Positions 1 to 64,000 of a stretch of DNA of 64,000 nt are shown here, piece after piece. Position 1 is the stretch's first letter. Each line of letters opens with the position of its first letter. Under the pieces are notes generated by a model, which was not told where the DNA came from, ran no database searches, and worked only from the letters and a program-made list of their open reading frames with translations. Origin of the DNA: an uncultured Alphaproteobacteria bacterium (GTDB lineage Bacteria; Pseudomonadota; Alphaproteobacteria; HIMB59); the NCBI GenBank assembly GCA_902546975.1, contig CACCLU010000001.1:124001-188000 (forward strand). The letters are read 5' to 3'. A program made the position numbers and the translations under genes.

Positions 1-12
1 TTTAGGTTTTTC

Positions 13-32
13 AATAGTGAACATTCACTATT
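13..32. promoter_or_regulatory. 20-bp operator-like inverted repeat at left edge
   Basis: Arms AATAGTGA and TCACTATT are perfect complements separated by ACAT. The size and symmetry suit a TetR-type operator. It lies about 80 bp before cysE. The gene on its other side is outside the window, so which gene it controls is unknown. The binding protein is inference. Confidence 0.4.
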
Positions 33-92
33 AATCTAACAATTAATTTCAATCATTTACATAATTATTCAATAAAAGCTTGATCTTAGGTG

Positions 93-105
93 GATAAGTC
101 TTATC
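93..105. promoter_or_regulatory. GATAAG-T-CTTATC palindrome just upstream of cysE
   Basis: A perfect 6-1-6 inverted repeat ends 9 bp before the cysE start codon, where it would overlap the promoter or the 5' end of the message. Its position suits a repressor site or a short mRNA hairpin. I do not recognise the cognate factor. Confidence 0.35.
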
Positions 106-114
106 TGTATACTA

Positions 115-699
115 ATGTTTGAAAATTTAATGAAGTATTTTGAGTCAGTGAAGGCAAGAGATCCTGCTGCAACTTCATTGTTACTAGTGATATTAACCTA
201 TCCTGGTGTAAAAGCTGTTTTCTTCCATCGTATAGCAAATTTTATCTGGTCACTAAATTTGAAATTATTAGGAAGAATGATCTCACAATTATCAAGATTT
301 TTAACTGGTATTGAAATTCATCCTGCTGCTAAAATTGGAAAAAATTTTTTTATTGATCATGGAATGGGAGTTGTTATCGGAGAAACTGCTGAAATAGGAG
401 ATAATGTAACTATCTATCATGGTGTCACATTGGGAGGAATCATGCCTGCTGTTAAATCATCAGAACAAGTTGGTGTGAAACGTCATCCTACTCTTGAAGA
501 CGATGTGATTGTTGGCTCTGGGGCACAGATATTAGGACCAATAATTATAAAAAGTTGTGCTCGAATTGGATCTAATGCTGTTGTAACTAAAGATGTCCCA
601 ATAGGGGGAATAATGGTTGGCATACCCGCAAAAAATGTTCAATCTAAATCAAAAAAAACAGATAATACTTTTGCGCCATATGCCGTTACAAAAAAGTAA
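115..699 (+). CDS. cysE: Serine O-acetyltransferase
   Basis: Transfers acetyl from acetyl-CoA to L-serine, giving O-acetylserine, the carbon skeleton for cysteine; cytoplasmic. The protein has 194 residues, the short EpsC-like form that lacks the long N-terminal helical domain of enteric CysE. RDPAA (residues 15-19) is the usual N-terminal signature, and hexapeptide-repeat left-handed beta-helix turns run from about residue 66 to 170. The catalytic His is in DHGMG (81-85), with [16 protein letters not shown] and KRHPTL following as in the family. The start at 115 keeps the family N-terminus (MF..L......RDPA). There is no Shine-Dalgarno sequence. The next Met, at residue 7, is a possible alternative start. 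It stands alone; proV follows after a 119-bp gap. Confidence 0.9.
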
Positions 700-818
700 C
701 TATTTATATATTCAAAATTAATTTGCATGATTATGTTTCAAATGTTTAAATAACTAATTGTTGGAGGGCAGAGTGTTTATATAAATAATAAAAATTTCTT
801 GAAAATCCTCTTTAAAAT

Positions 819-1841
819 ATGTCTGAAATAAAAATTCAAATTAAAAACTTATATAAAATTTTTGGTAAAAACCCAAAGTCTGCGCTAGAGCAAGTAAAAG
901 ATGGTGTCAATAAAGATGAACTATTAGAAAAACACAATCATGTTTTAGGTTTAAAAGATATAAATTTGGATATTAAAGAAAAATCAATTCAAGTTGTAAT
1001 GGGCCTTTCTGGTTCAGGTAAGTCTACATTAATAAGACATATAAATAGATTAATAGAACCTACAGACGGCAGTGTAGTTGTTGATGATGAAAATGTTTTA
1101 AAAATGAATGATGAAAATTTAAGAAATTTCAGAAGAACAAAAACTGCTATGGTATTCCAGCGTTTTGCTTTGTTGCCACATAAGACAGTTTTAGAAAATA
1201 CAATGTTTGGTCTTCATATTCAAAATATTGATGAAAAAGAGGCAAATACTAAGGCACGAAGATGGATTGATCGTGTTGGGTTATCTGGATATGAGGAAAA
1301 ATATCCTCAACATTTATCTGGTGGCATGCAACAACGTGTTGGACTCGCAAGAGCTCTTACTAACGATGGGGAGATCTTGCTTATGGATGAAGCTTTTAGC
1401 GCTCTTGACCCCCTAATTAGAAAAGATATGCAAGATATTTTGTTGGAGCTACAAGACGAACTTCATAAAACAGTTGTATTTATTACTCATGACCTAGATG
1501 AAGCTTTAAAAATTGGGGATCGTATTGCAATATTAAAAGATGGTATAATGGATCAAGAGGGTATCCCCGCAGATATTTTATTAAGTCCAAAGACACAATA
1601 TGTAAAAGATTTTGTTGAGGACGTAAACAGAGCTAGGGTAATTAAAGCAAAACACATTATGTCAGAATTAAATGGGCAAGACAGAGATAACGCTATGTTT
1701 GTAGATCAAGATGATTTTATCGATAGATTTATTGATAAAGTTATATCTGATAAGCCAAATTGCCTGATAGTCAAAAATAAAAATAATGACGATATAGGCT
1801 ATTTATCAACAAAAAGACTCTCTGAAATACTAAAAAGATAG
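819..1841 (+). CDS. proV: Glycine betaine/proline-type ABC transporter ATP-binding protein
   Basis: ATPase subunit of an osmolyte (glycine betaine, proline betaine or DMSP) importer. Residues about 41-270 are the ABC domain: Walker [10 protein letters not shown] (62-70), Q-loop VFQRFALLPH, signature LSGGMQQR, Walker B ILLMDEAFSALDP and the switch His in FITHDLDEAL. The N-terminal region with the SALEQVKDG stretch is the typical ProV/OpuAA extension before the core. The last ~70 residues form a shortened CBS-like region, an ionic-strength sensor in this family. Length 340 is slightly below enteric ProV (about 400). It leads the group proV-proX-proW. Substrate cannot be read from the sequence, but neighbouring dmdA- and tmpA-like genes make betaine or DMSP plausible. 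Confidence 0.92.
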   Translation: MSEIKIQIKNLYKIFGKNPKSALEQVKDGVNKDELLEKHNHVLGLKDINLDIKEKSIQVVMGLSGSGKSTLIRHINRLIEPTDGSVVVDDENVLKMNDENLRNFRRTKTAMVFQRFALLPHKTVLENTMFGLHIQNIDEKEANTKARRWIDRVGLSGYEEKYPQHLSGGMQQRVGLARALTNDGEILLMDEAFSALDPLIRKDMQDILLELQDELHKTVVFITHDLDEALKIGDRIAILKDGIMDQEGIPADILLSPKTQYVKDFVEDVNRARVIKAKHIMSELNGQDRDNAMFVDQDDFIDRFIDKVISDKPNCLIVKNKNNDDIGYLSTKRLSEILKR

Positions 1842-1956
1842 CTAAATAAACAATTTTCTTTTTTTTTGCGGCAATTAGCTTCCATTTTTTAGGATTTTTT
1901 CACTGTTAATGCAATATAGGAATGTTATCTTAGACTCTTATATCAGGGAGGATGTA

Positions 1957-2946
1957 ATGAACTCTATTAAAAAAATACTTCTGAGCTCAGTTCTATTATT
2001 TGGAATTAACTCAGTTGCAAAAGCTGATTGTGGGACAATCACAATAGCTGAAATGAACTGGGCATCCGCCGAAATGTTTGCCCACGTTGATAAATTAATA
2101 TTAGAAAATGCTTATGGGTGTGATGTTGAGCTTGTTCCTGGAGATACAATGCCTACAGCTACATCAATGATGGAAAAAGGCGAGCCAGATATTGCTCCTG
2201 AATTATGGATCAATTCTGTTCGTATTGCTTTAGATGCAGCAACTGCTGAAGGAAGACTTCACTATGCTGCTGAAGTATTATCAGACACTGGTGAAGAAGG
2301 ATGGTGGATACCTCAGTACTTAGCTGATGCAAACCCTGATATCGTCACAGTTGAAGATGCTTTAGCAAGACCTGATTTATTTCCTCACCCAGAAGGAGAT
2401 GGCGCTGCTCTTTATACCTGTCCATCAGGTTGGAACTGCCAAATAAGTACTGGTAACTTATTCCAAGCTTATGACGGTGAAGGCAAAGGGTTTAGCCTTG
2501 TAGATCCTGGCTCAGGTGGAGCTCTTGCTGGTTCTATTGCTGAAGCTTATGAAAAAGGTGAAGGATGGTTAGGCTATTACTGGGCACCTACAGCTATTTT
2601 AGGTAAGTATCCAATGAAGAAGTTAGACTTTGGTGTACCTCATGACTTTGATGAGTGGAGCACTTGTACCTCTCAAGAGGGTTGTGCTGACCCACAAAAA
2701 AACTCATGGGTTGTTTCATCAGTGTTTACTGTAGTTACAGATAACTTCAAAAACTCATCTGGTCCAGGAATGGATTATATCAAAAAGAGAGCATTACCTA
2801 ACTCAGTTGTAAACGAACTATTAGCATGGAAAGATGACAATCAAGCATCTGGTGAAGATACTGCTATCTATTTCCTAGAAAACTATGGTGAGTGGAAAAA
2901 TTGGGTTCCATTTGATGTTCAATTAGACATCTTAAACGCATTATAA
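1957..2946 (+). CDS. proX: Glycine betaine/proline ABC transporter periplasmic binding protein
   Basis: Captures the quaternary ammonium or sulfonium osmolyte in the periplasm. I choose the start at 1957 because GGGAGG stands just upstream and the protein then opens with a clean signal peptide (MNSIKKILLSSVLLFGINS...AKA). An upstream in-frame ATG at 1909 would add 16 non-signal residues. The mature protein has the OpuAC/ProX fold signatures: TIAEMNWASAEMFAHVD, DIAPELWINS, GYYWAPTAILGKY. Trp-rich stretches such as EEGWWIPQY fit the aromatic box that cages trimethylammonium groups. Order V-X-W differs from the enteric V-W-X. A perfect hairpin follows the stop codon at 2961-2984. Confidence 0.92.
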   Translation: MNSIKKILLSSVLLFGINSVAKADCGTITIAEMNWASAEMFAHVDKLILENAYGCDVELVPGDTMPTATSMMEKGEPDIAPELWINSVRIALDAATAEGRLHYAAEVLSDTGEEGWWIPQYLADANPDIVTVEDALARPDLFPHPEGDGAALYTCPSGWNCQISTGNLFQAYDGEGKGFSLVDPGSGGALAGSIAEAYEKGEGWLGYYWAPTAILGKYPMKKLDFGVPHDFDEWSTCTSQEGCADPQKNSWVVSSVFTVVTDNFKNSSGPGMDYIKKRALPNSVVNELLAWKDDNQASGEDTAIYFLENYGEWKNWVPFDVQLDILNAL

Positions 2947-2960
2947 AAATCATTTTATTC

Positions 2961-2984
2961 AGAAGTGGGCTTTTGCCCACTTCT
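2961..2984 (+). terminator. Strong intercistronic hairpin between proX and proW
   Basis: AGAAGTGGGC and GCCCACTTCT form a perfect 10-bp stem with a TTTT loop, followed by TTGATTTT. This looks like an intrinsic terminator or a partial one. Since proW (same transporter) starts 22 bp later, it probably lowers read-through or stabilises the proX message so that the binding protein is made in excess. That role is inference. Confidence 0.75.
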
Positions 2985-3005
2985 TGATTTTAAGCCGCTT
3001 ATTTT

Positions 3006-3899
3006 ATGGAAAAATTTTTTCTTTCTGAATTTCCTGAGTTAAGTCGAGAAACACTTCGATTTATTAAAAAGGGTTTCGATGCATCCTATAGAGCTTTTTC
3101 CAGAGAATATGGCGATACTATTGAAGCTGTATTTGATCCAGTATTGTATTTTTTAGTCTGGTTTGAAAAATTATTACAAAATTCACCTTGGCCCATAGTT
3201 CTAATTTGTTTTTTAGCTATAATTTATTTTGGTAGTAGAAAAATATCAGTCACTATAGGTTCTTTATTTGCTTTTCTTTTAATTGGAATTTTTGGAATGT
3301 GGGAAGACACCATGTCAACTGTAAGTATTATTGGTGTTTGCACTCTGCTATCTATAGGGATTGGTATTCCGGTTGGTGTGCTGATGGCAAAATCAGAACG
3401 CGCTCAAAGGATCTGTACTCCAATTTTGGACGTTATGCAGACGATGCCAAGCTTTGTGTACTTAATACCTGTCGTTATGTTATTAGGTATTGGCAAAATA
3501 CCAGGCTTGTTAGCCGTCGTAATTTATGCCATACCGCCAATTATAAGACTCACTAACTTAGGAATAAGAGAAGTCGATAGCGAAGTGTTAGAAGCAGCAG
3601 ATGCTTTTGGAGCCAACCCTAGACAAAAATTATTTCAAATTCAGCTGCCATTAGCTCTTCCAACAATTTTTGCTGGAATCAACCAAACTATCATGATGGC
3701 ACTAGCGATGGTTGTTATTGCTTCTATGATTGGTGTCAAAGGTCTTGGACAACCAGTTTTAAAAGCCATTACAAACCAATATTTTGCAATGGGTCTTTTT
3801 AATGGTTTAGCGATTGTAGCTTTAGCTATTATTTTTGATAGAGTTTCACAATCATTTGGTCACCGTATTCAACAACATAGAAGTGGTGCAAGAGAGTAA
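3006..3899 (+). CDS. proW: Glycine betaine/proline ABC transporter permease
   Basis: Membrane channel subunit working with the ATPase and binding protein just upstream. It has 297 residues with an amphipathic N-terminal stretch and about six hydrophobic segments. The cytoplasmic EAA loop is clear (EVLEAADAFGANPRQKLFQIQLP region, residues about 195-215), which contacts the ATPase. Typical ProW/OpuAB signatures are GIPVGVLMAKS, MQTMPSFVYLIPVVMLLGIGK and the C-terminal NQTIMMALAMVVIASMIG. It starts 59 bp after proX, beyond the hairpin. Confidence 0.93.
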   Translation: MEKFFLSEFPELSRETLRFIKKGFDASYRAFSREYGDTIEAVFDPVLYFLVWFEKLLQNSPWPIVLICFLAIIYFGSRKISVTIGSLFAFLLIGIFGMWEDTMSTVSIIGVCTLLSIGIGIPVGVLMAKSERAQRICTPILDVMQTMPSFVYLIPVVMLLGIGKIPGLLAVVIYAIPPIIRLTNLGIREVDSEVLEAADAFGANPRQKLFQIQLPLALPTIFAGINQTIMMALAMVVIASMIGVKGLGQPVLKAITNQYFAMGLFNGLAIVALAIIFDRVSQSFGHRIQQHRSGARE

Positions 3900-3956
3900 A
3901 TAAGAAATTAAGTTATTACCTAATAAAATCTTTAAATTTTTTATTAATTAATCAAT

Positions 3957-5016
3957 ATGTTAAATAAAAGTCTTGTAGGTGTATTTTTTATAACTTTTAT
4001 TTATCTACTAGCAATATTTTTAAAGCAACCCTTAGAATATGTCTTTAATTTACAGTTTTTACCATTAAGTCTTTTATCACTGATTTTGGGAATGTTTTTT
4101 TTTAATATATTCTCTTTATCTTCTAATATTGTTGAAGGTCGAGAATTTATTAAGAAAAATATACTTCAATTAGCAATTATCTTATTGGGTATAAAGATAA
4201 GTTTGGCTCAGTTATGGAGAGTCAGTATTGAGTCGATATTTGTAATAATAATAACAATATTTTTGATTTTTCTTACATATGTTTTGATAAAAAAAATTTG
4301 GCCAACTCAAAAAGGCATATCAAAATTATTAGCAATCGGTACATCCATTTGTGGTGTCACAGCTATTATGGCTTCCTCAACGATATTAAAATCAAAGGAT
4401 CAAGAAGTAGCCGTGGCTATACTAATAGTGGTTTTATGGGGAAGTATAGCTGTATTAACATATCCTTTTTTTTGTGGAGTTATTTTTTTTGACAGACTTA
4501 GCTAAAGGCATTTTTTTAGGCGTTAGTATTCATGATACAAGTCAAGTTTTAGCAGCTGCTATGGTTCATAGTGATTTACATCCAAATCAAAAGACTTTAG
4601 AAATCGCTACAATAACAAAAATAATTAGAAATTTATTTCTATTAGCTTTGATACCAATATTAATTTTTTTTAATAAAAGTTCGAAAAATAATAAAAATAA
4701 AAGTCAATCTATCTTTGTTAGAATATTTGATTCAATTCCGCTTTTTGTAGTGGGTTTTATTTTATTTGCAACCTTTCGCTCATTTATGGACTTATACTTT
4801 TTTGATAATGAGAAATGGATAGAATTTTTAGTAATACTTGAAAAATTAATTTCAATTCTATTTGGCCTAGCTCTTACAGCCCTTGGAGCCTCTATTGATT
4901 TGAGAAAAATCTTTAATCAAGGGTATGCTGCTATATTAATTGGTATGACTTTTAGCTTTGTATCTTTTGTATCAGTAACATTCTTAATATTTATTTTAGG
5001 GCTAAATGTCTTATAG
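3957..5016 (+). pseudogene. YeiH/UPF0324-family putative exporter, split by a frameshift
   Basis: Two consecutive reading frames (3957-4505 and 4474-5016) are the N- and C-terminal halves of one YeiH-like multi-pass membrane protein (family length about 340). The first half ends after the family motifs GTSICGVTAIMA, ...VAVAILIVVLWGS and LTYP. The second resumes at the conserved GVSIHDTSQVLAAAM and runs to a normal C-terminus. The switch of frame falls at two T8 tracts (4466-4473 and 4483-4490); removing one T from either joins the halves with the family spacing. It may be a true inactivation, a base-call error in a homopolymer, or transcriptional slippage. YeiH is classed as a putative sulfate/sulfonate exporter without firm biochemistry. 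Nothing else in it looks decayed. Confidence 0.75.
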
Positions 5017-5059
5017 AAATAATATCATTGCTTTGTAGCAAGAATACATATTAACTACA

Positions 5060-6172
5060 TTGAATTTTATGGCCCAATTAATTGCTAAAAGTGCGAGACT
5101 TCGCTCTACACCTTACACCAAAAGAATTGAGGAATATGGTGTACAATCATACACAGTTTATAATCACATGCTTTTACCTGCATCATTTAAAGGTATAGAG
5201 GAAGATAGTAGGCACCTAAAAAAAAATGTTCAACTCTGGGATGTATCTGGCGAGAGACAAGTTCAAATTCACGGACCTGATGCAGCTAAACTTACACAAT
5301 TAATTACGTGTAGAGATTTATCTGAGGCAAAAGATTATCTTTGCTATTACGCTCCAATTATTGATGACAAAGGTAAAATTATTAATGATCCACTGATAAT
5401 GAAAGTTGGTGAAAAAACATGGTGGCTATCAATAGCAGATACAGATGTGCTTCTTTATGCAAAAGGAATTGCAATAGGTATGAACCTTGACGTTGAGATT
5501 ACTGAACCCAATGTTAACATTCTTGCAGTTCAGGGGCCAAAATCATTTGAGCTTATGTCAAGAGTGTTTAAAGACATAGATAAATTAAAATTTTTCAATT
5601 TCAAAAGATTTGATTTTCAAAATCATAAATTTTTAATTGCAAGATCAGGTTGGTCCAAACAAGGTGGATTTGAAATTTATGTAGATCATGATGAAATCGG
5701 CCTAGATCTTTATGATACCCTTATGTCTAAAGGTGAAGATTTAGATGTAAGACCAGGTTGTCCAAATTTAATTGAAAGGATAGAGGGTGGTCTATTATCA
5801 TTTGGAAATGATATGAATATGAATGATACCCCACTAGAATGTGGTTTGGGTTCTTTTGTTTCTTTCAATCCCAAGATAGATTATTTAGGAAAAGCTGAGT
5901 TAGAAAAACAGCACCAAGAGGGAATCAAGAGATCTTTAATTGGTTTAAAACTTAAACTCGATAAAATTGAAATTACAAAAGCTTTACCTTTAAAAATTGG
6001 TACTAATATAATAGGTGAACTAAGAGCCGCATGCTTTAGTCCAGATTTTGGCTGTTGTCTTGGAATAGCGATGGTTCAAACCCAATATCAAAGTTTAGAA
6101 AAAAAACAGACACTTCTTGTTGATGGCGAAGAGGTTGAGTCTGTAATGACTAACCTCCCCTTTAATAAATAA
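5060..6172 (+). CDS. dmdA: DMSP demethylase-like, GcvT-family protein
   Basis: DmdA moves a methyl group from dimethylsulfoniopropionate to tetrahydrofolate, giving methylmercaptopropionate. The protein (370 residues, close to DmdA's ~369) is a GcvT-fold enzyme. The N-terminus TPYTKRIEEYGVQSYTVYNH, then MLLPASF, LWDVSGERQVQI, WWLSIADTDV, ILAVQGPKSFELM and RPGCPNLIERIEGGLLSFGND are the segments I associate with DmdA and its close relatives. True glycine cleavage T proteins differ in these segments. A related glycine-betaine or dimethylglycine demethylase is the alternative. The neighbouring betaine/DMSP transporter supports the DMSP reading. It is separated from the next gene by 38 bp containing a perfect AT-rich palindrome. 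Confidence 0.7.
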   Translation: MNFMAQLIAKSARLRSTPYTKRIEEYGVQSYTVYNHMLLPASFKGIEEDSRHLKKNVQLWDVSGERQVQIHGPDAAKLTQLITCRDLSEAKDYLCYYAPIIDDKGKIINDPLIMKVGEKTWWLSIADTDVLLYAKGIAIGMNLDVEITEPNVNILAVQGPKSFELMSRVFKDIDKLKFFNFKRFDFQNHKFLIARSGWSKQGGFEIYVDHDEIGLDLYDTLMSKGEDLDVRPGCPNLIERIEGGLLSFGNDMNMNDTPLECGLGSFVSFNPKIDYLGKAELEKQHQEGIKRSLIGLKLKLDKIEITKALPLKIGTNIIGELRAACFSPDFGCCLGIAMVQTQYQSLEKKQTLLVDGEEVESVMTNLPFNK

Positions 6173-6182
6173 TAATTGCTTT

Positions 6183-6201
6183 TTTAAACTAAAAGTTTAA
6201 A
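6183..6201. promoter_or_regulatory. Perfect TTTAAACT-AAA-AGTTTAAA inverted repeat
   Basis: An 8-3-8 perfect inverted repeat sits between the dmdA-like stop and the MFS start at 6211. It may be a weak terminator or an operator. Being AT-only apart from one C and one G, it carries limited information. Confidence 0.3.
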
Positions 6202-6210
6202 TAGTCTCGG

Positions 6211-7464
6211 GTGTTAAATATCGTTTATAGTTCTTGGGCTCTATTTACAGGTTTTGGATTCATTATGCTTGCCCATTCTTTGCAAGGAACCTTGTTAAAT
6301 ATTAATGCCGTATTATTTAATTTTTCTGATTTTGAAATTGGATATGTCTTTACAGGTTATTTTATAGGCTATTTAGCTAGCTCATATATTTGTCCGAAAA
6401 TAATAAAAAATGTAGGACATATAAGAGTGTTTGCAGCATTCGCATCCATTGCCTCCATTACAATTTTATTTCATTGGATTTATGTTCAACCGTATTTTTG
6501 GTTTTTTTTAAGATTACTCACAGGGTTTTCATTGGCAGCAATATATATAGTTTGTGAAAGTTGGCTAAATGATCGTGCTGATAATAAAACAAGGGGGAAG
6601 CTTATAGGATTTTACATGGTGATATTATACCTCTCAACTAGTGGAGGTGGTTTGCTAATAAATCTAAATGAGACTACTGAGGCACACTTATATATTCTAA
6701 CATCTTTATTAATTTCTTTTGCTTTAGTTCCAATTTTGCTTACTAAAAAATCAGCACCAGAATTTTCTACACCTAAGTTCATATCTCTAAAAGATCTATA
6801 TAAAAATTCTCCCATGTCTTTTATTGGTTCTTTTGGTATTGGTATGATATATGGAGCATCATTTGGATTAATAGCAGTCTTTGGAGCTAAGTTAGGCTTA
6901 AGTATTTTTCAAATTTCTATACTTGTTTTTGTAAATACTTTCATTGGAGCTTTATTTCAGTATCCGGTTGGTAAACTATCGGATACATTTGATAGAAGAA
7001 TAATTTTACTGATATTAAATATCATTGCTTTGGTTTCATCTATTTGTGTAATTATTTTTGGATCTTTTTCATTTAATATTCTTTTATTATTTGTTGGAAT
7101 ACATTCAGCTGTATCTCTTCCTTACTATGCAGTTGTTATTTCTCACCTAAATGATTTTTTAGAAAAGGATGAGGTTGTTTCTGCTAGCTCAACTCTGACA
7201 TTAGTTAATGCATTAGGTTTAGTTTTAGGGCCAATTATCGTCTCTGGATTTATGTCTTATTTTGATGCCTATGGATTGTTTTATTATTGTGCAATAGTTT
7301 ATGTTTTTCTGGCACTATTTACCTATCAAAGAGTAAGAGTTGGAAGAACTAGTGAAATTTATGATGAGAATACACCATCAATGATTGTGCCTCGCACCAC
7401 TTCCGCAATAGGAATGCAAACTGCTACTGAACAAATGATTAGTAAAATTGATGAAAAAGAGTAA
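6211..7464 (+). CDS. MFS transporter
   Basis: A 12-helix major facilitator of 417 residues, starting with GTG. The cytoplasmic loop between helices 2 and 3 has a degenerate family motif (CPKIIKNVGHIRVFA), and the second-half equivalent reads PVGKLSDTFDRR, a classic MFS signature. The central loop is about residues 185-205 (LTKKSAPEFS). It resembles the YcaD/AraJ-like drug or metabolite carriers, but the substrate cannot be told from sequence. Its place between a demethylase-like gene and a RidA/oxygenase group suggests it carries one of the small methylated substrates or products. That is inference. Confidence 0.8.
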   Translation: MLNIVYSSWALFTGFGFIMLAHSLQGTLLNINAVLFNFSDFEIGYVFTGYFIGYLASSYICPKIIKNVGHIRVFAAFASIASITILFHWIYVQPYFWFFLRLLTGFSLAAIYIVCESWLNDRADNKTRGKLIGFYMVILYLSTSGGGLLINLNETTEAHLYILTSLLISFALVPILLTKKSAPEFSTPKFISLKDLYKNSPMSFIGSFGIGMIYGASFGLIAVFGAKLGLSIFQISILVFVNTFIGALFQYPVGKLSDTFDRRIILLILNIIALVSSICVIIFGSFSFNILLLFVGIHSAVSLPYYAVVISHLNDFLEKDEVVSASSTLTLVNALGLVLGPIIVSGFMSYFDAYGLFYYCAIVYVFLALFTYQRVRVGRTSEIYDENTPSMIVPRTTSAIGMQTATEQMISKIDEKE

Positions 7465-7475
7465 TTTTTTAATTG

Positions 7476-7937
7476 ATGGATTTCGAAGCCAAGATAGCTG
7501 AATTAGGTCTTTTTATACCAAAACCTGCCAAACCTGCAGGGAGTTATAAACCCTGTGTTATTGTTGATAATATTGCATATATATCTGGTCAAGGCCCATT
7601 ACTTGAGGATGGGTCTTTTGCAAAAGGAAAAGTTGGGGCTGATGTTGATTTAGAGACTGCTCAAAATCACGCTAGGCTATGTGGATTAGCTATCTTATCT
7701 GCTTTAAAAAATGAAATAGGATCAATTAATAAAGTAGATCAATTAATAAAACTGACAGGTTTTGTAAATTGTATTGAGAGCTTCACACAGCAACCTTTAG
7801 TAATCAATGGTTGCTCAAATATGATGAAAGATATATTTGGTGAGACTGGTGTTCATGCTCGAGCTGCAGTAGGAGTTAATTCTTTACCTCTAGGTTTTAC
7901 GGTAGAAATTGAGGCAATTTTTAAAATCAAGAGTTAA
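7476..7937 (+). CDS. RidA/YjgF-family protein
   Basis: A small single-domain protein of the YjgF/YER057c/UK114 superfamily (153 residues from the ATG at 7476; an in-frame TTG sits one codon before). Members such as RidA hydrolyse reactive enamine/imine intermediates. Visible family features are AYISGQGPL, the central helix region ARLCGLAILSALKNEIG, and the C-terminal HARAAVGVNSLPLGFTVEIEAIF, which contains the Arg that binds carboxylates. It belongs to the longer subgroup often found beside amino acid or amine catabolism genes. It sits 12 bp after the MFS gene and probably is co-transcribed with it. Confidence 0.88.
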   Translation: MDFEAKIAELGLFIPKPAKPAGSYKPCVIVDNIAYISGQGPLLEDGSFAKGKVGADVDLETAQNHARLCGLAILSALKNEIGSINKVDQLIKLTGFVNCIESFTQQPLVINGCSNMMKDIFGETGVHARAAVGVNSLPLGFTVEIEAIFKIKS

Positions 7938-7941
7938 TTTC

Positions 7942-7956
7942 TTAATTGACAATTAA
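7942..7956. promoter_or_regulatory. Perfect TTAATTG-A-CAATTAA palindrome before the oxygenase pair
   Basis: A perfect 7-1-7 inverted repeat lies in the 65-bp gap before the tmpA-like gene, 47 bp from its start codon. It could be an operator for the two-gene unit. It is AT-rich, so chance is not excluded. Confidence 0.35.
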
Positions 7957-8002
7957 TTAAATTTAGCAAAATATTTAATCATTAATACTTGGGGATTGAA
8001 TT

Positions 8003-9127
8003 ATGGATTTTCATTTTGAAAACAATACTATTAAGATAATTCATCAAAATAAGACATTTCATTTGCATCCCATTTGGTTAAGAGAAAGACTACCGGGTGA
8101 AAGATATTTTGATTTAGATACTAATCAAAGATTATATGAGCCATCCTCTATTGACCTAAAATTGAAAATTATTAGTTGCAAATTATCAGATCACAAACTT
8201 GATGTTGAATTTAATGATGGGGCAAAAGGTCAATATCGTTTAAATGATCTTTTGATTGAAATGGATGAAGAAAAAAATAAAAGAGGACCCTTACCAAAAA
8301 GAATTTTATGGAATTCTCAACTAGAAGTTATACCTCAGGCTATTTTTGAAGAAAATATGGTTGAAAAAGAGTCTATGTATAATCTTCTTATAGATTTTTA
8401 TAAATATGGATTTGTTATTATTAAAAATGTACCAACTGAAAGTAAGTATTTATTAAAATTTGTAAATTCAATAGGCCCAGTTAAGGTCACAAATTTTGGA
8501 GAATTTTTTGATGTAATGTCTAAACCAAATCCAAATGACTTAGCCTATAAACCTATTGCATTACCGCCTCATACTGATAATCCTTACAGAAAACCTGAAG
8601 CACCTGGGATACAGTTCTTGCACTGTTTAAAAAATGAAGTAAGTGGTGGTTTTTCTACTCTTGTTGATGGTTTTTCAGTTGCAGAATATATTAAATTAAA
8701 TGAGCCAGAAGCATTTAAGTCTCTAACCAAAACAAATTTACGTTACCGATTTCAAGATAAAGATATAATTTTAGAAAATTGGGGAGAGTTAATTGAATTA
8801 GACAAGGATGGCGACTATAAACAAGTCAGGTATAGCACCAGAGTTGATTACGTGCCACCTTTAGAAAATGAAAAATTAGAGAGTTTTTACAAAGCGAGAA
8901 AATTATTAGGAGATTTATACACTTCATCTAACTTCGAGATAAAATTTAAGCTCTCACCAGGAGATGTCATGATGTTTGATAATCACAGACTTCTCCATGG
9001 AAGAACCTCTTATGACTCGAGTGAGGGAGCTAGACATTTACAAGGTTGTTATCTAGAATTTGACTCAACTGATGGAAAATTGAGACATTTACATGAAAAA
9101 TATTATCTAAGTGAGACAAATTTATGA
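8003..9127 (+). CDS. tmpA: Fe(II)/2-oxoglutarate oxygenase, TmpA-like (gamma-butyrobetaine hydroxylase family)
   Basis: The protein has 374 residues: an N-terminal DUF971/BBOX-like domain (about 1-90) and a TauD/TfdA-type oxygenase domain. Iron ligands are H190 and D192 (PPHTDNPYR) and H332 (DNHRLLHGR), with R334 or a nearby Arg placed for 2-oxoglutarate. The N-terminal domain lacks the zinc-binding cysteines of eukaryotic gamma-butyrobetaine and trimethyllysine hydroxylases and has WLRERLPGERYFDLDT instead. The next gene overlaps it by 4 bp and encodes an HD-domain oxygenase. This pairing is that of TmpA/TmpB. In that known pathway TmpA hydroxylates 2-(trimethylammonio)ethylphosphonate at C1. 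Gamma-butyrobetaine hydroxylase is the alternative, but the HD partner argues against it. Confidence 0.75.
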   Translation: MDFHFENNTIKIIHQNKTFHLHPIWLRERLPGERYFDLDTNQRLYEPSSIDLKLKIISCKLSDHKLDVEFNDGAKGQYRLNDLLIEMDEEKNKRGPLPKRILWNSQLEVIPQAIFEENMVEKESMYNLLIDFYKYGFVIIKNVPTESKYLLKFVNSIGPVKVTNFGEFFDVMSKPNPNDLAYKPIALPPHTDNPYRKPEAPGIQFLHCLKNEVSGGFSTLVDGFSVAEYIKLNEPEAFKSLTKTNLRYRFQDKDIILENWGELIELDKDGDYKQVRYSTRVDYVPPLENEKLESFYKARKLLGDLYTSSNFEIKFKLSPGDVMMFDNHRLLHGRTSYDSSEGARHLQGCYLEFDSTDGKLRHLHEKYYLSETNL

Positions 9128-9729
9128 CTGAGAAAAATGTAAAATTCAAACATATGAAAGATGGAGATAAAGAAGATTATCTATTGCTCCAAAAATATGA
9201 GGAAAAGTATGTTTCTTTGACATATGAAAGAATAATCGAGGAACTTACAAGACAAGGAAAAAATACTATGGAGGGTTACAAGATAACAAGATTAGATCAT
9301 GGTCTACAATCAGCTACTAGAGCTTATAATGATGGAGCTGACATTGACTGGATTGTTGGTGCCTTACTTCATGATATTGGAGATGGGCTTGCCCCTCAAA
9401 ATCACGATAGGTTTTCTGCTGAAGTTATAAGACCTTATGTAAGAGATGAAATAACATGGGTGATTGAGCATCATGGAATTTTTCAAATGATCTACTATGC
9501 TCATCACTATGGATGGGATAAAAATGCTAGAGATAAATTTAAAGATAATATTTATTTCCAAACTTGTGCAGATTTTTGTGAAAGATGGGATCAAAAATCT
9601 TTTGATCCCGAATATGAAAATAAAGATCTAGATTTTTTTAAACCTATGATTAAAGAGGTATTTAGCAGACCTCCCTACAAAGATGAATATATCAAAAAAA
9701 ATGAAGTTTTAGGTTTACCAAAAGTTTAA
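9124..9729 (+). CDS. tmpB: HD-domain mixed-valent diiron oxygenase, TmpB/PhnZ-like
   Basis: TmpB and PhnZ cleave the C-P bond of 1-hydroxyalkylphosphonates oxidatively; TmpB yields glycine betaine and phosphate. The protein (201 residues) shows the expected metal ligands in order: H59 (RLDHGLQSA), H83-D84 (LLHDIGD), H94, H116/H117 (EHHG) and D150 (TCADFCERWD). The segment ahead of H59 has Tyr and Glu residues (EEKYVSLTYERI) where PhnZ has its iron-capping Tyr and Glu. It overlaps the oxygenase stop by ATGA, so translation is coupled. myo-Inositol oxygenase is a distant relative but is longer. The substrate is inferred from the pairing. Confidence 0.75.
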   Translation: MTEKNVKFKHMKDGDKEDYLLLQKYEEKYVSLTYERIIEELTRQGKNTMEGYKITRLDHGLQSATRAYNDGADIDWIVGALLHDIGDGLAPQNHDRFSAEVIRPYVRDEITWVIEHHGIFQMIYYAHHYGWDKNARDKFKDNIYFQTCADFCERWDQKSFDPEYENKDLDFFKPMIKEVFSRPPYKDEYIKKNEVLGLPKV

Positions 9730-9769
9730 ATCTATAAATCTAGATAATTTTAAGTAAGTATATATTGTC

Positions 9770-10294
9770 ATGAGAATTTTCTTGATAACTTTGAGTATTT
9801 TACTCACAAGCATAGGGAGCATTATGGCGAAAAACTTATATAACTTTAGTATTCAAGATATTGATGGAAATACAGTTAATCTTGATAAATTTAAAGGTAA
9901 ACCCATTCTTCTTGTTAATACGGCTAGTAGATGTGGTTTCACAAAACAATACGCTAATCTATCCAATCTTCATCGTGAGTATTTTAAAAAGAATTTAGTA
10001 ATTATTGGAACTCCTTCTAATAGTTTTCATCAAGAGCTGAGTAATAATGAGGAAGTTAAAGAATTTTGTTTAGTTAATTATGAAACCAAATTTATTATAT
10101 CAGAAATTATTAGTGTTGTTGGTGAAAATGCCCATCCGATATACAGTTGGATGACATCAGAGTATAACGAAACTCCAAAATGGAATTTTTATAAGTATCT
10201 CTTTGATGGAGAAGGTCAATTAGTTAAAAGTTGGTCCTCTATGACCAAACCTGACAGTTCGAAAATTACAAGCTTAATTGATGAGTTAATATAG
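9770..10294 (+). CDS. Glutathione peroxidase family thiol peroxidase, exported
   Basis: Reduces hydrogen peroxide or lipid hydroperoxides, in bacteria usually with thioredoxin. The 174-residue protein begins with a signal peptide (MRIFLITLSILLTSIGSIMA). The active-site Cys is C55 in NTASRCGFTKQY; the Gln follows in NSFHQELSNNEEV and the Trp in KWNFYKYLF, completing the GPx catalytic set. A Cys near residue 104 (EFCLVNYETKF) is at the usual place of the resolving Cys. A stretch GTPSNSF replaces the common GFPCNQF. It ends at a strong terminator shared with the convergent amtB gene. Confidence 0.88.
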   Translation: MRIFLITLSILLTSIGSIMAKNLYNFSIQDIDGNTVNLDKFKGKPILLVNTASRCGFTKQYANLSNLHREYFKKNLVIIGTPSNSFHQELSNNEEVKEFCLVNYETKFIISEIISVVGENAHPIYSWMTSEYNETPKWNFYKYLFDGEGQLVKSWSSMTKPDSSKITSLIDELI

Positions 10295-10323
10295 AAAAAG
10301 GGGCACATAATGTGCCCCTTTTT
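10295..10323. terminator. Bidirectional intrinsic terminator
   Basis: GGGGCACA and TGTGCCCC form an 8-bp stem with a 3-nt loop, flanked by AAAAA on the left and TTTTTT on the right, so it can terminate both the peroxidase (+) and amtB (-). It is one of the few clear terminators at a convergent junction in this window. Confidence 0.9.
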
Positions 10324-10343
10324 TAGGAGTACTATAAATAAGA

Positions 10344-11624
10344 TTATTTAAATTCTGGGTAAGCGACTGTTGTTAATTCAGCACTATCTAAACCAGATGC
10401 TTCGGTCTCTTCTGATACTCTTAAGCCTACAGTTCCTTTTAGAATATAAAAGAATACGCCACTTAAAGGTACAACTAAGACAGCTGCAGCAACAATTCCT
10501 ATTAATTGCACTAGGAAATCGCCGCTACCAAAAATACCTACGGCCAATGTTCCCCAAATACCTGCAACTAAGTGTGCTGATATTGCACCGACAACATCAT
10601 CGATTTTCATTTTGTCGAGCATTGGGATAGCGATAGTACAAAGAATACCACCTATTGCACCAACAATCATAGATAAGAAGTGGTTGCTTAAATCTGGACC
10701 TGCAGTAATAGCAACAAGACCTGCTATAGCACCATTCAATGCAATAGATAGATCAATTTTTTTATACAATAGCTGTGATAAAATAATTGCAGCAACAACA
10801 CCACCACATGCAGCAATATTTGTGTTTACAACAACAATTGACATTGCAGAAGCATCAGCGGCACTACCAAGTGCTAATTGAGATCCACCGTTAAATCCAA
10901 ACCATCCAAACCAAAGGATGAAGGTTCCTAGACATGCTAAAGGCATGTTTGCACCAGCGATTGGAGAGATCTTTCCATCTGCACCATATTTTCCAGCTCT
11001 AGGACCAAGAATTAAACAGCCAGTTAAAGCTGCCCATCCGCCGACTGAGTGAACAATAGTCGATCCAGCAAAATCAGAAAAGCCCATTTCTGTAAGCCAT
11101 CCACCGCCCCAGGTCCAAGAACCATAGATTGGGTAAATAATTCCTGTCATAAATGCTGCAAATATCATAAATGGCCATACTTTAATTCTTTCAGCACATG
11201 CTCCAGATACAATTGAAATTGCTGTAGCACAGAACACCATTTGGAAGAACCAATCTGATGCTAAAGAGTAACCACCCTCTTCAGTTGCAGCTGTTAAATC
11301 ATCAGCAGTATCGTAAAACATACCACCTAATGAACCTATCCAACCTGAAACATCTACATACATTAAACTGTAACCGATTAAATAAAACATTATTCCTGCA
11401 ATTGAGTATAAAGCTATATTTTTTAATAAAATTGCTGATGTGTTTTTTTTACGAACAAATCCAGCTTCTAACATGGCAAAACCTAATGCCATGAACATCA
11501 CTAAGACTCCACTAAAAACAAATAAAAATGTATTAAATACAAAGGCTGTTTCAGCAGATACTTCCGCACTTGCAACTCCAGAGAAAAGCAAAGTAGGGAT
11601 TAAGAAAGTTAATATTTTTTTCAT
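10344..11624 (-). CDS. amtB: Ammonium transporter
   Basis: Inner-membrane ammonia channel of 426 residues with a cleavable signal peptide (MKKILTFLIPTLLFSGVASA) and eleven hydrophobic segments. Family motifs include FAMLEAGFVRKKN near the N-terminus, STIVHSVGGWAAL with the first pore His, NMPLACLGTFILWFGWFGFN, and AHLVAGIWGTL with the second pore His. It lies 9 bp downstream of the PII gene on the same strand, the standard glnK-amtB pair in which PII blocks the channel when nitrogen is plentiful. Confidence 0.96.
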   Translation of the reverse strand: MKKILTFLIPTLLFSGVASAEVSAETAFVFNTFLFVFSGVLVMFMALGFAMLEAGFVRKKNTSAILLKNIALYSIAGIMFYLIGYSLMYVDVSGWIGSLGGMFYDTADDLTAATEEGGYSLASDWFFQMVFCATAISIVSGACAERIKVWPFMIFAAFMTGIIYPIYGSWTWGGGWLTEMGFSDFAGSTIVHSVGGWAALTGCLILGPRAGKYGADGKISPIAGANMPLACLGTFILWFGWFGFNGGSQLALGSAADASAMSIVVVNTNIAACGGVVAAIILSQLLYKKIDLSIALNGAIAGLVAITAGPDLSNHFLSMIVGAIGGILCTIAIPMLDKMKIDDVVGAISAHLVAGIWGTLAVGIFGSGDFLVQLIGIVAAAVLVVPLSGVFFYILKGTVGLRVSEETEASGLDSAELTTVAYPEFK

Positions 11625-11633
11625 TGGATCTCC

Positions 11634-11975
11634 TTATTTAATTGCCTCAGCGCCTCGTTCTCCTGTACGTATTCGGACAACTTCTTGCACTTCAGTTACA
11701 AAAATTTTTCCATCTCCAATTTTTCCTGATTTAACTGCTTCAGAAATTGTTGTGATGACTTTTTCGACGTCTGCAGAATCTACTAAAACCTCTGCTCGAG
11801 ATTTAGGAAGAAAATGTACCTCATATTCTGCGCCTCGGTACAGTTCGGTATGACCCTTCTGGCGCCCATATCCTTTAGCCTCAACAATAGTTAAACCTTG
11901 GATGTCCACACCTGTGAGTGCTTGTCTCAAAGCTTCAACTTTATCGGGCTTGATAATTGCTGTTATTAGTTTCAT
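11634..11975 (-). CDS. glnK: Nitrogen regulatory PII protein
   Basis: A 113-residue trimeric signal protein reading 2-oxoglutarate, ATP and ADP. The T-loop is complete, with the uridylylatable Y51 in GHTELYRGAEYEVHFLPK, and the C-terminal signature GKIGDGKIFV is present. K3/R101/R103-type nucleotide contacts (VRIRTGERG) are in place. Being directly upstream of amtB it most likely serves as GlnK, though GlnB cannot be excluded because the two are nearly identical. I saw no sigma-54 promoter with correct spacing upstream. Confidence 0.95.
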   Translation of the reverse strand: MKLITAIIKPDKVEALRQALTGVDIQGLTIVEAKGYGRQKGHTELYRGAEYEVHFLPKSRAEVLVDSADVEKVITTISEAVKSGKIGDGKIFVTEVQEVVRIRTGERGAEAIK

Positions 11976-12185
11976 AAATACCTCTCTTATTTTTGAGTTG
12001 AGAAACTTATAAATACTGAATCAAAAAAAAAATAATGCTAAGAAGTTAATGAAACTATGCAACTTGTGAATATCCCAGATTGTCCAATAAAATCAGTCAT
12101 ATTGGTAAAAAAACATCAATAAATACGATTAAAATAATTAAAGGAGCAAGACTAAATCTTAAATCAATAAGCAAGTGTTTGTGAC

Positions 12186-12740
12186 TTAAAGAGGATTCTT
12201 CCAATCAACTTTATAAATTGCTTCATTCCTTCTAAGATTAGGTAATGTAAACGGACCATCATAAGTAGCTTTAATAGCGGGTCCAATTACTTCAATTTTA
12301 TCAGTAATTAAATCACTTTTTAAAACATCTCGGTGTTTATAAAAATTTTTATCTGAAGCAAAACCAGAATATCTAATTACTGCAAAATAACCTGGCTTAA
12401 TTGAAGAAATTTTTACTGAATTATCTGATGGTAAAGGTATTTCATTTGGTTTGTATTTACTTGGTAAATAAAATTGCATAACGTACTCGTTTTCAATTTG
12501 AGTAACATTCACTGGTGTGGTCATTGAAATTTTTTCACCTTTTTTATTATTGCCAGAAATATAATTAAAAAGTTTTCGAAATCCATTATTTTGATTAGTG
12601 TATTGGGTTTGAACTACTAGACGCTCCTCATAAAATCTAATTTCATACTTATCAGTCTGATGAACTACTTTATAAGGCGATTCATTATAGGCCATCAAGT
12701 CTTGTACCACGAGTAATGTAAATAGTAAGTATTTAATCAT
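12186..12740 (-). CDS. SOUL-family heme-binding-like protein, exported
   Basis: A 184-residue protein with a short signal sequence (MIKYLLFTLLVVQDLMA) followed by a SOUL domain: SPYKVVHQTDKYEIRFYEER at its start, GFRKLFNYISGNNKKGEKIS, MTTPV, YVMQFYLPSKY and IRYSGFAS. SOUL proteins bind heme or related tetrapyrroles in some cases; bacterial members have no settled function. It overlaps the upstream SH3-like gene by 8 bp, so the two are translationally linked. Confidence 0.85.
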   Translation of the reverse strand: MIKYLLFTLLVVQDLMAYNESPYKVVHQTDKYEIRFYEERLVVQTQYTNQNNGFRKLFNYISGNNKKGEKISMTTPVNVTQIENEYVMQFYLPSKYKPNEIPLPSDNSVKISSIKPGYFAVIRYSGFASDKNFYKHRDVLKSDLITDKIEVIGPAIKATYDGPFTLPNLRRNEAIYKVDWKNPL

Positions 12741-13266
12741 TTAAAATTTGCATTTCTTTATCAGAGACTCCCCATAATCTGTCATCTATGGGTATCCATC
12801 CTTTAATAGAAGATTTATTGTCCTCAGGTATACTTACTTTCACCATTGTTTCTTTTACCTCTAACAAGTTTACAATTTTTGGTGCAAGTATTACTCCTTT
12901 TTGAATAGTCATCCAAGACTCAGGGTCATAAGATTTCAATGCATACAACTCAATATCCTTTAGTATTAGCAAGGTTCTTTTTTTAGATAACTGATTGTGA
13001 GCGATCCAACCTTGTATTCCATTAAATAATTCAATGCGGTACCAGTCTGTATAAGAACTCCAACTATTTCTAAACTCTTCAATAACCTTTACAGGCATAT
13101 TCTCCTCTGTAAGGAGAAACTTCTCAGTTTGTTTATTCAAATCTTGATTTTCTGGATAGTGACGTAGCCAAGACTCATCATGGGCAAGCGATTTATAATA
13201 TGGAATATGTTTATCAGAATATGCAGTTAATGGGAGTACCAGAAACAAAAGCACTAACCTGATCAT
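12733..13266 (-). CDS. Bacterial SH3-like domain protein, exported
   Basis: A 177-residue protein with a signal peptide (MIRLVLLFLVLPLTAYS). Two SH3b-like segments follow: PVKVIEEFRNSWSSY.DWYRIEL with GIQGWIAHNQLS, and a second ending KGWIPIDDRLWGV. Alphaproteobacterial SH3 proteins with this layout are found in the periplasm and have no known substrate; the domain often binds cell-wall peptides. It lies 4 bp after betA and overlaps the SOUL gene, so the three probably share a transcript. Confidence 0.75.
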   Translation of the reverse strand: MIRLVLLFLVLPLTAYSDKHIPYYKSLAHDESWLRHYPENQDLNKQTEKFLLTEENMPVKVIEEFRNSWSSYTDWYRIELFNGIQGWIAHNQLSKKRTLLILKDIELYALKSYDPESWMTIQKGVILAPKIVNLLEVKETMVKVSIPEDNKSSIKGWIPIDDRLWGVSDKEMQILND

Positions 13267-13270
13267 TAAT

Positions 13271-14935
13271 TTATCTTTGTGAATTTTGCCAATTTGGATG
13301 GGTATAAGGTTGTAGATTTGATGGAGCTAAAAGAGGTCTTCCCAAGATATGATCTGAGGCTTTCTCACCCGTCATTATAGATGGAGCATTAAGATTGCCA
13401 TTACATATCTGAGGAAAAATTGATGAGTCTGCAAGAAATAAATTTGAAAAACCCTTTACTTTGCAATCGTTTAGAACGACAGAAGAAGGGTCATCTTCTT
13501 TTCCAATCTTGCAGGTACCACATGGATGATAAGCACTTTCACAATTATTTTTTATAAATTCGTCGAGACCTTCATCCGAAACAACGTCATCACCAGGTTG
13601 AATTTCATCTCCTTTAAAAGGAACTAGGGCCTCTTGACTCAGTATCTCTCTACTAAGTCTAAGTGATTTTCTAAAGTTTGGAAAATCATCTTCATGAGAC
13701 ATGTAATTGAATTTTATAGTTGGTGAATCAAATGGGTCACTAGATTTTAATTTTACAAAACCTCTAGATTTTGAACGCATTGGCCCTACATGCAATTGAA
13801 AACCGTGGCCTTCGCTAGGCGCCTTTCCGTCATATCTAATTGCGACTGGAAGAAAATGAAATTGTATATCAGGATATTGTATGTTTTTATCAGAGCGAAT
13901 GAAACCAAGAGTTTCAAATTGGTTTGTTGCACCTGGCCCACTTTTAAGAAACATCCATTGCATGCCGATAAGTAATTTAGAAAAAGGATTTAAATATTTA
14001 TTTAGTGTTACTGGTTGTAAACATTTAACTTGAAAATAAACTTCTAAATGATCTTGTAAGTTTTTACCAACACCTGGTAAGTTTTTTATAACCTTGATCC
14101 CCAAATTATTTAAATCATTGCCCTCTCCAATACCCGATCTTTGAAGAATTGTTGGACTATTGATAGCGCCAGCTGATAAAACAACACCAATATTTGCACT
14201 AAAGGTTTTTTTTTGGCCCCGATGGAATACTTCAACTCCCTTAGCTTTGTCTTCTTGAAAAATTATTTTATCGACTAGAACCTTTGTTATGAGTTGTACA
14301 TTTTTTTTCGCTAATGCAGGCTTTAAATAAGCTTTTGCTGTTGAAAAACGAGAGCCTTTCCAAACGGTCATATCAGCTGGTCCAAAACCCTCCTGTCGAA
14401 AGCCATTGTAGTCATCAGTGTAGGTGTATCCCGCCTGCTCGGTAGCTTTTACAAAAGCATTGTGTAATGGGTTATCTCTTTTGCCATGAGTTATGTTTAG
14501 AGGACCTGATTTTCCTCTAAACTCTGAATTGCCTCCATGGCTTGCTTCCATTCTTTGAAAATATGGAAGGACATCGGGATAATCCCAACCTTTTGCTCCA
14601 CTTTCAGCCCACTCATTATAGTCACCAGCGTTTCCTCTGACATAAATCATTCCGTTAATTGATGAAGATCCTCCAATAACCTTTCCTCTGGGGCAAACGA
14701 GAGACCTACCATTTAAAGTAGGTTCAGGTTCTGCCTTGTAGCCCCAATCGAATTTTTTCATATTCATTGGGTATGAGAGAGCTGCAGGCATTTGTATAAA
14801 AGGACTGTTGTCATTTCCTCCAAATTCTAATACCAGAATTTTTAATTGAGGGTTTTCCCCAAGTCTATATGCTATTGTAGATCCCGCTGATCCTGAGCCA
14901 ATTACAATATAATCAGGGTTTTCAAAATTACTCAT
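13271..14935 (-). CDS. betA: Choline dehydrogenase / GMC oxidoreductase
   Basis: FAD enzyme oxidising choline to betaine aldehyde, the first step of glycine betaine synthesis or choline catabolism. Length 554 matches BetA. The ADP-binding GSGSAGS (13-19), the GMC signatures RGKVIGGSSSINGMIYVRG and SAGAINSPTILQRSGIG, the catalytic H470 in AYHPCGTCKIG and the paired Asn N514 in NGNLNAPSIM are all present. The NGNLNAP form is typical of choline dehydrogenases among GMC enzymes, though other alcohols are possible. No betB lies in the window. It links to the betaine transporter and TmpAB at the left end through the same product. Confidence 0.82.
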   Translation of the reverse strand: MSNFENPDYIVIGSGSAGSTIAYRLGENPQLKILVLEFGGNDNSPFIQMPAALSYPMNMKKFDWGYKAEPEPTLNGRSLVCPRGKVIGGSSSINGMIYVRGNAGDYNEWAESGAKGWDYPDVLPYFQRMEASHGGNSEFRGKSGPLNITHGKRDNPLHNAFVKATEQAGYTYTDDYNGFRQEGFGPADMTVWKGSRFSTAKAYLKPALAKKNVQLITKVLVDKIIFQEDKAKGVEVFHRGQKKTFSANIGVVLSAGAINSPTILQRSGIGEGNDLNNLGIKVIKNLPGVGKNLQDHLEVYFQVKCLQPVTLNKYLNPFSKLLIGMQWMFLKSGPGATNQFETLGFIRSDKNIQYPDIQFHFLPVAIRYDGKAPSEGHGFQLHVGPMRSKSRGFVKLKSSDPFDSPTIKFNYMSHEDDFPNFRKSLRLSREILSQEALVPFKGDEIQPGDDVVSDEGLDEFIKNNCESAYHPCGTCKIGKEDDPSSVVLNDCKVKGFSNLFLADSSIFPQICNGNLNAPSIMTGEKASDHILGRPLLAPSNLQPYTHPNWQNSQR

Positions 14936-15023
14936 CTAATCAAAATTAATTATTAATTTAATCTAAATATAAAGATTTAATTTTATGTTAATATGAAATT
15001 ATGAATAGTAAAGCCATCTAGAA

Positions 15024-15878
15024 ATGAATGATAATAATTTAAAAATTATTCAAGTCAGTGACCTACATTTTTTAAAAGACGGTGAGACTATGTATGGCGC
15101 TAATCCGGTCAATAGATTTAGGGCTTTTATAAATGATGTTAATAAAAACCAAAGAAATGCTGATTTAGTTGTAATAACAGGAGACATTGCCCATAACGGC
15201 ATTAAAGAAAGCTATCAACTGTTCAAAGAGGAATTGGAGAGACTTGACTTACCTTCAGTGATTATGATTGGAAATCACGATAATCGTGAAGTAGTTAAGG
15301 CAGAACTATCAAGTGTGACTAAAATTGATGATGATGGATTTATTCAATCCTCAATAGAAATCAAAAATCATAAATTAATATTTTGTGACACAGTGTGGGA
15401 CAATGAAAATATAAATAATATTCACGAAGGTTATTACTGTCTCAAAAGATTTAATTGGCTCGAAAAAGAGATTTTATCTTTTAAGTCTAATTCAAATATA
15501 ATTTTTATGCATCATAACCCAATGAATGTTTTCATGAAATCGATGGATAACTATTCTTTTAATGATAAAGACCAAGAAATTATTGCTAAATTCTTAGACA
15601 AATACTCATCTAAAATTAAATATTTATTTTTTGGTCACGGTCATAGACCATTAAGTGGAAAATGGAAAAACGTACCCTACGCCAGCTTGAGGGGATTGTT
15701 ACATGCAAGAGAGTTAGACTTTGATAGTGATGTTGAAAATTTTAAAATGGAAGAGCCTAGCTATGGTATAATCTTTGTTAATGAAAATAATTTGACTTTC
15801 CACATTCATGATTTCATGAATAAGGGAAAGATTTATGAAGGTGATGAAAATTATTTGGGTTTTCCAAACATAGATTAA
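15024..15878 (+). CDS. Calcineurin-like metallophosphoesterase (CpdA/GpdQ type)
   Basis: A 284-residue dinuclear-metal phosphoesterase. The ligand motifs appear in order: SDLHF (15-19 region), TGDIAHNG, MIGNHDNRE, FMHHNP and FFGHGHRP. This order is that of the class III phosphodiesterases, including 3',5'-cAMP phosphodiesterase CpdA and glycerophosphodiesterase GpdQ. No signal peptide, so cytoplasmic. The exact substrate cannot be fixed. It ends 1 bp from the convergent photolyase gene. Confidence 0.82.
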   Translation: MNDNNLKIIQVSDLHFLKDGETMYGANPVNRFRAFINDVNKNQRNADLVVITGDIAHNGIKESYQLFKEELERLDLPSVIMIGNHDNREVVKAELSSVTKIDDDGFIQSSIEIKNHKLIFCDTVWDNENINNIHEGYYCLKRFNWLEKEILSFKSNSNIIFMHHNPMNVFMKSMDNYSFNDKDQEIIAKFLDKYSSKIKYLFFGHGHRPLSGKWKNVPYASLRGLLHARELDFDSDVENFKMEEPSYGIIFVNENNLTFHIHDFMNKGKIYEGDENYLGFPNID

Positions 15879-15879
15879 G

Positions 15880-17313
15880 TTAGCTTCTTCCTCTACTCCC
15901 ATGTTTTAAATAAACATTTTTTGCAAGTATTTTATGCTCTTGTGATTTGCGAATATCAAAAATTTTTTTTCTAGCATACTGAGCAGTTTCTTTAACATTT
16001 ATAATTTCTTTTTGAAACTCATTATCGAACAAATTTACGTTCAAACTTTTTTTTGGGGGATTTTGAAAAAAAGCAGGTGGAAAATTTTTTACTTTAGGAA
16101 TTTGTGACTTAATAAATTTAGCGAGTGGATCTTGATCCATAGCTTGCTTATAAGGGTTATACATCCTAATAGTATTGATACCGGTTGTCCCAGACTGCAT
16201 TTGTATTTGACTGTAATGAATTCCAGATTCAAAGTCTGTAAACAATGCTGCTAAGCGTGGAGCAAAATATCTCCAATCAAGCCATAAATTATAAGAAGCA
16301 AATGAAGCTAACATTGCTCTCATTCTAAAATTAATCCATCCATAATTCCTTAGATAAATCATACACGCATCGATAAAATGAACTCCGGTCTTACCTTCAA
16401 TCCAAGCCTCTAATTTCTCTTCATCTTTTTCACGTATTTGATCATACACAGGAATAAAGCTCGTATGTTCAATTGATGGCTGATCCTCTAATTTTTGAAT
16501 AAAATGCGATCTCCAATGTAACCTGGATAAAAATGAATTTATAGATTTAGCAAAATTTTTATTGGTATGTTTTATTTGATCTCTTTTTTTTGTAGCCTCT
16601 TGAAAAACTGCGCGGTGTGAAATTGTACCGTAGGTTAAATGAGTTGATAATCTTGAGCAGCTTTTTTCAGCAGTTATTGGGCTAGACATCTCAAATTGAT
16701 AATTTTCACCTCTTTTATTCAAAAAAGACTGAAGTAATTTTTCTGCTTCAACAGATCCACCCTTTTGCCTATATGGACATGGTGTTGAATCATAAAAAAA
16801 TTTTGGTAATTCATGGTTTGTTAATTCTAAATTAACTGATTGTTTTATGATGGGAAAATTAGAATTTTTAATAATCTCGTTTCTAAAATTTTTAGCCCAT
16901 TGGTTTCTATCATGTTGTCCTCTTTTAACGCCTGGGTAAGAGCACTCAATCCAATCAATTTTATTTTGAAAAAAAAATTTTTTTAATTTTTTATCTCTTT
17001 GGTAAGTCCATTGAATACCTGTTTCTTGTTCGCTAATTACACTTGAAAAGCTATGTTTATCTTTTAAAAACTTGAATATTTCAATCGCGTCACCAAAAAA
17101 GATATTTAAATATAAATTATTTTTTAATAATTGTCGTTTAAGCTCATTTACACTCTCTAATGTAAATTGCCATTGCCTTAAAGACATATCTTTTTGCTTC
17201 CACAAATCGGGTTCTATAATGTAAATTAATATAGATCTTTTATTTTCATCAATAAGAATTTCATTGTCTTTAAATCTTAAATTCTTCTTAAACCAGACGA
17301 TCCTATTTGACAT
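15880..17313 (-). CDS. Cryptochrome/DNA photolyase family flavoprotein
   Basis: A 477-residue protein with an N-terminal photolyase alpha/beta domain (IVWFKKNLRFKDNE; residues 1-130) and a C-terminal FAD-binding domain (from about 200). FAD-binding features are SRLSTHLTYGTIS and the core around HWRSHFIQK, GWINFRMRAM and WRYFAPRLA. The stretch QMQSGTTGINTIRMYNP is characteristic of a bacterial subgroup related to class I CPD photolyases rather than E. coli PhrB itself. It may repair UV lesions or act as a light sensor; sequence alone does not decide. A light-exposed habitat is implied. Confidence 0.82.
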   Translation of the reverse strand: MSNRIVWFKKNLRFKDNEILIDENKRSILIYIIEPDLWKQKDMSLRQWQFTLESVNELKRQLLKNNLYLNIFFGDAIEIFKFLKDKHSFSSVISEQETGIQWTYQRDKKLKKFFFQNKIDWIECSYPGVKRGQHDRNQWAKNFRNEIIKNSNFPIIKQSVNLELTNHELPKFFYDSTPCPYRQKGGSVEAEKLLQSFLNKRGENYQFEMSSPITAEKSCSRLSTHLTYGTISHRAVFQEATKKRDQIKHTNKNFAKSINSFLSRLHWRSHFIQKLEDQPSIEHTSFIPVYDQIREKDEEKLEAWIEGKTGVHFIDACMIYLRNYGWINFRMRAMLASFASYNLWLDWRYFAPRLAALFTDFESGIHYSQIQMQSGTTGINTIRMYNPYKQAMDQDPLAKFIKSQIPKVKNFPPAFFQNPPKKSLNVNLFDNEFQKEIINVKETAQYARKKIFDIRKSQEHKILAKNVYLKHGSRGRS

Positions 17314-17319
17314 CTGTTA

Positions 17320-18081
17320 CTAGTCTTTAATTTTGAAGCCTTTTGAAAAAATATAAATAATTGCAGAAATATTTAGAATTAAAAAAGTAAATATCATAAT
17401 CAAACTTGTTGTAATACTTACATCAGCCATTTCATAAAAACTCCATCGAAAACCACTTACTAAGTAAAGAACTGGATTTACCAAAGAAACGTTCTGCCAA
17501 AACTCTGGTAACCAGTTGATTGAATATAGCGAGCCGCCAAGAAATACAAGTGGAGATAAAATTAGTGTAGGAAATATTGATAGCTCCTCCCAATTTGATG
17601 ACAACATCCCTATGAGAAAACCAAGTAAGCTAAAAGTTAAAGATGTTAAGACGAGCATTAAAATCATTGTAAAAGGATGCATAATATATATTTCCACAAA
17701 AAATAACCCTGTTGCTAATATTAAGCTTCCTAAAATTATTGATTTTGTAGTGGCCGCACCAACAAAACCAATAACAATCTCTGTTGTTGATAGTGGGGCA
17801 GCATAAATTTCATTTATAGTTCCAAGAAATTTTGGAAAAAAGATACCTGAGGAAGCGTTTGAAACACTTTGTGTAAGTAAAGCTAACATTATCATACCAG
17901 GCACTATGAAAGAACCATATGAGATATCTTCAATCACAGGGATGCGACTGCCGATTGCAGCACCGAAGACTACAAAATAAAGAGAGGATGATATCACAGG
18001 AGAAAATATACTTTGAACAGTTGTTCTTCTCATTCGATCCATTTCATGTAAGTAAATCGCCATTATGCCTGTCCAGTTCAT
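17320..18081 (-). CDS. ABC-2 type exporter permease
   Basis: A 253-residue membrane protein with six hydrophobic segments and the ABC-2 signatures SFIVPGMIMLALLTQSVSNA and the LSPLVFLGGSLYSINWLP region near the C-terminus. It resembles YadH-type permeases. The ATPase gene immediately upstream overlaps it by 4 bp, so they form one exporter. Substrate unknown. Confidence 0.88.
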   Translation of the reverse strand: MNWTGIMAIYLHEMDRMRRTTVQSIFSPVISSSLYFVVFGAAIGSRIPVIEDISYGSFIVPGMIMLALLTQSVSNASSGIFFPKFLGTINEIYAAPLSTTEIVIGFVGAATTKSIILGSLILATGLFFVEIYIMHPFTMILMLVLTSLTFSLLGFLIGMLSSNWEELSIFPTLILSPLVFLGGSLYSINWLPEFWQNVSLVNPVLYLVSGFRWSFYEMADVSITTSLIMIFTFLILNISAIIYIFSKGFKIKD

Positions 18082-19007
18082 ACACTCTCCTCCAAAAGTT
18101 TTTCGAATATCGTCTCCAGCGATGTCTGGGAGGAATTTAAATCTTTTAATTTTAGACCAGCTGTCTTTATGTCCTGAAGAAGTGCGGTAATACCAGTCGA
18201 AGATCCGTGAGAGTCATATGAATATGTTAAAGAGTTATTACTATTCATTTTTAAGTTATACGACTCTAAAGTAGATGGGATTTGACTGAAAGGCTCCTGA
18301 AATTCTATAGTTAAATTCTTTTGACCCATTTTTTGCATTAAATCATTCTTATTATCAGTAATTATGATCTCGCCATTATTGATTACAGATACTCGATCAG
18401 AAATAGCCTCAGCTTCTTCGATATAATGAGTAGTAAGAATAATTGTTACTCCATTTTCTTTAAGCTCCTTTACCGCTCTCCACATATCTCTTCGCAAATT
18501 AATATCGACACCTGCAGTAGGCTCATCTAGAAAAAGTATTTTTGGTTCATGACTCAATGCCTTTGCAATTAATGCTCTTTTTTTCATACCTCCAGAAAGC
18601 TCACGAAGCTTACTATCTTTTTTATCCCAAAGGCTGAGATCTTTAAGAATTTTTTCTATGTATGCAGGATCTTTTTTCTTACCATATAAGCCTCTAGTGT
18701 AAGAGACATTTTGAAAAACTTTTTCAAAGGCTTCTAAATGGAGTTCTTGAGGCACAAGGCCAATCATCGATCGAGTTTTTCTGAAATCTTTAACAACATC
18801 ATATCCATCAACTGAAATGGTTCCTGATGTAGGTAAGACTATCCCACATATGGCATTAATGAGTGTTGTTTTTCCAGCACCATTTGGACCAAGGAGTGCA
18901 AGAATTTCACCTCTTTGAATTTCTAAATTGACTCCTTTGAGGGCTTCTAAACCTCCTTGAAAAGTTTTTTTTAAATTATCAATTTTAATTAAAATATCTG
19001 CTGACAT
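18078..19007 (-). CDS. ABC exporter ATP-binding protein (YadG-like)
   Basis: A 309-residue ATPase. Walker A GPNGAGKTT lies near residue 39, then the Q-loop GLVPQELHLEAFEKVF, signature LRELSGGMKKRALIA, Walker B KILFLDEPTAGVD and switch His in LTTHYIEEAE. The C-terminal ~85 residues are the regulatory tail seen in YadG/CcmA-like proteins. It pairs with the overlapping ABC-2 permease. Confidence 0.9.
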   Translation of the reverse strand: MSADILIKIDNLKKTFQGGLEALKGVNLEIQRGEILALLGPNGAGKTTLINAICGIVLPTSGTISVDGYDVVKDFRKTRSMIGLVPQELHLEAFEKVFQNVSYTRGLYGKKKDPAYIEKILKDLSLWDKKDSKLRELSGGMKKRALIAKALSHEPKILFLDEPTAGVDINLRRDMWRAVKELKENGVTIILTTHYIEEAEAISDRVSVINNGEIIITDNKNDLMQKMGQKNLTIEFQEPFSQIPSTLESYNLKMNSNNSLTYSYDSHGSSTGITALLQDIKTAGLKLKDLNSSQTSLETIFEKLLEESV

Positions 19008-19044
19008 AATTAGATTGCGTACAGTATATTATAAGCAAATAACA

Positions 19045-19944
19045 TCAAGATAGTTTATCAGTAATCTTATTTTTTTTACTTTTTTCAATCAAGTATGTGC
19101 TAATTAAAACAGCAATAAGGGCAACAATAATTTTATAAGTTATTTTTTCATTTAAAAAAAGATATCCAAATATCAAACCAAAAATTGGAATGATGTAGGC
19201 AACTTGTGATTGAAAAACTAAGCCATTATTTTTAAGAATATAAAATCTCATTAACCAAGCTATCGCGGTCGCAACGATACCAAGATACAAAAGAGAAATT
19301 GTAGCATTAAGAGACGGTCTCAATTCTGTTGGATTTTCAAAAATGAACATAATTGGTAATAAAAGAATAACTGCCCAAATTAAAATACTTGATGTAAGTA
19401 CTTCATTTTTAATATGTTTTAGCTTGAGTGAAAATAGTCCACCTATGGTGTAACAAACTGGACCCAAGATTACCATAAACGCATAAAAGATATTTGACTG
19501 ATTGATTAGAATATTATCTGAAAATAAATAAACGATACCAAGAAAGCCTATTAATATTCCAACAAATTTTAAAAGATTAATTTTTTCATTTTGAATAAAT
19601 AAATGTCCTAAGATTGTTGCTGCAATGGGTGCCGTGGACATCAAGATTGCTGCTAGATTACTTTGAACTTTTAATATACCGAATGAAATAAAAAAAAAGG
19701 GGAGAACTAAATTCACAAATCCTATAGTTGCGTACCATAACCAATTTTCTCCAAATGCTTCAATTGATATTTTTCTTATCCAACAGTAAATAAGCATTAC
19801 TATTGCAGCAAAAAAAATTCTACCAAAGGCAAGTGCCATGGGTGTATAACTTTCTGAAGCAATTTTGATGTTAAAGAACGCACTTCCCCATATACCAGCT
19901 AATAAAAATAAAAGTAAAAAATCTTTAAAGGATGCTTTGTGCAT
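19045..19944 (-). CDS. EamA/DMT-family transporter
   Basis: A 299-residue protein with ten predicted membrane segments arranged as two EamA repeats (about 10-140 and 155-285). Repeat hallmarks are LLAGIWGSAFFNIKIA and LYLGIVATAIAWLMRFYIL, ending VAYIIPIFGLIFGYLFLNE. Such proteins export amino acids or metabolites; the substrate is not evident. Its start codon overlaps the alaX stop by 1 bp, placing it last in the operon beginning at pncC. Confidence 0.85.
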   Translation of the reverse strand: MHKASFKDFLLLFLLAGIWGSAFFNIKIASESYTPMALAFGRIFFAAIVMLIYCWIRKISIEAFGENWLWYATIGFVNLVLPFFFISFGILKVQSNLAAILMSTAPIAATILGHLFIQNEKINLLKFVGILIGFLGIVYLFSDNILINQSNIFYAFMVILGPVCYTIGGLFSLKLKHIKNEVLTSSILIWAVILLLPIMFIFENPTELRPSLNATISLLYLGIVATAIAWLMRFYILKNNGLVFQSQVAYIIPIFGLIFGYLFLNEKITYKIIVALIAVLISTYLIEKSKKNKITDKLS

Positions 19945-20627
19945 TATATGAGAGTAAACTGAACACGTTTATTCATTTTTCCTTTACTCTCATACTTCAT
20001 AAATTTAAATTCGCCAATTTCATTTGTATTAGCCACGTGAGTTCCCCCACACGGTTGTAAATCAATATCTCCTATTTTAACAAGGCGAATTTTATCATTT
20101 GTTCTTGGCGGTTTAACTGACAAGGTTCGCACTAGCTCAGGTTTTTGATCTAGCTCATCATTTGTTATCCACTGATAAGAAATAGAATGAGATTGTTGAA
20201 TAAATTCATTAATGATTTTATTTAAAGTTTCAAATTCAAATGTTTCTTCACCTAAATCAAAGTCAATCCTACTTTTTTCTAAACCAATTGATCCTCCTGT
20301 AACATAATAAGGTAGTGCTGCACACATTAAGTGCATCGTGGTGTGCATTTTCATTAAGCGATATCGATGATCCCAATCAATATGGCCTTTTATTAGTCCA
20401 GAAAGGTTTATATTTTGTGAGTCAACAACATGGGCAATACCTAACTCATGTTTAACTGTGTTAATGACATTGAATTTTTTATCATTGATTTCAAGTACTC
20501 CCTTGTCTCCTGGTTGCCCACCACTTTGAGCATAAAAAGAACTATCTTGTGTAATGATTTTGTCACCCTCGACTAATAAAATTTTTTCTTCAAAACTCTT
20601 TGTATAACTATCTTTAAGATAGATCAT
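19944..20627 (-). CDS. alaX: Alanyl-tRNA editing hydrolase AlaX-M
   Basis: Free-standing editing domain that hydrolyses Ser-tRNA(Ala) (or Gly-tRNA(Ala)). The 227-residue size is that of AlaX-M. The zinc site is visible: HTTMH in MKMHTTMHLMCAALPY and CGGTH in DLQPCGGTHVANTNEIG. The N-terminal YAQSGGQPGDKGVL segment is the standard AlaRS-like region. The start codon overlaps the stop of a 57-residue gene by ATGA. Confidence 0.92.
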   Translation of the reverse strand: MIYLKDSYTKSFEEKILLVEGDKIITQDSSFYAQSGGQPGDKGVLEINDKKFNVINTVKHELGIAHVVDSQNINLSGLIKGHIDWDHRYRLMKMHTTMHLMCAALPYYVTGGSIGLEKSRIDFDLGEETFEFETLNKIINEFIQQSHSISYQWITNDELDQKPELVRTLSVKPPRTNDKIRLVKIGDIDLQPCGGTHVANTNEIGEFKFMKYESKGKMNKRVQFTLI

Positions 20628-20797
20628 TTTTTTGCCTCCTCTATCATAAAGTCTACACAGGACTCTATACCTCCTTGAGTGTTGCTTTGTTTTTCACATT
20701 CCTCATAGTATTCGTGATATTCAAATGTCGAAGTAATATATAGGCCTAAGCCTATAATGCTAAAGACTGCGATAGTATATAATATTTTTTTTGCCAT
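20624..20797 (-). CDS. Small single-pass membrane protein, 57 residues
   Basis: An intact 57-codon frame begins 1 bp after the helicase stop and ends in an ATGA overlap with alaX, so both borders are those of a real operon gene. Residues about 4-23 form one hydrophobic segment (ILYTIAVFSIIGLGLYIT); the outer part is acidic with two Cys (YEECEKQ and ESCVDF) that could form a disulfide if periplasmic. I do not recognise a family. Position between a helicase and alaX gives no clear role. Confidence 0.7.
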   Translation of the reverse strand: MAKKILYTIAVFSIIGLGLYITSTFEYHEYYEECEKQSNTQGGIESCVDFMIEEAKK

Positions 20798-20798
20798 C

Positions 20799-22100
20799 TT
20801 AAATTAATCTGTCTTGGAAACCTATCAATTGATTGTTAACAATGATATCTGATTTTTTAATAGGTCTAAGCAGTTCTATACCTTCTAAGCTTATACATCT
20901 ACTTAGTGCAACATAAAGTTGTCCTGGGGCAAAAGAGCCCTGACTCATATCTATAATTACTTTTTCAAATGTTTGTCCCTGGCTTTTATGAATTGTGATT
21001 GCCCAAGCCAATCTCATTGGATACTGTTTGAAAGATCCTGTTATTTCCTCTTGAACTTCTTGTTGATCATCATCATAGGTATATTGAATACGATCCCATT
21101 TTTCTTTTTTGACCTCATATATTTTATTATTGATTTTTACTTTTATTTTTTTTTGAGCTATATCATGAATTATACCAATGGATCCATTAACCCACCTTTT
21201 TTCAGGATCATTTTTAATCATAATTACTTGAGCTCCTTTTTTTAATTTTAAGATTTCATCGGTGGGAAATAATTCTTTATAAAATTGGCCAGTAGCTTGT
21301 CCCCTATAAGAAAACTCCTCCTGATTTAGCTGGCTTAAATATTTTTGATTAATGCTACTCGCTCGAGCATTAGTTGTAGTAAGTATGATTTTACCCTCAT
21401 CCATCTCAATGTGATCAGTTAAAGAGTCGTTTATATTCTCGATCTGCGTGTGAGTAATTGAGCCATCTCTAACAGAGTTAAGCAAATGAATAAAATGGTC
21501 ATCTTTTTGACGATAAATATTATGTAATTCAAGCGTTTTAAATTGGGCATCCTGGAAAATATTTGAGTGAAAGAAGAAATGACCTTTAGGATAAATGCGC
21601 TGTAGAAGTCCTGACTCATCCATATTCACAACTGGAGGTAGTTGAAATAAATCCCCAAAAACTATTAACTGAACTCCACCAAATGGTTGTGTAAGTTTTT
21701 TTCTGTGAACACGAAGGCTATAATCGATCGCATCAAAAACATCAGCACGAACCATAGATATCTCATCAATAATTAATGTTTCCAAATTTTGAAGAATTTC
21801 GATTTGTCTTACTTTTTTTATATGTCGTGTTTGAATAACCTTTGGTGGAAAACCAAAAAATGAATGAATAGTTTGTCCTTTAACTCGAATTGCAGCAACT
21901 CCTGTTGGAGCAAGAACAACTGTATTTTTCTTTGTTATAGATCGAAAGTAGGCCAATAGTGTAGACTTACCACTACCTGCTTTACCAGTAATATAAAAAT
22001 GATCTTTTGTGCTTTCTAGTTGCTCAATAATATTTTCAAATTCTTCACTGAGCTCGAAATCGTCAGGTAGTAAACTATTATAATTTCGCTTATAGCTCAT
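20799..22100 (-). CDS. PIF1/RecD-like DNA helicase
   Basis: A 433-residue superfamily 1B ATPase. Walker A GKAGSGKSTLL (about 37-47), then APTGVAAIRVKGQTIHSFFG (the PIF1 Ia signature), Walker B LIIDEISMVRADVFD, GDLFQLPPVV (motif III) and AWAITIHKSQGQTFEKV plus YVALSRC near the C-terminus (motifs V and VI). These are the canonical PIF1-like motifs; there is no RecD N-terminal domain. Likely 5'-3' DNA unwinding at structured DNA or forks. It overlaps pncC by 11 bp. Confidence 0.9.
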   Translation of the reverse strand: MSYKRNYNSLLPDDFELSEEFENIIEQLESTKDHFYITGKAGSGKSTLLAYFRSITKKNTVVLAPTGVAAIRVKGQTIHSFFGFPPKVIQTRHIKKVRQIEILQNLETLIIDEISMVRADVFDAIDYSLRVHRKKLTQPFGGVQLIVFGDLFQLPPVVNMDESGLLQRIYPKGHFFFHSNIFQDAQFKTLELHNIYRQKDDHFIHLLNSVRDGSITHTQIENINDSLTDHIEMDEGKIILTTTNARASSINQKYLSQLNQEEFSYRGQATGQFYKELFPTDEILKLKKGAQVIMIKNDPEKRWVNGSIGIIHDIAQKKIKVKINNKIYEVKKEKWDRIQYTYDDDQQEVQEEITGSFKQYPMRLAWAITIHKSQGQTFEKVIIDMSQGSFAPGQLYVALSRCISLEGIELLRPIKKSDIIVNNQLIGFQDRLI

Positions 22101-22569
22101 CTATAATTTTGTTTAACATGTGAAAACATTCTTTCACTGTGCCTTTTTGAATTTGAATTCTAGAAAGTTTTGGATTGAAATTTAATTGTTCGATATAAAT
22201 ATTTTTTTTAAAATATAATCCGATAAAAACTAAACCTACAGGTTTTAATTTAGTACCACCGTTTGGACCAGCTACACCTGTTGTTGAAAATGTTAACTGA
22301 CTTTTGGAAATTTTGTGCAGATGTAAACACATTTGAGCACATACTTGACGGCTGACTGCACCGTACCTTTTGATAGTACTAGGTTTGACTTTGAGATTTT
22401 TAATTTTTGATTCATTTGAATATGTTATCAAACCAGTTTTATAAATTTTAGATATACCAGACACAGCTGTAAATTCTGCTGCAAGCAAACCACCAGTACA
22501 AGATTCTGCTGTTGAAACTGTTATGTTTTTATCGAGTAAATATTTGATTGTTTTCGAAACGACGCTCAT
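22090..22569 (-). CDS. pncC: CinA C-terminal domain nicotinamide-nucleotide amidase
   Basis: A 159-residue stand-alone CinA C-terminal domain, which deamidates NMN to nicotinic acid mononucleotide. Family motifs are VSTAESCTGGLLAAEFT at residues about 18-34 with the catalytic Ser/Thr region, GLITYSNESK, YGAVSRQVCAQM and STTGVAGPNGGTKLKPVGLV. The N-terminal molybdopterin-like half of full CinA is absent, as in many alphaproteobacteria. First gene of the operon leading to the EamA transporter. Confidence 0.92.
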   Translation of the reverse strand: MSVVSKTIKYLLDKNITVSTAESCTGGLLAAEFTAVSGISKIYKTGLITYSNESKIKNLKVKPSTIKRYGAVSRQVCAQMCLHLHKISKSQLTFSTTGVAGPNGGTKLKPVGLVFIGLYFKKNIYIEQLNFNPKLSRIQIQKGTVKECFHMLNKIIDEL

Positions 22570-22693
22570 AAGCTAGTTATACTTATTATAAGGACGAAGA
22601 AATAACAATGGTGCTTATTGGTATAAAAAAAATGCATAATTAATCCCCATAATTCACAATAAATGTAGATAAATTAACAAAATTTGTCTTTAT

Positions 22694-22712
22694 ATATGCA
22701 AATATTGCATAT
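22694..22712. promoter_or_regulatory. Perfect operator-like palindrome ATATGCAA-ATA-TTGCATAT
   Basis: A 19-bp perfect 8-3-8 inverted repeat lies 46 bp before the start of the 27-residue peptide gene. A possible -35 (TTGCAT, 22705-22710) lies within its right arm, with TATAAC at 22726-22731 as a possible -10. That is a typical repressor-site layout. GntR- or LacI-type proteins bind sites of this shape; no regulator gene adjoins it. Confidence 0.55.
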
Positions 22713-22758
22713 TACTATGAAATCCTATAACTTAATTAAAGGAATCATGGAGGTTTAA

Positions 22759-22842
22759 ATGGCAGATATGTTTACAGGACACTACCCCTTTATAGTTATG
22801 ATTATTTGGTTCATAGCAGGTTTCATCGGATCAAAAATGTGA
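22759..22842 (+). CDS. 27-residue membrane peptide
   Basis: Reads MADMFTGHYPFIVMIIWFIA followed by GFIGSKM and a stop. It has an unusually good Shine-Dalgarno sequence (GGAGG at 22749-22753, five bases before ATG), rare in this AT-rich window, so translation is credible. Nearly the whole peptide is one hydrophobic helix. It precedes the aminotransferase at 22956 and follows a strong palindrome. It might be a small membrane subunit or a leader peptide. No known family recognised. Confidence 0.6.
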   Translation: MADMFTGHYPFIVMIIWFIAGFIGSKM

Positions 22843-22850
22843 TTGTGATG

Positions 22851-22870
22851 AGGGCAGTCCACGCTGCCCT
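22851..22870 (+). terminator. GC-rich hairpin after the 27-residue peptide gene
   Basis: AGGGCAG and CTGCCCT pair perfectly around a 6-nt loop, 8 bp after the peptide stop codon. There is no U-run downstream (CTCCCTACTC follows), so it is either a weak terminator or a 3'-end stabilising or attenuating structure before the aminotransferase. Confidence 0.55.
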
Positions 22871-22889
22871 CTCCCTACTCTAAAAGATG

Positions 22890-22930
22890 ACATTATTACC
22901 CTTGCTGAAGCATTTGTGAGGGAATAATGT
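22890..22930 (+). promoter_or_regulatory. Long hairpin in the aminotransferase leader
   Basis: ACATTATTACCCT (22890-22902) pairs with AGGGAATAATGT (22919-22930), with one bulged base and a 16-nt loop. It lies 25 bp before the aminotransferase start and its Shine-Dalgarno AGGAGAG. The AGGGA of its right arm could instead pair with CTCCCT at 22871-22876. Two alternative structures are therefore possible, an attenuator-like arrangement. Function is inference. Confidence 0.45.
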
Positions 22931-22955
22931 ATCTTTATTAAAATCAGGAGAGAGA

Positions 22956-24269
22956 ATGAATAAGCCAAATAATCTAGAACCGCTGTGGATGCCTTTTACT
23001 CCTAACAAAGTATTTAAGAAAGACCCAAGAATTATTGTCGGTGCTAAAGATATGCATTTTATTAGTGACGATAATCGTGAAATTTTAGATGGTACTGCAG
23101 GGCTATGGTGTGTAAACGCCGGTCACGGTAGAAAAAAAATTCAAGAAGCTGTAAATAAACAAATTGAAAATCTTGATTACTCTCCACCTTTTCAATTTGG
23201 ACATCCGAAACAATTTGAACTAGCTAATCGTTTAGCTGAGATTTTTCCTGAAGGAATGAGTCATGTTTTCTTTTCTAATTCAGGATCTGAAGCAGTTGAT
23301 AGTGCATTAAAAATTGCACTAGCTTATCAACGTGCACGTGGACATTCATCTAAAACTAGATTAATAGGTCGCGAAAGAGGTTATCATGGTGTGGGTTTTG
23401 GAGGAATAAGCGTAGGTGGTATGGTAAAAAATAGAATGTACTTCGGATCAATGTTAAATGGTGTTGACCATTTACGCCATACCCACAATTTAAAATTAAA
23501 TGCTTTTTCAAAAGGTGAACCTGAACATGGAGCAGAACTTGCCGATGATTTAGAGCGTCTTGTTCAATTGCATGATGCATCAACTATTGCAGCTGTAATT
23601 GTTGAGCCAATTGCTGGATCAACTGGTGCGCTGCCTCCGCCTAAAGGATACTTAAAAAGATTAAGAGAGCTCTGCACAAAACATGACATTTTATTAATTT
23701 TTGATGAAGTCGTAACTGCTTTTGGCCGTATGGGAAAAGCAACTGGCTCTGAGTTTTTTGGTGTAACACCAGATATTATTTCATGTGCTAAAGGCATTAC
23801 AAATGCCACCATCCCTATGGGTGCAACCATAGTTCAAGACTTTATTTATGAGTCAATGATGGAAAATGCAGATGCTCCAATAGAATTATTTCATGGATAT
23901 ACTTACTCTGGTCATCCTGTTGCTTGCGCTGCAGCCTTAGCAACACTAGATATTTATCAAGAAGAGGGATTATTTGATAATGCTGCTCATATGGCGCCTA
24001 TTATTGAAGAAGCCGCTCATAGCCTGAAGGGAACAAAACATATAATCGATATTAGAAATTTAGGAGTGATTGCTGCACTAGAATTAGAGCCTAAAGGTAA
24101 CGCAGTTGGTGCAAGAGGGTTTGAAACCATGAAAAAAGCTTGGGATCTTGGCTTAATGGTTAGAGCTAACGGAGATACGCTCGCATTTTCTCCACCTTTA
24201 ATAATTAACGAAAATCAGGTCGATGAAATGTTTACAAAAGTAAAAAAAGCCCTGGAACAAGTAGACTAA
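22956..24269 (+). CDS. Class III omega-amino acid:pyruvate aminotransferase
   Basis: A 437-residue PLP enzyme of the beta-alanine/taurine/omega-amine:pyruvate group. The N-terminal LEPLWMPFTPNKVFKKDPR is the hallmark of beta-alanine:pyruvate transaminases. FFSNSGSEAVDSALKIA binds PLP phosphate, RGYHGVGFGGISVGGM follows, DEVVTAFGRMG carries the PLP-ring Asp and SCAKGITNATIPMGA carries the catalytic Lys. Strong Shine-Dalgarno AGGAGAGAG just ahead. Substrates could be beta-alanine, taurine or polyamine-derived amines; I cannot separate these. The leader contains the two hairpins and the 27-residue peptide gene noted above. Confidence 0.88.
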   Translation: MNKPNNLEPLWMPFTPNKVFKKDPRIIVGAKDMHFISDDNREILDGTAGLWCVNAGHGRKKIQEAVNKQIENLDYSPPFQFGHPKQFELANRLAEIFPEGMSHVFFSNSGSEAVDSALKIALAYQRARGHSSKTRLIGRERGYHGVGFGGISVGGMVKNRMYFGSMLNGVDHLRHTHNLKLNAFSKGEPEHGAELADDLERLVQLHDASTIAAVIVEPIAGSTGALPPPKGYLKRLRELCTKHDILLIFDEVVTAFGRMGKATGSEFFGVTPDIISCAKGITNATIPMGATIVQDFIYESMMENADAPIELFHGYTYSGHPVACAAALATLDIYQEEGLFDNAAHMAPIIEEAAHSLKGTKHIIDIRNLGVIAALELEPKGNAVGARGFETMKKAWDLGLMVRANGDTLAFSPPLIINENQVDEMFTKVKKALEQVD

Positions 24270-24450
24270 AAACGTTCCCCACTTCAACCTTACGCTGACT
24301 CGAAAATGCAACTTTGTATGTGTAATTTCACATTTACTTACCAATCTTTATATCAAGACTTCCTGAAAAAATGATTTTATAAAAAGACATAAAAAAAATA
24401 GAGGTTTTATTTCGAACTATGTCAGCAAAAATTATTACTTGACTAATAAA

Positions 24451-24465
24451 TGTTATATTATTACA
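24451..24465. promoter_or_regulatory. Zur-box-like palindrome TGTTATATTATTACA
   Basis: A 15-bp sequence fitting TGTNATANTATNACA, palindromic at six of seven pairs and identical over all 15 bases to the site at 37752 between znuA and znuC. It lies 70 bp before the COG0523 GTPase. Zur-regulated COG0523 metallochaperones are well known, so it is read as a Zur operator. Confidence 0.7.
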
Positions 24466-24534
24466 AATTTTGATTACAGTATTTTGAAACAGTTAATAAT
24501 GAAAACAAATCAACTTATAAAAAAGGTATCTTAA

Positions 24535-25506
24535 TTGGATAATCTTCATCAAGTGCCAGTAACAGTCTTAACAGGATTTCTTGGAGCAGGAAAAACAACT
24601 CTTTTAAATCGAATTTTAACAGAACAACACGGAAAAAAATATGCTGTAATTGTTAATGAGTTTGGTGAACAAGGGATTGATAATGATCTTGTTGTTGATG
24701 CTGATGAGGAAGTTTTTGAGATGAATAATGGTTGCATTTGTTGCACTGTTAGAGGTGATTTAATCCGTATTTTAAGTGGACTTATGAAACGGGCCGACAA
24801 ACTAGACGCAATAATAGTAGAGACCACAGGATTAGCTGACCCTGCCCCCGTTGCTCAAACATTTTTTGTTGATCAAGACGTTGCTGATCGAACAAAGTTA
24901 GATGCGATTGTTACAGTTGCAGATGCTGTACATTTAAGTTCACAATTAACAGATCATCATGAAGCAGAGGAACAAATTGCATTCGCAGATGTGGTATTGT
25001 TAAACAAAATGGATCTTGTAGATGAGGGCGGATTAAAGATTGTTAAAGAAAGAATAAAAAAGATTAATCCTTTTGCAAAAATTATTAATACAACAAAATG
25101 TGGTGCTCCTTTAAGTGAGATTCTTGATTTAGATGCATTTAGTTTAAAACGAGTTTTAGATGTAGAACCTGATTTTCTCACATCAGATCATGACCATGAG
25201 CATGATGATGACGTAACAAGTTTATCTTTTGTCTCTAAAACACCTCTAGATATGGAAAAATTTCAAAACTGGTTTAGCAAATTATTACAAACAAAGGGTC
25301 AGGATATATTAAGATCTAAGGGTATTCTTGACTTTAAAGGAGAGAGTGATCGATACGTATTCCAAGGTGTACATATGTTGATGGATGCATCAAAAATGGA
25401 TAAATGGCCAGAGGGGAAAGACCGTAGCTCTCGTATTGTTTTTATTGGCAGAAATCTTGAAAGTATGAATTTAAGAGAAGGATTTGAAAACTGTAAATCA
25501 GCATGA
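24535..25506 (+). CDS. COG0523 (CobW/ZigA-like) GTP-dependent metal chaperone
   Basis: A G3E GTPase of 323 residues that inserts or hands on metal, here probably zinc. Walker A GFLGAGKTT (14-22), the metal-binding CxCC at C67-C69-C70 (NNGCICCTVRGDL), ETTGLADPAPVAQTF and LLNKMDLV are canonical. A His/Asp-rich loop (SDHDHEHDDD, about 221-230) and a CobW C-terminal domain follow. The start is TTG; no better in-frame start lies before the Walker A. The upstream Zur-type palindrome, and a WD40 gene overlapping its end by 4 bp, point to a zinc-limitation unit. Confidence 0.88.
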   Translation: MDNLHQVPVTVLTGFLGAGKTTLLNRILTEQHGKKYAVIVNEFGEQGIDNDLVVDADEEVFEMNNGCICCTVRGDLIRILSGLMKRADKLDAIIVETTGLADPAPVAQTFFVDQDVADRTKLDAIVTVADAVHLSSQLTDHHEAEEQIAFADVVLLNKMDLVDEGGLKIVKERIKKINPFAKIINTTKCGAPLSEILDLDAFSLKRVLDVEPDFLTSDHDHEHDDDVTSLSFVSKTPLDMEKFQNWFSKLLQTKGQDILRSKGILDFKGESDRYVFQGVHMLMDASKMDKWPEGKDRSSRIVFIGRNLESMNLREGFENCKSA

Positions 25507-26549
25507 ATGCTGATGCTAAAAACTTCCAAGAATTAAATAAAACTAAATTTGAACAAAGAGGAACTGTATTTAATTTTGGAATCCCAATCACTAATGCTGT
25601 CTCAATAGGAAATTCTATAGCAGTTGGTTTTGGAGATGGTAGTGTGAGAATATTTAACTCTGAACAAAGTTCTGAGCCGATAAAAGCTCACAAAAGTATT
25701 GTTTTATGCATGTCCAAAGATGGTAATAATATTTTAACTGGTGGAGATGATGGTCGGTTTTTAAAAATCTCTCTTAATGGTGAGGTTAAGGAAATTGGGA
25801 ACTTTGGATCTCGTTGGGTAGATAATGTAACTGCGAGTAATGGGAGTTTAGTTTGTTCATCTGGAAAGGTTGTATATCTCTGGGCACCGGATAAAAAAGT
25901 GCCAAAATTATTTGAACATGATAGTACCATTGGGGGAGTTGCATTCGATAAAAAAGGAAGAAGAATGGCAGTTTCTCGATATGGAGGAGTAACTCTTTGG
26001 AAGAAAGATTACAGTAATAAATGGAAATCATCAGACTTGATTTGGAAAGGCTCTCACAACAAAGTAATTTTTAGTCCTGATGGAAAATACTTGGTGACAT
26101 CTATGCAAGAAAACCGCTTACATTTTTGGCGTTTAAAAGATAAATATGCTGCAGGAATGTCAGGATATGTAACAAAAGTTAAAAGTTTTGCTTTTGCTCA
26201 TGACTCAAAATATTTAGCAACTTCAGGGGCTGAATATACGGTTTGTTGGCCATTTGATGGAGATGGACCAGAGGGTCGTGAACCTATTTGTTTTCCATAT
26301 TTAGGAAAAAAACTAGTCAAATTAGTAGAGCCATTTCCTAATGAAAATGCAATTTTTACTGGATTTAGTGATGGCTCAGTTTTTTTGTCTCAAATTGAAA
26401 ATTTAGATAATACAATTATTATTCGGAGTTCTACTAGCTCTGAAGTCTCAGCTATAGCAGTAACTAGTGATCGTTCAAATTTATTGATAGGTGATATGGG
26501 TGGAAATATTTTGTGGACATCGATATGGGGCGATGAGGAAAATAATTAA
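25503..26549 (+). CDS. WD40-repeat protein linked to the COG0523 GTPase
   Basis: A 348-residue beta-propeller protein with about seven blades; recognisable blade segments include IAVGFGDGSVRIFNSE, NILTGGDDGRFLKIS, KYLVTSMQENRLHFWRLKD, KYLATSGAEYTVCWPFDGD and FTGFSDGSVFLSQ. No signal peptide. In many alphaproteobacteria a WD40 protein of this size follows a CobW-like GTPase, so the two likely act together in zinc homeostasis, perhaps as scaffold and chaperone. The direct role is not established. It overlaps both neighbours (4 bp and 1 bp). Confidence 0.82.
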   Translation: MNADAKNFQELNKTKFEQRGTVFNFGIPITNAVSIGNSIAVGFGDGSVRIFNSEQSSEPIKAHKSIVLCMSKDGNNILTGGDDGRFLKISLNGEVKEIGNFGSRWVDNVTASNGSLVCSSGKVVYLWAPDKKVPKLFEHDSTIGGVAFDKKGRRMAVSRYGGVTLWKKDYSNKWKSSDLIWKGSHNKVIFSPDGKYLVTSMQENRLHFWRLKDKYAAGMSGYVTKVKSFAFAHDSKYLATSGAEYTVCWPFDGDGPEGREPICFPYLGKKLVKLVEPFPNENAIFTGFSDGSVFLSQIENLDNTIIIRSSTSSEVSAIAVTSDRSNLLIGDMGGNILWTSIWGDEENN

Positions 26550-26791
26550 TGTTTAACAAAAAAAAACCAAATGCAGAAGCTATAAGAAATTTAAAAAAAT
26601 TATTAACAAAGAAATTTAAATTGACAGAAAATACAATTTTAAATGTTGCAGAACTAAATTGTCATGAACCCGATTGTCCACCTACAGAAACTGTAATTAC
26701 AGCTAGAAAAAAAGACAAATTAACAAAAATTTGGCGTGTACATAAACCTATAGAGGAAATATTAGAGTCTGATATTAATTCACTAGATTAA
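26549..26791 (+). CDS. Small CxxxxC protein of the CobW-WD40 cluster
   Basis: An 80-residue basic protein. The central ELNCHEPDCPPTETVI (C38, H39, C43) is a likely metal site, followed by a C-terminal KIWRVHKPIEEI. Proteins of this shape occur right after COG0523 and WD40 genes in alphaproteobacteria. It begins within the WD40 stop codon (ATTAATG region). A zinc-carrier or adaptor role for the GTPase is inference from context and the Cys/His motif. Confidence 0.72.
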   Translation: MFNKKKPNAEAIRNLKKLLTKKFKLTENTILNVAELNCHEPDCPPTETVITARKKDKLTKIWRVHKPIEEILESDINSLD

Positions 26792-26819
26792 TTCCTAGAT
26801 TTAATTATTTGTAAAAAAT

Positions 26820-26923
26820 ATGTATCATTAAACTAGTGCTAGCAGAAAACAATAGAGATGGTTAATCAAGGTATGTAACTAAAAATTCATAATACATTTC
26901 TTTAAAACTTAGCAATGATACAT
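26820..26923. repeat. Widely spaced 10-bp inverted repeat upstream of the aquaporin
   Basis: ATGTATCATT (26820-26829) and its exact complement AATGATACAT (26914-26923) flank 84 bp of non-coding sequence before the aquaporin start at 26937. It could be a pair of operator half-sites or loop the leader. No known motif recognised. Confidence 0.3.
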
Positions 26924-26936
26924 TAAGACTTTAAAA

Positions 26937-27581
26937 ATGCAAAAATACATATCTGAATTTATAGGCACATTTATTTTACTAGTATCAATTGTTGGATCTG
27001 GCATAGCAGGACAGCAATATACGAATGATCAAATGGTAATTTTATTTAGTCATGCTGTTGTAATAGGTTTCACACTAATTTTTATAATAAGAATATTTGC
27101 AAATTTTTCTGGAGCTCATTTTAATCCTATTGTTTCAATTATATTTTTCTTACAAAAAGAATTGAGTTCTAGGGATTTATTTCTTTATATACTAATACAA
27201 ATCATTGCAGCTGTACTAGGCACACTTTTTGCTAATTATATTTTTGGATTAAATGTAATTGAGATTTCTTCAAATATAAGAAGTGGAGCAAATATATATA
27301 TTTCCGAAATTTTTGCTGCAACTGGATTATTATTGGTCATACTTTTATCTAGAGCAGATGGTAAAAATGTAGTTTCATTTAATGTTGGTATTTATATTAC
27401 AGCAGCTCTTATATTTACATCATCTACAAGTTTTGCAAATCCGGCTGTAACAATTGCTAGAATGTTTACAGAGTCATTTACGGGTATCAATCCCTCCAGT
27501 GTAATATTTTTTATTAGTTGTCAAGTTATTGGAATGTTTGCTGCCTACATTTTGTATAACCAGTTCTTTAAAAGCAAATAA
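26937..27581 (+). CDS. Aquaporin-family channel (MIP)
   Basis: A 214-residue channel with six membrane helices and two half-helices. The first NPA box is NPI (HFNPIVS, N63-P64-I65); the second is the normal FANPAVTIARMFT, where the Arg of the selectivity filter follows. The short length and the residues around the filter fit an AqpZ/AqpN-type water or small neutral solute channel; arsenite, ammonia or peroxide conduction is possible. It stands alone before katG. Confidence 0.85.
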   Translation: MQKYISEFIGTFILLVSIVGSGIAGQQYTNDQMVILFSHAVVIGFTLIFIIRIFANFSGAHFNPIVSIIFFLQKELSSRDLFLYILIQIIAAVLGTLFANYIFGLNVIEISSNIRSGANIYISEIFAATGLLLVILLSRADGKNVVSFNVGIYITAALIFTSSTSFANPAVTIARMFTESFTGINPSSVIFFISCQVIGMFAAYILYNQFFKSK

Positions 27582-27612
27582 TTTCAAGGATTTTTGTAAA
27601 TTATTAACAGAG

Positions 27613-27626
27613 ACAATTCGTATTGT
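27613..27626. promoter_or_regulatory. ACAAT-TCGT-ATTGT inverted repeat upstream of katG
   Basis: A 5-4-5 perfect inverted repeat whose last base overlaps a TTGACT -35-like hexamer at 27626-27631. It does not match the OxyR consensus well. I saw no convincing -10, so the promoter itself is tentative. Confidence 0.3.
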
Positions 27627-27675
27627 TGACTTACTTACAGGTTAAATTTTAATGATTTCAATATTAATTAAGTAG

Positions 27676-29838
<2,163 letters not shown>

Positions 29839-29841
29839 TTA

Positions 29842-30504
29842 ATGTTCAATTATGGTAATATCCAACTTAAAGTTTGTGGTATTACAGATCAAAAATCTTT
29901 AGAAGTAATTCAAAAGTACTCTGTAAGTAGGGTGGGCCTTGTAAGTGATTTCTTATATGGCCCAAATACACTTAGCACTAAAGAAATTCAAGAAATGACT
30001 ATTGCATCCTACAATTTAAAATTAAATCCAATTTTATTGATTGGAAATATAAAGATGCAAGAAGTAATTAGTATCGTAAATGATGTAGCAATAAAAGAGG
30101 TTTGCATATCTAATCAATATAAACATGAAGAAATTGAATTGCTGAATAATAAAACAGATGCAAAAATTTCAATTTCGGTAAATTATGAGAATTTTGACTA
30201 TAATTTCTTTGAAGAGATTTTAAATAATATAAGTAGTTTTTATTACGATTTAAATATTTACAGAAAAGATACTATTGAAAAAAAATCTCTTGTGGAATGT
30301 GAAAAACAAATCAATCAATTAAAGATCTTTGCAAAACCTCTCTACCTTGGTGGGGGAATAAATATAGATAACATAAAAGAGGCAATTAAAACAATATCTC
30401 CTCATGGAATTGATATTTCAACAGGTTTAAAACAATCTAATAGTGTGGATGAGGAAAAGCTTAAAAAAATCCTTGATAATCTTGGGTTTGACGAGATTTC
30501 TTAA
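29842..30504 (+). CDS. Divergent TrpF-like (phosphoribosylanthranilate isomerase family) protein
   Basis: A 220-residue TIM-barrel-type protein. KVCGIT at the start keeps the catalytic Cys region of TrpF; YLGGGIN and GIDISTGLK near the C-terminus match the phosphate-binding turns. The middle is weakly conserved: no SPRY-like segment after the first strand and no QLHG motif (VCISNQYKHEE instead). A candidate catalytic Asp is in FYYDLN. No other trp gene is near. It may be a poorly conserved TrpF or a relative with another substrate. Its 3' end overlaps the convergent folK gene by 44 bp. Confidence 0.6.
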   Translation: MFNYGNIQLKVCGITDQKSLEVIQKYSVSRVGLVSDFLYGPNTLSTKEIQEMTIASYNLKLNPILLIGNIKMQEVISIVNDVAIKEVCISNQYKHEEIELLNNKTDAKISISVNYENFDYNFFEEILNNISSFYYDLNIYRKDTIEKKSLVECEKQINQLKIFAKPLYLGGGINIDNIKEAIKTISPHGIDISTGLKQSNSVDEEKLKKILDNLGFDEIS

Positions 30505-31009
30505 TAATAAATCGTTCATCTAAATTATTTATGAGTCTTTTGTAAGTATATTGGGTCTTTAAATCAATAAAATTAGGATTGAGGTCTAAAACAGGCTGTA
30601 TAACAAAATCTCTTAAATGTGAGGAAGAATGAGGAATTGATATTAAATGATTTTTAACTTTCAAGTTTTCGAATTGAATAAGATCTAAATCAATTCTTCT
30701 TGGCCCATTCTCTAAAATTTTATTTTTTTTAATCAGCTTTTCTACAGCGTTCATTTTTATAAATAGATCATTAAAAAATAAATTAGTGAGAAATAAAAAG
30801 GCAGCATTATGAAAATATTTTTGGGTGGTTAAACCAAAGGGCTTGGTAAAATAAACCCTACTTACCTTTTTAACATAACCAAATTTATTCATTAAATTTA
30901 ATGCATTGTTAAAATTACTTCTCCAATTGCCTATATTTGATCCGATAGCAATATATGATTTATATCGATACGCTAACTTTTTTTGCATTGTATTTTTTAG
31001 CAATCTCAA
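30461..31009 (-). CDS. folK: 6-hydroxymethyl-7,8-dihydropterin pyrophosphokinase
   Basis: Transfers pyrophosphate from ATP to hydroxymethyldihydropterin in folate synthesis. The family signatures are YIAIGSNIGNWRSN, YFHNAAFLFLTN and GPRRIDLDLIQFEN, the last containing the two Asp that bind magnesium. The first Met gives 182 residues; Met 8 (about 30988) is equally possible and would shorten the overlap with folB from 50 to 29 bp. Last gene of the minus-strand folate operon. Confidence 0.92.
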   Translation of the reverse strand: MRLLKNTMQKKLAYRYKSYIAIGSNIGNWRSNFNNALNLMNKFGYVKKVSRVYFTKPFGLTTQKYFHNAAFLFLTNLFFNDLFIKMNAVEKLIKKNKILENGPRRIDLDLIQFENLKVKNHLISIPHSSSHLRDFVIQPVLDLNPNFIDLKTQYTYKRLINNLDERFIIKKSRQTQDYQGFF

Positions 31010-31307
31010 TTTTATTTATTTCTAATTTTTCTATTTGAATTGGAAACTTATCATCTAATTGTTTTTTAAGGTCTGTTATTAATTTTTCCAATGTTTTATA
31101 TTGAGAAGCTGAAACAAATTTAATTATTTCATTTTTAATATCTGAATAGCTTGTAACATTTTCAATATTGTCAAGATCTTGATTATGATCAATGTCTAAC
31201 TGACATTTTATACTTATTAATATAGTTTGGGGTTTTAGCCTTTCTTCTTCGAACACCCCAATAATTGTGTCGACTTTTAGCTCTTCTATTTCGATAAAAA
31301 ATTTCAT
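30960..31307 (-). CDS. folB: Dihydroneopterin aldolase
   Basis: Converts dihydroneopterin to hydroxymethyldihydropterin. The 115-residue tunnelling-fold protein opens with FFIEIEELKVDTIIGVFEEE, the FolB signature with the substrate Glu, and has VTSYSDIKNEI and the region around LEKLI (the usual TLE-x-L motif with Glu). It overlaps folP at the start by 4 bp and folK at the end. Confidence 0.88.
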   Translation of the reverse strand: MKFFIEIEELKVDTIIGVFEEERLKPQTILISIKCQLDIDHNQDLDNIENVTSYSDIKNEIIKFVSASQYKTLEKLITDLKKQLDDKFPIQIEKLEINKIEIAKKYNAKKVSVSI

Positions 31308-32119
31308 TTATTTAATGCTTTCAAAACTTTTATCATTTGATTTGTCTCTTTGACATCATGAATTCTATATGTATGAACATTTTGTTCGAGAGCATGCGCT
31401 ACAGAAGCTAAAGATCCTCCAATCCTTTCATCGGCATTTGATGGATCAATATAGTTTATCCAACTTTTTCGTGAGGATCCCAATAATACTTGGATATTTG
31501 CACTACTGAATTTCTTCAAAAATTTCATTAATTGTAAATTTTGATTTAGTGTTTTGCCAAATCCTATACCAGGATCAAACCATACCTTTTTGAGATTAAT
31601 CTTCATTTTATTAAGTATTTTCAATCTTTTTTTAATAAAATAATCAAATTCTCTTACCATATTTACTCTGGAGTTAAGTTTTTTTTGCATTTCCTTTGGC
31701 GTTCCTCTTTTGTGCATTAAGAAAAGACCTGCGTTATATTTCTTTATAAGTTTAAATAGCTCTTCTGACCCTCCATTAATATCATTAATAATATGGGCAC
31801 CTTTTTTTAGTGCATACTCTTGGGACTCAATTTTATACGAGTCCACAGAGACAAGGTATTTCTTATAGTTTAAATATGGTAAGATTTTGGATAAACGATT
31901 TATTTCTTCAATATATGTAATTGGCTCGCTATTTGGTCTAGTGCTTTCAGCACCAATATCAATAATTTGTGCACCATCTTTAACCATTGCATTTATATGT
32001 TTCAATGCAGTAGATCGTGAAAATGTTTTTCCTCCATCACTAAATGAGTCAGGTGTAAAATTACATATACCGACTAATAAAGGCTTTTTCAAAGCAAAGG
32101 AATGTTGATTAAATTTCAT
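31304..32119 (-). CDS. folP: Dihydropteroate synthase
   Basis: Joins hydroxymethyldihydropterin pyrophosphate and p-aminobenzoate. The 271-residue TIM barrel contains GICNFTPDSFSDGG (pterin/pyrophosphate loop), IIDIGAESTRP (loop 2), the Asp in VSVDSYK, INDINGG, LMHKRGTP, WFDPGIGFGKT and VLLGSSRKSWI. All catalytic loops are intact. It overlaps pabC by 11 bp. Confidence 0.95.
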   Translation of the reverse strand: MKFNQHSFALKKPLLVGICNFTPDSFSDGGKTFSRSTALKHINAMVKDGAQIIDIGAESTRPNSEPITYIEEINRLSKILPYLNYKKYLVSVDSYKIESQEYALKKGAHIINDINGGSEELFKLIKKYNAGLFLMHKRGTPKEMQKKLNSRVNMVREFDYFIKKRLKILNKMKINLKKVWFDPGIGFGKTLNQNLQLMKFLKKFSSANIQVLLGSSRKSWINYIDPSNADERIGGSLASVAHALEQNVHTYRIHDVKETNQMIKVLKALNK

Positions 32120-32888
32120 AATAATTCCTTTTTATCATAGTTTCATAATCTTTTTTTAATTTTTGAAAATATTTTGTAGACGCTCTCTTCCATAAAATAC
32201 TTTGAATTTTTTTTATTGAGGTAATACCTCTACCAGAGCCAATCGATAATATCTCACTGTATTCTTTTAGATCCTCTAATAAAATTTTTCTTTTAATAAA
32301 TTTCGATTTTGATATTTCTTCAATAAGCTTCAAAGTATTTCCATGATAATACCCAGTTTTAGGAATATAAATTTTATCTCCTTTTACGAAAACTAAATTT
32401 GTGACTGCTCCTTCTGTAATTTCATTATCTCTTAGTAATATAATTTCATTTTCAGAGTAATTTATTTCACTCATGAATTTTAATAATTTTTTGTAAAATA
32501 AGTTTTTATTTTTAAAGTCTCTTCTTTTGTATTTTTTTATAAATCCAATGACACTATCTTTAGTTGTTGTTCTCTTTCTAAACGAAATTGATAATGTTGT
32601 TCCATTAGTTGCTATTCTCAACAAGTGATTGAAATTTTTGATTTTCTTTAAATCCTCTCCCACTAAACTTCTGATAATGTTTAAATCTATTTTGGTAGCA
32701 AATTTATAATCCCGACATGTTGTGTTAAAAGTCCTCAAATATTTATTTAAACCTATTAACCTTGGTGTTTTTCCAATTACAGGTATGGATGTAAAAACAC
32801 CTTTTTGACCCCACAGTGGCTTAAATTGTGAGGAGTAATATGAATTATTTTTTATATTGAATGATTTTTCGAATAAATTGTTTGCCAT
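32109..32888 (-). CDS. pabC: Aminodeoxychorismate lyase-like class IV PLP enzyme
   Basis: Releases p-aminobenzoate and pyruvate from aminodeoxychorismate. The 259-residue protein has a fold IV pattern: LLRIATNGTTLSISFR, a Lys-rich segment about residue 131-140 that holds the Schiff-base Lys, LLRDNEITEGAVTNLVF (the EG.xxN phosphate-binding signature) and IPKTGYYHGNTLKLI. It is divergent but its place between pabA and folP makes PabC the best reading. Its start overlaps pabA by 44 bp, with no later good start. Confidence 0.82.
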   Translation of the reverse strand: MANNLFEKSFNIKNNSYYSSQFKPLWGQKGVFTSIPVIGKTPRLIGLNKYLRTFNTTCRDYKFATKIDLNIIRSLVGEDLKKIKNFNHLLRIATNGTTLSISFRKRTTTKDSVIGFIKKYKRRDFKNKNLFYKKLLKFMSEINYSENEIILLRDNEITEGAVTNLVFVKGDKIYIPKTGYYHGNTLKLIEEISKSKFIKRKILLEDLKEYSEILSIGSGRGITSIKKIQSILWKRASTKYFQKLKKDYETMIKRNYYEI

Positions 32889-33411
32889 TTGGAGTCAAAA
32901 ACGAGTCTGGGTGAAATTGTAAACCACAAATATCATATTTATGACTTTCCAAACACATTGCAACATTAGTTTCTTCACATCTCATTGTAATATGCATTGA
33001 AGAGGAATTAAATGGCTCTTTTAGTTTTAAAGAATGGTATCTACCTACTTGATATAAAGCATTATTAGGAAATCTTAAACTTTTTGAATTCGTTCTAATA
33101 TAAGTCTGATAACCATGAAATATTTTTTCTTGCTTAGAAATAGTTCCACCCTCTCCATTAGCAATAAGTTGAAAACCAAGACAAATACCAATTATTTTTT
33201 TCTTTGATTTATAATTATTATAAATATCAAGTGATACTGGGTAATCTGAGGGCTTGCCTGGTCCTGGAGAAAAAATAATGATGTCAGATTTTTTTATGGA
33301 TTTTTCTTTAATGTCATAAAAATTTTTTACTTCTAAATTACCAAATCCTGACAACAAATGTGCGAGGTTATAAGTAAAGGAGTCTTCGTGGTCAATTAAA
33401 AGTAAGTTCAT
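32845..33411 (-). CDS. pabA: Aminodeoxychorismate synthase glutaminase subunit
   Basis: Glutamine amidotransferase supplying ammonia to PabB. Length 188. DHEDSFTYNLAHLL, IFSPGPGKPSD, the nucleophile Cys in IGICLGFQLIA and the His-Glu pair in GLQFHPDSF are all present. In this last motif the usual HPES reads HPDS, so the catalytic Glu is an Asp, a notable but tolerated variant. It may also serve anthranilate synthase. It overlaps pabB by 4 bp. Confidence 0.9.
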   Translation of the reverse strand: MNLLLIDHEDSFTYNLAHLLSGFGNLEVKNFYDIKEKSIKKSDIIIFSPGPGKPSDYPVSLDIYNNYKSKKKIIGICLGFQLIANGEGGTISKQEKIFHGYQTYIRTNSKSLRFPNNALYQVGRYHSLKLKEPFNSSSMHITMRCEETNVAMCLESHKYDICGLQFHPDSFLTPNGKQFIRKIIQYKK

Positions 33412-34619
33412 TTTAATAAATCCAATAACGATTTAGCTTTTAAGTAATTTTCATGGTATTCATTTTTTGCAGTACTATCTAAAATCACACCACTAGCAGC
33501 AAATACCTCATTATTTTTTTGAAAATTTAATATAGATCTAATTATTATGTTAAAACTCATATCCTGTTTAGAGCGATAGTAACCAAAAGAACCAGTATAA
33601 ATTCTTCTTGGTTCTTTCTCCTCTTTATTGAGTAATTTTAAAGTATTAATTTTTGGACAACCTATAACTGAGCCACCGGGCATCATCGCCTTAATCACTG
33701 CAGATAACCTTACATTATCAAGAAGTGTTCCTGTAATCTCAGAGACATTGTGGAAAATGTATTGGTATTTTTGAACAAATTTTAAATTTTGAATTTTCAC
33801 AGTGTTTGCCTTAGTTATACGACTTAAATCATTTCTTTCTAAGTCAACAATCATATTATGTTCTTTGTCTTCTTTTTGATTATTTTCAAAAAACTTTCTA
33901 GCCTCTTTAGTTGATTTTACCTTATCTCTACTTACTGTTCCTGCTATTGGTGAGGTGATGATTTTTTTTCCTTTTACCTTAAAAAGGTTTTCAGGAGAGC
34001 AACTAATTATATTAAAATCATTTGTTCTAATACAAAAAGACTCTGGACTAAGATTTTTCTTCATCAAATTAAAAAATAAATTCACTACATCTAAATCTTT
34101 TTTGTTCGAATATTTCTGAGCAATTTTAATTTGATAGGTTTCACCAGCCCTTATATTTTTTTTAAATTTATTAAAGATTTTTTCATATACTTGGACGTTT
34201 GGACTTACAGATATTTTATTGCTATTTGAAGAAGTAGTTTTATCTAAAGCTTTAAGGTCTTTTAGTAATTTTGATTTAGATTTGGTTATAATTTTAACTT
34301 GTTTATCTAAAATTATTTTAGTTTGTGGTCGAAAAAAAACTCCCTCAGGAAAAGATGAATTATCTTTATTTACTTTTAAATTAATATTCTTACAAAGTAA
34401 TTCATAACCGAAGAAGCCAATATAACAATCATAGGGTTTATTTGATTTAAATCTCTCTAATTTATTTAAAAACTTATCTAAATTACCAATATTTAAATTA
34501 ACTTTTTCAGTAAAATCCGAATATATTTCGAAATTATTTTTATCTGAGTTTCTATAAATTATTAATTCTTTATCAGAATTTAATAAAACACTGAGTATTT
34601 CAGAATTATTCATAAGCAA
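33408..34619 (-). CDS. pabB: Aminodeoxychorismate synthase component I
   Basis: Aminates chorismate. The 403-residue chorismate-binding protein carries the C-terminal signatures YQIKIAQKYS, SCSPENLFKV, SPIAGTVSRDK, HNMIVDLERNDLSRI, KAMMPGGSVIGCPKINTL and YTGSFGYY. The PIAGT segment matches the PabB rather than the TrpE form. It is the first gene of the six-gene folate operon and starts after a short gap free of clear regulatory motifs. Confidence 0.9.
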   Translation of the reverse strand: MLMNNSEILSVLLNSDKELIIYRNSDKNNFEIYSDFTEKVNLNIGNLDKFLNKLERFKSNKPYDCYIGFFGYELLCKNINLKVNKDNSSFPEGVFFRPQTKIILDKQVKIITKSKSKLLKDLKALDKTTSSNSNKISVSPNVQVYEKIFNKFKKNIRAGETYQIKIAQKYSNKKDLDVVNLFFNLMKKNLSPESFCIRTNDFNIISCSPENLFKVKGKKIITSPIAGTVSRDKVKSTKEARKFFENNQKEDKEHNMIVDLERNDLSRITKANTVKIQNLKFVQKYQYIFHNVSEITGTLLDNVRLSAVIKAMMPGGSVIGCPKINTLKLLNKEEKEPRRIYTGSFGYYRSKQDMSFNIIIRSILNFQKNNEVFAASGVILDSTAKNEYHENYLKAKSLLDLLK

Positions 34620-34686
34620 ATTTTAGTTATAAAGATTATTTATTCAACTGAAGCGATTGCTACAATTTCACATTCATTTATGAAAA

Positions 34687-34711
34687 ATGCACCCTAACCA
34701 ATGGGGTGCAT
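34687..34711 (-). terminator. Intrinsic terminator after the iron-binding protein gene
   Basis: On the minus strand ATGCACCC and GGGTGCAT form an 8-bp stem with a 9-nt loop followed by TTTTTC. It lies 45 bp after the minus-strand futA-like stop codon, separating it from the folate operon. Confidence 0.8.
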
Positions 34712-34755
34712 CGGGCCTATTTGAAGCGACCAACCTTTAAAATATAAAAAATCTT

Positions 34756-35757
34756 CTACTCGTCGTAATTTATTTTATTTAAAATATTAATAACAGCTTT
34801 TCGATTTTCAGCTATTTTTAATAAATCAATATTGTCAAACTTAGCACCTCCTGCTAATTCATTAACACCATCTGACAAAGGTACTTCGGGTGAAACAGGA
34901 AATTCATTATTGTCATTTGCGTATATGCCCTGGGCTTTTTGACTAACTAAGAAATCCAAAAGTTTTTCAGAATTATCTCTAGAACTTTCTTTAAGTAAAG
35001 CTATACCAGAAATATTAACATGAGTTCCTCTATCCTTTTGGTTAGGAAAAACAATTGTTGCTTTCTCTAGCCATATCTTTTGTTCTTCATTATTGAGCAT
35101 CTTGAAATAATAATAATGGTTGCCGATGCTTAGATCACAAACCCCTGCATATATTGCTTTGACTTGGTCTCTGTCGTTACCCTGAGGTTTTCTAGCTAAA
35201 TTTGCTTTTAAATTAATCAAATAATTCTCTAACCACTCCTCACCATGATGAGCCATCAAAGATGCAAACAATGAAACATTATATGGGTGGTAACCTGATC
35301 TTGTACATATTCTTCCTTTATATTTTTCAGATACTAAATCCTCATAAGTAATATTATTAAGACCTAAATCTTTATTTACGTATATAATCCTTGCTCTTTG
35401 AGTAAGGCCTATCCAATTATCACTTTGGAGATGAGAGGGCACAGCAGAAGAATTATTAATTTTAATAGAGGCTCCTGCTTCAGCTACATCAATTAATCTT
35501 GATATATCTGATGCTAAGAATACATCAGCTACAGGCTTATCTTTTTCTAAAATAATTTTTTGAACTAAGCCTTTTTTGGAATATATCCATTCAACATCAA
35601 TACCAGTTTGACTCTCAAATTCATTTAAAAGAGGTTCAATTAACATTGGTTGTCTTTCTGAGTAAATTTTTAATACATCATCCGCATGTGCACCACTAAA
35701 ACCAATAAAAAAATTAATTACTAAAATCTTTATTAAAAAAGAAATTAAATTTTTCAT
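34756..35757 (-). CDS. Ferric iron ABC transporter substrate-binding protein
   Basis: A 333-residue periplasmic protein of the FbpA/FutA/IdiA type with a signal peptide ending GAHA. Visible family segments are VLKIYSERQPMLIEPLLNEF, FLASDISRL, WIGLTQRARIIYVNK, RICTRSGYHPYNVSLFA and the iron-ligand tyrosines in NHYYYFKML. The remaining permease and ATPase genes are not in the window. It follows the Irr-like regulator by 105 bp on the same strand, suggesting iron control. Confidence 0.9.
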   Translation of the reverse strand: MKNLISFLIKILVINFFIGFSGAHADDVLKIYSERQPMLIEPLLNEFESQTGIDVEWIYSKKGLVQKIILEKDKPVADVFLASDISRLIDVAEAGASIKINNSSAVPSHLQSDNWIGLTQRARIIYVNKDLGLNNITYEDLVSEKYKGRICTRSGYHPYNVSLFASLMAHHGEEWLENYLINLKANLARKPQGNDRDQVKAIYAGVCDLSIGNHYYYFKMLNNEEQKIWLEKATIVFPNQKDRGTHVNISGIALLKESSRDNSEKLLDFLVSQKAQGIYANDNNEFPVSPEVPLSDGVNELAGGAKFDNIDLLKIAENRKAVINILNKINYDE

Positions 35758-35862
35758 ATCATATTACTAATCTCAAATTGAAAAAATCTAAATACAAAAA
35801 AAAAAGAATGTTACAAATGAATAAAAAAAAACTATTTCTGAAACGAACTACAGATTAAAAAT

Positions 35863-36279
35863 TTACTTTTTTTTTAAATTTATAACTAGTGAGTATTCTT
35901 CAAGAAGTGATAAGCAAGCTGGTATAGGAAGATCTTTGTGAAGCTCTTTGCAATCGTCATAATCATAGATTCGGTTTTCTTCTTGATTATAAACATGTAT
36001 ATGATCAGTAGTATTAGTGTCGTAAAATGATTGTTTATCAACAACGATTTGTTTTAAATATCCTTTATCAACAAGGGTATTTAGATTTTCATAAAGAGTA
36101 GTCAGAGAAAAATAACTTCTATTGTCTTTTAGAATTTCATTAATTTGATTAATAGAAAAATGTTTATGATTGCCATCAAAAATTGACTTTAAAAGCACCA
36201 CTCTCTGTTTGGTCTGTCTCCAGCCACAATTTTCTAAGATCACATCAATGTCTTTTTTACAAGCGTTTGATAAGTTCAT
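35863..36279 (-). CDS. Fur-family regulator, Irr-like
   Basis: A 138-residue winged-helix regulator. The DNA-binding part (CGWRQTKQRVVLLKSIF, FSLTTLYENLNTLVDKGYL) is Fur-type. The usual metal motif HHxHLxCxxCG is replaced by DHIHVYNQEEN (H93 and H95 only) and the structural-zinc Cys pairs are missing. An HxH site without the Cys pairs is what alphaproteobacterial Irr has, which senses heme or iron status. Its neighbour is a ferric-iron uptake gene. It might alternatively be a reduced Fur. Confidence 0.72.
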   Translation of the reverse strand: MNLSNACKKDIDVILENCGWRQTKQRVVLLKSIFDGNHKHFSINQINEILKDNRSYFSLTTLYENLNTLVDKGYLKQIVVDKQSFYDTNTTDHIHVYNQEENRIYDYDDCKELHKDLPIPACLSLLEEYSLVINLKKK

Positions 36280-36657
36280 CAGAGTAAAACTATGTTAAAT
36301 TTCATTATTTATCAATACTTTCAGGATAAAAATTAAAGACAAAATAGCACTATTAGATTGAAATGGGTTTTAAATAACTTTGTTTAGTTAACTGTATCAA
36401 GGTTTACTCATGTTAGTGACATTCACTTTATTTTTTTTTTGAGAGTTCAATTGATACATAACATTTACTCTATCAATGAATGATATTGGATAATATTTTT
36501 CCTCGACGATTCTTTTTATTTTTAGATTACAAACTTTATTTTTAATTTTTCTCATAGGCATATAAAATGCCTATAAGAAAGATATGTAAAATAGTTTTTT
36601 TTGAGCCTTTAAATTTCTATGACTATTTAAATTTTCTGAAACTTATTTCAAATTATA
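36280..36657. other. 378-bp non-coding gap with a strong hairpin
   Basis: No frame longer than a few dozen codons lies here on either strand. The one clear structure is a hairpin at 36549-36579: TTCTCATAGGCAT pairs with ATGCCTATAAGAA around a 5-nt loop, with a single C-A mismatch. It lies about 80 bp after the znuA stop but has no U-run on the znuA strand; on the plus strand a T8 run follows about 15 bp later. It could be a 3'-end structure of znuA or belong to a small RNA. Confidence 0.5.
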
Positions 36658-37731
36658 TTAGTGACAATCTTTAATTGAATTTGCAATTTGATTGATTAAG
36701 TCACTATACATTGATGGTCCAGCATCTATATAAGCTCCTAAAGGATCCATTACGCCTGTAGAGATATTCATATCATTTCCCAGAGTCTCAATTATTTTTG
36801 GATTATATTGGGGCTCTGAGAAAATACATTTAATACCTTTGTCATTTATAACATCTTGTATATCTGCTATTTGTTTAGCTCCTGGTAAAACATCGGGGTT
36901 TAAAGTCAATGCTCCAGCAGGAATTACTCCAAATCTTTTCTCAAAGTATTGGTAAGCATCATGGAATACAATGTAACTAATGTCTTTAGATAATTCTTTT
37001 TCAACATTATTAATCAGATTATCTAGCTCCAAAGTAGCTCCAGCTGCATTTACTGAATATTGCCTTTGACCCTCTGGATCAATTTTTATTAATTCATCAC
37101 GGATAATTTTAACCATCTCTTTGGCGTTCTCTGGGTCCAACCATATGTGAGCATCAAACTCTCCGTGATTGTGACCGTCGTGATGTCCTGCATGATCGTC
37201 ATGTTCGTCATCATGGCCATCATGATCATCGTGATCGTCATGGTCATCATCTTTGTGACCATCGTGATCGTCATGGTCATCGTGTCCTTCATGTTCGTCA
37301 TCATGGCCATCATGATCATCGTGATCGTCATGATCGTCATGGTCGTCGTGATCATCAAAAATATTTTCTTCTCTAAATTTTAGTTTTTCAATAGACTCGG
37401 AGTCCATAAATGCAATTTTTTTTGTGTCTTTTGCTAGAGAATTTAAAGGTTTTTCCATAAATGCCTCCAAATCCTCTCCAATCCAAAAAACAATATCTGC
37501 CTCTTCAATCATTTTTGCATGTGATGGTTTAAAGACAAAAGTGTGAGGATTATTTGTGCCCTCAATAATTAATTGTGGCTCTCCTCTTGTTTCCATAATT
37601 CTAGATATTAATGAATGTAATGGCTTTATTGTGGTTACTACTTTGATGTCTGTGCTTACGTCTGCGTGAGCAGAAAAACTACTAAATAAAATAGAAAGTC
37701 CAAAAATAATTGATTTTTGAAAGAAATTCAT
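36658..37731 (-). CDS. znuA: Zinc ABC transporter binding protein with very long His/Asp loop
   Basis: Periplasmic zinc-capturing protein (357 residues; signal peptide ending SAHA). It has TIKPLHSLISRIM, the metal His in NPHTFVFKPS, EFDAHIWLDPENAK, VFHDAYQYFEKRFG and IFSEPQY. Between residues 126 and 190 there is a ~65-residue loop made almost only of His, Asp, Gly and Glu, longer than the usual ZnuA loop. It contains a 90-bp (30-codon) direct duplication. Divergent from znuC, with two Zur-like boxes between. Confidence 0.93.
   Translation of the reverse strand: MNFFQKSIIFGLSILFSSFSAHADVSTDIKVVTTIKPLHSLISRIMETRGEPQLIIEGTNNPHTFVFKPSHAKMIEEADIVFWIGEDLEAFMEKPLNSLAKDTKKIAFMDSESIEKLKFREENIFDDHDDHDDHDDHDDHDGHDDEHEGHDDHDDHDGHKDDDHDDHDDHDGHDDEHDDHAGHHDGHNHGEFDAHIWLDPENAKEMVKIIRDELIKIDPEGQRQYSVNAAGATLELDNLINNVEKELSKDISYIVFHDAYQYFEKRFGVIPAGALTLNPDVLPGAKQIADIQDVINDKGIKCIFSEPQYNPKIIETLGNDMNISTGVMDPLGAYIDAGPSMYSDLINQIANSIKDCH
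37199..37332. repeat. 90-bp tandem duplication inside znuA
   Basis: A 44-nt segment (37199-37242) recurs exactly at 37289-37332, a period of 90 bp, within a longer run of GATCAT/GTCATG-type His-Asp codon repeats. It encodes the metal-binding loop and is length-variable by nature (slippage-prone). Confidence 0.85.
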
Positions 37732-37751
37732 GTCTATTACCTACCTCTAAG

Positions 37752-37766
37752 TGTTATATTATTACA
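37752..37766. promoter_or_regulatory. Zur-box-like palindrome TGTTATATTATTACA (znuA/znuC)
   Basis: Identical over all 15 bases to the site before the COG0523 gene and close to a perfect palindrome. It lies 21 bp from the znuA start on one side and 42 bp from znuC on the other, where it can control both divergent promoters. The regulator zur is the fourth gene of the plus-strand operon. Confidence 0.8.
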
Positions 37767-37768
37767 TA

Positions 37769-37783
37769 TGTAGTATTATAACC
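37769..37783. promoter_or_regulatory. Second, weaker Zur-like box TGTAGTATTATAACC
   Basis: Fits the pattern TGTNATANTATNACA with two mismatches and is centred 17 bp from the first box, so two dimers could bind side by side. Confidence 0.55.
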
Positions 37784-37807
37784 ATAAAAATATGTCAATA
37801 TTAAAAA

Positions 37808-38560
37808 ATGAATAATTATTTAGTTGAATTAAATAACTGTGGAGTTTTAAGAAACCATAAATGGTTAGTTAGAGGTGTCTCATTAAAAGTTTCCCAAGGA
37901 GAAATTGTAACATTGATTGGGCCTAACGGATCTGGCAAATCAACAACTGCAAAAATGTCATTGGATATTTTAAAACCTGACGAAGGTACAAATAATATCA
38001 AAAAAGGAATTCGAATTTCATATGTGCCACAAAAAATTTCAATTGATTGGTCTCTCCCGTTAAGGGCTATAGATTTTGTTAATTTAGTAAAAAAACATAA
38101 GACCAGTGAGATTAATGATGCCCTCAGTATCACTGGAATCAAACATCTTATTTATGAAGATGTTAGAAATTTGTCTGGAGGAGAATTTCAAAGATTACTC
38201 ATGGCTCGCGCAATAGCTAAAGAACCTCATTTTCTGGTTTTAGATGAGCCTGTGCAAGGAGTAGACTATCCTGGAGAAATTGCTTTATATAAGACTATCC
38301 AAGAAATTGTAAAAAAAATAAACTGCGGAATATTACTTATTTCACATAACTTACATGTGGTGATGTCACAAACTGATTATGTTATTTGTCTTAATGGGCA
38401 TGTTTGTTGTTCTGGAGCTCCCAACACTGTCATAAAGGAGCCAGAATATATTAAATTATTTGGAAAGAATATTGATCCCACCTTAGCTTTTTATCAACAT
38501 GACCACGATCACGAACACTTACCTGATGGGAGCATTGATGACTCGGGGAGAGACTCATAA
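37808..38560 (+). CDS. znuC: Zinc ABC transporter ATPase
   Basis: A 250-residue ATPase: Walker A GPNGSGKST (38-46), Q-loop SYVPQKISIDWSLP, signature LSGGEFQRLLMARAI, Walker B HFLVLDEPVQGVD, switch His ISHNLHVVM. A His-rich tail QHDHDHEHLPDGS ends the protein, common in ZnuC. Its stop overlaps znuB's ATG by one base. Confidence 0.95.
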   Translation: MNNYLVELNNCGVLRNHKWLVRGVSLKVSQGEIVTLIGPNGSGKSTTAKMSLDILKPDEGTNNIKKGIRISYVPQKISIDWSLPLRAIDFVNLVKKHKTSEINDALSITGIKHLIYEDVRNLSGGEFQRLLMARAIAKEPHFLVLDEPVQGVDYPGEIALYKTIQEIVKKINCGILLISHNLHVVMSQTDYVICLNGHVCCSGAPNTVIKEPEYIKLFGKNIDPTLAFYQHDHDHEHLPDGSIDDSGRDS

Positions 38561-39387
38561 TGTTTGATGATTTTATTGTAAGAGCTTTTGCAGCAGGAAT
38601 TGGTTTGGCATTAGTTACAGGCCCTTTAGGATGCTTTATTGTTTGGAGAAGACTTTCATATTTTGGTGATACAATAGCACACTCAGCATTACTGGGGGTT
38701 ACTATAGCTTATGCTATGAATTTCAATTTAATCATAGCCGTGTTTGTTGTTTCATGCTTGCTTGCTATATCTTTACTTTTTTTACAAAGGAGAACAAGTC
38801 TTCCAGATGATGCTTTATTAGGTCTGTTAGCTCACTCTGTGTTAGCGATAGGATTGGTTCTTTTAGGTATACTTTCATTTATTAGAATTGACCTTATGGG
38901 TTTACTTTTTGGAGACATTTTGTCAGTTAATTTCACTGATGTTTTATTTGTTTGGATTGGTGGGGGTGTTGTTTTAACTACATTAATTTTAATTTGGAGG
39001 CCATTATTTGCTGGAACAGTCAACTTAGAATTAGCCAAAGCAGAAGGGTTAAATCCTGAGCTAGCTACTACAATCTTTACTTTGCTAATAGCTAGTGTCA
39101 TTGCAATATCTATAAAAATTGTTGGGATATTATTAATTACTGGTCTTCTAATCATTCCCGCAGCTGCCTCAAGAAATTTATCCTCCACACCAATACAGAT
39201 GGCTATTATCTCTTCAATAATTGGAGTTTGTTCAGTAGTTATTGGTCTGCAAACTTCAATGATATGGAATACTTCTACAGGCCCAACAATTCTAGTAATA
39301 ACATTAGGTGTCTTTATTATCACGTTACTGCCACTGAAAAAATTGCTAATTTCGAAAAAAAAAATAGAATTATCAGATAAAAGATGA
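38560..39387 (+). CDS. znuB: Zinc ABC transporter permease
   Basis: A 275-residue ABC-3 family membrane protein with about eight hydrophobic segments. SYFGDTIAHSALLGVTIAY is the typical ZnuB N-terminal signature, and GILLITGLLIIPAAASRNLS the conserved later segment. It overlaps znuC by 1 bp and zur by 4 bp. Confidence 0.94.
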   Translation: MFDDFIVRAFAAGIGLALVTGPLGCFIVWRRLSYFGDTIAHSALLGVTIAYAMNFNLIIAVFVVSCLLAISLLFLQRRTSLPDDALLGLLAHSVLAIGLVLLGILSFIRIDLMGLLFGDILSVNFTDVLFVWIGGGVVLTTLILIWRPLFAGTVNLELAKAEGLNPELATTIFTLLIASVIAISIKIVGILLITGLLIIPAAASRNLSSTPIQMAIISSIIGVCSVVIGLQTSMIWNTSTGPTILVITLGVFIITLLPLKKLLISKKKIELSDKR

Positions 39388-39797
39388 GTTCTACACATAC
39401 ACACTCTAAAAAAAGTCAAAGTTTAACCAAAAATCAAAGAATTGTTCTTGATCTCTTACAAAACAGTGGCGAACCTTTGAAGGCATACTTTATATTAGAT
39501 AGTCTGAAGAAAGAGGGCTTAAACTCACCTCTTCAAGTTTACAGAGCTTTAGATAAATTGGTTGAATTAGGAAAAATTCACAAAATCGAGAGTATTAACT
39601 CTTTTATAATATGTAACAACTCAAATTGTGCAAAGAACACTGCTTTTACAATTTGCGAGAGATGTGGAAAAGTAAAAGAGATTAAAAATAGAGATTTAAC
39701 GGGTGGTGTCAGCGATCTGGTTAAGGATAATCAATTAGAAATTACAAGATATAACCTTGAATTTTATGTTTTGTGTAAGTCTTGCAAAATAAATTAA
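39384..39797 (+). CDS. zur: Zinc uptake regulator, Fur family
   Basis: A 137-residue repressor. After the winged helix (SLTKNQRIVLDLLQNSG, PLQVYRALDKLVELGKIHKI) it has C77 and C82, the structural zinc pair C91 and C94 (CERCG) and C131 and C134 (CKSC) at the end, the Fur/Zur zinc set that the other Fur-type protein in this window lacks. It is the last gene of znuCB-zur, so it likely represses its own operon via the palindromes before znuC. Confidence 0.9.
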   Translation: MSSTHTHSKKSQSLTKNQRIVLDLLQNSGEPLKAYFILDSLKKEGLNSPLQVYRALDKLVELGKIHKIESINSFIICNNSNCAKNTAFTICERCGKVKEIKNRDLTGGVSDLVKDNQLEITRYNLEFYVLCKSCKIN

Positions 39798-39846
39798 TAA
39801 CAAACATATAGTCTTATAAACCCTTATTTTATTACATTTTTGACTA

Positions 39847-39874
39847 TTGACATAAATAAAGACCTATATATATT
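39847..39874 (+). promoter_or_regulatory. Sigma-70-type promoter for rplU
   Basis: TTGACA at 39847-39852 and TATATT at 39869-39874 with 16-bp spacing. The start codon follows only 12 bp after the -10, so the mRNA would have a leader of about 5 bases and be almost leaderless. Confidence 0.6.
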
Positions 39875-39886
39875 GACCGACTTATT

Positions 39887-40411
39887 ATGTACGCAGTACT
39901 TAAATCAGTTGGTAAGCAATTTAAAGTGTCTCCAGGAGATGTTTTAAAGATTGATAAAATAGAAGGTAAAGTTGGTGATACCATATCTTTTAAAGATATC
40001 GTTGCAGTTGGAAATGGCGATAAGTTTGAACTTGGTTCTCCAGCAGTAAAAGGTGCAGAAGTATCTGCAAAATTACTTTACCAGACAAGGGACGATAAGA
40101 TTAGAGTTTTTAGAAAAAATAGAAGAAAACATTTTCAAAGAACTAAAGGTCATCGTCAATATATCTCTATATTAAAGGTCATGGCAATCAAGTCCGCCAT
40201 TGGAGAAGAGAGCTTTAAAGAGCCAGCTAAAAAAGCTGCGCCAAAAGCAGAAACTCCAAAAAAAGTTGAAAAAAAGGCTGAAACTCCAAAAAAAACTGAA
40301 GTAAAAGCTACAGAAACAAAAAAAGTTGAAGCTAAAGCTGAAAAACCTAAAAAGGTTGAAGCTAAAGAAAAAAAGACTGTGAAAAAAGAAACAACTGAGG
40401 TAAAAAAGTAG
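39887..40411 (+). CDS. rplU: Ribosomal protein bL21 with Lys/Ala/Glu-rich C-terminal extension
   Basis: Large-subunit protein. Residues 1-105 are standard L21 ([39 protein letters not shown]). The remaining ~70 residues are a low-complexity tail of [13 protein letters not shown]-like repeats, which many alphaproteobacteria share in shorter form. Promoter TTGACA/TATATT lies immediately upstream. It is followed by rpmA 4 bp later. Confidence 0.95.
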
Positions 40412-40415
40412 AAAT

Positions 40416-40661
40416 ATGGCAACAAAAAAAGCAGGTGGAAGTTCCAAAAACGGAAGAGACTCGGCTGGTAGAAGGCTTGGAGTTAAAAAGTTTGGTGGTG
40501 AACACGTAATTCCTGGAAATATTATTGTTCGTCAGCGTGGTACAAAATTTTACCCGGGCGAAAATGTTGGGATTGGAAAAGATCATACTCTTTTCTCCTT
40601 AGTTGAAGGCAAAGTTCTGTTTAAAAAATCTCGAAACAGACAGTTTGTTTGCGTTAACTAA
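40416..40661 (+). CDS. rpmA: Ribosomal protein bL27
   Basis: An 81-residue large-subunit protein of the peptidyl-transferase area. Start [20 protein letters not shown] is the canonical L27 N-terminus, with [14 protein letters not shown] and [10 protein letters not shown] following. The usual rplU-rpmA-obgE order supports it. Confidence 0.98.
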
Positions 40662-40693
40662 ACCCACTTAAAAAAACTTCAACTTAAACTGTT

Positions 40694-41683
40694 ATGGCAT
40701 TTATAGATAAAGCAAAAATATATATTAAATCAGGAAATGGTGGACACGGCGCTCTTAGTTTTCGAAGAGAAAAATTTGTAGAGTACGGAGGCCCTAATGG
40801 TGGAAATGGTGGAAAAGGTGGTGATGTTATTTTTCGAGGGAATAAAGGAATCAACACTCTTCAACGATATCGTTTTAACCAACATCATAATGCGCAAAAT
40901 GGTATGGGTGGTGCTGGTCAATTAAAAACTGGCGCAAGCGGCAAAGATCTTATTTTAGATGTCCCTTGTGGAACTGAGATATACACCGAAGACATGAGTA
41001 TTAAAATTCATGAGATATTAAAAGATAATGAAACTTATCATTTTTTAAGAGGAGGTCAGGGAGGCAAAGGCAATGCTCACTTTAAAAGTTCTACCAATAG
41101 AGCACCTCGTAAGTTCCAACAAGGAGAAAAAGGACAAGAGTCAACTGTCAGATTAAAGCTGAAAATATTAGCTGATGTTGGTTTGGTGGGAATGCCAAAT
41201 GCAGGTAAATCTTCAATTTTAAATTTTGTAACCAATGCTAAGTCAAAAGTTGCTGATTATGCCTTTACAACACTTCATCCACACATCGGAATGGTTCAAA
41301 AAGAAGATCTTGAATTTGTATTAGCAGATATACCTGGGCTCATAGAACATGCGAGCGATGGGAAAGGACTGGGTCATGATTTCTTATCACATGTTGAAAG
41401 ATGTAAAATTTTAATTCACGTTGTAGATATCACTGAACAAAACCCTTTTGAAAATTATAAAGTTATTCGACAAGAACTTTTAAACTATGGAGGGAAAATA
41501 GAACAAAAAAAAGAAATTATAGCACTAAATAAGATTGAAATTGCTGATAAGAATAGGGTTGAGGAAATTAAAAAAGAATTTGAGACTTCTTTAAATCAAG
41601 AGGTTAAATTGATTTCAGCTGCTACAGGTCATCAATTAGATCAGTTAACAAATTTATGTTTGGAAAACTTACAAAATGAATAA
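40694..41683 (+). CDS. obgE: Obg GTPase
   Basis: Ribosome-assembly GTPase. The glycine-rich Obg domain (residues 1-158; YIKSGNGGHGALSFRREK, GGKGGDVIF) precedes the G domain with GMPNAGKSS, the TTLHPHIG switch I, ADIPGLIEHAS (G3) and ALNKIEIAD (G4). At 329 residues it ends right after the G domain and lacks the C-terminal OCT domain. Overlaps proB by 8 bp. Confidence 0.97.
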   Translation: MAFIDKAKIYIKSGNGGHGALSFRREKFVEYGGPNGGNGGKGGDVIFRGNKGINTLQRYRFNQHHNAQNGMGGAGQLKTGASGKDLILDVPCGTEIYTEDMSIKIHEILKDNETYHFLRGGQGGKGNAHFKSSTNRAPRKFQQGEKGQESTVRLKLKILADVGLVGMPNAGKSSILNFVTNAKSKVADYAFTTLHPHIGMVQKEDLEFVLADIPGLIEHASDGKGLGHDFLSHVERCKILIHVVDITEQNPFENYKVIRQELLNYGGKIEQKKEIIALNKIEIADKNRVEEIKKEFETSLNQEVKLISAATGHQLDQLTNLCLENLQNE

Positions 41684-42794
41684 AAAATTTTTAGAATTAG
41701 CTAAAAAATCTAAAGTTATTGTCATTAAAGTTGGCTCAAATATTTTGGTCAACGAAAAGCATGTGCTGAGGAAAAAATGGCTAAGCTCCCTAATTGAAGA
41801 TGTGAAAGAACTCCAAAAGAGAGGTTCTAAGATAATCATTGTCTCTTCTGGTGCAATCGCTTTAGGTAGGAATATACTCTCAAAAAAAAAGTTGACTAAT
41901 TTGCATGAAAAGCAGGCTGCTGCATCAATAGGTCAAATACAACTCTCGCAACAATGGCAAAAAGCTTTTGCAAAATTAAATATTCAAAGTTCTCAAATTT
42001 TAATAACAGCTGAAGATTTAAACGAAAGAAGAAAATATTTGAACATCAGAAATACAATATACTCTCTTATGGATCTAGATGTTGTTCCAATAATTAATGA
42101 AAATGATACTACCTCGACAGAAGAAATTCGTTTTGGAGATAATGATAAACTTTCAGCTATGATTGCAAATGCCCTATCAGCTGAGTTATTAATTTTATTA
42201 TCTGATGTGAATGGTTTGTATACTGCAAATCCTAAAAAATCACTGCAAGCTAAACTTATTACATCTGTTGAAGAGGTTGATCAACAAATAGAAAAATATA
42301 TTGATAAAGATTTAAGTGAGTTTGGTTCTGGTGGGATGTTGGCAAAAATCAATGCTGCAAAACTCTGTATTCAATCTGGATCCACCATGATCATATCTAA
42401 TGGTTTGGTGAATAATCCATTGAGTAACATTGATCCTCAATCTTCAACATGGTTTCATCCATCCAAAAATATTCTGACAAGCCGCCAACAATGGATTTGG
42501 AATAGACCAATACAAAAAGCAATTGTTCATATTGATGAAGGGGCTTCAAAAGCACTCAAGAAAAATTCAAGTCTGTTGGCAATCGGTGTAAAGTCAATCG
42601 ATGGAAAGTTTTATCGTGGTGATACTGTTTCGATTCATTACAATAGAAAAGAATTAGCTAGGGGTATGATTAATTATGATTTTCAAGAAATGGATAAAAT
42701 AAAAGGTAAAAAATCATCAGAATTCAGTGAAATTCTTGGTTTTGTCCGAGAGGATGAGATTATTCATAAAGATAACTTGGTGAGATCGAGATGA
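41676..42794 (+). CDS. proB: Glutamate 5-kinase
   Basis: First step of proline synthesis. Length 372 includes the amino acid kinase domain (VIKVGSNILV, SSGAIALGR, INENDTTSTEEIRFGDNDKLSA, GGMLAKINAAK) and a C-terminal PUA domain (about 275-370). It overlaps obgE and proA, forming a coupled run. Confidence 0.96.
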   Translation: MNKKFLELAKKSKVIVIKVGSNILVNEKHVLRKKWLSSLIEDVKELQKRGSKIIIVSSGAIALGRNILSKKKLTNLHEKQAAASIGQIQLSQQWQKAFAKLNIQSSQILITAEDLNERRKYLNIRNTIYSLMDLDVVPIINENDTTSTEEIRFGDNDKLSAMIANALSAELLILLSDVNGLYTANPKKSLQAKLITSVEEVDQQIEKYIDKDLSEFGSGGMLAKINAAKLCIQSGSTMIISNGLVNNPLSNIDPQSSTWFHPSKNILTSRQQWIWNRPIQKAIVHIDEGASKALKKNSSLLAIGVKSIDGKFYRGDTVSIHYNRKELARGMINYDFQEMDKIKGKKSSEFSEILGFVREDEIIHKDNLVRSR

Positions 42795-44044
42795 GTGACT
42801 ATTTTCAAGAAATTTTAAACCATTCAAAGAGGGCATCGAGTGCCATGTCCAAACTATCTGCAGAGGATAGAAGTAGAATCTTAATGAATATTAGCGGATT
42901 TCTATTATCTAATAAAAATGAAATTCTAAAAGCTAATCAAGCAGATGTAGAGAGAGCTAAATCTAATAATGTTTCTGCACCTATGATTAATAGATTAGTT
43001 TTGACTTCAGAAAAAATAGACCAACTATCTCGTGACGTAGAGAAAATAGCTCAAATGCAAGATCCCCTTGATCAAACTTTAGAGAGTTGGACCAATGCCA
43101 CTAATGGGTTACAATTTACAAAAGTCTCAGTGCCTATTGGTGTGATTGGCATTATTTATGAGTCTCGACCTAATGTCACAATAGATGCTGCATGTCTTTG
43201 CCTTAGATCTGGAAATATTTCTATTCTTAGAGGAGGCTCTGAGTGTATCGAAACTAATAAAAAACTTTATGAGTGCATTCAAGATGCTTTAAAAGATTTA
43301 AATTTTGATACTCATCTTGTCTGTTTTATTCAAAATACTGATCGCAGTTTTGTTGAAGAGTTGTTAAAAGCTGAAGGAGATGTAGATGTGATTATTCCTC
43401 GTGGGGGAAAATCGTTAATTGAAACAATTTCTAAAAATTCAAAAGTTCCTACAATTAAACATTTAGAAGGTTTGTGTCATACTTTTTGGGATGAAGGATA
43501 TGATAAAGATAAAGCCACTGAGGTCATCGCAAATGCCAAGCTGAGAAGACCAGAGATTTGTGGTGCAACAGAGACTTTACTTATACACTCTAATAATTCA
43601 GCAGAAGATATTTCATCTGTTTTAGATAATTTAAAATCACAAGGATGTGAAATTATTGGATGTAGTCGCATCAAAGATATTTATGCTATTGATCGAGATG
43701 CAACAGAAGAAGATTGGTCAACTGAATATCTAGATAAGAAAATTACAGTAAAACTAGTTGATAATGTTGAAGAATGTGTAGAGCATATAAACAAATATTC
43801 TAGTGGACATACCGAGAGCTGTTTAAGTAACAATCAACAATCTATAGAGTATTTCTTTCAAAACTGTAAAAGTGCCATTTTAATTAACAATGCTTCTACT
43901 CAATTTGCTGATGGTGGAGAATTCGGATTTGGAGCAGAAATAGGTATTTCTACTGACAAGCTTCATGTGAGAGGGCCAGTAGGAGCAAAACACCTAACAA
44001 CATTTAAATATCAAGTAATAGGCAATCACACCACTAGGCCTTAA
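42791..44044 (+). CDS. proA: Glutamate-5-semialdehyde dehydrogenase
   Basis: Reduces gamma-glutamyl phosphate. The 417-residue aldehyde-dehydrogenase fold enzyme has VPIGVIGIIYESRPNVTIDA, the nucleophile Cys in RRPEICGATETLL and the C-terminal GAEIGISTDKLHVRGPVG. Follows proB with a 4-bp overlap and shares its last base with the next start. Confidence 0.96.
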   Translation: MSDYFQEILNHSKRASSAMSKLSAEDRSRILMNISGFLLSNKNEILKANQADVERAKSNNVSAPMINRLVLTSEKIDQLSRDVEKIAQMQDPLDQTLESWTNATNGLQFTKVSVPIGVIGIIYESRPNVTIDAACLCLRSGNISILRGGSECIETNKKLYECIQDALKDLNFDTHLVCFIQNTDRSFVEELLKAEGDVDVIIPRGGKSLIETISKNSKVPTIKHLEGLCHTFWDEGYDKDKATEVIANAKLRRPEICGATETLLIHSNNSAEDISSVLDNLKSQGCEIIGCSRIKDIYAIDRDATEEDWSTEYLDKKITVKLVDNVEECVEHINKYSSGHTESCLSNNQQSIEYFFQNCKSAILINNASTQFADGGEFGFGAEIGISTDKLHVRGPVGAKHLTTFKYQVIGNHTTRP

Positions 44045-44457
44045 TGGAATTCCGTAATAATTTTCAAGAATTAAAATCTCAGATCGAATATCTTAGCTCT
44101 TTGAACAAAGAGGATGTTACTCATATAATCAAATCTTCAATATATGAGTTAGAAAGTTTAAATTTTTTAAATGAAGAAGAATTAAATGAAATTAATAAAG
44201 TGACTCTTATAAGTGAGCCCTTTAATAACCTTTTCTTTAAATATAACAAAGAGCGTTTGATAAACAAAGGTGTAGTTTACATAGAGGAAGAAAACGATTT
44301 GCAATTTATTATTTCTTTACTTTATTTTTTTAAACAAAGAGTGCCGATTTTATTTCATACAAGTTCAAAATTACAATTACAATTTATAGATATTCTAAAC
44401 AAATTCCTCGAGGAAAATGGTGTCTCTAAAAAATTTTTGAGGAAAATAGATGAATAG
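44044..44457 (+). CDS. Unrecognised 137-residue protein between proA and nadD
   Basis: Overlaps proA by 1 bp and nadD by 8 bp, so it is embedded in the operon and probably translated. It is rich in Leu, Asn, Glu and Phe, predicted helical, with no signal peptide or strong membrane segment. The stretch KGVVYIEEENDLQFIISLLYF is the most ordered part. I do not recognise a family. It sits where some genomes have nothing between proA and nadD. Confidence 0.55.
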   Translation: MEFRNNFQELKSQIEYLSSLNKEDVTHIIKSSIYELESLNFLNEEELNEINKVTLISEPFNNLFFKYNKERLINKGVVYIEEENDLQFIISLLYFFKQRVPILFHTSSKLQLQFIDILNKFLEENGVSKKFLRKIDE

Positions 44458-45007
44458 AAAGATTGGACTGTATGGTGGATTTTTTAATCCCTTACACGAG
44501 GGACACGTTCATGTAATAGAAAGTTCAATAAAAAGTTTAAATCTGAAAAAACTATTTATCCTTCCCACTTATCAAAATCCTCTTAAGGCTAATCAAAATT
44601 TAAATTCAATAAATTCTCAATTATCAAATATCCGATCAAAAATTAAAGAGCCGTTAGTAAAAGTTTCTGACTTTGAGCATCGTTATAAAATGAAATGTAC
44701 CTATGATGTGTTGCAAAAAATTAAGACTAAATGTGACCTTAGCTCTTTTTATTTAATTATAGGGCTTGATCAGCTTGGTCATTTTCACAAATGGAAAGAA
44801 TATGAGTGGATTTTAAAAAATATTAGTATTTGCGTTATTTATAGACCGAGATATGATGAATTTATTGAAAATTCAACAGTCCAAAAGCAATTCTCCCATT
44901 TATTTATGCCTAATTTAAATAGTTTTATTAACTGCTCTACTCCTTGTTTCCATATTCTTGATAATATAGGTGTAGAGATGTCATCTAGTGAGTTACGAAA
45001 TTCTTAA
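44450..45007 (+). CDS. nadD: Nicotinate-nucleotide adenylyltransferase
   Basis: Adenylates NaMN in NAD synthesis. GLYGGFFNPLHEGHVHV (6-22) contains the GxFxPxHxGH nucleotidyltransferase motif; LPTYQNPLK and the SSSELR C-terminal ISTxxR-like motif match NadD. 185 residues. It overlaps rsfS by 20 bp. Confidence 0.92.
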   Translation: MNRKIGLYGGFFNPLHEGHVHVIESSIKSLNLKKLFILPTYQNPLKANQNLNSINSQLSNIRSKIKEPLVKVSDFEHRYKMKCTYDVLQKIKTKCDLSSFYLIIGLDQLGHFHKWKEYEWILKNISICVIYRPRYDEFIENSTVQKQFSHLFMPNLNSFINCSTPCFHILDNIGVEMSSSELRNS

Positions 45008-45356
45008 TCACGATATAGACCCTTCTGTTAAGGCTATAGTCGACAGTCTTGAAGACAATAAGGCTGAGAATATCTCAGTTATTTCTCTCAAAGGAAAGGC
45101 AGAATTCGCTGAGTTCATGATCGTTGCATCCGGGCGATCAAATAAGCATGTGGACTCAGTTTCAGATAAGGTTTACCGATACCTTAAGAAAAATAAACTT
45201 TATTGCAATAAACCAGAAGGAAAGCCCCTTTGCGACTGGACGGTCATTGATGCTGGACATGTTTTAGTGCATATTTTTAGAAATGAAGTTAGAGAAATAT
45301 ACGATTTGGAAAAACTATGGTCTGAAGACTTCAACACGATCAATACTGCCTCTTAA
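44988..45356 (+). CDS. rsfS: Ribosomal silencing factor
   Basis: Iojap-family protein binding L14 to block subunit joining. 122 residues; GTG start. Signatures FAEFMIVASGRSNKHVDSVSD, PEGKPLCDWTVIDAGHVLVHIF and REIYDLEKLWSED are textbook RsfS. The start overlaps the nadD end by 20 bp; no alternative start suits the family better. Confidence 0.95.
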   Translation: MSYEILNHDIDPSVKAIVDSLEDNKAENISVISLKGKAEFAEFMIVASGRSNKHVDSVSDKVYRYLKKNKLYCNKPEGKPLCDWTVIDAGHVLVHIFRNEVREIYDLEKLWSEDFNTINTAS

Positions 45357-45366
45357 AAAATCAAAT

Positions 45367-46593
45367 ATGCTCAAAATATTTTTTATTTTAATTTTAATCT
45401 TTAATGTGAATGTCAGTTTTTCCGATACTAAAGAAACCTATAAACAATTAAGTATTTTCAACGAAGTTTATAACCGAGTAAAAAATCAATATGTTGAAGA
45501 GGTAACTGATAAAGAGTTAATAGAAAAAGCTTTGAATGGGATGCTACAGGCTCTGGATCCTCATTCCAGTTTTATGAGTGAAGAAATTTATAAAGAAATG
45601 CAGATGGACACATCAGGTTCTTTTGGTGGATTAGGCATCGAAATCACGACAGATAAAGGTTTCATAAAAGTAGTCTCTCCAATTGACGATACCCCTGCCT
45701 ATAAGGCTGGAATTTTAGCTGGAGATTATATAACGCATTTAGATGGCACATCAGTAGTTGATATGACTTTAAAGGAAGCAATTGATATTATGAAAGGTGA
45801 ACCAGGGACCACTATAACTTTAACAATTTTTAGATCTTCCGAAGATCCATTCGATGTCGATATTAAAAGAGATATAATTAAAGTTGCATCTGTTAAACAT
45901 CGTTTGATTAACGATGTAGGATACATAAGAATAATTCAATTTAATGAGCAAACAACAACAGGATTAAAAAAAAGTATAAAAGAACTTGAAGATGATACTG
46001 ATGCTCCAATTGGTTATGTTCTGGATTTAAGAAATAATCCAGGGGGATTATTAAATGAGTCTGTATCAGTTACAGATATGTTCCTTGATAAAGGAGAAAT
46101 AGTTTCAATCAGAGGAAGAGAAAAGAAAGATGTTCAAGTTTACTCTGCTAAAAAAGGAGATCTAATTAATGGAAAACCATTGATTATATTAATCAATGAG
46201 GGTTCTGCTTCGGCATCTGAAATTGTTGCTGGTGCATTACAAGATCATGATAGAGCAGTAATTATGGGTATAAAGTCATTTGGAAAAGGTTCTGTGCAAA
46301 CCATTATACCTATTGACAGCGGTGCAATCAGACTCACTATCGCAAAGTATTACACACCAAGTGGGGACTCAATACAAGCAGTTGGTATTGAGCCTGATGT
46401 TGTAGTGCCTAGAGCTGAACTAAATGTGATTGATAATAACTTTACGTTCAGAGAGTCAGATTATCGAGAAGCTTTAGATAACGAGACAAATGAAGAAAGT
46501 GAGGAGGAAGAGTCCACAGATGATATTCTTGAAAGAGATTATCAGCTATCTCGTGCCATTGATGCAGTCAAAACCATAGCTGTATTAAATTAA
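45367..46593 (+). CDS. ctpA: Carboxyl-terminal processing protease (S41 family)
   Basis: Periplasmic serine protease. I choose the ATG at 45367, where the protein starts with a signal sequence (MLKIFFILILIFNVNVSFS); an upstream in-frame ATG at 45283 lies inside rsfS and would precede the signal by 28 residues. PDZ domain around GGLGIEITTDKG; catalytic Ser in NEGSASASEIVAG and Lys in KSFGKGSVQT. Acidic C-terminus (NEESEEEES). Confidence 0.93.
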   Translation: MLKIFFILILIFNVNVSFSDTKETYKQLSIFNEVYNRVKNQYVEEVTDKELIEKALNGMLQALDPHSSFMSEEIYKEMQMDTSGSFGGLGIEITTDKGFIKVVSPIDDTPAYKAGILAGDYITHLDGTSVVDMTLKEAIDIMKGEPGTTITLTIFRSSEDPFDVDIKRDIIKVASVKHRLINDVGYIRIIQFNEQTTTGLKKSIKELEDDTDAPIGYVLDLRNNPGGLLNESVSVTDMFLDKGEIVSIRGREKKDVQVYSAKKGDLINGKPLIILINEGSASASEIVAGALQDHDRAVIMGIKSFGKGSVQTIIPIDSGAIRLTIAKYYTPSGDSIQAVGIEPDVVVPRAELNVIDNNFTFRESDYREALDNETNEESEEEESTDDILERDYQLSRAIDAVKTIAVLN

Positions 46594-47066
46594 TGAAAAT
46601 AAACCCCAAAGATTATCGACCAAATGTTGGTATGATGATTATTAATCAAAATAAAGAAATATTTGTTGGAAAAAGAATAGACCACCCTTCAGAATTTTGG
46701 CAAATGCCACAAGGTGGGATTGATCCAAAAGAAAAATCTGAAGTGGCAGCTCTTAGAGAAATGGAAGAAGAGGTTGGTATTAAAAAAAATAAAGTTAAAT
46801 TAATCTCACAGAGCAAAGACTGGTATTACTATTCTTTACCTAAAGACTTATCAAAAACTCTTTGGAAAGGTAAATACAAAGGTCAGCGTCAAAAATGGTT
46901 CTTGTATGAATTTAAAGGAAGTGAGAAAGATATAAATATTGAAACATCTCACCCTGAATTTTCTGATTATAAATGGGTTAAACCAGATTTTTTGGTTCCC
47001 AACATAGTGCCTTTTAAAAAAGCAATTTACAAAAAATTATTAAATGAATTTAAAGACTATTTATAA
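46593..47066 (+). CDS. rppH: RNA pyrophosphohydrolase (Nudix)
   Basis: Removes pyrophosphate from mRNA 5' ends to start decay. 157 residues. The Nudix box runs from GGIDPKEKSE to REMEEEVGI, with WQMPQGG before it and KWFLYEFKG later, typical of RppH. It begins inside the ctpA stop and overlaps the convergent atpC end by 10 bp. Confidence 0.94.
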   Translation: MKINPKDYRPNVGMMIINQNKEIFVGKRIDHPSEFWQMPQGGIDPKEKSEVAALREMEEEVGIKKNKVKLISQSKDWYYYSLPKDLSKTLWKGKYKGQRQKWFLYEFKGSEKDINIETSHPEFSDYKWVKPDFLVPNIVPFKKAIYKKLLNEFKDYL

Positions 47067-47422
47067 GGCGGATTATTTACCACTTGTTCAAATGTACCCA
47101 GAGCAGTTTCATTACCCTCTAGTTCTTGATAGGTTTTAGATTGTTGGTAGTTAGAGCTATTAACATCAGACAATGGCTCTATTTGATCTACTAAGACCTC
47201 ACAAACCTTTTCTTTAAGCATAACCAAACCACCTGACACAAAGAAACTCTCATCAACTTTGTTTGAAGACATAATTGCCATTTGACCAGGTCGCAAAGAA
47301 CTGATGAAGGGAGAATGATTAGGCATTGCAGCAAAATCACCCTCTGCTCCTGGCAAAACTGCCATTTCAACTTCTTTTTCAAAAATCACTTTTTGAGGGG
47401 ATACGACCTTCAAATTAATCAT
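47057..47422 (-). CDS. atpC: ATP synthase epsilon subunit
   Basis: Rotor-stalk subunit. The 121-residue beta-sandwich (VSPQKVIFEKEVEMAVLPGAEGDFAAMPNHSPFI) is canonical; the C-terminal helical hairpin is shortened relative to ~135-residue members. Last gene of atpHAGDC. Confidence 0.95.
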   Translation of the reverse strand: MINLKVVSPQKVIFEKEVEMAVLPGAEGDFAAMPNHSPFISSLRPGQMAIMSSNKVDESFFVSGGLVMLKEKVCEVLVDQIEPLSDVNSSNYQQSKTYQELEGNETALGTFEQVVNNPPYK

Positions 47423-47424
47423 AA

Positions 47425-51819
<4,395 letters not shown>

Positions 51820-51884
51820 TTTGTATAGTTAACCCCAATTTTTTATCACATCACTAAGCCAACCGGCATCATACAAATGACGCA

Positions 51885-53957
51885 TCAAGCGATTGATAGT
51901 GGATCAATGTCAATATTTAGAAAACGCCTGTATTTTGGGGCTATTTTTGACATTAAGATATCTATTTTTTTTCTCAAAGCCTTATATGTCCTCTCTTTAA
52001 AATAAAAATTCTCATGAAAGTGCTTCATTTTATATGGAATCAATGAGGGGACAGGCCCTAAAATATCAAGTCTACTCTTTTTCGATATATCAAGAATTTC
52101 ATGGCAAGCCTCTCTTATAGCTGAGACATTAGGGTGGATTAATTGAATTTGAACAATTTTGTAAAATGGAGGTAAATTGTTCTCTTCTCTTCTTTGAAGT
52201 TCTAATTTTATAAATTGATCTCTACTTTGGTTCTTAAGTGAATTGTATATCGAATGCTTAGGATTGTAAGTTTGAATTAAGACCTTACCCCTGTTACCCT
52301 CTCTACCAGATCTCCCTGCTACTTGTTGCAAAAGCTGGTATGTTTTTTCCATAGCTCTGAAATCAGGACTATACAGACTTGAGTCTGCATCAATAATATT
52401 TACTAATTTTAAATTTGGAAAATGAAAAGACTTCCCTATTATTTGTGAGCCAATCAATAGACTAGTATTTAAATTAAATATATTTTCAATGATTTCTTTT
52501 TTATTTTTTTTTGATTTTAATGTGTCACTCGAAAATAATTGATTTAAGTATCCTGGAAAAAGGCGTGTAACTTCCTCTTGAAGTCTTTCTAACCCTATAC
52601 CAATCGATATAAATTTATCAGATGAACACATCTTACATATTTGGTTAGGCTCAAAATAATTTGAGCAATGATGACAAATGAGTCTATCAATTTTTTTGTG
52701 ATAAACTAAATTTGCTGCACAATTTTGACACTGTATTGGTGTATGACAACTTGCACATATTTTAGATGGAGCATAGCCACGTCTATTGAGAAAAAATAAA
52801 ACTTGTCCTTTTTGTTTTAGGACTCTATTTGTTTCATCAAATACTTGTTTTGATATCCAAGCCCTAGAGCTAGGTTTTGATTGATTCATGTCAACAATTT
52901 CAACTAATGGTAGTTGAGTTTTATGAAATTGATTGGAAAGATGATGAATATGAAATTTTCGCTGATTAGAATTATGAAGACTCTCTAATGATGGAGATGC
53001 ACTAATTAAAAGACATAAAGCTTTTGAACATTTTGCTTTATATATAGCCATATCTCTTGCTTGATATTTTGGGCCCTCTTCTTGTTTATAAGATGAGTCG
53101 TGCTCTTCATCGCATATAATTAATTTTAAATTCTTGAAAGGAAGTAAAACCGATGACCTTGCTCCAACTAAAACGCATGGTTCACCCGATAGAAGAGATC
53201 TGATTATTCTAGCTTTTTGAATTTTTGATTGTTTAGAGTGCCAAATAAAGGGCTTACAACCAAAATATTTAAAAAATCTTTTAGACCATTCTTCAGTTAA
53301 AGCTATCTCTGGTAAAAGTATTAAAGATTGATTTCCCCTGACTAAATTTGACTCAACAGCTTTTAAATACAACTCTGTTTTACCCGAACCTGTAACACCA
53401 TCTATAAGGTGAACTTGAAAATCATTATTTTTATTAATTTGAAGTGATTTAAAAATATTTTCTTGATCAGGGTTTAAAGAAATTTTTTGTGCCATGCCAT
53501 CAAAAATAAAACTATCTGTAGTTTGGGAAATTTTTTTTTCTTCTAATAATTTCAGCCAATCTTTTTTTGATAGATTGTATTGATGAATGAGATTTTTTTG
53601 AGTTTCATAAATTTTATTCTCAAAAAGATAATAATTTTTTAATTGTGTATTAGGAAATTGTTGTATTGCCATCTTCAAAACCATACCTAAATCTATGAAG
53701 CAATGTATTGACACATACTTATAAAAATCAATGTTTTCTGTGCAAACAGCAAATTGATAATAATTACTTATTGAAAGTACTTTTTTGAGATCAAATTTTA
53801 AATCTTTAATGTTTGTTTGAGATATAATTACTCCTGCTGATTTTCTTTTTCTTAAAGGAATTTCAACGATAGAGCCTACCTCAATAGAATGCGAGTATTT
53901 ATAAGTCAGGCTCTCATTTATTTGCCCTATCGGCATAACTTGGTAGTAATAATCCAT
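51885..53957 (-). CDS. priA: Primosomal replication helicase PriA
   Basis: Restarts stalled forks. The 690-residue protein has an N-terminal DNA-binding region, Walker A GVTGSGKTELY, DEEH box CDEEHDSSYKQ, zinc-binding Cys pairs in ICASCHTPIQCQNC and CHHCSN / CKMCSSDK, and motifs V/VI LIGSQIIGKSF and QVAGRSGREG. The family GTQM motif reads GSQI here. Upstream of atpH on the same strand, the common alphaproteobacterial order. Confidence 0.95.
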   Translation of the reverse strand: MDYYYQVMPIGQINESLTYKYSHSIEVGSIVEIPLRKRKSAGVIISQTNIKDLKFDLKKVLSISNYYQFAVCTENIDFYKYVSIHCFIDLGMVLKMAIQQFPNTQLKNYYLFENKIYETQKNLIHQYNLSKKDWLKLLEEKKISQTTDSFIFDGMAQKISLNPDQENIFKSLQINKNNDFQVHLIDGVTGSGKTELYLKAVESNLVRGNQSLILLPEIALTEEWSKRFFKYFGCKPFIWHSKQSKIQKARIIRSLLSGEPCVLVGARSSVLLPFKNLKLIICDEEHDSSYKQEEGPKYQARDMAIYKAKCSKALCLLISASPSLESLHNSNQRKFHIHHLSNQFHKTQLPLVEIVDMNQSKPSSRAWISKQVFDETNRVLKQKGQVLFFLNRRGYAPSKICASCHTPIQCQNCAANLVYHKKIDRLICHHCSNYFEPNQICKMCSSDKFISIGIGLERLQEEVTRLFPGYLNQLFSSDTLKSKKNKKEIIENIFNLNTSLLIGSQIIGKSFHFPNLKLVNIIDADSSLYSPDFRAMEKTYQLLQQVAGRSGREGNRGKVLIQTYNPKHSIYNSLKNQSRDQFIKLELQRREENNLPPFYKIVQIQLIHPNVSAIREACHEILDISKKSRLDILGPVPSLIPYKMKHFHENFYFKERTYKALRKKIDILMSKIAPKYRRFLNIDIDPLSIA

Positions 53958-53991
53958 TTTAAATTTTGATTCTAATTTATAATATAATGTA

Positions 53992-54972
53992 ATGAATTTT
54001 ATTGAACTGTTAGAACAGTTAAAAATAGATAAATCCTCAATTCAAGACTTTGATAAATGGGCTACTTATTTAAAAGACATAAAAGGGCACTCGGAAAACA
54101 CATATAGATCGTACTGCTTTGATGTATGTGATTTTTTAATTTTCTTTAAATTCTATAATGGAAATTCCGTATCTTTATCAAATTTAAAAGATTTAAATTT
54201 GCAGACATTTAGGGCTTGGTTGGCAGATCTCAGTGAGAATAGAAAATATAAAAATATTTATAAAAAACCATTATCGGCAAGGTCAAGGAGAAGAGCAATT
54301 AGTTCTATTAAAAATTTTTTTAAGTATTCATCTCTAAATAATGATTTATATAAAGTTGCTTATAGTGAGGTTCAATTATTAAAAAATCCAAAAATTCCAA
54401 GATCCCTTCCTAAACCTATAGCAGAGGGAGATATTGAGCTTTTAATTGAAGAGTTAAAAAAAATATCAAAAAAAAGCTGGGTTCAAAAAAGAAATATAGC
54501 TTTGCTTTATCTTTTGTACGGTTGTGGGCTACGAATAAATGAAGCGCTATCTATTACTAAAAGCCATTTAATTGATAAAAGTTCTCTTACAATCTTGGGT
54601 AAAGGTAATAAAGAAAGATTAGTGCCAGTTCTTGATATTGTAGCTAACTCATTAGAAAATTATCTAAAAGAAATACCATATGATTTACCAAGCGATGTTT
54701 CGATATTTGTGGGAGATAGAGGTAATCCGCTTAATGCCTCGGCTTTCCAAAGAGATTTGAAGAATGCCAGAGTTAATTTGGGGCTACCAAAAACAGCAAC
54801 ACCTCACTCATTAAGACATAGTTTTGCAACTCACCTATTAAAAAATGGTGGGGATTTAAGAATAATTCAAGAATTATTAGGACATAGTTCGTTATCTACA
54901 ACTCAAATATACACTGAAGTAGATGACCTAAGTTTAGAAAAAACTTATAAAGAAAAAAATCCTAGTAAGTAA
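53992..54972 (+). CDS. xerC: Tyrosine recombinase XerC-type
   Basis: Resolves chromosome dimers at dif. 326 residues; N-terminal SAM-like core-binding domain (about 16-115), catalytic set R in YGCGLRINEAL, K in LGKGNKERLVPV, HxxR in HSLRHSFATHLL, H in LLGHSSLSTTQ and nucleophile Y in IYTEVD. Divergent from priA as in related genomes. It carries no features of an integrase of a mobile element. Confidence 0.92.
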   Translation: MNFIELLEQLKIDKSSIQDFDKWATYLKDIKGHSENTYRSYCFDVCDFLIFFKFYNGNSVSLSNLKDLNLQTFRAWLADLSENRKYKNIYKKPLSARSRRRAISSIKNFFKYSSLNNDLYKVAYSEVQLLKNPKIPRSLPKPIAEGDIELLIEELKKISKKSWVQKRNIALLYLLYGCGLRINEALSITKSHLIDKSSLTILGKGNKERLVPVLDIVANSLENYLKEIPYDLPSDVSIFVGDRGNPLNASAFQRDLKNARVNLGLPKTATPHSLRHSFATHLLKNGGDLRIIQELLGHSSLSTTQIYTEVDDLSLEKTYKEKNPSK

Positions 54973-54974
54973 AT

Positions 54975-55739
54975 TTAGATTTTACCTCTAACTATAAAAT
55001 GAGGATTGATTATATCCATCTTTGAATATTTCAACCTATTACCTTTTAGGTCTTTTACAGTACCACCTGCTCCCTCTACAACTGCTTGTGCTGCTGCAGT
55101 GTCCCATTCAGAAGTAGGTCCTAGCCTAGGATATAAATCTGCTAAACCCTCTGCTATCATACAAAACTTTAAAGAACTACCGGCTTGAAGAGTATCAAAG
55201 TTATTAAACTGAGATAAATAAGTTTTAGTCTCATTATTGAGATGACTTCTGCTCGTAACAATCTTCAGTTTATCGGTGGGTGATTGCACAGAAATAGATT
55301 TGATATTGTCATCTAATAACTTGTATGAACCTTTGTTAAGGCCCCCAAAAAATAATGTCTTGTCTTTTGGAATGTAAACAAACCCTTGAGTGGGATAATT
55401 GTTGTTGATCAAAGCAATATTAATAGTAAATTCATCATTCTTATTGATAAATTCTTTGGTTCCATCCAAAGGATCAACTAACCAGTATTTTGACTCATTA
55501 GTGTACTTTAACTCACCCTCCTCTGAAATTATGGGGTAAGCTGAAATAGAAGATAATAAATCAGAAATGTGCTCATGTGATGCTAAATCTGCCTCTGTTA
55601 ATGGACTTTTATCGTCTTTTAATGCAATACTTTGATCATAATTATCATAAATATTAAGAATTTTTTGGGAACATAACTCAAGATTTTCACTGATTTCATT
55701 GAAAAACTCAAATTGTCGTATTATGTTATTATTTGTCAT
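54975..55739 (-). CDS. cysQ: 3'(2'),5'-bisphosphate nucleotidase
   Basis: Degrades PAP left by sulfotransfer. The 254-residue inositol-monophosphatase-fold enzyme has ISEEGE, the metal motif DPLDGTKEFI and the distal TSEWDTAAAQAVVE. Its divergent neighbour cysD supports a PAPS-cycle role. Convergent with xerC, 2 bp apart. Confidence 0.93.
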   Translation of the reverse strand: MTNNNIIRQFEFFNEISENLELCSQKILNIYDNYDQSIALKDDKSPLTEADLASHEHISDLLSSISAYPIISEEGELKYTNESKYWLVDPLDGTKEFINKNDEFTINIALINNNYPTQGFVYIPKDKTLFFGGLNKGSYKLLDDNIKSISVQSPTDKLKIVTSRSHLNNETKTYLSQFNNFDTLQAGSSLKFCMIAEGLADLYPRLGPTSEWDTAAAQAVVEGAGGTVKDLKGNRLKYSKMDIINPHFIVRGKI

Positions 55740-55808
55740 TTTTTTAAAATTTTACTTTTTTTTATATACATTTAGATTATTTTTTGTATTTTTCCAATAA
55801 TACGACAA
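55713..55808. repeat. 11-bp inverted repeat in the cysQ-cysD divergent region
   Basis: TAATACGACAA on the plus strand at 55798-55808 also occurs on the minus strand at 55713-55723 (early cysQ codons). The two copies face each other across 74 bp of divergent promoter. They may be paired binding sites. No known motif. Confidence 0.3.
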
Positions 55809-55821
55809 ATGGTCAATTATA

Positions 55822-57294
55822 ATGAATCATACTTTATTTTTTAAAATTAACCCATCAATAAAATTTCCTGCATGGGATAGCGATAGTCATTATAAATTCC
55901 TTTTTAGTAAAAATTTATTTAAAACAAAAAGATCTTATGAAAGGTGGTTGGAAAAAATATCAATTTTTCCAGAGAATTTAAATATAGAAAGCTTTTTAAA
56001 CATACATGCAGGCCATATAAACAAATTAATTTATGAAGATTTCATAAAAAAATTTGAAAAACAAAGATCACTTATTTTGTTTATCCAATACGTTGAGAAA
56101 AATAATAATAAATTTTTATTTGCAAATGATAGACGTAATGGAAGACTATGGGTCAAAGTTAAGTCAAATAAAATAAAAGATATTTCTGAGAGTTTAAAAT
56201 ATTTCTCAAAATTAAGAAAAAAAAATATTATTATTTTTCCAGACGCTTATCTTCTTAAAATTTTTCTTGAACAAAAAATTGATGAAAATCAAATTAACAA
56301 TAAATTCAAACTTTCAATTCATTTTCCTGAGTATTTATTTTATATAAATGATCTCAAAATTCATGATACAAAACTACACAATAAATTTAATTTACCTCCA
56401 AACAGTTATCTGTCAGATCTAGAAGCGGAAAGTATTCATATTATCAGAGAAGTAGTTAGTGAAACAAAAAATCCTGTCATGCTTTACTCAATAGGAAAAG
56501 ATAGTTCAGTGATGTTAAAGCTTGCTCAAAAAGCTTTTTACCCTAGTCTTCCCCCATTCCCACTACTACATGTTGATACTCGATGGAAGTTCCGAGAAAT
56601 GTATTTATTTAGAAATTGGGTAGAAAAAAATAGTGGTATGAAGCTAATAACACATATTAATCCTGATGGTATAAAATCAAATATTAATCCCTTTGATCAT
56701 GGCTCTGCTCTCCACACTGATATAATGAAAACTCAGAGTCTAAAACAAGCCTTGGACAAGTATAAATACGATGCTGCTTTTGGTGGAGCAAGAAGAGATG
56801 AAGAGAAATCAAGAGCTAAAGAAAGGGTTATCTCATTCCGAAACCCCTCTCATCAATGGGATCCAAAAAATCAGCGTCCAGAGCTTTGGTCTTTATATAA
56901 CTCTAAAGTCAATAAGGGTGAAAGCACAAGGGTTTTTCCCTTATCTAATTGGACAGAATTAGATATTTGGCAATATATCTACCAAGAACAAATACCAATT
57001 GTTCCCTTATATTTTGCAAAAGTTAGACCTGTAGTCGTGAGAGATGGAATGATTATTATGGTCGATGATGATCGATTTAATATTCAATCTAACGAAAAAA
57101 TTGAATTAAAAAGAATTAGGTTCAGAACACTAGGTTGTTATCCCTTAACTGGTGCTATTGAATCAAATGCAAATTCACTTGAAGACATTGTTCTTGAACT
57201 TCTTCAATCCAAAACATCCGAAAGACAAGGAAGAGCTATCGATACAGATTCAAGTAGCTCTATGGAAATCAAAAAAATTGATGGTTATTTTTAA
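55822..57294 (+). CDS. cysD: Sulfate adenylyltransferase subunit 2 with novel ~190-residue N-terminal extension
   Basis: Residues about 193-490 form a full CysD (ATP sulfurylase small subunit): [34 protein letters not shown] (the PP-loop-like SxGKDS), [51 protein letters not shown] and the C-terminal region TERQGR-like [12 protein letters not shown]. Before it stand ~190 residues rich in Lys, Phe, Asn and Ile that I do not recognise. They have no signal peptide or transmembrane segment. No internal Met occurs before the CysD core, so the extension is truly fused. Ends directly before cysNC. Confidence 0.85.
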
Positions 57295-59160
57295 ATGTAT
57301 AAAGCCGGTACAATTAGCAAATACTTAAAAAGTCAAGCCTCTCTTAATCTATTAAGGTTTATCACTTGTGGATCTGTTGATGATGGTAAAAGTACTTTAA
57401 TTGGGAGGATGCTTTATGAATCTCAAATGATATTTGATGATCAAGTTGCTTCCTTAAAAAATGACTCAAAAAAATATGGAACACAAGGTGAGAATATAGA
57501 TTTTGCATTACTGGTCGATGGTTTATCAGCTGAGAGAGAACAAGGTATTACTATTGATGTTGCATATCGATTTTTTTCAAGTAGCAAAAGAAAGTTTATT
57601 GTAGCAGATACACCAGGTCACGAGCAATATACTAGAAACATGGCGACTGGGGCCTCAACAGCAGAGTTAGCTATCTTACTTGTTGATGCCCGTAATGGCA
57701 TACTTACACAAACTAAGAGACATTCTTTCATTGTATCTCTTCTTGGAATTAAAAATATTATCTTGGCAGTTAATAAGATGGATTTAGTTAACTATGATAA
57801 AAATATTTACGAAAAAATAAGCTCCGAATACAAATTATTCTCAAAAAAATTAAATTTTAAAAATATTCAAAGTATTCCTATATCAGCACTTAAGGGGGAT
57901 AATATTCACAAAAAATCTAAATACATGAAATGGTACAATGATAAAACCCTATTTGGCTATTTAGAAAATACTAAAACTAAAATACAAAGCTCAGACAGAT
58001 TTGTACTTCCTGTTCAAACTGTCAATAGACCTAATTTAAATTTCAGAGGATATTCAGGAACCATCGCTGAGGGAAAAATTAGAAAGGGTGATGAGTTAAT
58101 TTCTCTTCCGTCAAATCAAAAAGTAAAAGTAAAAGATATTTTTGTAGGCGAAAGATCCCTTAAAACAGCTAATTTAAAGCAAAGTATCACACTTACCATA
58201 GACAAAGAGATAGATACATCTAGGGGCGATATACTATGCTCAAAAAACTCCACAGTTGATATGGCTGACCAGTTTAACGTTAATGTTATTTGGATGTCAG
58301 AGGATAAGGGTTTTACTGGAAGAACTTATTTAGCGAAAATTCATAATATCTCAACCAGTATAAAAATTATGAACATAAAAAAAATATATGATGTAAATAC
58401 ACTAGAATTCACTGCTGGAAATGAACTTAAACTCAATGATGTTGCAGAAATTTCTATATCATTTAATAAAACTGTTCCCTTTTCGACTTTTAAAGAAAAT
58501 AAAATTTTGGGATCTTTTATAATTATTGATCCAATTAATAATCAAACTATGGGAATGGGAATGATAAACTTTTCTCTTCGAAGATCACAAAATATTCAAC
58601 TTCAAAACTTAACAATCAATAAGAATTTAAGAGAGAAGATTAATGGTCACAAAGGTCAAGTGCTGTGGATGACTGGCCTCTCAGGATCAGGAAAATCCAC
58701 TATAGCAAATGAAGTAGAAAAAATATTATACTCTCAAGGTAAAAAAACATACATTCTTGATGGAGACAATATCCGACACGGATTAAATAAAGATTTAGGC
58801 TTTACAGATAAAGATAGAGTTGAAAATATAAGGAGAGTTGCAGAGGTGGCAAAACTTATGTGTGACGCTGGACTAATTGTGATCACTGCTTTTATATCAC
58901 CGTTTAGATTAGAGAGAGAAATGGCTCGATCACTTTTTGAAAAGAATGATTTTAAAGAAATTTATATTTCAACTCCTTTAAAAGTAGCTGAAAAAAGAGA
59001 TCCAAAAGGTTTGTATAAAAAAGCAAGACAGGGTAAGATACCAAACTTCACAGGTATAGACAGTATTTATGAAAAACCTACAAATCCTGAACTGGAAATT
59101 GATACCTCTAAAGTTTCTTTAAGTAAGGCTGTAAAAAAAATATTGAATATTATTACTTAA
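57295..59160 (+). CDS. cysNC: Bifunctional sulfate adenylyltransferase subunit 1 / APS kinase
   Basis: 621 residues. CysN GTPase half (1-~430): [50 protein letters not shown] kinase half (~440-621): [41 protein letters not shown]. Makes APS with CysD, then PAPS. Adjacent to cysD without gap. Its end overlaps the convergent DUF2141 gene by 8 bp. Confidence 0.95.
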
Positions 59161-59593
59161 GTCGAATTTCCAATTGTTGAAATTTAGTCATATCAAAAAC
59201 TATGTTTTCAAAAACAACATCTTCAAAATTTAAATCAGGGTTTAATGAAAACCCGAATGGTTCTAGAGGTTGACCTTTAAAATCTGTTGAAAATTCTCCA
59301 TTTCCATCAGTATCTTGAAAGGCAAACAGGCCTATATTAATATGTGGGAAAGCTTTTAAATTAACATTATTAAATTTGTTTATATCCTGCTCTATAACAA
59401 TAAAAAGAGGTGCAGAATTTTCCTCGAAATAATATTTCCTATCATACCCCAGAATGTGAATTGGGCTTGAAGCATTAACAAAGCCTGTGATTTTTGCTGT
59501 GAGATGATCTGAATATGAAGTTTTTATTACAAAAAAAGCCTGAAAAATCAGGAAATAAATGATCAATTTAATACTAGCCAGATAGCTGTGCAT
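59153..59593 (-). CDS. DUF2141 exported protein
   Basis: A 146-residue protein with an N-terminal hydrophobic export signal ([19 protein letters not shown]). The C-terminal part with [20 protein letters not shown] and EPFGFSLNP is the DUF2141 signature (a D/N-rich, calcium-like loop in a beta-sandwich). Function unknown. Its start region contains a DnaA-box match. Confidence 0.78.
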
Positions 59594-59595
59594 AA
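59587..59595. promoter_or_regulatory. DnaA-box match TGTGCATAA
   Basis: Complement of TTATGCACA, which fits TTATNCACA. It overlaps the first codon of the DUF2141 gene. A second box is 176 bp to the right. Confidence 0.35.
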
Positions 59596-59762
59596 CTTTT
59601 GAAAGATTAATGTATTTTCAAAAAAGTTGTACAAACAATTTGATTGGATTTAAAACAAAAGAACAAACTACAAAAAAAACTTGAAAAACATGGTTTTTTT
59701 TTTAATTAATTTGAAATGCATTATCATCATTTAACCAATAAACTACATGCATAATGAATAAC

Positions 59763-59771
59763 TGTGGATAA
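59763..59771. promoter_or_regulatory. DnaA-box match TGTGGATAA
   Basis: Complement of TTATCCACA, the strongest DnaA box. It lies in the same 210-bp AT-rich gap as the 59587 match, with A- and T-tracts between them (59672-59704). It might mark a DnaA-regulated site or a small part of an origin. Confidence 0.45.
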
Positions 59772-59803
59772 CTCTGTTTAAAAGTATTAATTTATCCTTG
59801 GTT

Positions 59804-60094
59804 ATGAAAAAAGGATACATCATTGTGAGAGTTTCAATTCACAAAAAAGAATTATTTCAAAAATATCCTACTTTATCAACTGAAGTGATGAAAAAATATG
59901 GGGGTAAATACATAATTAGAGGTGGAAAAACTGAAGTTTTTGAAGGGGAATGGCCTGTAGACAGAACTACCGTAGTAGAGTTTGAAAGTTTTGAAAGTGC
60001 TAAAAAATGTTATGAGTCTGTTGAATACTCAAAGGCTATGAAAATTAGGCAAAATAGTACAAAAAGTGACCTTATATTGATAGAGGGATATTAA
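59804..60094 (+). CDS. DUF1330 protein
   Basis: A 96-residue alpha/beta-barrel-like protein from ATG at 59804 (an upstream TTG adds two residues). GKYIIRGGKTEVFEGEWP, TVVEFESFESAKKCYESVEY and the terminal DLILIEGY are the DUF1330 signature, a family of the dimeric ferredoxin-like fold. Enzymatic activity is not established. It overlaps the DUF1192 stop by 4 bp. Confidence 0.85.
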   Translation: MKKGYIIVRVSIHKKELFQKYPTLSTEVMKKYGGKYIIRGGKTEVFEGEWPVDRTTVVEFESFESAKKCYESVEYSKAMKIRQNSTKSDLILIEGY

Positions 60095-60267
60095 TTCTTT
60101 TTAAAAAATTGATCGGCTAATTTGAGTTTGTCTTTTTTCTTTTTCAGTAAAATCTCTAGGTTTTTGATTTCTAATTTATGATTGCCAATCATCTCCTCAA
60201 TTTCTTCAACACTCAAATCATCTAAATCAATTGGTTTTATTTTTTTTGGCTCTTCTTCGTCAAACAT
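60091..60267 (-). CDS. DUF1192 small coiled-coil protein
   Basis: 58 residues from MFDEEEPKK. The DDLSVEEIEEMIGNHKLEIKNLE heptad region is a coiled coil and is the DUF1192 signature, nearly restricted to Alphaproteobacteria. I prefer the Met at 60267 because it fits the family start; a longer frame upstream lies inside the PhyH gene. Confidence 0.8.
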   Translation of the reverse strand: MFDEEEPKKIKPIDLDDLSVEEIEEMIGNHKLEIKNLEILLKKKKDKLKLADQFFKKN

Positions 60268-61099
60268 TTGTTCTATATCCTTCCTTTGTCCAAATAATTG
60301 GAAAAAAACTTTCATCTAATTCATCTGTTTCTAATTTTTTATATTTTTTATAAATTCTCGCAGTACCCCCTATGTTTGTTGGATGAAACTTTGAGTCAGA
60401 GGGAACGCAATGAGCAACTATTGCTCTTCTATTACTATTTGTATTATTGATACCTGAGCCGTGCCAAGTGTAACCATGATGAAATGCTACTCCACCTGCT
60501 GGAACTTCAACATATTGAATTTGAATTTCTTTATTTAATTTTGACGCATATTTATTTAACTCTTTTTTATAATCTCTTGGAGAATGAAATTGTCCCTTAG
60601 GAGGGCTCAATCCCCAAAGGTGTGATCCTTTTACATATTCAAGTGTCCCTTTTTCTTTATCGACATTATCGATGGGCATCCAACATGTCATCATAGTTTG
60701 TGGAACAATCCAATCATCGTATGCAGCATCTTGATGATAAGCTAAAGTTTTACCTCCAGGTGGTTTCCATAAAACATTGTCTTGTAAAAGTCTTGATCCG
60801 CTCCAACCCATTAGTTCAGCACAAGCTTTTCCTAAAAATTCATTGCAGACTATTTCCTTTATCGAATTATCTGATTTCCATGCATTACAAATTTGTCTAG
60901 TAACATCTTTGGGTCCACTTTCAAACTTCCAATTCCACTCGTCAGGTTCAATACCTGTTTCAAAGTTTCCATTAAATAAATTATGAAACCTCTCATATAA
61001 TCGCTCAAAATGGGTTGTATTAAGAAAACTCTCAATAATCAAAAAACCATTTTTTTGAAAATCTTTTTTTTGATCCTTATTTAAAGAAATTTCTATCAT
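60260..61099 (-). CDS. Phytanoyl-CoA dioxygenase (PhyH) family oxygenase
   Basis: A 279-residue 2-oxoglutarate/Fe(II) oxygenase. Iron ligands are the His and Asp of LAYHQDAAYDD and the distal His in FHHGYTWHGSG; the 2OG Arg is in SNRRAIVAHC. It is of the PhyH type (as are PhnY, EctD and others), so its substrate is open: hydroxyectoine, phosphonate or lipid. The downstream DUF1192 gene overlaps it by 8 bp. Confidence 0.85.
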   Translation of the reverse strand: MIEISLNKDQKKDFQKNGFLIIESFLNTTHFERLYERFHNLFNGNFETGIEPDEWNWKFESGPKDVTRQICNAWKSDNSIKEIVCNEFLGKACAELMGWSGSRLLQDNVLWKPPGGKTLAYHQDAAYDDWIVPQTMMTCWMPIDNVDKEKGTLEYVKGSHLWGLSPPKGQFHSPRDYKKELNKYASKLNKEIQIQYVEVPAGGVAFHHGYTWHGSGINNTNSNRRAIVAHCVPSDSKFHPTNIGGTARIYKKYKKLETDELDESFFPIIWTKEGYRTNV

Positions 61100-61188
61100 T
61101 ATAAAAATTATATTATCCTTTATGAAATATATTTTAGATTATCATTTAAATAAATTGACATTTTTAGTAGATTTCTGATAATCCAATA

Positions 61189-61350
61189 ATGTCAAAAAAA
61201 CTAATATTAATACTTTCTTCATTTTTTTTAATCACTAGTTGCGCAACTGTGAGCGAAAAAGCCAATGACGCTTACGATACTGTAGCGGGTGCCGTATCTA
61301 AAGGTTACAACAAAGTTAAAGATACAGTAACCGGCGGCGACGACGATTAA
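61189..61350 (+). CDS. 53-residue lipoprotein
   Basis: A short frame with an N-terminal signal (MSKKLILILSSFFLITSC) ending in a lipobox ITSC, then a 35-residue tail with VSEKANDAYDTVAGAVSKGY and an acidic GGDDD end. It resembles entericidin-like/YgdI-like small lipoproteins in shape. Stands alone. I do not recognise a precise family. Confidence 0.75.
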   Translation: MSKKLILILSSFFLITSCATVSEKANDAYDTVAGAVSKGYNKVKDTVTGGDDD

Positions 61351-61403
61351 GTTTAGCGCTTTACAAGGCGTGTCCTTTGCTGAGTTCAAATTAATTTAAT
61401 TTA

Positions 61404-62129
61404 ATGAAATTTATATCTCTTCAACATATTTCAATTGAGGATCCGGGGACGTTTAAAGATTTTCTTTTAGAAGATGGTCATAGTATAACAACTATCCAAT
61501 TGGATGAGGGTGATAGTATTCCAAATAATTTAGATGAATTTGACGCTATGCTTTGTATGGGTGGTCCTATGGATACATTTATGGAAGATCAATATCCATG
61601 GTTAGTAGCTGAAAAAAAAGCAATAGGTGAATATGTTTTAAACCTTAAGAAACCTTTTTTAGGGTTTTGCTTAGGATGTCAGCTTTTAGGTGAGGTATTG
61701 GGAGGAAAGGTAGTTGAGTCCAAACCGCCTGAAATTGGCGTATTGGATATTAACATTGAAGAAGCTGCAGAAGCAGATCATATTTTTGATTTTCTTCCAA
61801 ATAAAATAAAAGCATTACAATGGCATTCTTATGAAGTAGTAGGTTTGGAGACTAACTCTAAAGTGAGAGTTATAGGCACTTCACCCTCCACAAAATATCA
61901 AATTTTTGGTTATGATAAGTATGCCTATGGAATTCAATTTCATTTAGAAATTCGAAAAACTACTGTTGATGATTGGGCTCAAGTTCCTGAATATAAAAAT
62001 GCTCTCGAAAAATCTCTTGGAGCCGATGCCTTACCTCAAATGAAAGATTTAGTAGCTAAAGAAATTGATACTATGGTGATGCAGTGCAACCAAATGTATA
62101 AAAACTTCGTTAAAATAATTAATAATTAG
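61404..62129 (+). CDS. Class I glutamine amidotransferase-like protein
   Basis: 241 residues. The nucleophile Cys is in LGFCLGCQLLGEVLGGKV and the His in AYGIQFHLEI, with the Glu following; the class I triad is complete. PMGGPMD equivalent CMGGPMDTFMEDQYPWL matches the stand-alone GuaA-like amidotransferases. These often deamidate gamma-glutamyl compounds such as putrescine intermediates (PuuD-like); substrate unknown. Confidence 0.85.
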   Translation: MKFISLQHISIEDPGTFKDFLLEDGHSITTIQLDEGDSIPNNLDEFDAMLCMGGPMDTFMEDQYPWLVAEKKAIGEYVLNLKKPFLGFCLGCQLLGEVLGGKVVESKPPEIGVLDINIEEAAEADHIFDFLPNKIKALQWHSYEVVGLETNSKVRVIGTSPSTKYQIFGYDKYAYGIQFHLEIRKTTVDDWAQVPEYKNALEKSLGADALPQMKDLVAKEIDTMVMQCNQMYKNFVKIINN

Positions 62130-62149
62130 TTTTTTTTAACTTTATTTAG

Positions 62150-63187
62150 ATGCACAGAAGAGATTTTATAAAAAAGATTATACTTTTCTCATTATCCTTT
62201 GTAATTCTAAAGACAAAAATAATGGCAAACACTCTCTTTAAACCTTTCAATCTAGTAGATGGAGTCTTTGTCAATAACTACGTTTCACATAAAAGCAGTT
62301 TCAAAGATTTTTGGAAATGGAGGAGGGAGTCAAGTAAGCCAGAACCGATTGCATTTCCTATGGTTGAAAATGACCCTGAATACTTAAAATCCAATAAATC
62401 TGAAAATACAATTACTTGGATTGGACATTCAACATTCTTACTACAAATTGATGGTATTAACATATTAACAGACCCCCATTTTACAAAAAGAGCATCACCT
62501 CTGAGTTTTATGGGACCTTCAAGAACGACACCTCCTGGATTAAAAATTGAGGAATTACCATTTATTGACTTTGTTTTAATTTCTCATAATCACTATGATC
62601 ATCTTGATTCAAAGACAATTCAACTTTTATTAAAAAAACAAAATGTAAATCAACCAAGATTTTTTGTGCCACTTAAATTAAAAGAAATTGTATCAAAATT
62701 AGGTGCAAGAAATGTTATGGAACATGAATGGTGGCAAATGACTCAGTTCAAAAATTTAGAAATTCATTCTGTCCCAGTGCAACATTGGAGTAAAAGAACA
62801 TTTAACGATACCAATAAAACACTTTGGTGTGGTTGGGTTGTTAAATCAAATAATTTTAAGTATTTTTTTGTAGGCGATACTGGATATTCAAAAGATTTTA
62901 AGGATATTCAAAAAAAGTTTGGATCGTTTGACTTATCAACAATACCCATAGGGGCATATGCTCCAAGGTGGTTTATGAAAGACTCACATTGTAATGTGGA
63001 AGAGGCAATTCAAATTCATAGAGATGTCAATTCAAAAAAATCTATAGCAATGCATTGGGGAACTTTTCAACTTACTGATGAACCAATGGATGAGCCAATT
63101 AAATTACTTAAACAACTATCAAAAAAATTGAAATTAAATAAAGATGAGTTTTCTTATATGGCCCACGGTCAAACAAGAAAAATTTAA
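62150..63187 (+). CDS. MBL-fold hydrolase, NAPE-PLD/UlaG-like
   Basis: 345 residues. N-terminal MHRRDFIKKIILFSLSFVIL is a signal or membrane anchor. The metal motif HNHYDHLD, then VQHWS, GDTGYSKDF and AMHWGTFQLTDEP are diagnostic of N-acyl-phosphatidylethanolamine phospholipase D-like MBL proteins. A lipid or lactone substrate is likely. Confidence 0.85.
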   Translation: MHRRDFIKKIILFSLSFVILKTKIMANTLFKPFNLVDGVFVNNYVSHKSSFKDFWKWRRESSKPEPIAFPMVENDPEYLKSNKSENTITWIGHSTFLLQIDGINILTDPHFTKRASPLSFMGPSRTTPPGLKIEELPFIDFVLISHNHYDHLDSKTIQLLLKKQNVNQPRFFVPLKLKEIVSKLGARNVMEHEWWQMTQFKNLEIHSVPVQHWSKRTFNDTNKTLWCGWVVKSNNFKYFFVGDTGYSKDFKDIQKKFGSFDLSTIPIGAYAPRWFMKDSHCNVEEAIQIHRDVNSKKSIAMHWGTFQLTDEPMDEPIKLLKQLSKKLKLNKDEFSYMAHGQTRKI

Positions 63188-63287
63188 TTGATTTATTAAT
63201 TTCGTGCATAAAGCTAATGATATAAAAGAATAAATAAATTGATCTTTTTTTAATGTAATTTTCATAAAAGTTATGTACCTATTCGAA

Positions 63288-64000
63288 ATGAGTAATTTTT
63301 TCCCCAAACTTGCAGAGTTAGTTATTAAAAGAAGAATTTTTTTTATACTAATTGGTTTTGTAATAGCTTTTGTCCTAATGGCAGGAGCCCCCAATATTAA
63401 ATTTGATACTGACGCCAGAGTTTTTTTTGACGAAAACAATCCTGACAGAATAGCATTAGAAAACTTTGAAGGGGAGTACTCAAAAGATGATAATCTGGCT
63501 TTTGTTATATCTCCTAAAAATGGCGATATTTTTACACCTAAAAATCTAAATGCTATTGGTATACTTACTGAAAAAGCATGGTTATTGCCTTATGTTCGGA
63601 CAGTTTACTCATTAACTAATTACCAAAATAGCTATGCAGACGGCGATAGTCTTATCGTTGAGGATTTAATAACAGACATTGAAAACATTTCAGAAGAGGA
63701 TGCTAATTATGCTGAAGAAGTTGCTAATTCTCGAATTGAATTGAAAAATGCATTTATCAATTCTGATAACTCAATTTCCCAAGTAAATATTTTATTTCGT
63801 TTACCAGGCAAGGATGCAATTATTGAAATTCCTTATGTCATGAATGAAGTAGAAATTCTTAAAAAAGAATTTGAGAGTCAATTTCCTGAGATTGAGCTTA
63901 GAATGGTTGGGTTTGTTCCTTTAAATAATCAATACAGTGTCTCAGGTCAAGACGATACGGCTAAGTTAACTCCAATGATGATCTTAGTTACACTAATTGC
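63288..64000 (+). CDS. RND/MMPL-family transporter, N-terminal part only
   Basis: An open frame of 237 codons continues past the end of the window. First membrane helix IFFILIGFVIAFVLMAG, then a large periplasmic loop (VFFDENNPDRIALENFEGEY, LPYVRTVYSLTNYQ) and the second helix begins at the last residues (MMILVTLI). This is the MMPL/HpnN-type RND arrangement. Either ATG 63273 or 63288 can be the start. Confidence 0.8.
   Translation, partial: MSNFFPKLAELVIKRRIFFILIGFVIAFVLMAGAPNIKFDTDARVFFDENNPDRIALENFEGEYSKDDNLAFVISPKNGDIFTPKNLNAIGILTEKAWLLPYVRTVYSLTNYQNSYADGDSLIVEDLITDIENISEEDANYAEEVANSRIELKNAFINSDNSISQVNILFRLPGKDAIIEIPYVMNEVEILKKEFESQFPEIELRMVGFVPLNNQYSVSGQDDTAKLTPMMILVTLI

Follow-up and report, generated by a model that had tools for sequence, protein, structure and literature searches.

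Introduction

Leader peptide attenuators, such as those of trp, his and ilv, consist of a short open reading frame (ORF) followed by hairpins and then by the gene of a metabolic enzyme. Another group of short bacterial gene products is represented by AcrZ, KdpF and CydX, single-span small membrane proteins which tune transporters or oxidases. Among the archaea, the 61-amino acid protein sP36 of Methanosarcina mazei targets the ammonium transporter AmtB1 and becomes membrane-bound on nitrogen upshift (PMC10714827). With respect to the control of nitrogen genes in alphaproteobacteria, the published sites of the response regulator NtrX read CAAN3-5TTG in Brucella and GCAN9TGC in Rhodobacter, the boxes of Brucella and Sinorhizobium being also given as CAAN2-5TTG, and NtrX is reported to act as a repressor at some Sinorhizobium promoters (PMC9223101).

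The present analysis deals with a locus contained in a 64-kb window (the whole stretch of DNA that was analysed) from a marine alphaproteobacterium of the HIMB59 genus, whose genome amounts to 1.29 Mb in an assembly 94% complete. All the parts described in a first-pass annotation, i.e., a palindrome, a 27-residue peptide, two hairpins, an ω-aminotransferase and two Shine-Dalgarno sequences, occur in the window (Table 1), where their succession had been compared to a leader or an attenuator, or to a small membrane protein under common control with the enzyme. Taking into account the related genomes, it seems highly probable that the locus consists of two independent neighbouring transcription units and not of one device, the peptide being a likely member of a nitrogen regulon and NtrX the best candidate for its regulator. 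The first unit would be a stand-alone gene for a single-span membrane protein, with a 19-bp palindromic operator in its promoter region and a GC-rich hairpin acting as terminator at its end. The second would be the gene of the AptA-type ω-aminotransferase, with its own sigma-70-like promoter located inside the stretch of the second hairpin.

Table 1. Features of the locus, with positions numbered along the window.
Feature	Position	Strand	Remarks
CinA/PncC-domain protein	22090..22569	-	divergent upstream neighbour; TIGR00199
Palindromic operator-like site ATATGCA-N5-TGCATAT	22694..22712	.	candidate nitrogen-regulon box
Shine-Dalgarno GGAGG of the peptide gene	22749..22753	+	seen in the sequence; retained in most relatives
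27-amino acid single-span membrane protein MADMFTGHYPFIVMIIWFIAGFIGSKM	22759..22842	+	conserved in the genus
GC-rich hairpin 1	22850..22871	+	probable terminator of the peptide gene, without T tract
Second "hairpin" block	22886..22933	+	conserved block upstream of the aminotransferase; perfect dyad in the window's subclade only
Probable aminotransferase promoter	22902..22930	+	TTGCTG 22902-22907, 17-nt spacer, TAATGT 22925-22930
Shine-Dalgarno AGGAG of the aminotransferase	22946..22950		
Class III ω-aminotransferase, AptA type	22956..24269	+	NF052567; PF00202

Gene order in the window and in related genomes

The aminotransferase scores 719 bits against the NCBIfam AptA model, above its curated threshold of 500, and occurs in most members of the genus, whereas the region upstream of it varies. 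The layout of the window, with the peptide gene just upstream of the enzyme, is encountered in 22 genomes that form a subclade. In the nearest sister group, whose enzymes are 97-99% identical, a 95-amino acid ORF precedes the aminotransferase instead, and in deeper relatives the enzyme retains the block of the second hairpin alone, without the peptide. Two deeper members of the genus carry a short lysine-rich ORF (MGKNLDKKKEAKKPA...) directly before the aminotransferase. In HIMB59, which we take to be G135, the single-contig genome of the genus (1,410,127 bases), as well as in G004, G009, G002 and others, the peptide gene lies 3-11 kb away from the enzyme. In G002, another hydrophobic ORF of 34 amino acids (MMYQSGFIPIVVTVGIFIYGSVIVFLCLTFKSKK) precedes the aminotransferase, behind a T-tailed hairpin.

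Three genes separate the peptide gene from the aminotransferase in HIMB59, where the CinA/PncC-domain gene also adjoins the peptide gene, and this intervening block indicates that the adjacency seen in the window is derived. Downstream of the peptide gene, both HIMB59 and G004 carry an acyl-CoA synthetase gene in convergent orientation and then an enoyl-CoA hydratase gene; an OsmC-like gene stands between the latter and the aminotransferase region of G004 (all three names were assigned by eye). Since the best match to the synthetase in the genome of the window is a 47% identical paralogue located elsewhere, the block has been lost there, as far as an assembly that is 94% complete can tell. Judging from gene order, the proximity of peptide and enzyme is secondary and results from the loss of genes that once lay between them; the subclade of the window would have lost the OsmC-like, enoyl-CoA hydratase and acyl-CoA synthetase genes.

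The unity of the parts, as implied by the first-pass annotation, does not hold in the relatives, where the palindrome, peptide and first hairpin on the one hand, and the second hairpin and aminotransferase on the other hand, form modules that separate from each other. The former three elements move as a whole, also in those genomes in which the aminotransferase is distant (for the hairpin, in the lineages that were read). The position of the peptide just upstream of the enzyme in the 22 subclade genomes would suit an attenuator, in which translation of the peptide chooses between alternative hairpins controlling the aminotransferase. The retention of peptide, operator-like site and first hairpin at a distance of several kilobases from the enzyme nevertheless speaks against such a device, which is largely refuted by synteny.

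The 27-residue membrane protein

The peptide gene was found as a single copy per genome in 39 of the 52 marine alphaproteobacteria of the HIMB59 genus, and eight residues of its product are invariant, namely M, G, Y, P, F, W, G and G. Nucleotide changes mostly affect the third codon position, e.g., 4/0/8 changes at positions one, two and three at 76% core identity. Synonymous changes are common, and it is the amino acid sequence, not the codons, that is kept. Purifying selection on the peptide goes along with a conserved ribosome-binding site, as is to be expected for the gene of a small membrane protein. The ORF is free of any series of regulatory codons.

When 84,980 species genomes were scanned, 38 peptide loci came to light, all of which fit the HIMB59 clade with the exception of one bin. 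This metagenome bin, labelled Flavobacteriaceae, carries a peptide of the HIMB59 type together with the palindrome, and probably contains a mis-binned contig. No family match above noise was obtained in Pfam and NCBIfam, nor in PHROGs, where the one match had an E-value of 0.15, and no relatives of the peptide were found in viral contigs. The sister family likewise gave no convincing relative, its weak matches having E-values of 0.02-0.1. Five short matches (in G134, G035, G044, G047 and G027) lack the palindrome and were attributed to chance, and the other weak matches sit within long reading frames of at least 386 amino acids.

The 27-residue ORF is a genuine protein gene that most likely forms its own transcription unit, with a predicted expression and a predicted insertion of the product into the membrane. 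Its earlier description as a small membrane protein is strongly supported as regards the conservation across the genus and the selection at the codon level, and more tentatively as regards function. The 27-residue membrane protein, conserved and previously undescribed, adds a short and probably unannotated gene to the inventory of abundant, streamlined ocean bacteria, in a context that is likely that of nitrogen supply.

The GC-rich hairpin behind the peptide gene

Hairpin 1 is built as GAGGGCAG-N6-CTGCCCTC and folds in the window with a z-score of -3.5. Each of the eight lineages that were folded has a GC-rich hairpin 3' of the peptide gene, its sequence differing between lineages and its z-scores ranging from -3.3 to -5.3. 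Comparable hairpins follow 4 of the 65 genes of the window, as against 0.6% of random 90-mers. An equal strength of the fold in spite of a differing sequence is expected for a terminator selected on its structure, and hairpin 1 probably terminates the transcript of the peptide gene. It is devoid of a T tract, and some readthrough into the aminotransferase may be possible.

The second hairpin block and the probable promoter of the aminotransferase

The second hairpin folds in the window with a z-score of -5.1, and the entire leader with one of -3.8. The homologous block of the relatives aligns without gaps and yet shows no fold, the z-scores being +1.4, +0.6, -0.15 and 0.0, and none of the 18 pairs has changed on both sides, which leaves no compensatory pair. 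The paired bases, whose conservation had been proposed as a check, are not conserved in relatives, in contrast to the peptide and to the fold of hairpin 1, and covariation lends no support to mutually exclusive helices. At a relaxed threshold, a search of Rfam gave no match above the gathering score of any family. A riboswitch was considered and dismissed, since there is neither a second copy in the genome nor covariation. The good fold of both hairpins in the window would suit an attenuator, and yet the structure of the second one is unconserved and probably lies upstream of the start site of the enzyme transcript. Taking into account also the lack of an Rfam family and a peptide that conserves its amino acids and not its codons, with no regulatory codon run, attenuation appears very improbable, and a false lead concerning the control of the aminotransferase is thereby removed.

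What the block does keep are the elements CATNATTNC, CTTGC and GANGGAATA, in a fixed frame TTGCYN-N17-TANNNT, the part TTGCYN-N17-TA being retained across all the lineages which possess the block. At the corresponding place, the sister group, whose leader is unrelated, displays TAGACA-N17-TAAAAT, the spacer being likewise of 17 nt. Matches to the -35/-10 consensus are no more frequent in the window than expected by chance, so that a bare match is weak evidence and the promoter is deduced from the conservation of the frame. The stretch of the second hairpin most likely corresponds to a sigma-70-like promoter of the aminotransferase, from which the transcript would start near 22937, 3' of the hairpin.

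Differences between the outgroup and the window's subclade in the arms of this block run toward pairing and yield the perfect dyad. The latter is a recent gain of the subclade and could be due either to a template-switch correction of a quasi-palindrome or to selection. A coupling of the two units restricted to the subclade has to be considered in this respect: after the loss of the three genes, a leaky hairpin 1 would let the operator of the peptide also drive the aminotransferase, and the perfected dyad would insulate or regulate the readthrough. The 22 subclade genomes all combine the adjacency with the perfect dyad, the arm changes from relatives to subclade go toward pairing, and the missing T tract of hairpin 1 points in the same direction. 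However, the 22 genomes represent in effect a single evolutionary event, the dyad was picked in the first place for being a hairpin, and 12 nt separate the end of its stem from the Shine-Dalgarno sequence, which thus escapes masking. We regard this coupling as improbable and retain two independent units.

The palindrome of the peptide gene

The palindrome, spelled ATATGCAA-ATA-TTGCATAT in the window, had been reported as a perfect one of 19 bp; it does exist, but it is near-perfect, two 8-bp arms surrounding an asymmetric centre of 3 bp. Only one exact match to ATATGCAN5TGCATAT was found in the window and in the genome to which it belongs. At least 13 of the 14 arm positions match upstream of the peptide gene in all ten divergent representatives of the genus. 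Mean conservation among them reaches 97% for the arms, the centre attaining 68% and the flanks 56%. Such a score is reached by just 0.2% of 200-nt stretches drawn at random from the window. Two other interpretations were set aside: a sigma-54 promoter, the TG-to-GC spacing being 8 instead of 10 (as judged by eye), and, as the less likely form, an RNA hairpin, given that changes affect a single arm without compensation. This strong conservation lends weight to the idea of an operator, and the palindrome is accordingly placed among the candidate operators, presumably serving the peptide gene in whose promoter region it sits. A location 20-60 nt away from the start codons, on the presumed core promoter, would suit a repressor.

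The shared box and the nitrogen genes

A second copy of the site, with at most one mismatch, is present in most genomes of the genus. In all ten genomes read, it lies between an ammonium transporter gene (amt, TIGR00836) and a divergent gene of type III glutamate-ammonia ligase (TIGR03105), the start codon of this type III glutamine synthetase gene following after 20-25 nt (10/10 genomes examined). In G000, for instance, this intergenic copy occupies positions 104628-104646 of contig 4. In G015, where the peptide was not found, the box precedes a TRAP transporter gene adjoining a glutamine-synthetase-like gene. The box also occurs upstream of amt in the three genomes of the sister family examined (G025, G030 and G034), and exact copies of ATATGCA-N5-TGCATAT are found in several genomes of this family upstream of a CP-ATP-grasp gene. 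Other exact copies in the sister family lie near glycosyltransferase genes and, in one case, between an RpoH-like and a rhodopsin-like ORF (identified by eye). The few further near-matches are coding or unexplained. According to a rough by-hand estimate from base composition, chance would give some 0.7 near-matches per genome, so that the second site carries weight by its conservation and not singly. Owing to the palindrome that it has in common with the amt/type III glutamine synthetase region, the peptide most likely belongs to a nitrogen-assimilation regulon; membership in a nitrogen regulon is thus probable, and a nitrogen control of the peptide and an action on ammonium transport may be envisaged.

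The genome encodes a response regulator of 415 amino acids with receiver (REC), AAA lid and Fis-type HTH (HTH_8) domains, flanked by the end of a histidine-kinase-like gene and by a TrkA-like gene (flanks assigned by eye), which corresponds to an NtrY-NtrX-TrkA arrangement. No other NtrC-type AAA+ protein was found in the genome, and NtrC is absent. The core CAA-ATA-TTG of the box in the window fits the Brucella NtrX site; several relatives have CAT-N3-TTG, other copies depart from CAA-N3-TTG, e.g., CATAAATTG, and the Rhodobacter motif differs. A dimeric regulator would sit on the palindrome, across the core promoter, the NtrX of the NtrY-NtrX pair being the best candidate.

A different regulator, e.g., of the IclR, GntR or ArsR type, with a regulon specific for amines and not for nitrogen in general, is a possibility of some substance, if short of an even chance. 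In HIMB59, an IclR-like ORF is located about 9 kb from the amt/glnT genes, in the vicinity of GlxB/C/D-like and GS-like genes (by eye), and TGCA-N5-TGCA is unlike the Rhodobacter motif of NtrX. Against it, NtrYX is the sole NtrC-type nitrogen regulator found, and several genomes have a box that agrees with the NtrX sites of Brucella. With NtrX retained as the best candidate, a more complete picture can be drawn tentatively, which as a whole remains rather unlikely: a nitrogen-stress-controlled membrane micro-protein of the HIMB59 clade, co-expressed with Amt and the type III glutamine synthetase via a shared NtrX-type palindrome, and acting on the uptake of ammonium or amines.

Comparison with known systems

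The order of short ORF, hairpins and enzyme gene is common to the window and to the trp, his and ilv attenuators. The locus differs by a peptide free of regulatory codons and conserved as a protein, by the unconserved second hairpin, and by an ORF that also occurs away from the enzyme, whereas in an attenuator the ORF and hairpins would accompany the regulated gene from one relative to the next. AcrZ, KdpF and CydX resemble the peptide in their size, single hydrophobic span and own gene, but the peptide matches no family in Pfam, NCBIfam or PHROGs and adjoins no transporter or oxidase gene. Like sP36, it would be a small protein tied by its regulation to ammonium transport, a link suggested here by the common box. 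In contrast to sP36, with which no sequence relation has been established, it is a predicted integral single-span protein of 27 residues. Finally, the box shares with the NtrX boxes of other alphaproteobacteria a dyad with a CA-Nx-TG core, in the company of ntrYX, and differs by the longer conserved arms (ATATGCA) and the fixed N5 centre of a candidate site which offers a concrete DNA element for the nitrogen regulon of a lineage devoid of NtrC.
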